Virus record (IMG/VR): IMGVR_UViG_3300047498_000057
Span: 1-20,748 of that record
Strand: one strand, 5' to 3'
From: a virus
Length of the DNA: 20,748 nucleotides
This document shows positions 1-20,748 of this stretch, piece after piece. The notes under the pieces are model-generated. The model saw only the letters and a list, made by a program, of their open reading frames with translations, made no database searches and was not told the origin of the DNA. The position numbers and the translations under genes were made by a program. Position 1 is the stretch's first letter; each line of letters opens with the position of its first letter.

Positions 1-1029
1 CTTCGTGCCGGGATACAGATGTGGTATAACCGCACCATCGACACGGATGTTATTGGCGCCGGCCAAGTATTTGGCGAGCCCATCCAAGTATCCGCCAAGC
101 ATTCCGGTGTAGGGATCACGGTCGGTTTGCATCGACCCCTGCCCCATCATGGCGCTTATTACTTCACCCGGCAGTTCTGATTCGATTGCCGCCGCATATG
201 AGGCGTTGATTACTGCATTCTGCAAAGTGATCGTCTGATAGTTCTTGGTCATCCGCATCTGCGACAAGACGGATACCATGTCGCTGACGCCGCGCGACTG
301 GTCAGGCAGCAGTTGCTCGATCACGTGCAGCATCTGCCGTCTGCCCCACGGCGTTCTCGCCGGCACGCGGTCCCAAGTCCAGACCTGCTGCCCAAGATAA
401 GCCTCGGTCGGATACCCCTCCTGGATGTGGTAAGCTATTGGTTTGCCCCAGCTATCCTTCTCAACACCACGGCGCATGGTCAGTGTGTCGGGGGTACGGC
501 CTGGGTTCGACAGGCGGTCGGGCGACAGAAGCTGAACGGCAGTCCGGAACGGCCGATTCGACTCGCGGATCCACTCGACGGCGCACAGGACCTCGCCGGT
601 CAGAACGTGGCTGGCGACGGCCAGTCTCAGCATTCCAGTGAACGTGTTAACGCGGCCGGCGTCCAACCAGCAATCGTTGGATTCGGCGGCCAGAGTAAAC
701 AGGTCCTCAACCACGGTTTGGAACTCGTCGGCCCACGCCGCCGTCAGTCCGATCGCATCGAAGTTGGGATGCGATGACAACCGATACTGGTTGCCGATAA
801 TGCTGTCTTTATGAATTTGTACAGCATTGAGGGCGTAGCCGTCGTTCCAGGCAGACTCTCTACCACGGGCATCGGCAGTAGGTTTAACAATATTGATCGT
901 TTGGTCTGGCGAACGGAAGGACGGCCACCAGTTGACCGTCTCGCGGGTGTTGAGCTGAGCACCCTCAATCCCGCCGCCGATGATGCCCGGCGAACTCCCG
1001 ACGCCAACGATTATGCCATTCTCGCTCAC
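1..1029 (-). CDS. Phage portal protein, lambda gpB family (3' end beyond window)
   Basis: Translating the minus strand from a GTG at 1029 gives an open frame of 343 residues that runs off the window edge, so the C-terminal part (families are usually about 480-550 aa) is missing. Visible landmarks are a Gly-rich N-terminus, the segment ESAWNDGYALNAVQIHKDSI (about residues 65-84) followed by IGNQYRL, and a WTWDRVPARTPWGRR stretch; these resemble lambda-family portals, which form the dodecameric ring through which DNA enters the capsid. The start is supported by a GTGA overlap with the stop of the gpW-like gene at 1026-1029, the same coupling seen elsewhere in this operon, and by position after terminase and gpW, the classic lambda-type order. 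Family is inferred from remembered motifs and gene order. Confidence 0.88.
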   Translation of the reverse strand, partial: MSENGIIVGVGSSPGIIGGGIEGAQLNTRETVNWWPSFRSPDQTINIVKPTADARGRESAWNDGYALNAVQIHKDSIIGNQYRLSSHPNFDAIGLTAAWADEFQTVVEDLFTLAAESNDCWLDAGRVNTFTGMLRLAVASHVLTGEVLCAVEWIRESNRPFRTAVQLLSPDRLSNPGRTPDTLTMRRGVEKDSWGKPIAYHIQEGYPTEAYLGQQVWTWDRVPARTPWGRRQMLHVIEQLLPDQSRGVSDMVSVLSQMRMTKNYQTITLQNAVINASYAAAIESELPGEVISAMMGQGSMQTDRDPYTGMLGGYLDGLAKYLAGANNIRVDGAVIPHLYPGTK

Positions 1030-1283
1030 CGGAAAGTGAAGCCAAGCGGCCGCAGCCGGCGCGCCGAAAGGCCAATGCCTTGGTTCTCAGCCACCAGTTG
1101 CGCGCTGAGCATTTGCACATAGGCATATAACCCGGCGGGGTCGGCAGCGGTGAAACGGACGCTCTCGCCTGACTGATCGACGAAAACCGACGGAAGTTGG
1201 CCGGTTATGAGCGCATGATACTTGGTTTGCGCGTCAGCAAGTTTGGCCGCAGTCGTCGTTGGAACAAATACCGCGCCTGACAT
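1026..1283 (-). CDS. gpW-like head-tail joining protein
   Basis: This is an 85-residue protein starting at an ATG at 1283, 12 bases after the terminase stop. The central pattern YHALITGQLPSVFVDQSGES, then VRFTAADPAGLYAYVQML, matches the gpW family: a first helix ending in a G-containing turn, a short beta hairpin, then a second helix rich in Leu/Gln. In lambda, gpW is a small protein added to the filled head after packaging so that tails can attach. It sits between terminase and portal as in lambda and ends in a GTGA overlap with the portal start. The extreme C-terminus (LSARRLRPLGFTFR) is basic and probably disordered. Family assignment is from pattern recognition only. Confidence 0.85.
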   Translation of the reverse strand: MSGAVFVPTTTAAKLADAQTKYHALITGQLPSVFVDQSGESVRFTAADPAGLYAYVQMLSAQLVAENQGIGLSARRLRPLGFTFR

Positions 1284-1295
1284 GATGTACCCACA

Positions 1296-3389
1296 TTACG
1301 CCCGGCCTCCTAACAGCCGACCGAGATTCGTGAGGTCGTATGATGGTACGGGAAAACCTACAACAGTTTCCGAATCCGGCCGTTGTATTATCAGGTCGTT
1401 CTTGTCCCACGTCGATGCCCAACCTGGTGGGTGGTCCCAGTCTATTCGCTCGACACTGACATAACTGCTGATACAGAGCCCGAGTGCGTAGTACGACAGG
1501 TCCCATGCCTCGTTCCGGCGACGCACGGCGCTCTCCCAGCCTTTCGCGGTCCGAGTTTCCGCCGTCATTTCCGCAAAGAATTGCGGGGAAAGCCAATCCG
1601 GGAATCGGAACATGCCCTGCCCCGGAACCATACAGTCGAGCCGGCCGGCAAGCGTGTCCTTGAGCAGGTTAGCGTTGAGCAACAGCACCGGGACGTCGCC
1701 ACGGGCGCCCGCGAACTTGTCGCGTCGGGACGCGTCAGGAAAGGTGATGCGGGCCCGTGGATCGCCGGGTGCACTTGCGCCTTTTATCAAATGAAAACGG
1801 CCACTTAAGCCCTCTTCGCGCAGACGGCGCCAGAACTGGTAAGCGTTAGTCGTTACCCCTTCTTTACCGCCCGAATCGCATCCGACGGCGCGGATGAGCA
1901 TGTGCCGGCCGCTGTCGTCATTGAGCGGATAGGACTTTTTTATCACGCCCTCGATAATGACGTCCCAGTCACTCAGGTAAGCCGCTGGCTTCAGCCACAA
2001 TCGCTCGCCGTCCTCGTCCTCACGGTCAGACTTGCGCAAGTCGAAGCGGTCGATCACGACCATGTCGAAAGGTGTGCCAGGTAGTATTCCATACACTTGC
2101 ACAACAAACATATTCTGCTGCACGTCAATCGTCGCAATCAAAAAGCGTGTGTTTACGGGAACAGTCCTCTCCGGCCAGTGTTCAGCGCGCGCTTTCAGGA
2201 CTTCTGGCAGCCGTTCCTGTCCGAGCTTCGACGGTGCATACGGCTCGCCCAGTTCGTTATTATAAAATACTTGCAGCGCCGAATCTGAACCGGTGTTATC
2301 ATTTTCGTTTGTGGCTCGGACGAAAGCCGCAACAAGACGGGTCCAGGTCACGAACGCCGCAGCCACGCCATTCAGCCAAAACGATGCGATGGGATTATGA
2401 GCGGGCGTCCCAACCACTGTCTCGTTGTCGTCGGCATAGTGTTCGCCGTCTTTCAGCCAGCGGCTGCGCAGCAACATCTCGCGCCGGTCGTCCGGTGAGT
2501 GCTCGTGGCCGCACGCCGGGCACGGCATGACGACGTCCGCCGGGGTCGTCCACTTCAGGTGGCGGAAGTTGCCCTCCCAGTGATAGCCGCATGACAGGCA
2601 AGGCCAGTAGAGCCGGCGGCGGTCTCCACGGTTGTACAGGGCAAGGATACCGGTCGTCGGCGGGGCCTGATGTGGGGAGGCGGCTATCCACTGTGGGTTG
2701 GTGATTGGCCGGCTGGGGCTGCTTTCTGCCAACGTCATCGCAAACGAGCCGAACGTCGTAGAGCGTTTCGCAGCCAAGTCGAAAGGAGAGCCGTCGCCGT
2801 CGATGTCATCTGGCATGCGGTCGAGGTCGGTTAGTGCAATCCGGCCTACCGGTCGGCCGGCGAACTGGGAGACGGACGGCCATCCCAGGCTGATGATGAC
2901 GCCGGACTTGTAACGTTTCTCGAACTTGTTGTCGGCGTCACGGTCTGGGAGCAAAGCTGCTTTAACTTCAGGTGTGTAGCGGTGCAGCCTGTCGACACGC
3001 CGGTTACTGAAGTCGCCCGTCGCCGTCATCGTCGGGCAGAAGATCAGCATATCGAGCGGGTCAACCACGAGGTCATAGAGCAGCCAGTTCAGGATGAGGC
3101 CGTCTGTTTTTCCCGCCTGACTTGGCCCGGCAAAGATCAGCGCACTGTGATCGCGCGCCGTCAGCGTGTCCATCGGCTCGACCAAGTAGGGGACTTCGGT
3201 GTTCCGCCACGGGCCGACGTACGCGCCAGGCGTGTTGAGGTGGCGGTATTTTTCGGCGGCGCCGCTTACCGTGATCCGTTCGGGCGGCCGGAAAATACCG
3301 GACAGATCGAGGACGAGGTCGGCAAGGTGACTATAGGCCGGCTGCGCGCTCGTCGAGGCTGGGTTCTCTGTAGACGGGTCCGGGCTCAT
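1296..3389 (-). CDS. Phage terminase large subunit, gpA family
   Basis: The likely start is the ATG at 3389 (697 aa, MSPDPSTENPAS...). The frame is open back to a TTG at 3491, but that extension lies inside the small-subunit gene and reads as low-quality basic sequence. It is the packaging motor: an N-terminal ATPase translocates DNA and a C-terminal nuclease cuts concatemers. Walker A is GPSQAGKT (residues 88-95). An acidic cluster TDLDRMPDD follows near 187-195, then a likely zinc-binding pair CLSC (264-267) and CPAC (290-293), typical of gpA-type terminases. Acidic nuclease residues are probably in IATIDVQQ (D422), GCDSGG (D505) and WDLSYYALG (D630). The gene overlaps the small subunit by 59 bases, so translation is probably coupled; no clear Shine-Dalgarno is seen at 3389. 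Confidence 0.96.
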   Translation of the reverse strand: MSPDPSTENPASTSAQPAYSHLADLVLDLSGIFRPPERITVSGAAEKYRHLNTPGAYVGPWRNTEVPYLVEPMDTLTARDHSALIFAGPSQAGKTDGLILNWLLYDLVVDPLDMLIFCPTMTATGDFSNRRVDRLHRYTPEVKAALLPDRDADNKFEKRYKSGVIISLGWPSVSQFAGRPVGRIALTDLDRMPDDIDGDGSPFDLAAKRSTTFGSFAMTLAESSPSRPITNPQWIAASPHQAPPTTGILALYNRGDRRRLYWPCLSCGYHWEGNFRHLKWTTPADVVMPCPACGHEHSPDDRREMLLRSRWLKDGEHYADDNETVVGTPAHNPIASFWLNGVAAAFVTWTRLVAAFVRATNENDNTGSDSALQVFYNNELGEPYAPSKLGQERLPEVLKARAEHWPERTVPVNTRFLIATIDVQQNMFVVQVYGILPGTPFDMVVIDRFDLRKSDREDEDGERLWLKPAAYLSDWDVIIEGVIKKSYPLNDDSGRHMLIRAVGCDSGGKEGVTTNAYQFWRRLREEGLSGRFHLIKGASAPGDPRARITFPDASRRDKFAGARGDVPVLLLNANLLKDTLAGRLDCMVPGQGMFRFPDWLSPQFFAEMTAETRTAKGWESAVRRRNEAWDLSYYALGLCISSYVSVERIDWDHPPGWASTWDKNDLIIQRPDSETVVGFPVPSYDLTNLGRLLGGRA

Positions 3390-3954
3390 CGTCGGCGGCT
3401 TCGTCGGGTCCAGGGCGGCCGGCCGGCTGATCCCGGCGGGCTTGGAAGGTATTTTCAATGCGGCCACGAATATCCTCCAGCGTTCCGTCAATAATCGATT
3501 GCAAAGCCTCGCGCTGGCGATCTGTGAAGGCAGTCTCGCGCTCTACGCGGTCAAGCAGAAGCAGTATCCCCATACGCACATCCGAGAACGCGTCGGCGAA
3601 GAACATGACCACGTCTTGCGTCTTCCAGAGATTTCCTTTGTCCGTCTCGAACTTTAGACGGGCGTTCTGGCCGTACCAGTACTCGCGCTGTAAACTGGGG
3701 GGTAACGACTTATGGTTAATCTTCATAACAGCCGATATGACATCGGCCGGGATCGGCACAAGGAATGGGGCTGCATCCTTGATGTGATACAACGGATAGC
3801 CGAAGCGTTCGCCACTCGCCTTGAGGCCGCCTAACCGCGTCTTCACCGTGTCTGGCTTCATTTTGAATAGCAACGCTAACTCGCGCGCCGTCACACCCTG
3901 ATAGAGGGCGTTGTCCAGCGGCCGATCACGCGGTGAGTTTTTGGCTGGCCCCAT
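3331..3954 (-). CDS. Terminase small subunit, Nu1/DUF1441-like
   Basis: The chosen start is the ATG at 3954 (207 aa, MGPAKNSPRDRP...), preceded by GGAG eight bases upstream; a TTG at 4008 would add 18 residues. Residues about 22-40 (VTARELALLFKMKPDTVKTR) form a helix-turn-helix, the DNA-recognition element of Nu1-type subunits, followed by a wing-like turn (GYPLYHIKDAAPF). The central part, with LQREYWYGQNARLKFETD, and the later helical region fit the DUF1441/Nu1 family, which recognises the packaging site and recruits the large subunit. The acidic, proline-rich C-terminus probably contacts the large subunit. The gene overlaps the helicase end by 29 bases and the large-subunit start by 59 bases. 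Confidence 0.84.
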   Translation of the reverse strand: MGPAKNSPRDRPLDNALYQGVTARELALLFKMKPDTVKTRLGGLKASGERFGYPLYHIKDAAPFLVPIPADVISAVMKINHKSLPPSLQREYWYGQNARLKFETDKGNLWKTQDVVMFFADAFSDVRMGILLLLDRVERETAFTDRQREALQSIIDGTLEDIRGRIENTFQARRDQPAGRPGPDEAADDEPGPVYREPSLDERAAGL

Positions 3955-5407
3955 AAAACCGTCTCCGTAAACGGCTGTAAATGTAGGAGTGTACTTCTTC
4001 CTTGGCAATCAGACGGGGCACGATGTCACTGTCGAGCGTGTCGTTGGTTGCGAGATGATAAATAAACGGCACCCGTGTCTGCCCTTGTCTAGCAATTCGT
4101 TTGACGGTTTGCACATATAATTCATTGCTATAAGGTGTATCGAAAAAGACGAGATAGTGACCACCTTGCTGGAGATTTAAGCCGTGCCCACCAGAGGCAG
4201 GGTGCAGCAGCATGATCGGCACCGTGCCGCGGTTCCAGGAACTCTGGAGGTGTCCTTCACGGTCCATCTTGCGCGCGCTGGGGAATGCCCGCTGGAGGCG
4301 CGCCAGGCTGCTCTGGAACCAGTAGGCCACGATGATCGGCTGGCCCTGTGTGGCCTCAACCACCTCGCGCAGCGCCTCGATCTTGTGGTCGTGCACCGTA
4401 TGATAGGCGCGGTCGGGGCCGTACACTGCCCCGGAGGCGAACTGGAGCAGCTTCTGGGCGAGCGCGGACGCCGTCTCAGCCTCGATGACCTCCTCGGGCA
4501 GCCGGAGGACCAGGTCCTCCTCAAACTTCTGGTACTGCCGCAGTTCGGCCTTGGTCATGGCCACACGCACCGTCGTATAGACGGGTTGCAGCACGTCCAG
4601 ATAGTCCTCGGCCCGCATGGCGGTGATCAAGGGAGCAATCCGCCGGACAATCTCGTCGGCGGAACTAGGCTTAGGTTTGTACCGGCGAGTGTACTGGTTG
4701 TAGTCGAAATACCGCTCCCGGTAAGACGTGATGTTCCGACCCAGGCACTCGCCGCCGTCTAGCAGGAAGATCTGCGGGAACAGGTCGATATAGCCCTCAG
4801 GAGCCGGCGTTCCGGTCAGCTCCAGGAACCTCGTGATCTTCGATCGGACACGGTTTAGCGCCTTAAAACGCCCGGACTTGTGGTCCCGCAGCCCTGAGGA
4901 TTCGTCAAAGACTATCATGTCGTACGGCCAGTGCCGGCCACAGTACTCGACCAGCCACGGTAGCCTCTCGCGATTGACGACGTGGAGTCTGGCGGCGCTC
5001 CGAACCAGCCGGCGCCGCACGCGGTCCTCAGCCAGCGTGATCGCCCGCTTGCCTATCCCGGTTGCCCGCGCGGCGGACAGGCCAAGCGACGAGGCCGTCT
5101 GACGGCTCAGGTCGTACGCCTCGGCGATCTCAGGCTCGTCGCCCGTCGGCCGGAGCAGCACGTAGTCCAGGCCGGCGGTGTGCTCCCAAGCCGCGATCTC
5201 GTCAGGCCAGGTGGTGATCGCCACCTTCAACGGCGCGACGACCAGGCAGCGGCGCACCTTGCCTTCGGCCAGCAGCAAAGCGATCAGGGTCAGCGCGGAG
5301 ATCGTCTTCCCCAACCCCATGTCCAGCCACCAAGCGCACTTCGGCACGCGGTAGGCGTGCTCGATAGCCTGCCATTGGTAGCCGTGCAGGTCGTCGAGCG
5401 ACCTCAT
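3926..5407 (-). CDS. SNF2-family DEAD-like helicase
   Basis: This 493-residue superfamily 2 helicase is a compact phage-type SNF2 protein. Motif I is DMGLGKT (29-35), motif Ia falls in LVVAPLKVAITTW, motif II is DESS (168-171), motif III is LTGTPAPEG (197-205), and the C-terminal RecA-like lobe carries SGGHGLNLQ and QTVKRIARQGQTR as motifs V and VI. Such proteins use ATP to move on double-stranded DNA and are common in phage replication modules, but the exact job is unknown. The ATG start at 5407 forms an ATGA overlap with the stop of the preceding 84-residue gene. The end overlaps the terminase small subunit, so replication and packaging functions share one transcript here. Confidence 0.95.
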   Translation of the reverse strand: MRSLDDLHGYQWQAIEHAYRVPKCAWWLDMGLGKTISALTLIALLLAEGKVRRCLVVAPLKVAITTWPDEIAAWEHTAGLDYVLLRPTGDEPEIAEAYDLSRQTASSLGLSAARATGIGKRAITLAEDRVRRRLVRSAARLHVVNRERLPWLVEYCGRHWPYDMIVFDESSGLRDHKSGRFKALNRVRSKITRFLELTGTPAPEGYIDLFPQIFLLDGGECLGRNITSYRERYFDYNQYTRRYKPKPSSADEIVRRIAPLITAMRAEDYLDVLQPVYTTVRVAMTKAELRQYQKFEEDLVLRLPEEVIEAETASALAQKLLQFASGAVYGPDRAYHTVHDHKIEALREVVEATQGQPIIVAYWFQSSLARLQRAFPSARKMDREGHLQSSWNRGTVPIMLLHPASGGHGLNLQQGGHYLVFFDTPYSNELYVQTVKRIARQGQTRVPFIYHLATNDTLDSDIVPRLIAKEEVHSYIYSRLRRRFYGASQKLTA

Positions 5408-5658
5408 GCAGTCCCGCTTTGGCCCTCCGGCTGGCCCTCGAAGCGCGCGATCAGTTCCTTGAACATTGCAATCATATCAGCACGTTCGGCGCCATTGCTG
5501 ATGTAGTTGCAACGGCCTTTCTTGGAGTACGGGAAAACCAGAAGCACGAATCCCACCGCTCGCCGCTTGCCCCGGACGTCGCCGTTCAAAGTCCGGTCGA
5601 CCGCCTCGGCCAATGCGTTCATCTGAGCACGGTGTTTGTGCTCGATCTCGTCGACCAT
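5404..5658 (-). CDS. Conserved-looking 84-aa phage protein of unknown function
   Basis: This small protein (ATG at 5658) has an N-terminal helix rich in His, Glu and Lys (EIEHKHRAQMNALAEAVD), a beta-rich core (AVGFVLLVFPYSKKGRCNYI) and a C-terminal helix (ADMIAMFKELIARFEGQ). The combination of FVLLVFP, a GRCNYISNG turn and a terminal helix resembles a widespread short phage protein found beside replication genes, but I know of no assigned function. It is joined to both neighbours by 4-base ATGA overlaps (5404-5407 with the helicase, 5658-5661 region with the upstream gene), which strongly supports it as real. Confidence 0.8.
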   Translation of the reverse strand: MVDEIEHKHRAQMNALAEAVDRTLNGDVRGKRRAVGFVLLVFPYSKKGRCNYISNGAERADMIAMFKELIARFEGQPEGQSGTA

Positions 5659-6212
5659 CAGCCTGCTCCCACGCGATTTTCAGACCACCAGACGCGAGTC
5701 GCGGCTGCCGCCGCGGCTGCTTCTGCCAGTTGTTCGGCCGTGAACTTCCACTCCACCTCCTCGTTAGCATCTTTCTTCCTTCTGGCGCGTGCCTCGGCCT
5801 CACGTTTCCGGCTCGCGGACAAGGAAGAAAGGCTTGATTCTACCTTTGAAGTAAGTCCTGAGGGGACTTCCGGGTCCGGTTTTTTCAGGGAATATCGGTT
5901 AGGCAGGTTGCGGCGGCGGCCATCCGGACCCGTGATGAACTGCTGCTGCCACTCCAGCCACCCCTTGTCGCGCGCGTCGTGCAGCGCGGCCCCAACAGTG
6001 TCTATCGTCGTGTCACAGGCAGCGGCAATCTCGGCGTGGCTCAGCACCTCGCGCCCTGACCACCCGACCTGCTGTATGACCCATTGCACAACCACGATCC
6101 GCTGTCGGGTCATCGCGGGTATCATACGTCCGTCTTCAGATCGGCGTTTGACACCGACGAAAGCGGCGACGGCGGCCTGTAGCTGGCGTAGCGATTCGCG
6201 GCCAAGACGCAT
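5658..6212 (-). CDS. Winged-helix protein, possible replication initiator
   Basis: The start is taken at the ATG at 6212 because AGAGGGG lies about six bases upstream; the frame extends to a GTG at 6410, but that stretch looks non-coding. The 184-residue product has a winged helix-turn-helix at about residues 58-108: SHAEIAAACDTTIDTVGAAL is the HTH, and GPDGRRRNLPNRYSL is the wing and last strand. The C-terminus is Ser-rich, then Lys/Arg/Ala-rich, with a run of eight alanines. Phage replication initiators and helicase loaders of the lambda O / DnaD kind have this layout, so a role in origin recognition is plausible, but a transcription regulator is equally possible. The stop overlaps the next start as ATGA. 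Confidence 0.78.
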   Translation of the reverse strand: MRLGRESLRQLQAAVAAFVGVKRRSEDGRMIPAMTRQRIVVVQWVIQQVGWSGREVLSHAEIAAACDTTIDTVGAALHDARDKGWLEWQQQFITGPDGRRRNLPNRYSLKKPDPEVPSGLTSKVESSLSSLSASRKREAEARARRKKDANEEVEWKFTAEQLAEAAAAAAATRVWWSENRVGAG

Positions 6213-6448
6213 TTTGGTCCCCTCTGGTGAGGGCCGCGTCCGCTGCAAACCACCTAGACCCGGAAAATCCCTTGCGGCGCCGTTTTGTCTCTTGCCTTCG
6301 GCCGCCGTTTGACCAGAATGGTGAAGGCTGTTGGTGCAGCCGCTTCTTGTGTCAGGACTATCCGGGTCGCGGCCTTGCAGGGCTGCGACCCAACTTCTTG
6401 TTTCACGCACACCGTTGCAGACATTCGGGGATTCGCCAAGCCCCCGAT
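6213..6448. other. 236-bp gap with an inverted repeat; no convincing gene
   Basis: Between the VRR-NUC stop and the winged-helix start I see no well supported gene. A 56-codon minus-strand frame beginning at an ATG at 6424 and ending at 6254 is possible but lacks a good ribosome-binding site and looks like no known family. The notable content is an inverted repeat at 6364-6391: 7-bp arms GGGTCGC/GCGACCC, extended by 3-4 more pairs, around a TTGCAG loop. It is flanked by two direct CTTCTTGT copies at 6343-6350 and 6394-6401. There is no T-tract, so it is not an obvious intrinsic terminator. Confidence 0.45.
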
Positions 6449-6781
6449 CTACAAATCCCAGGCAGCGTCGTACCAGTTGGCACCCGGCTCAGCAGCGGAC
6501 AGGAAGTCGAGGGCAGCGTCAGCCGAGTAGCATACAGCCACTATCGCACCAGCATCGCGGAGTTCGCGGATCCGCAGACGTTGTTGTGGGGATAGGACGC
6601 CGCCTGGCGCCTTGAATTCGACCCAGCGGATGGTGAATATGCCCTGAATAGACTTCCAGAACAGGCGGTCGGGAAGCCCGTTGGGGTTCTGCGAGAACGA
6701 GCTGGCGGCCATTTTGATTGACCGCCAGCCCTTCTTCTTCGCCTGCCGGCAGGCGTCAGCTTCGATCTTCGATTCGAGCAC
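6449..6781 (-). CDS. VRR-NUC domain nuclease
   Basis: Starting at a GTG at 6781 the product is 110 residues, the usual size for stand-alone phage VRR-NUC proteins. The opening LESKIEADACRQAKKKGW is the family's N-terminal helix. The PD-(D/E)xK-like core follows: GLPDR with D38, VEFKAPGG with E55 and K57, and LSPQQRLR with Q66/Q67, then a VAVCYS strand. VRR-NUC proteins are predicted Holliday-junction or flap nucleases in phage DNA processing. GGGGG lies five bases before the GTG and comes from the most decayed copy of the neighbouring repeat array, so the repeat seems to provide the ribosome-binding site. The frame stays open through the array to a TTG at 7090, but that extension is repeat sequence, not nuclease. 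Confidence 0.9.
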   Translation of the reverse strand: MLESKIEADACRQAKKKGWRSIKMAASSFSQNPNGLPDRLFWKSIQGIFTIRWVEFKAPGGVLSPQQRLRIRELRDAGAIVAVCYSADAALDFLSAAEPGANWYDAAWDL

Positions 6782-6863
6782 GAGAACCCCCACACATCGG
6801 GGGGCGAGTTTTGCCGCGACGACGGCATCGGCGCTGGTTTTTTTTCCGGACCCCCACAAATCA
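6781..6863 (-). repeat. Decayed CRISPR-like repeat units at the distal end of the array
   Basis: Two worn copies of the 36-bp unit lie here. Around 6781-6808 the core CCCCCACACATCGGGGGGCGAG survives in part but the ends have changed. At 6837-6863 a T-run followed by CCGGACCCCCACAAATC keeps the first two thirds of the unit and is cut off, joining directly to the next unit at 6864. The decay increases with distance from the insertion sequence, as in CRISPR arrays where the end far from the leader degenerates. The first copy lies directly upstream of the VRR-NUC start. Confidence 0.6.
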
Positions 6864-7159
6864 GTTTCCGTACCCCACAGATCAGGGGGCGAGTCTAACG
6901 AAAGCGAGTGCCAGGAGCAGTGGTGTTTTTCGTACCCCCACAAATCAGGGGCGGGCAAAACCGCCGAACGCAGGGCCACTTCCTCCCGGTCGTTTCCGGA
7001 CCCCCACAAATCGGGGGCGAGCAAAACGCGGTGGCTTTGCCAGGTCCATCCTTCGCAGTTTTCGAACCCCCACAAATCGGGGGCGAGCAAAACTTTCTAA
7101 TCACTGTCGGATTACCCCCGCACGTTTTCGTACCCCCACAAATCGGGGGCGAGCAAAAC
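6864..7159 (-). CRISPR. CRISPR-like array: 36-bp repeats with 30-bp unique spacers, no cas genes
   Basis: Repeat units lie at 7124-7159, 7058-7093, 6992-7027, 6926-6961 and (worn) 6864-6899. The first three agree at all but one to three bases near positions 5-8; on the minus strand the unit begins GTTTTGCTCGCCCCCGATTT and ends GTGGGGGTACGAAAAC. The spacers at 7094-7123, 7028-7057 and 6962-6991 are each exactly 30 bp and unrelated to each other; the next is about 26 bp. The unit has GTTT/AAAC ends and an inner CCCCC/GGGGG stem with a 7-base loop. Wear at the low-coordinate end implies reading on the minus strand, the operon's direction. The first unit is followed in frame by a stop (TAA in spacer 7094-7123), so conservation is not protein-driven. 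Alternatives are iterons or a repeat-mimic RNA. Confidence 0.6.
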
Positions 7160-7320
7160 CGGATCGCCGTTGGCTCTGAACCTCCCCATGGCTAAAGCCA
7201 GGGGGTTCTAGGGGTGCAAATGTCGTGCCTCTCCGGGGCTCTCGCTTGATCTGCTTTCGCAGGAGCTACAACATCCCCAGCCTCGGCTGGACGGCCATCC
7301 CCCTTCGACGAGCGACCCAC
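7160..7320 (-). ncRNA. Predicted TnpB omega RNA region with guide reaching the array edge
   Basis: In studied IS605-family elements the right end and the adjoining 3' part of tnpB are transcribed into an omega RNA, and the bases just outside the element act as the guide for TnpB. Here that region includes the right-end hairpin at 7184-7204. If the element ends at 7176, the guide would start with the 16 bases 7175-7160 on the minus strand and then run into the first CRISPR-like repeat at 7159. The limits are approximate and no transcript evidence exists; the call rests on family knowledge and position. Confidence 0.35.
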
Positions 7321-8766
7321 TCTGACGCACGGAACGTGGGGTTGGGCAGAGCCCTTCCCGCTTGCGGGTTGTAGCGCACTCGACATCGCTCGTCTCAGCA
7401 GCGGTTCCGCAGCCGGCCAGGCTTCTATAACCCGACAGATATCGAGGCTATCCGTATCGCAACAGGTGGCGAGGAACGCGCTGTAGAGATCACGCTGAAC
7501 CGATTCGGTCTTACCATCACCAAAAACATGAATCCGCTGTGACAGCGGCTTCTTCATATAGTTTCCGGTGGTGTGATCGAACTGACTCAGTCGTGTGTGC
7601 CGGGTTTTGATCTCGATCATTCCGCCGCCAGCGCCTTCCGCCTTGCGCCGAAGTGTCGAGACAAACATTCCCGGCGCGCGCACCTTGACGCTGCGACCGA
7701 AATTCTTCTGGAAAGACTTGTAGCTGAGTTTCTCCGTTTTGATGGTTGTTCCTTGGCCGAGCAAGCGGTTGGCGAGTTCGCCGTGCGACCGCTTGCGTTC
7801 GGATGCCAGTCGCCGATCACGTTCCCGCCGCTTGGCGGCGAGGATACGATAGCGGTTTGAGCGGTTCCACGTCTTGGTGCCTTTGTGGACACGCCCCTTG
7901 GCATCGAAATTCTTTGGGTTAGTAGCGCGGCGAGACCGATCCAAGGCCCGCAGCACACGCCGACTGGCCTTCCAGGGCTCGATGACTGTCGGGCAGAAGC
8001 CTTCCAGCGTGGCGTTGTCTGCCGATACGCTGGCGATTGTCGACGGTCCGATGTCGAGCCCGACCTCACCTGCAACAGTTTTTCGCGTCCGCGGCGCCTC
8101 ACCTTCCTGCACCAACTGGCAGAACCAGCGATCACGGCCGTTGATCTCGCGCCGAAGAACACGGACGTATTTCGTGCGCCGAGACAGAGCTTCGGCTTGC
8201 CATCCGCGCTTGTCCTTAGGGTCCAGCATGAGCGGCAGCACCAACCCCGCCCAGTGCACGACCGGAATCGGCTCGGCGCGATACCTAATCACCGCATCGC
8301 TTTTACCTTCGACGCTATGGAGACGTCGGAAGCCTTTGAAGCGAGGGCGGCCGCGCTTGCCGAAGGCGTATTGCTGCACCGCCTTGAAAGCTCGCAGACT
8401 GGTGGTTTGCGTGTCGTGGCTACCAAGATGCGCACCGATCCAGCAGGCATCCCTGCAAGTCTCGGCGAACTTCTGGATCGACACGGAGGAAAACTCGAAG
8501 CGGACTTGTGTGGCTTTGAACAGGTCCGACCGTTCTTTGTTGGGTATCGGTTTGCCTTCGGCGTTCTTCCCCAGGGTTTTCGGCATGGCTCGAGCACGTT
8601 GCCAATCCAAGCTTTCACGCATCAGACCCAAGCGCCGCAGCGATTCCCCGAGGCTGGCGTTATATACGTTGCGCGCCGCATCCAGCCTGATCGGCAAGAT
8701 GGCCTCGTCCGCCGCTGTGGTTTGTAGCGGAAATTCAGCTATGAAGGAGGGTGTTCCGCGCGGCAT
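7192..8766 (-). CDS. tnpB: TnpB RNA-guided nuclease-like protein of the insertion sequence
   Basis: The ATG at 8766 overlaps the tnpA stop (TGATG), giving 524 residues. The split RuvC core is intact: VGLDIG with D238, KTEKLSYKSF with E345 and VQRDLYSAFLA with D426. TnpB proteins are RNA-guided DNA nucleases, ancestral to Cas12, that help the element persist. The four-cysteine zinc finger usually placed between the last two motifs is absent: the stretch is SQFDHTTGNYMKKPLSQRIH and contains no cysteine. I recall a TnpB subgroup with this FDHTTG...KKPLSQR pattern and a long tail ending in RTPxL like the RTPWL here, so this looks like a subfamily trait, not damage. The 3' end of the gene overlaps the right-end hairpin, as expected for the omega RNA region. 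Confidence 0.94.
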   Translation of the reverse strand: MPRGTPSFIAEFPLQTTAADEAILPIRLDAARNVYNASLGESLRRLGLMRESLDWQRARAMPKTLGKNAEGKPIPNKERSDLFKATQVRFEFSSVSIQKFAETCRDACWIGAHLGSHDTQTTSLRAFKAVQQYAFGKRGRPRFKGFRRLHSVEGKSDAVIRYRAEPIPVVHWAGLVLPLMLDPKDKRGWQAEALSRRTKYVRVLRREINGRDRWFCQLVQEGEAPRTRKTVAGEVGLDIGPSTIASVSADNATLEGFCPTVIEPWKASRRVLRALDRSRRATNPKNFDAKGRVHKGTKTWNRSNRYRILAAKRRERDRRLASERKRSHGELANRLLGQGTTIKTEKLSYKSFQKNFGRSVKVRAPGMFVSTLRRKAEGAGGGMIEIKTRHTRLSQFDHTTGNYMKKPLSQRIHVFGDGKTESVQRDLYSAFLATCCDTDSLDICRVIEAWPAAEPLLRRAMSSALQPASGKGSAQPHVPCVRVGRSSKGDGRPAEAGDVVAPAKADQARAPERHDICTPRTPWL

Positions 8767-9161
8767 CAAACGTTCTTCTGGTTTACGATGTACTGTTTGA
8801 TCACGGATAGCGGCGCTCCACCAACCGTCGAGACAAAATAACTATTTGTCCAAAGCGTTGGGATGCGAGACCGCAAGGTCTGGAATTCCCGACGCAGGAC
8901 ATTCGAGCTACGGCCTTTAATCCCGCGCACCAAACGGTGAATCCCGAACTGGGGATCGCAATCAAGCAGCAGATGCACGTGATCCGGCATCACTTCCATC
9001 TCGATAAGGCCCGATTTCGTCTCGTCGCACACTTGCCGAACTATCTCTTTCAGTCGTTCATTTATCAGGGGTACCAGCACGGAACGTCTGTATTTCGGAC
9101 AAAACACCACATGGTATTTGCACGAAAAGAGCACGTTCCGGTTCGATCTGAAGTCCGACAT
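8766..9161 (-). CDS. tnpA: IS200/IS605 Y1 transposase TnpA
   Basis: This 131-residue protein, with its ATG at 9161, is a full-length single-strand transposase of the HUH/Y1 class. The HUH motif is in MPDHVHLLLDC (His-Val-His) and the nucleophilic tyrosine is in IKQYIVNQK near the C-terminus. The N-terminal CKYHVVFCPKYRR and the central LVRGIKGRSSNVLRREF are characteristic of the family. It cuts and rejoins single-stranded DNA at the hairpin-marked ends of the element. The gene is complete and directly coupled to tnpB, so the element may still be active. Confidence 0.96.
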   Translation of the reverse strand: MSDFRSNRNVLFSCKYHVVFCPKYRRSVLVPLINERLKEIVRQVCDETKSGLIEMEVMPDHVHLLLDCDPQFGIHRLVRGIKGRSSNVLRREFQTLRSRIPTLWTNSYFVSTVGGAPLSVIKQYIVNQKNV

Positions 9162-9245
9162 AAACGGTATATGGCACGGTTCCCTATAGCAAGCAAGAGG
9201 CGTTTACCCCATGGCTAAAGCCAGGGGCTTGCACGCCAATTTCGG

Positions 9246-9503
9246 TCAAGAGTGCACGCCGAGCCGCGCGCGCCGCCACGCGTCCATCCGGTCGGCGATC
9301 TCGAATGCTTCGGAGATCTGGTCCCGCTCGCCGGGCTGCCCGGGCCCCTCACGCTGTGGCCCGGGGATCTGCCGGCCAAGGTAGACGCTGTCGTGTCGCG
9401 CCCGGGCCCAGTCCCGCACCAGGTTCGGCGCGCTTGGGTCGCTGGCACGCAGGACAAACGTGGGCTCCTCGCCCTCCGGCATCGGCCGCTCCATGGTGCT
9501 CAT
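9246..9503 (-). CDS. 85-aa phage protein of unknown function
   Basis: The start at the ATG at 9503 is fixed by an ATGA overlap with the endolysin stop. The product is hydrophilic and begins MSTMERPMPEGEEPTF; then comes a region rich in Asp, Arg and Pro (APNLVRDWARARHDSVYLGR), a QREGPGQPGERDQI linker and a C-terminal helix (AFEIADRMDAWRRARLG). It has no signal peptide or membrane segment. Its place right after the endolysin could hint at lysis or morphogenesis, but I recognise no family. The insertion sequence starts 18 bases after the stop, leaving this gene intact. Confidence 0.7.
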   Translation of the reverse strand: MSTMERPMPEGEEPTFVLRASDPSAPNLVRDWARARHDSVYLGRQIPGPQREGPGQPGERDQISEAFEIADRMDAWRRARLGVHS

Positions 9504-9982
9504 GTCGTGCGCTCGATCGGTACGGCGCCAGGCGGGCTGTTCTGGATCATGGCGACCTCGTCCAACCGGCGGTTGAGCAGCCCCCGCACGGTCACGCCGC
9601 CGGCCCGGTCCCACAACACGAGCTGGTCCTGAGCGCCCTTGTAGTCGCCCGCGTTTAGCAGCGCCAGAAGGGTTGACCGTTTCAGGTTACCACTGCCAAC
9701 GTTGTAAACGAAGTCCTCGAGCGCGGCCAGCCAGCCACGGGTCAGAGGCACGCGGACGTCCTGCTCGATGGTGCGCGCACACTCCGCGAGCTCGCAGGCG
9801 ACGAAGTGGTCGGCGACCGCCTCGGTGACGGGCGCCGTGCCGGGCCCGACGGGCGTGGGCGGTGTGGCGCGCCAGTCGCGGGTAGACCCCTTGCCGATGG
9901 TCCAAACGCCGCCGCTGTCCTGGTAGGGCGTGCTCGACATCCCCTCCCACTTGCCAACCTCAGCCGTCGCGTCGTCGCTCAT
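9500..9982 (-). CDS. Endolysin, GH24 lysozyme (T4 lysozyme type)
   Basis: This 160-residue muramidase would cut the beta-1,4 bond between N-acetylmuramic acid and N-acetylglucosamine in the host cell wall. The GH24 catalytic triad spacing (Glu, eight residues, Asp, five residues, Thr) is present: E13 in KWEGM, D22 in YQDSGG and T28 in VWTIGKG. A later ALEDFVYNVGSGNLKRSTLL segment matches the family's C-terminal lobe. There is no N-terminal signal or SAR anchor, so export should need a holin; a 60-residue membrane protein two genes upstream is the candidate. It is coupled by ATGA overlaps to the methyltransferase before it and the 85-residue gene after it. Confidence 0.93.
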   Translation of the reverse strand: MSDDATAEVGKWEGMSSTPYQDSGGVWTIGKGSTRDWRATPPTPVGPGTAPVTEAVADHFVACELAECARTIEQDVRVPLTRGWLAALEDFVYNVGSGNLKRSTLLALLNAGDYKGAQDQLVLWDRAGGVTVRGLLNRRLDEVAMIQNSPPGAVPIERTT

Positions 9983-10611
9983 AGCGATATCCCCTGTAAT
10001 GCGCGCGCCAGCCGCTGCTGCGCGGTGTCAGCCCTCACGTAGGCGTCCTGGAGGCCTGCCGGCAGCGAGGCCTTCCCCAGCCATCCTGGAGGCTCTGGCG
10101 GCCGTCTGCCGTCCCACACAAACCAGGCGTAGTCGATGCAGCCGCGACCGCCGTCCGGCTTATCGTCGGACCCGTCCCACAGCGTCGGCCTGTGGGAGAA
10201 GATCCATACCTTCGAGATAGGGATCTTCTCCCACAGGCTGAGCCGGCGCTTCTCGCCGCTGAGAAACCCCAGCCGGAGAAGCATCGCGGTCTTGACCGCG
10301 CCCAGCCTGATCGCGTGGTGGACGAATTCGTCTGCGTGCAAAAACGGCGGGTTGGTCACGATGGTCGGCGCGCGCAGGCTGGTGCTGGCCAGGAAGTCGA
10401 CGCCATGCTCGCCGTAGCCACGGTCGATGAGGTCGGTCGAGACGACCCGGTGGCCATCAGCCAGAAGGACTCTGGAGATTGCCCCGTCGCCACACGCCGG
10501 CTCCCAGATCGGCCCCTCGAACTGCTCGACGGACAACAAACTGCGAACACAGTCCGACGGCGTGCGGTAGAAGTCGTGGGCCTCGCGCGGTCTCGGGTTA
10601 CGCTTGTTCAT
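9979..10611 (-). CDS. DNA N6-adenine-type methyltransferase (NPPF class)
   Basis: Starting at the ATG at 10611 the protein has 210 residues. It opens with DFYRTPSDCV, common in this phage group. The SAM-binding motif EPACGDG lies at 37-43, an acidic residue for SAM binding is D60 in STDLIDRG, and the catalytic motif is TNPPF (86-90), the amino-methyltransferase signature usually linked to N6-adenine. A WIFSHRPTLWDGSDDK region and a YAWFVWDG strand follow. No restriction enzyme gene is next to it, so it is probably an orphan enzyme that protects phage DNA. It overlaps the upstream 60-residue gene by 14 bases and the endolysin by 4 (ATGA). Target sequence and methylated base are not evident. 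Confidence 0.85.
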   Translation of the reverse strand: MNKRNPRPREAHDFYRTPSDCVRSLLSVEQFEGPIWEPACGDGAISRVLLADGHRVVSTDLIDRGYGEHGVDFLASTSLRAPTIVTNPPFLHADEFVHHAIRLGAVKTAMLLRLGFLSGEKRRLSLWEKIPISKVWIFSHRPTLWDGSDDKPDGGRGCIDYAWFVWDGRRPPEPPGWLGKASLPAGLQDAYVRADTAQQRLARALQGISL

Positions 10612-10780
10612 TCTGCCGCATTTCACGGGTCAGGTGATCGACGAGGTCAGCCACTGTCTTGCGCGTTCTGACGGCACGCTCGACCCGGCGCATCGCCATC
10701 CGGTATCCGATGGTCGCGCCGATGTAAGCGCTTGCGAATGCGACTAAGCCACAAACGATGTCAATCAGCAGATACTGCAT
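10598..10780 (-). CDS. Small one-helix membrane protein, candidate holin
   Basis: This 60-residue protein (ATG at 10780) starts with one hydrophobic helix, about residues 3-27 (LLIDIVCGLVAFASAYIGAT, then IGYRM), with Gly residues spaced as in helix-packing motifs. A strongly basic, then mixed-charge tail follows (RRVERAVRTRKTVADLVDHL). One transmembrane segment and a charged tail close to an endolysin lacking its own signal fits a small holin or an Rz-like inner-membrane spanin, but a single helix is weak evidence and another membrane role is possible. It overlaps the 70-residue gene by 20 bases and the methyltransferase by 14. Confidence 0.6.
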   Translation of the reverse strand: MQYLLIDIVCGLVAFASAYIGATIGYRMAMRRVERAVRTRKTVADLVDHLTREMRQNEQA

Positions 10781-10973
10781 CTTCGCCCTCGACTAACAAA
10801 TCGATTGCCGTCACCTCGGCTGCCGCCGCGTCGGCTTGCTTGGCCAGCCGTTCCAGATGCTCCAGTTCCTGGGCCAGCCGCCGTCGTGCCATGACCACCA
10901 CGCCAGCCTGGTCAACGACGACCCGGCAAGCGATCGCTGCCCGCAACCGATAGTCGATTTGAACGGGTCTCAT
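10761..10973 (-). CDS. 70-aa protein of unknown function
   Basis: The ATG at 10973 forms an ATGA overlap with the stop of the DPPY methyltransferase, which supports it as a real gene. The sequence has an N-terminal part rich in Arg, Val and Ala, then a likely amphipathic helix or short coiled coil (RRLAQELEHLERLAKQADAA), and an acidic end (DLLVEGEDAVSAD). There is no signal peptide or transmembrane segment, and I recognise no family. Confidence 0.62.
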   Translation of the reverse strand: MRPVQIDYRLRAAIACRVVVDQAGVVVMARRRLAQELEHLERLAKQADAAAAEVTAIDLLVEGEDAVSAD

Positions 10974-11539
10974 TTGCGGCGAAACACTGTCACGAAACGA
11001 AACCTATGGTTGGTGCTTTTGACTACGCCAATACGGCATTCGATATCCCACGTATCTTTCTTATACATCGGTAATACTTGGTCAAGCCAGACGACATGCG
11101 TCCCAGGCAAGCAGCGGGACAGAGCCCGGAACACCTTCGACCGGGAGATCATCGCCGGACCGTAGTGCTCTGCGTCTTCGACAGAATACGGTGGATCGCA
11201 GAGGATAAGATCGTAGTGCTGGAGCGGCACTTTGGCGAGCGTCTGCGCGTCGTCGAGAAAGGTCGGCCAGTTATCTATGTCGGCATCGACAGTGTCTCCG
11301 GGCATCTCGACCAGATCGACCTGTCCGCTAAACACGTGCAGGACATTGGTCTTTTCCGGAAACAGGGCTTTGATCCGGCGCAAATAGGTCGGCGGATAGC
11401 CGCCGTACAGGCCCGAAGCAACTTTGTATGAGTTGCCCATGACCCACACGCCGAACACGACGCCGTCCTCACCCATCGCCATGGCGACCGGGAATTTCGA
11501 CTGGGCCCGGTAGGCCTCGATCCGTTCCTCCCAGTTCAA
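10970..11539 (-). CDS. DPPY-type DNA methyltransferase
   Basis: The start is a TTG at 11539, overlapping the previous stop as TTGA and preceded by GGGAG eight bases upstream; this gives 189 residues. It has the class I fold signature: NVLHVFSG (65-72) as a short SAM-binding loop, VDADIDNWP near 84-92 as the acidic motif II, and LILCDPPYS with DPPY at 115-118 as the catalytic motif. Later strands are GTHVVWLDQVLPMY and FRFVTVFRRK. DPPY enzymes methylate the amino group of adenine or cytosine. This is the second methyltransferase in the operon and differs clearly from the NPPF one. Without a partner nuclease it most likely modifies phage DNA. Specificity is unknown. Confidence 0.8.
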   Translation of the reverse strand: MNWEERIEAYRAQSKFPVAMAMGEDGVVFGVWVMGNSYKVASGLYGGYPPTYLRRIKALFPEKTNVLHVFSGQVDLVEMPGDTVDADIDNWPTFLDDAQTLAKVPLQHYDLILCDPPYSVEDAEHYGPAMISRSKVFRALSRCLPGTHVVWLDQVLPMYKKDTWDIECRIGVVKSTNHRFRFVTVFRRK

Positions 11540-11802
11540 AATGGAATCTCCCGCTCGGAAATCTTAACACCCTTACACTTGTACACTTGGTACAGTGCCA
11601 CCGCGAGCTCATCCCTCGCGACCATGTTTTCCACGATTTTTGTCGTCAAAACCGCGTCCTCGAAGTGCGCTTCGACCAAGATCTCGCGCAGCATGTGCCG
11701 CGCAGGGCTGAATGGAATCACACTCGCGAAAGACTGGTACACAGTCTCGCGCGTGGGCGCGCCCAGGCGCGGCTGAAAACCGTAGGACCTAGCCACGGTC
11801 AA
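11536..11802 (-). CDS. 88-aa protein of unknown function
   Basis: The start is either TTG at 11802 or GTG at 11796; the two are close and neither has a strong ribosome-binding site (GAGAGA lies just upstream). The product is a mixed-charge, probably helical protein with PFSPARHMLREILVEAHFED and IVENMVARDELAVALYQVYK as predicted helices and a basic KCKGVKISEREIPF end. No membrane segment or known motif is visible. It is coupled to the methyltransferase by a TTGA overlap and overlaps the preceding gene by 8-14 bases. Confidence 0.65.
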   Translation of the reverse strand: MTVARSYGFQPRLGAPTRETVYQSFASVIPFSPARHMLREILVEAHFEDAVLTTKIVENMVARDELAVALYQVYKCKGVKISEREIPF

Positions 11803-12022
11803 ATCTCTCGAGCGCGAGTGTCAGATGTCCGCGCGCCCGCCGGTTACGCTCGTTTGCTTCCGCGATCCGCGCGAGGAACCTGCCCAATGTCATCAGAAAC
11901 AGAAGGGCCGGCGGCGTCATCTGGGAGATGTCATCAGCGAACCCCTCGACCAGTGCGGTCATCCCCTCTTCATCGTCCACAATACCCTCGACCAGTGTGG
12001 TCATCCCCTCTTCATCGTCCAC
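11789..12022 (-). CDS. 77-aa protein with an internal 14-residue tandem duplication
   Basis: The GTG at 12022 is preceded by TGGAGG six bases upstream, the clearest ribosome-binding site in this stretch, so it is chosen over longer frames. The N-terminus holds the unit VDDEEGMTxLVEG twice in tandem, then a degenerate third start (FADD). The rest is a hydrophobic helix (ALLFLMTLGRFLARIAEA) and a basic end (NERNRRARGHLTLALERF). The hydrophobic part is too short and amphipathic for a confident membrane call. It overlaps the 116-residue gene by 11 bases. I recognise no family. Confidence 0.66.
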   Translation of the reverse strand: MDDEEGMTTLVEGIVDDEEGMTALVEGFADDISQMTPPALLFLMTLGRFLARIAEANERNRRARGHLTLALERFDRG

Positions 12023-12026
12023 AATA
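11943..12026 (-). repeat. 42-bp tandem direct repeat, two copies
   Basis: Copies at 11943-11984 and 11985-12026 are nearly identical (for example CCCTCGACCAGTGCGGTCAT against CCCTCGACCAGTGTGGTCAT). The period of 42 is a multiple of three and duplicates 14 codons at the 5' end of the 77-residue gene. One copy also covers its start codon and the end of the upstream gene, so the duplication arose around a translation start junction. Near-identity suggests a recent event. Confidence 0.85.
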
Positions 12027-12362
12027 TGCCTCCAGGGCTGTCGTGAGATCGACCCGCGCGTGCTCCAGCTCCACGAGCGCACGCTGTGCGGCCGGCGTGT
12101 AACTCACGGACGCGATCCCGGCACTGCTGTGCTTGCCGAGCGCGCGCGACATCATATTGAATAGGGCGGCCGCCAGTGCGTCCTGTGCAGTATTCGCGTC
12201 GGCAAACTCATGAAAGATCGTTCGGACCTGATCGCGATCCTCAGTTGTCACCCGCAGGTTCGCGCGCCACATCCCGTCCTGTAGCTGAAACAGATTGTTG
12301 ATCGACCAGCCACGTTCGGCTATTTCAGCCACCATACTGTCGAGCGTGCGGTTAGTGTTCAT
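12012..12362 (-). CDS. 116-aa protein of unknown function
   Basis: The ATG at 12362 is used; longer frames upstream cover the preceding gene. The protein begins MNTNRTLDSMVAEIAERGWS, has a NLFQLQDGMWRANLRVTTED strand-turn-strand region and then helices (AQDALAAALFNMMSRALGK and AAQRALVELEHARVDLTTAL). The N-terminal half looks like a small alpha/beta fold seen in short phage proteins beside polymerase genes, but no function is known to me. It overlaps both the preceding gene (11 bases) and the next one (11 bases). Confidence 0.7.
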   Translation of the reverse strand: MNTNRTLDSMVAEIAERGWSINNLFQLQDGMWRANLRVTTEDRDQVRTIFHEFADANTAQDALAAALFNMMSRALGKHSSAGIASVSYTPAAQRALVELEHARVDLTTALEAYCGR

Positions 12363-12585
12363 CGTGCAGCGCCACGACGGGTTCGTCGAGCCCGGCGGAA
12401 TGACCATCCAAGTCGAGGCAATACTGGCGGCCTTCCGTAAGGCGGATTTCCGTGAACTGGCCGATTTCGATGAGCGTTTTTTGATGCGCACGAGCTTGCT
12501 CCCGACTGTCCCAGCCCACCTCGATCCGCGTCCGGAAACCATCCTGCTCATGTACATACGTAACGACGTAAGGGTGTGATAGCAT
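12352..12585 (-). CDS. 77-aa protein of unknown function
   Basis: The ATG at 12585 lies four bases after the polymerase stop, with AAGGA placed about seven bases before it. The product has a beta-strand start (HPYVVTYVHEQDGFRTRIEV), a helix (SREQARAHQKTLIEIG) and another strand (FTEIRLTEG), giving a small alpha/beta protein with a His/Asp/Glu-rich end. No membrane segment, cysteine cluster or known motif is visible. Placement immediately after the polymerase suggests a replication accessory, which is inference only. Confidence 0.7.
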   Translation of the reverse strand: MLSHPYVVTYVHEQDGFRTRIEVGWDSREQARAHQKTLIEIGQFTEIRLTEGRQYCLDLDGHSAGLDEPVVALHDEH

Positions 12586-12589
12586 AACG

Positions 12590-14644
12590 TCAGTCCTTGC
12601 GGTAATACGATCCCGTCCAGCCGGCGGCGCCCAGCGGCAACCCCGGCATACCTTGCACCGGGGCCGAGAGGTGGTTGATAAGACGCTCCAAGGTGAAGTA
12701 GTTTCCGCCTCGTCTATGAGTAGTAATGGCTTCGTCGTGTACGTGTCCGACAAGATAAAACGAATCATTATGAGCACGCAGCATACCGGAAACAAGCACA
12801 TCCCGAGCAGCAGCTTGTACGGCATTCTCTGTCGTTTTGCCGCCATGACTGTCTATCCTCACCCAGCGATGTTTTGCATCTAAGCCCATGTGCGTGAGGA
12901 CATACTTCTCGTATGTTTCTACCTCGTCGTAATAGACGCCGGCCGCGGTCATCTTGCGCACGAGACGGCCAGTCGAGATAATCCGTTTCTGCATCTGTGG
13001 TTCGTAATAGAATATCGGGCGACCCGTCGGGAGCCACATCAAAAGAAACGGCTTACGCCGCTCGAAGCGAAGATGACCACACTGCACGGGCTCACCTGTC
13101 CGCATGCACTGGAGTATTGCGCGTTCTTGAGCGACCCACATGGCGGGGATTTCGGGATAAGTCTCCCGCCAGAGCTTGACGGCCTTGTGCGCGTCCTCTC
13201 TAGTCATGTTGACCCCCATTGCTTCCGCGTAGCCCCACAAGCCGGTACGCTTATCCAGTTTCGACTCTCCGCCACCTAGACGAAACCCGCAGCCGAGCGT
13301 CGGCGGTTTGCAGAACTTCCGCATCCACTTTTCGACTGCTTCGTAAAGCACCCGGAAGAAGACACTGGCAAAATCCATGTAAGGATCCTTGCCGCTCCTG
13401 AAGATCTCCAGCAAACGCGGACAGTTGGCCAGCCACGCTATGACGGCGGATTCAATCGATTTCAGGTCGGCGACCACGAATTCCAGGCCGTCCTCGACCC
13501 GGAAGGCGCTTCGAACAGTCCCGACAAGGCCAGCCATGGGCTCCATCATGAAGAGCTTGAGCGCTTCATAGTCACCAACCCGGACGATGCGCGTTAATTC
13601 GTCCAGGAGCGCGTCGTTGTCGAAGCCAGCCGGCCGCCCGGACAGGTTCTGTGTTTGGACTTTTCTGCCAGCCCAGCGACCCGTGCGGCCGGCGCCAGCC
13701 ATCTGGAAGAGGAATCGCATCCGGCTGTCGGCGCCGACGGACGCGAGAATCGCGTCATATTTCTTCACCGACGTGCGGGCTTGCCACTGCCGCAGCCGAA
13801 GAACCGCTTTGCACTCATCAGTGAGAGTGCCTTCGGCGAGCTCCTTGGTGACTGTATCCTTCCTCAAATCGCCAAACCGGTATCCTCGCTCTTGCAGCCA
13901 CGGCAGAAGCTGCTGGACCGATCCGGGATTCACCAAGCCGGTCAGTTCCGACATCTGCTCCGTCAGCTCAGCCTTCCGGCGCGCCGACATTGTAATAGCG
14001 TTACGAACGAACGTTAGGTCAACCGGCTTACCCCTGTCATTGATCGTTTGATCCATCTCGTAGACTTCGACAAGTTCGCGTTCTGGGACAGGGTAGGGGG
14101 CCAGTCGAATCCTGATCGCCCTCTCAGCAATGACGTCCTGAATGTTGTATTGACAGAACGTTTCCCAGTCTTCGGGATCTGTCGTCCAGTCGCGCCAGAC
14201 GTGCGGGTTGGCTTTTGTTGGCTTCTGCGGCATGGAGAACTGCCGGATGAGCCTCTTGCCCTCCTTATCCTTCGTCTTGTCGGCCGGGATTCCCATCGCT
14301 GAGCCGACGGCGTCCAGGCCGCCGCTGAAGCTCATCAGATAAGAATTGACCATCGTGCACCGCCAGCCCCTGACGGGCGAAGGAATCCCAGCCACGCGGT
14401 TCGTCGTCACCCGCTCAAATTGGGCGTTGAAGGCCATCTTGATGACGTCGGGGTCTTCTAGCGCCTCCACGAGCTCAACAGGCATGGGGCCGTCGCGCGC
14501 CTGCCAATGCTCGACTTTCCCGCCGTCGAACGCGTAGGCGGCCATGAGCACCCTCGTGGACGGATCAGCCGAATAGCGGTCGAGGCCTGCCGTCAACAGG
14601 TTGACGTCGCTGGCCGTCTCGTAGTCGAGCTCACAAGTCGCCAA
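12590..14644 (-). CDS. DNA polymerase, family A (Pol I-like) with 3'-5' exonuclease
   Basis: A TTG at 14644 with GGGAGG six bases upstream gives 684 residues starting right at the exonuclease motif; an ATG at 14707 would add 21 residues overlapping the previous gene. Exonuclease residues are D7 and E9 in CELDYETASD, with FNAQFER and YNIQDV as later exo motifs. In the polymerase domain RTGRWAG sits near 320-326, motif A is VVADLKSIESAVIAWLA with D393, a motif B-like region is RKFCKPPTLGCGFRLGGG, and motif C is HDE (636-638). It would be the phage replicative polymerase. There is no 5'-3' exonuclease domain. Motif A has Leu-Lys where phage relatives commonly show Phe/Tyr/Leu-Ser; the catalytic Asp is kept. 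Confidence 0.96.
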   Translation of the reverse strand: MATCELDYETASDVNLLTAGLDRYSADPSTRVLMAAYAFDGGKVEHWQARDGPMPVELVEALEDPDVIKMAFNAQFERVTTNRVAGIPSPVRGWRCTMVNSYLMSFSGGLDAVGSAMGIPADKTKDKEGKRLIRQFSMPQKPTKANPHVWRDWTTDPEDWETFCQYNIQDVIAERAIRIRLAPYPVPERELVEVYEMDQTINDRGKPVDLTFVRNAITMSARRKAELTEQMSELTGLVNPGSVQQLLPWLQERGYRFGDLRKDTVTKELAEGTLTDECKAVLRLRQWQARTSVKKYDAILASVGADSRMRFLFQMAGAGRTGRWAGRKVQTQNLSGRPAGFDNDALLDELTRIVRVGDYEALKLFMMEPMAGLVGTVRSAFRVEDGLEFVVADLKSIESAVIAWLANCPRLLEIFRSGKDPYMDFASVFFRVLYEAVEKWMRKFCKPPTLGCGFRLGGGESKLDKRTGLWGYAEAMGVNMTREDAHKAVKLWRETYPEIPAMWVAQERAILQCMRTGEPVQCGHLRFERRKPFLLMWLPTGRPIFYYEPQMQKRIISTGRLVRKMTAAGVYYDEVETYEKYVLTHMGLDAKHRWVRIDSHGGKTTENAVQAAARDVLVSGMLRAHNDSFYLVGHVHDEAITTHRRGGNYFTLERLINHLSAPVQGMPGLPLGAAGWTGSYYRKD

Positions 14645-15305
14645 TGTCGGCCTCCCAACCACCACCTTCGCCTTCCAAGTCTTCGAAGGTATCCTGTATA
14701 GCCTCATCGGAGACAGTGCTGTCGGCGAACGGCACGTAGACTTGTGGCAGTAGCTGGACGGCAGACAAGCCGGCGTTCACCCGCTTGCCGTAACTCTCCG
14801 AATTCTGCCACCAGGGCCGGATTAACATGTTGATCTTGCAACCGCCCTCGAGCCGTACTTTGCCGCCGCCGGCTATCTCGACCACCTCGCCGTGCTTGAG
14901 TGGCGTCTTGTTGGGGCGCAAGGCTTTCGGCGGATGCGATTCCTGCTCACGGGCAGACACGATCCACGCGCCTTTGTATTCAGCCTTTTCTTCATCCTCT
15001 CCTTTGCGGATGAACTTACGATCGGCCTTTATCCCTTCGCCTTTATTGTGCTCCTTCAGTATTCCGACAATGATGTCGTCACGGATGAAGCGGATAGCGG
15101 CGGCGTGCGTGGCAATCGGCAGAATGCCAATGCACTGGAAGCTTGGGCTCGACATCTGGCCAGTCTTCTTGTCGAGCTGGCCCGGTCTGGCCTTAGTCAC
15201 GAAGGGAAAGCTGGCCGTAATGCTCCGAAGGTAGAGTGTTCCATCGGAATAATACACGGCGAAACCGTCACTGGACTTCGATACGATCGTTCGCTCTGCG
15301 GGCAT
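14631..15305 (-). CDS. DUF2815 ssDNA-binding protein
   Basis: The ATG at 15305 follows the DUF2800 stop by one base; 224 residues. The N-terminal beta-rich core (GFAVYYSDGTLYLRSITASF, then KARPGQLD and FQCIGILPI) and the later NMLIRPWWQNSESYGKRVNAG, then LSAVQLL, match the DUF2815 family. Its members are regarded as OB-fold-like single-strand binding proteins and sit next to DUF2800 and polymerase genes in many phages. The C-terminus is acidic (DEAIQDTFEDLEGEG and EADIGDL), typical of SSBs that recruit partners through an acidic tail. The gene overlaps the polymerase start by 14 bases. Confidence 0.92.
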   Translation of the reverse strand: MPAERTIVSKSSDGFAVYYSDGTLYLRSITASFPFVTKARPGQLDKKTGQMSSPSFQCIGILPIATHAAAIRFIRDDIIVGILKEHNKGEGIKADRKFIRKGEDEEKAEYKGAWIVSAREQESHPPKALRPNKTPLKHGEVVEIAGGGKVRLEGGCKINMLIRPWWQNSESYGKRVNAGLSAVQLLPQVYVPFADSTVSDEAIQDTFEDLEGEGGGWEADIGDL

Positions 15306-15306
15306 G

Positions 15307-16578
15307 TCACTGGTTTTCCTGATTTTCGAACATGTCAAGGTCGTCGGGTGCTTCTTCCGCGCCCGGTTTGTCCTGCTTTAGCGTGGGTCGGCCCGGCGTA
15401 ATCTTGATGTAGGGTGCCAGGATCTTCGCGGCCGCGCTCTTTCGCAGCCCGGTTTGGACCATTTTCTCCTCTAGTTTTGCAGGCGAGAGGAACTTCCTCT
15501 CGTAGAGATCGTCCTCGTCGACACCGATGATTCCAAGGAGAGAAATCACCTCATCGACGTCAGCCACGGATCTGGATGATCGGCCAACGGCTATCATCCA
15601 TCGTTCGCCAATCCAGTCTGTTACCACCTCACCGTTAGTGAGGCGCCGCTCCAGCTCAATCGCGATATCGGCGAAAGCCTTCTCATAGACCTTCCGGAAA
15701 TCGAGAATCCTTGCCAGATGTCTCGTCTCCAAGGATTTCGCCACGATCTTCGGCAGGTGAGGCGTCTCGCCGGCCTCTAATCGAACTAACGCTCTGTTAC
15801 TCTCTGCCGGCGTGATCGTCTCATCGCCGAACGTCTGGTCGATCAGGTGATCCTGCACGGCGATCCGCGCGACACAGCCGACGTCGCGGCAGAACCGGCA
15901 TTGGCTGACACCAGGCACGCGTGGCGCGTCCTCCTGCCAGCACGCCGCCATGCGCTCCTTCGCGGACGCGGCAAACTCGAGCAGTTCAGCCCTCGAGCAC
16001 TCCCACGTGTCGAAGTGCCCGAGACGGGGCTGGCAAATGCATAGTCGAAAGGTATGGAAATCGTAGAGCCAGTCGTAGGCCCGGAACGCCCCATAGGCGT
16101 ACAGCATCAGTTGAGAATTTCGCTCTGCGAATACTTGCACTCCGACACCATATTTGGCGTCCTTGAGGACAAGGAGCCCCATCGAGCAGGCGGCAAAGTC
16201 ACACGTGCCTCCTTGGTTTGGTATTGGCGTCAAGTCGGAATAGTCAACACGCTTTTCGACGTAGTGTTGGCCCGGTTCCTCGATACACCAGTCAAAATAT
16301 TCAACAGCATACGCGATCATCTTCTCATCCACGGTGATCGAAAAGCCGTTCTCGATCACCGTCTGCGGGCCGCCGTCGAGGCGCGGCCGGACGCCCGCCT
16401 CGAGGAATTCGGCCGCGATACGGTGGAAAACCGTGCCTTGCGCCGCCTCGAATCCCGCAGTGTCCGGCCACGCTAGCTCTGCCCACAGGCTTCCAGGACA
16501 CACCAGATACCGATGCGACTTGCTTGCACCATATAAACTGTGCCCGTTCGCCTCTGCGGCTGAGACGTCAACGTTCAC
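15307..16578 (-). CDS. DUF2800 protein, Cas4/RecB-like PD-(D/E)xK nuclease
   Basis: The start is most likely the GTG at 16578 (423 aa); a TTG at 16626 would add 16 residues of poor-looking sequence, and neither has a strong ribosome-binding site. Early on there is HSLYGASKSHRYLVCPGS, typical of the family, then the nuclease core: GGTCDFAACS (Asp), LVLKDAKYGVGVQVFAERNS (D-x-K) and QLMLYAYGA. A cysteine group, CRFCRDVGC, lies near residue 230 and could join an upstream cysteine to bind metal or an Fe-S cluster as in Cas4, though that is not certain. The C-terminal half is helical. DUF2800 proteins occur with DUF2815 and polymerase and are thought to process DNA ends in phage replication or recombination. 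Confidence 0.92.
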   Translation of the reverse strand: MNVDVSAAEANGHSLYGASKSHRYLVCPGSLWAELAWPDTAGFEAAQGTVFHRIAAEFLEAGVRPRLDGGPQTVIENGFSITVDEKMIAYAVEYFDWCIEEPGQHYVEKRVDYSDLTPIPNQGGTCDFAACSMGLLVLKDAKYGVGVQVFAERNSQLMLYAYGAFRAYDWLYDFHTFRLCICQPRLGHFDTWECSRAELLEFAASAKERMAACWQEDAPRVPGVSQCRFCRDVGCVARIAVQDHLIDQTFGDETITPAESNRALVRLEAGETPHLPKIVAKSLETRHLARILDFRKVYEKAFADIAIELERRLTNGEVVTDWIGERWMIAVGRSSRSVADVDEVISLLGIIGVDEDDLYERKFLSPAKLEEKMVQTGLRKSAAAKILAPYIKITPGRPTLKQDKPGAEEAPDDLDMFENQENQ

Positions 16579-16670
16579 GAGGCTGGTACTCGATAGAGGC
16601 CTGGAGGGACGTCTCCGACAGCACAATCGCTGGCTGAGGACTGCCGCAGGTGCTACACCTACTGAGGCTG

Positions 16671-17030
16671 CTAGAGATCATCGTCTTCAACGGGCGGGGC
16701 AGATGCAGCCGCCGCCAGCGCGGCCTCTGCGGCAGCGATCACCGCGTCCCATTTCGGGGACGGGATGTCCTTCAGCTTTTCGGCGCCGCCGACCTCCCTG
16801 ATGATCCGTTTCGCTTCCGCCTCGCCCATTTCCTCTCTCACCCTGACGACCGCATTTGTCACGATCTCAAGGGTTGCGTTCGATTTCCGAACTGTAGTTG
16901 CCGCCGCCTTGGGTGGTGTGGCAGTAGCGGCAGGTACACCACCAGTAGTGGCGGGCTTCTTCCCCAGTAACGCGGTCGTGAGTTCTTTCACGGCGAGCGT
17001 GTTCTGGTCGAGCTTATCTTCTAGGCTCAT
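16671..17030 (-). CDS. 119-aa protein of unknown function, first gene of the operon
   Basis: The ATG at 17030 has AGGGGATTAGA just upstream, and is 22 bases from the predicted transcription start. The protein begins with a helix (MSLEDKLDQNTLAVKELTTA) and continues LLGKKP, a pattern I recall from small phage proteins located before DUF2800. A Pro/Ala/Thr linker follows, then a globular helical part (RVREEMGEAEAKRIIREVGG and KLKDIPSPKWDAVIAAAEAA) and an acidic end (PVEDDDL). The globular half looks like a small helical repeat also seen in phage DNA-binding or regulator proteins, but no function is established. Confidence 0.8.
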   Translation of the reverse strand: MSLEDKLDQNTLAVKELTTALLGKKPATTGGVPAATATPPKAAATTVRKSNATLEIVTNAVVRVREEMGEAEAKRIIREVGGAEKLKDIPSPKWDAVIAAAEAALAAAASAPPVEDDDL

Positions 17031-17058
17031 TCTAATCCCCTGTCTGTAACCGGCTTGA

Positions 17059-17087
17059 CTCTTATCCGGCGATCCGGTGAGTGTCAA
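17059..17087 (-). promoter_or_regulatory. Predicted sigma70-like promoter of the minus-strand operon
   Basis: On the minus strand TTGACA (17087-17082) is a perfect -35 box; 17 bases later TAAGAG (17064-17059) is a reasonable -10. It points at the ATG at 17030. Two ATCCGG copies (17064-17069 and 17072-17077) sit in the spacer and CCGGTGA occurs at 17074-17080 and again at 17114-17120, suggesting repressor sites. Confidence 0.55.
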
Positions 17088-17113
17088 ACGCCTGCACCGC
17101 GTAAGTCGAGAGA

Positions 17114-17160
17114 CCGGTGATTACTCACATTTGGTGCACTTTGGCACACAGCGATTATGT
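17114..17160 (+). promoter_or_regulatory. Possible operator and weak promoter for the primase-helicase gene
   Basis: Upstream of the plus-strand gene lies a short inverted pair GTGATTACTCAC (17117-17128) and possible -35/-10 boxes TTGGTG (17131-17136) and TTATGT (17155-17160), 18 bases apart. They are weak matches. The CCGGTGA sequence shared with the minus-strand promoter hints at joint control of both directions. Confidence 0.3.
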
Positions 17161-17181
17161 CGATAGAACACAGGGTTAACC

Positions 17182-19602
17182 ATGAACAAGCCGGGCAGAC
17201 TGCTGCGAGCTGCGCTTCGCTATGCCGGCATTGGCTGGCCGGTATTCCCACTAAACGAATATGGAATAGGGTTCGACTGCAAGGCGCCTCACCGGGCGTT
17301 AGGGAAGGAAGGGGGGCACCACTCAGCCACCACAGACGCTGTATGGATCACGAATTTTTGGGGTCAACACCCTAACGCCAACATCGGAATCTACCTGAAA
17401 GCGGCGGGCCTAATCGCAGTTGATATCGACCCCAAAAATGACGGATTCGTTAAGTTAAAAGAGCTCGAACGTGACCACGGTCCCATCACATCTAAGTGTG
17501 TGCAAATAACCGGCAGTGACGGCGCCCATCGCCTATTCGTGGCTCCGGTCGGACTACGGGCGCCGCCGGGAAAGGTGCTGAACACCAAAGGTTTAGACTT
17601 AAAATGGAATGGCTACATTGTGGCCGCTCCATCCATTCACCCGAATGGGAAACGGTATCACTGGCAAACGGGCGGGAGTCCTTTTGACGGGCACCCGCTC
17701 CCCGAGCTACCGGCGTGGGCGCTTGTACGTGGTGCAAGCAACTCATCTGCCGTGACGACAGGTGTTGCCGACCCGGATGAGATCGGTGGATTTGTCACCA
17801 AATGTCACGTCACAATCGAAGAGATGGCCGCGACGCTGGCCCTCATCCCGAACATCGACGAGGACTACGACGACTGGCTCAAGGTGTGCCAAGGCTGCTG
17901 GCACGAGAGCGACGGCAGTGAGGGAGGCCGGCTGCTTGCACTGGAATGGAGCGAAAAATCACCCAAACACGTGCGGAGCGAGTACGACAAGACCTGGGCT
18001 AGCTGCGATCACGCCGGGAAACACAACCCGGTCACCTTCAGGTTCGTGCTTGGGCTGGCTAAGCCTTTCCGGCAGGCCAAGCAGCAAGCCGTCATGTCCG
18101 ATCTAGACGGGTTCCTTGGCTCAGCCGCGACAGTGGCCGAACTGATGGCTAAAGCCGAGGAAATCTCGGAGATGGATCTCGACCACATCGACAGGTCAAG
18201 GGCTGCGATCGGATTCCAAGTCCACTATCTCAGGATCACAGGTGAGAAGGTGAGCCGGCCCGACGCCAAGCAGGCCGTGCGCCACAAGCCGTCGAAGGAC
18301 ACCAACGTGCCGGCGTGGCTGGCGCACTTCGCACACCTGGAACTGCCTGATACCTACTTCAGATCGACCACCGGGCAGGAACTACCGCCGGCTGAATTCG
18401 ACCGCCTGAATAATCGGCACCTCTTAACTCCCAAGCAGAAAGCGGAAGGGAAAACCATGCCAGCCAACAGACCATCGGATGTCGCGATCACCCGGTACAT
18501 GATCCCACAGGTCCATAATAAGATGTACCTGCCCAACGCCCCGCTCCTGTTCACGAAGGACGGGATCCCGTACGTCAATTCATTTCGGCCGTCCACTCTG
18601 CCTGGCCGGCGGGTGGGCCACACGCCGCGCGCAGAAGAGGTCGAGGCGATCCGTGTGGTCGAAGACCACTTCCGCTTTTTGATCCCCGATGACAGGGAGC
18701 GTGGGCTCCTACTGTCGTGGTTGTCCTACGTACTGCGTACCAAGTCGAGGCCAAGCTGGGGCATCATCGTCCACGGCCCCGAAGGTGTGGGTAAAAGCTT
18801 CATCGGGCAGTTGATGATGGCAGCGCTTGGCGAACCGAACGTCATCAAGATCACTCCAGCCACCTTGGAAGACAAGTTCAACGGGTGGGCCGAAGGCCAC
18901 TTGCTGGTCATAGTCGAAGAACTTAAGCTGCAAGGACACAACAGATTCGACGTTATCAACAAAATAAAGCCACTACTGACAGACCGGAACATACCTATAC
19001 GCCGTATGCATGTGGACACTTACAACGTTGTCAACACATCTTCTTACCTTATGTTTACCAATTTCCGGGATGCTTTGCCCATCAGTGACAATGATAGCCG
19101 GTACTTCATGGCGTCGACGCAACTAAAAACCTACGACGAGGTCAAGGCTCACGTCGAGGCCAACCCCGGGTACTACTCGACCTTGTTCGTTGCGCTAGAG
19201 GATCATTCCGACGCCTTGCGTGACTGGCTGTACGACCAGCAGCCGGTTGCTGAGTTCAACCCCAATTCGAGGGCTCCCTGGTCCGCCACCCACGAGCAAG
19301 CGGCCGAGGAGGGGCTATCCGACGAGCACCAGGATCTCCGCGACGCATGGCAAGGGGAGGCCACTCCTAGTCAGACAGGGCTGCTGTTCGACGTGACGGA
19401 GTGGCAGTTCGAGCGGGCCACGAGCGGGTTGCCGACGCTGAACGGGGTAAGCGTCGCGAGTCTCATGGCTGCTGAAGGCTTCCAACGTCTCTGTCGCGTC
19501 AAGTTAGACGACGTGTACCATATTTTCTATTCGCGCCAGCCACTGCGCTGGCCGACGAGTGACACCGCGCTGCGAGCGCAGATCCGCTTCATCGCGACCT
19601 AG
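17182..19602 (+). CDS. Prim-Pol / SF3 helicase fusion (phage primase-helicase)
   Basis: This 806-residue protein starts at an ATG at 17182 with AGGG seven bases upstream. The N-terminal Prim-Pol domain has AVDIDPKNDG with catalytic D81 and D83, DGAHRLF with H116 and GLDLKWNGYIVAAPSIHPNG near 137-156. A PriCT-2-like helical part follows (LIPNIDEDYDDWLKVCQG, about 221-238, and HVRSEYDKTWASC). The C-terminal SF3/D5-like (DUF5906-type) ATPase has Walker A GPEGVGKS (532-539), Walker B HLLVIVEELK (573-582) and a sensor Asn in YLMFTN. Such fusions prime and unwind DNA at phage and plasmid origins. It is the only plus-strand gene here and is divergent from the rest of the replication genes. Confidence 0.95.
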   Translation: MNKPGRLLRAALRYAGIGWPVFPLNEYGIGFDCKAPHRALGKEGGHHSATTDAVWITNFWGQHPNANIGIYLKAAGLIAVDIDPKNDGFVKLKELERDHGPITSKCVQITGSDGAHRLFVAPVGLRAPPGKVLNTKGLDLKWNGYIVAAPSIHPNGKRYHWQTGGSPFDGHPLPELPAWALVRGASNSSAVTTGVADPDEIGGFVTKCHVTIEEMAATLALIPNIDEDYDDWLKVCQGCWHESDGSEGGRLLALEWSEKSPKHVRSEYDKTWASCDHAGKHNPVTFRFVLGLAKPFRQAKQQAVMSDLDGFLGSAATVAELMAKAEEISEMDLDHIDRSRAAIGFQVHYLRITGEKVSRPDAKQAVRHKPSKDTNVPAWLAHFAHLELPDTYFRSTTGQELPPAEFDRLNNRHLLTPKQKAEGKTMPANRPSDVAITRYMIPQVHNKMYLPNAPLLFTKDGIPYVNSFRPSTLPGRRVGHTPRAEEVEAIRVVEDHFRFLIPDDRERGLLLSWLSYVLRTKSRPSWGIIVHGPEGVGKSFIGQLMMAALGEPNVIKITPATLEDKFNGWAEGHLLVIVEELKLQGHNRFDVINKIKPLLTDRNIPIRRMHVDTYNVVNTSSYLMFTNFRDALPISDNDSRYFMASTQLKTYDEVKAHVEANPGYYSTLFVALEDHSDALRDWLYDQQPVAEFNPNSRAPWSATHEQAAEEGLSDEHQDLRDAWQGEATPSQTGLLFDVTEWQFERATSGLPTLNGVSVASLMAAEGFQRLCRVKLDDVYHIFYSRQPLRWPTSDTALRAQIRFIAT

Positions 19603-19615
19603 CTGTACCCTCTCC

Positions 19616-19651
19616 GGGGCTCATTGGGGACTGATCCCCCTAATGAGCCCC
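19616..19651 (+). terminator. Long hairpin after the primase-helicase gene
   Basis: GGGGCTCATTGGGG (19616-19629) pairs with the later CCCC(C)TAATGAGCCCC across a 6-base loop, giving about 14 pairs with one bulge, 14 bases past the stop. No T-tract follows, so it is either a factor-assisted terminator, an RNA stabiliser or an origin element. Confidence 0.45.
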
Positions 19652-19700
19652 CCATTGAGCCCTGGCAAAACGGCCGTTAACTCATTCAAAGTTCTGGGTG

Positions 19701-19730
19701 TTACCGTTTTGGGGCCCAAGGGTTTATAAT
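19701..19730 (+). promoter_or_regulatory. Possible rightward promoter with perfect -10 box
   Basis: TATAAT at 19725-19730 is a perfect -10 box, with TTACCG at 19701-19706 as a weak -35, 18 bases apart. It points into the gene-poor region, so it could drive a small RNA or genes beyond the window. Only the -10 is persuasive. Confidence 0.3.
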
Positions 19731-20748
19731 TTCCAACCTATGCAGGCGAGAAAAAACGTAGTTAGTGTTGTCGTTGTGCAACGTTAGAGAAAAAATTCTT
19801 GCGTGTGGGGATCTGTCGTCGAGCCCGTGATCCCGTGAGCCCCTGGGATTTCTAACGTGGCTGAGCTAACCGTGGCCCGCCCGAACTCCGGCGAATTTCG
19901 AAATCGACCTCGCCGTGGCTGAGCAACTCGACGAAATCGGAAATTCCCTACCTGCACCGTAGGTGATTAAAGTCGTATCGTTCCGGAATGCCGATTGTTA
20001 CGGGCCTTAAGGGGTCGGCGTGGCAAAATTGAAAAGGGCTCAGCGCCCCCGCCTTACGAACGTTCGTTAGGCAAAGGACCCAAACGGGGTGTCCTAACAT
20101 ACTAAAATCTGCAACGATGGCGGATAACCGCCAAATTCTAACGGAAACTGCCAAATTCCGGATGCCCGCGCTCACGCGATGCGCCATTCATTGTAACACC
20201 GATGGCATTTTGGCCGATGGCGGGTGGCGTGGCCTTGGCGATGGCCAGCCGGCCGGGCTGGACACCCCCCGCACGGCAGCCTGGAGGGGTCGCCAGTGCC
20301 CGCGCGCAGGGGGTTCGGCTGCTCCCCTACCCGCCCGGCGGTCGAGCCGCTGGCGCGTGGCTGTGGTGGCTGCAATCGAGGGTTGCGAGTTGGCACACAC
20401 CATGGTCAGCCCGGATGGCCGCGGGACTGCTTGCCATAGTGCAAAAGTTGCGTGTCAAATTGGGGTGGTGAGCGGACCCATCCTGCCGCGTGCCAGACGT
20501 GACCGGTAAACCGTTTTTCCGGGCCGCTGATGGCAGTCTGGCCAGTGGTTGGCCCAACCGCACACGAGACAAGCCGATTGGCGCTGGCGAGGCTGTACGC
20601 GGCTCGTGACGCACGCAAGCGCACACAATCGGCACACGCAATAGCGTATCCGCTATGCAAACGACGCAAGTCTAGGGATTCCGCCAAAAATACCGCTTGA
20701 CACAACGGCAGTATACATGCCTAGTCGGGACAAGCGGCGCCAATATAA

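Follow-up and report, generated by a model that had tools for sequence, protein, structure and literature searches.

A replication operon in the stretch of phage DNA analyzed here, a virus record of 20,748 bases (the window), contains four good and three degraded repeat units whose anatomy is very probably that of a CRISPR array. The likeliest explanation is a captured, leaderless mini-array of host type, which would be read from the minus strand as part of the phage operon and either be used through host Cas proteins or already be in decay.

The window is a genome fragment of a siphovirus (tailed phage) of the Nazgul/Casjensviridae-like kind. Its core genes code for primase, DUF2800 exonuclease, single-strand binding protein, DNA polymerase A, VRR-NUC, SNF2 helicase, TerS and TerL; TerL shares 54 to 56% identity with the proteins of BcepNazgul and its kin, and the helicase up to 45%. 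As the genomes of these related phages measure 56 to 62 kb, the window covers roughly one third of the genome. The features of the array and its surroundings are collected in Table 1. The GTG at 6781 is probably the start of VRR-NUC, and the start sites of the relatives' VRR-NUC genes correspond to it.

Table 1. Repeat units, spacers and neighboring features (positions in the window; u1 is the reference unit)
Feature	Position	Strand	Details
VRR-NUC endonuclease gene, phage replication operon	6449..6781	-	GTG start; Pfam PF08774, E=2e-12
Degraded repeat unit u7	~6778..6811	-	stem core kept; overlaps VRR-NUC start
Spacer-like piece 5	6811..6841	-	
Truncated repeat unit u6	~6842..6862	-	3' half only; directly joined to u5
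Degraded repeat unit u5	6864..6899	-	edit distance 7 from u1
Spacer-like piece 4	6900..6925	-	~26 nt, shortened
Repeat unit u4	6926..6961	-	3 differences vs u1
Spacer 3	6962..6991	-	30 nt; GACCGGGAGGAAGTGGCCCTGCGTTCGGCG
Repeat unit u3	6992..7027	-	2 differences vs u1
Spacer 2	7028..7057	-	30 nt; TGCGAAGGATGGACCTGGCAAAGCCACCGC
Repeat unit u2	7058..7093	-	1 difference vs u1
Spacer 1	7094..7123	-	30 nt; GTGCGGGGGTAATCCGACAGTGATTAGAAA
Repeat unit u1	7124..7159	-	IS-proximal, reference; GTTTTGCTCGCCCCCGATTTGTGGGGGTACGAAAAC
IS200/IS605 element	7177..9222	-	ends approximate; inserted next to the array and separate from it
tnpB	7192-8769	-	guided TnpB NF040570, below curated cut-off
tnpA	8766-9161	-	Y1 transposase
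Phage gene, 85 aa	9246..9503	-	upstream of the array before IS insertion; no match in family searches

The four well-kept units are 36-nt direct repeats at spacings of exactly 66, 66 and 66 nt, with pairwise identities of 86 to 97%; they are separated by three unrelated 30-nt spacers (mutual identity 13 to 43%). None of 100 Markov-shuffled windows contained even three 10-mers at CRISPR-like spacing. Near-identical repeats are separated by unrelated spacers of equal length, as in CRISPR arrays, and the set also has the polarity of such arrays, with homogeneous repeats at one end and degenerate repeats at the other. The edit distance from u1 grows stepwise with distance (0, 1, 2, 3 and 7, then two remnants). 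The degraded units lie at spacings of approximately 62 to 63, 21 to 22 and 61 to 64 nt, the junction of u5 and u6 lacking about 44 nt relative to the 66-nt period, and u7 was recovered weakly by a five-unit covariance model (15.1 bits, E=0.08). The coordinates, identities and shuffles thus bear out the preliminary description, which had reported four 36-bp units at a 66-bp period, three unrelated 30-bp spacers, and decayed units at shifted spacings of about 62, 22 and 64; its reading of the anatomy as CRISPR is supported by the constant repeats, the unrelated spacers of constant length and the trailer-type decay. On the minus strand, the unit is predicted to fold into a stem-loop (-13.5 kcal/mol, z -2.3), and the whole array folds no better than shuffled sequences (z -0.8).

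The repeat decay toward 6778 marks the trailer end, from which we infer a minus-strand reading of the array, in the same direction as the phage genes on either side. Differences near the 3' end are present even among the best units, which argues that the array is not freshly maintained. No match to a sigma-70-type promoter was detected near the array, and there is no leader next to the first repeat. With the left end of the IS placed by eye at ~9222-9235 and the end of the upstream phage gene at 9246, the distance between gene and array before the insertion comes to about 30 to 40 nt. The array had indeed been described as leaderless and as lying 35 to 40 bases behind a phage gene, and both the setting and the approximate gap agree with our analysis.

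Alignment to two Skermanella copies placed the right end of the IS at ~7177, about 17 nt from u1; past this end, both copies continue into unrelated DNA devoid of an array. An array linked to TnpB (type V-U-like) was rejected on these grounds: the IS200/IS605 element formed by tnpB and tnpA is an ordinary one, its right end falls short of the array, and the Skermanella copies share that end with no array alongside. The IS inserted later, upstream of the array, and is a neighbor of the array and not its owner. These Skermanella copies are only 66 to 67% identical to the element, and an attempt to infer the host from the IS gave no informative matches in 385 Alphaproteobacteria.

In the window, the slot between DNA polymerase and VRR-NUC holds several accessory genes, then the IS, then the array. 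The gene order is DNA polymerase, VRR-NUC, helicase in BcepNazgul and likewise in AXY1, and in L009, L011 and L030 other genes, chiefly methyltransferases, precede VRR-NUC. The array is absent from this slot in all five phages. As the slot contains either nothing or other accessory genes in these relatives, the array represents an acquired accessory insert.

No cas gene was found when the main genes of the 20.7-kb fragment were scanned with PADLOC, Pfam and PHROGs; only TnpB scored weakly, against Cas12f/Cas12u models. As the fragment represents roughly a third of a 56- to 62-kb phage, the description of the array as cas-less is valid for these 20.7 kb but does not extend to the whole phage.

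The repeat and the spacers were searched for in host, phage and plasmid sequences, as the preliminary description had suggested. No host array with a matching repeat was found in 84,980 species genomes with degenerate patterns of 24 and 17 fixed bases, and pattern searches of viral contigs, phages and plasmids revealed no matching array either. The covariance model recovered all good units in the window, but among 385 Alphaproteobacteria, one alphaproteobacterial order (391 genomes) and 369 Gammaproteobacteria it detected no array (~1,145 genomes in all, the samples possibly overlapping and the class labels relying on the titles of the center contigs). Several candidates were discarded: the 17-base pattern matched 11 genome contigs, all at single sites and none in an array; weak matches of the covariance model in four genomes were single sites with no periodic repeats; and the exact core CCCCCACAAATCGGGGG occurred in seven viral contigs, six of them with one common unrelated context and one with a lone palindrome, none with an array. 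An Rfam search returned nothing relevant, and the repeat strings were not found in published papers. The spacers, including spacer 3, had no match in phages and only two weak, chance-level matches in plasmids (E 2-8); exact 19-nt cores of spacers 1 and 2 were absent from IMG/VR viral contigs, and comparison of the spacers with the rest of the window for self-targeting gave short chance matches only. These negative results are weak, because the host is not identified, arrays assemble poorly from metagenomes, and the patterns permit no mismatch at fixed positions. With neither a host array nor a credible spacer target found, the use of host Cas proteins or an anti-CRISPR action, both proposed earlier, was not supported; the use of the array is therefore unproven and its function inferred.

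Mini-arrays of one or two spacers that are carried by viruses exploit host Cas proteins against rival viruses, and those of phages, which have no leaders, were proposed to originate from recombination with host arrays (PMC6858448; phage mini-arrays are reviewed in PMC11656645). Like those of SPV1/SPV2 and of phages, the array described here combines CRISPR repeats with unique spacers in a virus, has no cas genes nearby and lacks a leader. In contrast to them, it has three intact spacers plus remnants, is strongly decayed, and has no host array of the same repeat or spacer target found. It fits best with this group of virus-borne mini-arrays, although it is longer and decayed. As phage mini-arrays are already known, it represents a further, unusually long and decayed example. 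Vibrio phage ICP1 also carries an array, but as part of a full system, whereas no cas gene was seen on the present fragment. Arrays without cas genes in phages offer a way to study conflict between phages and the capture of pieces of host immunity by phages; the present one is longer than the mini-arrays described and displays stages of decay, and it provides a concrete 36-nt repeat with which its host and CRISPR type may be found.

With regard to type, repeats of 36 nt and spacers of about 30 nt are found in class 2 arrays (types II, V and VI), the lengths being the same as here, but the fragment contains no effector gene. The C5/G5 stem-loop followed by ACGAAAAC presumably resembles the layout of type VI-A repeats, which we take as a lead only. 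A Nazgul-like phage with a multi-spacer cas-less array, read from its replication operon and with a repeat unseen in sequenced hosts, that borrows a class 2 effector of the host (possibly Cas13-like) against rival phages appears unlikely.

The most likely explanation, capture from a host, can be laid out as follows. Recombination with a host CRISPR array would have brought the array into the phage; its transcription would be that of the operon, from the minus strand, 7159 being the leader end and VRR-NUC lying at the trailer end; and host Cas proteins would process the transcript into crRNAs against competing elements. Its present state would be that of a partly decayed array, which the IS now separates from the upstream phage genes. 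The exact 66-nt period, the monotonic decay, the stem-loop of the unit, the absence of the array from relatives and the published precedents argue for this explanation, whereas the lack of a host array, of a spacer target and of a leader or promoter and the differences between units at their 3' ends count against it. In its full form, with a leaderless, cas-less, host-derived array giving a Nazgul-like phage crRNAs against competitors by way of host Cas proteins and now being partly decayed, we judge it to have about an even chance of being right.

A serious rival to function, if a rather unlikely one, is a non-functional fossil: part of a host array would have been captured by chance, would have ended up in the accessory slot and would now be eroding through mutations, deletions and the IS insertion. 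The degradation of three of the seven units, the deletion between u5 and u6, the absence of a leader or promoter, the IS inserted alongside and the differences among even the better units are all consistent with it. However, the four IS-proximal units have retained their high identity and exact 30-nt spacing, and a functionless piece would be expected to be lost quickly from a compact phage genome.

The repeats might instead act as an RNA anti-CRISPR, as decoy repeat RNAs that occupy crRNA-processing or effector proteins of the host. Phage repeat mimics of this sort, the Racrs, are established as solitary repeat units (PMC10651486); they resemble the present array in being phage-encoded, CRISPR-repeat-like RNAs from an accessory region with no cas genes, and imperfect repeats would fit a dominant-negative RNA. 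We nevertheless consider this explanation improbable, as a Racr is a single unit and the array has at least four regularly spaced units with proper spacers, and no host system was identified.

Still less probable are DNA-binding iterons or another structural DNA or RNA element of the phage, such as an origin or a regulatory leader of VRR-NUC. In favor of such an element, the units are imperfectly palindromic, lie in a replication operon and stop where VRR-NUC starts, and the GGGGG arm of u7 (6778-6811), approximately 6 nt before the GTG, may act as its ribosome-binding site. However, iterons do not show a pattern of unrelated, constant-length spacers with decay of the trailer type, and relatives have the same operon devoid of the units.

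The frame of VRR-NUC runs without a stop between 7090 and 6449, across several units, and 66 is divisible by 3, as would suit an N-terminal extension of VRR-NUC made of VLLAPDLWGYEN motifs and 10 variable residues; stop codons interrupt it between u1 and u2, the differences among u1 to u4 are mostly non-synonymous with conserved wobble bases, and VRR-NUC starts in relatives at the place of the GTG, so that such a peptide repeat was rejected as hardly credible. The stops, the non-synonymous changes and the kept wobble bases together argue that the constraint acts on nucleotides, and they confirm the earlier remark that in-frame stops beyond the IS-proximal unit prevent coding from explaining the repeats. 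Between 6842 and 6930, the deletions separating degraded units preserve the reading frame, whose openness is probably due to chance.

Some minor observations concern the neighborhood of the array. In TnpB (525 aa), RuvC-like D/E/D motifs can be made out by eye, but the CxxC zinc-finger cysteines that most TnpBs carry are missing from their usual place; its relatives are on Skermanella plasmids, annotated as hypothetical proteins. The accessory genes at 9246-12557, inside the replication operon, include a lysozyme/endolysin, two DNA methyltransferase-like genes and several small unknown genes. Finally, an open frame of 164 aa at 12352-12846 on the minus strand overlaps the end of the DNA polymerase gene and the next gene.
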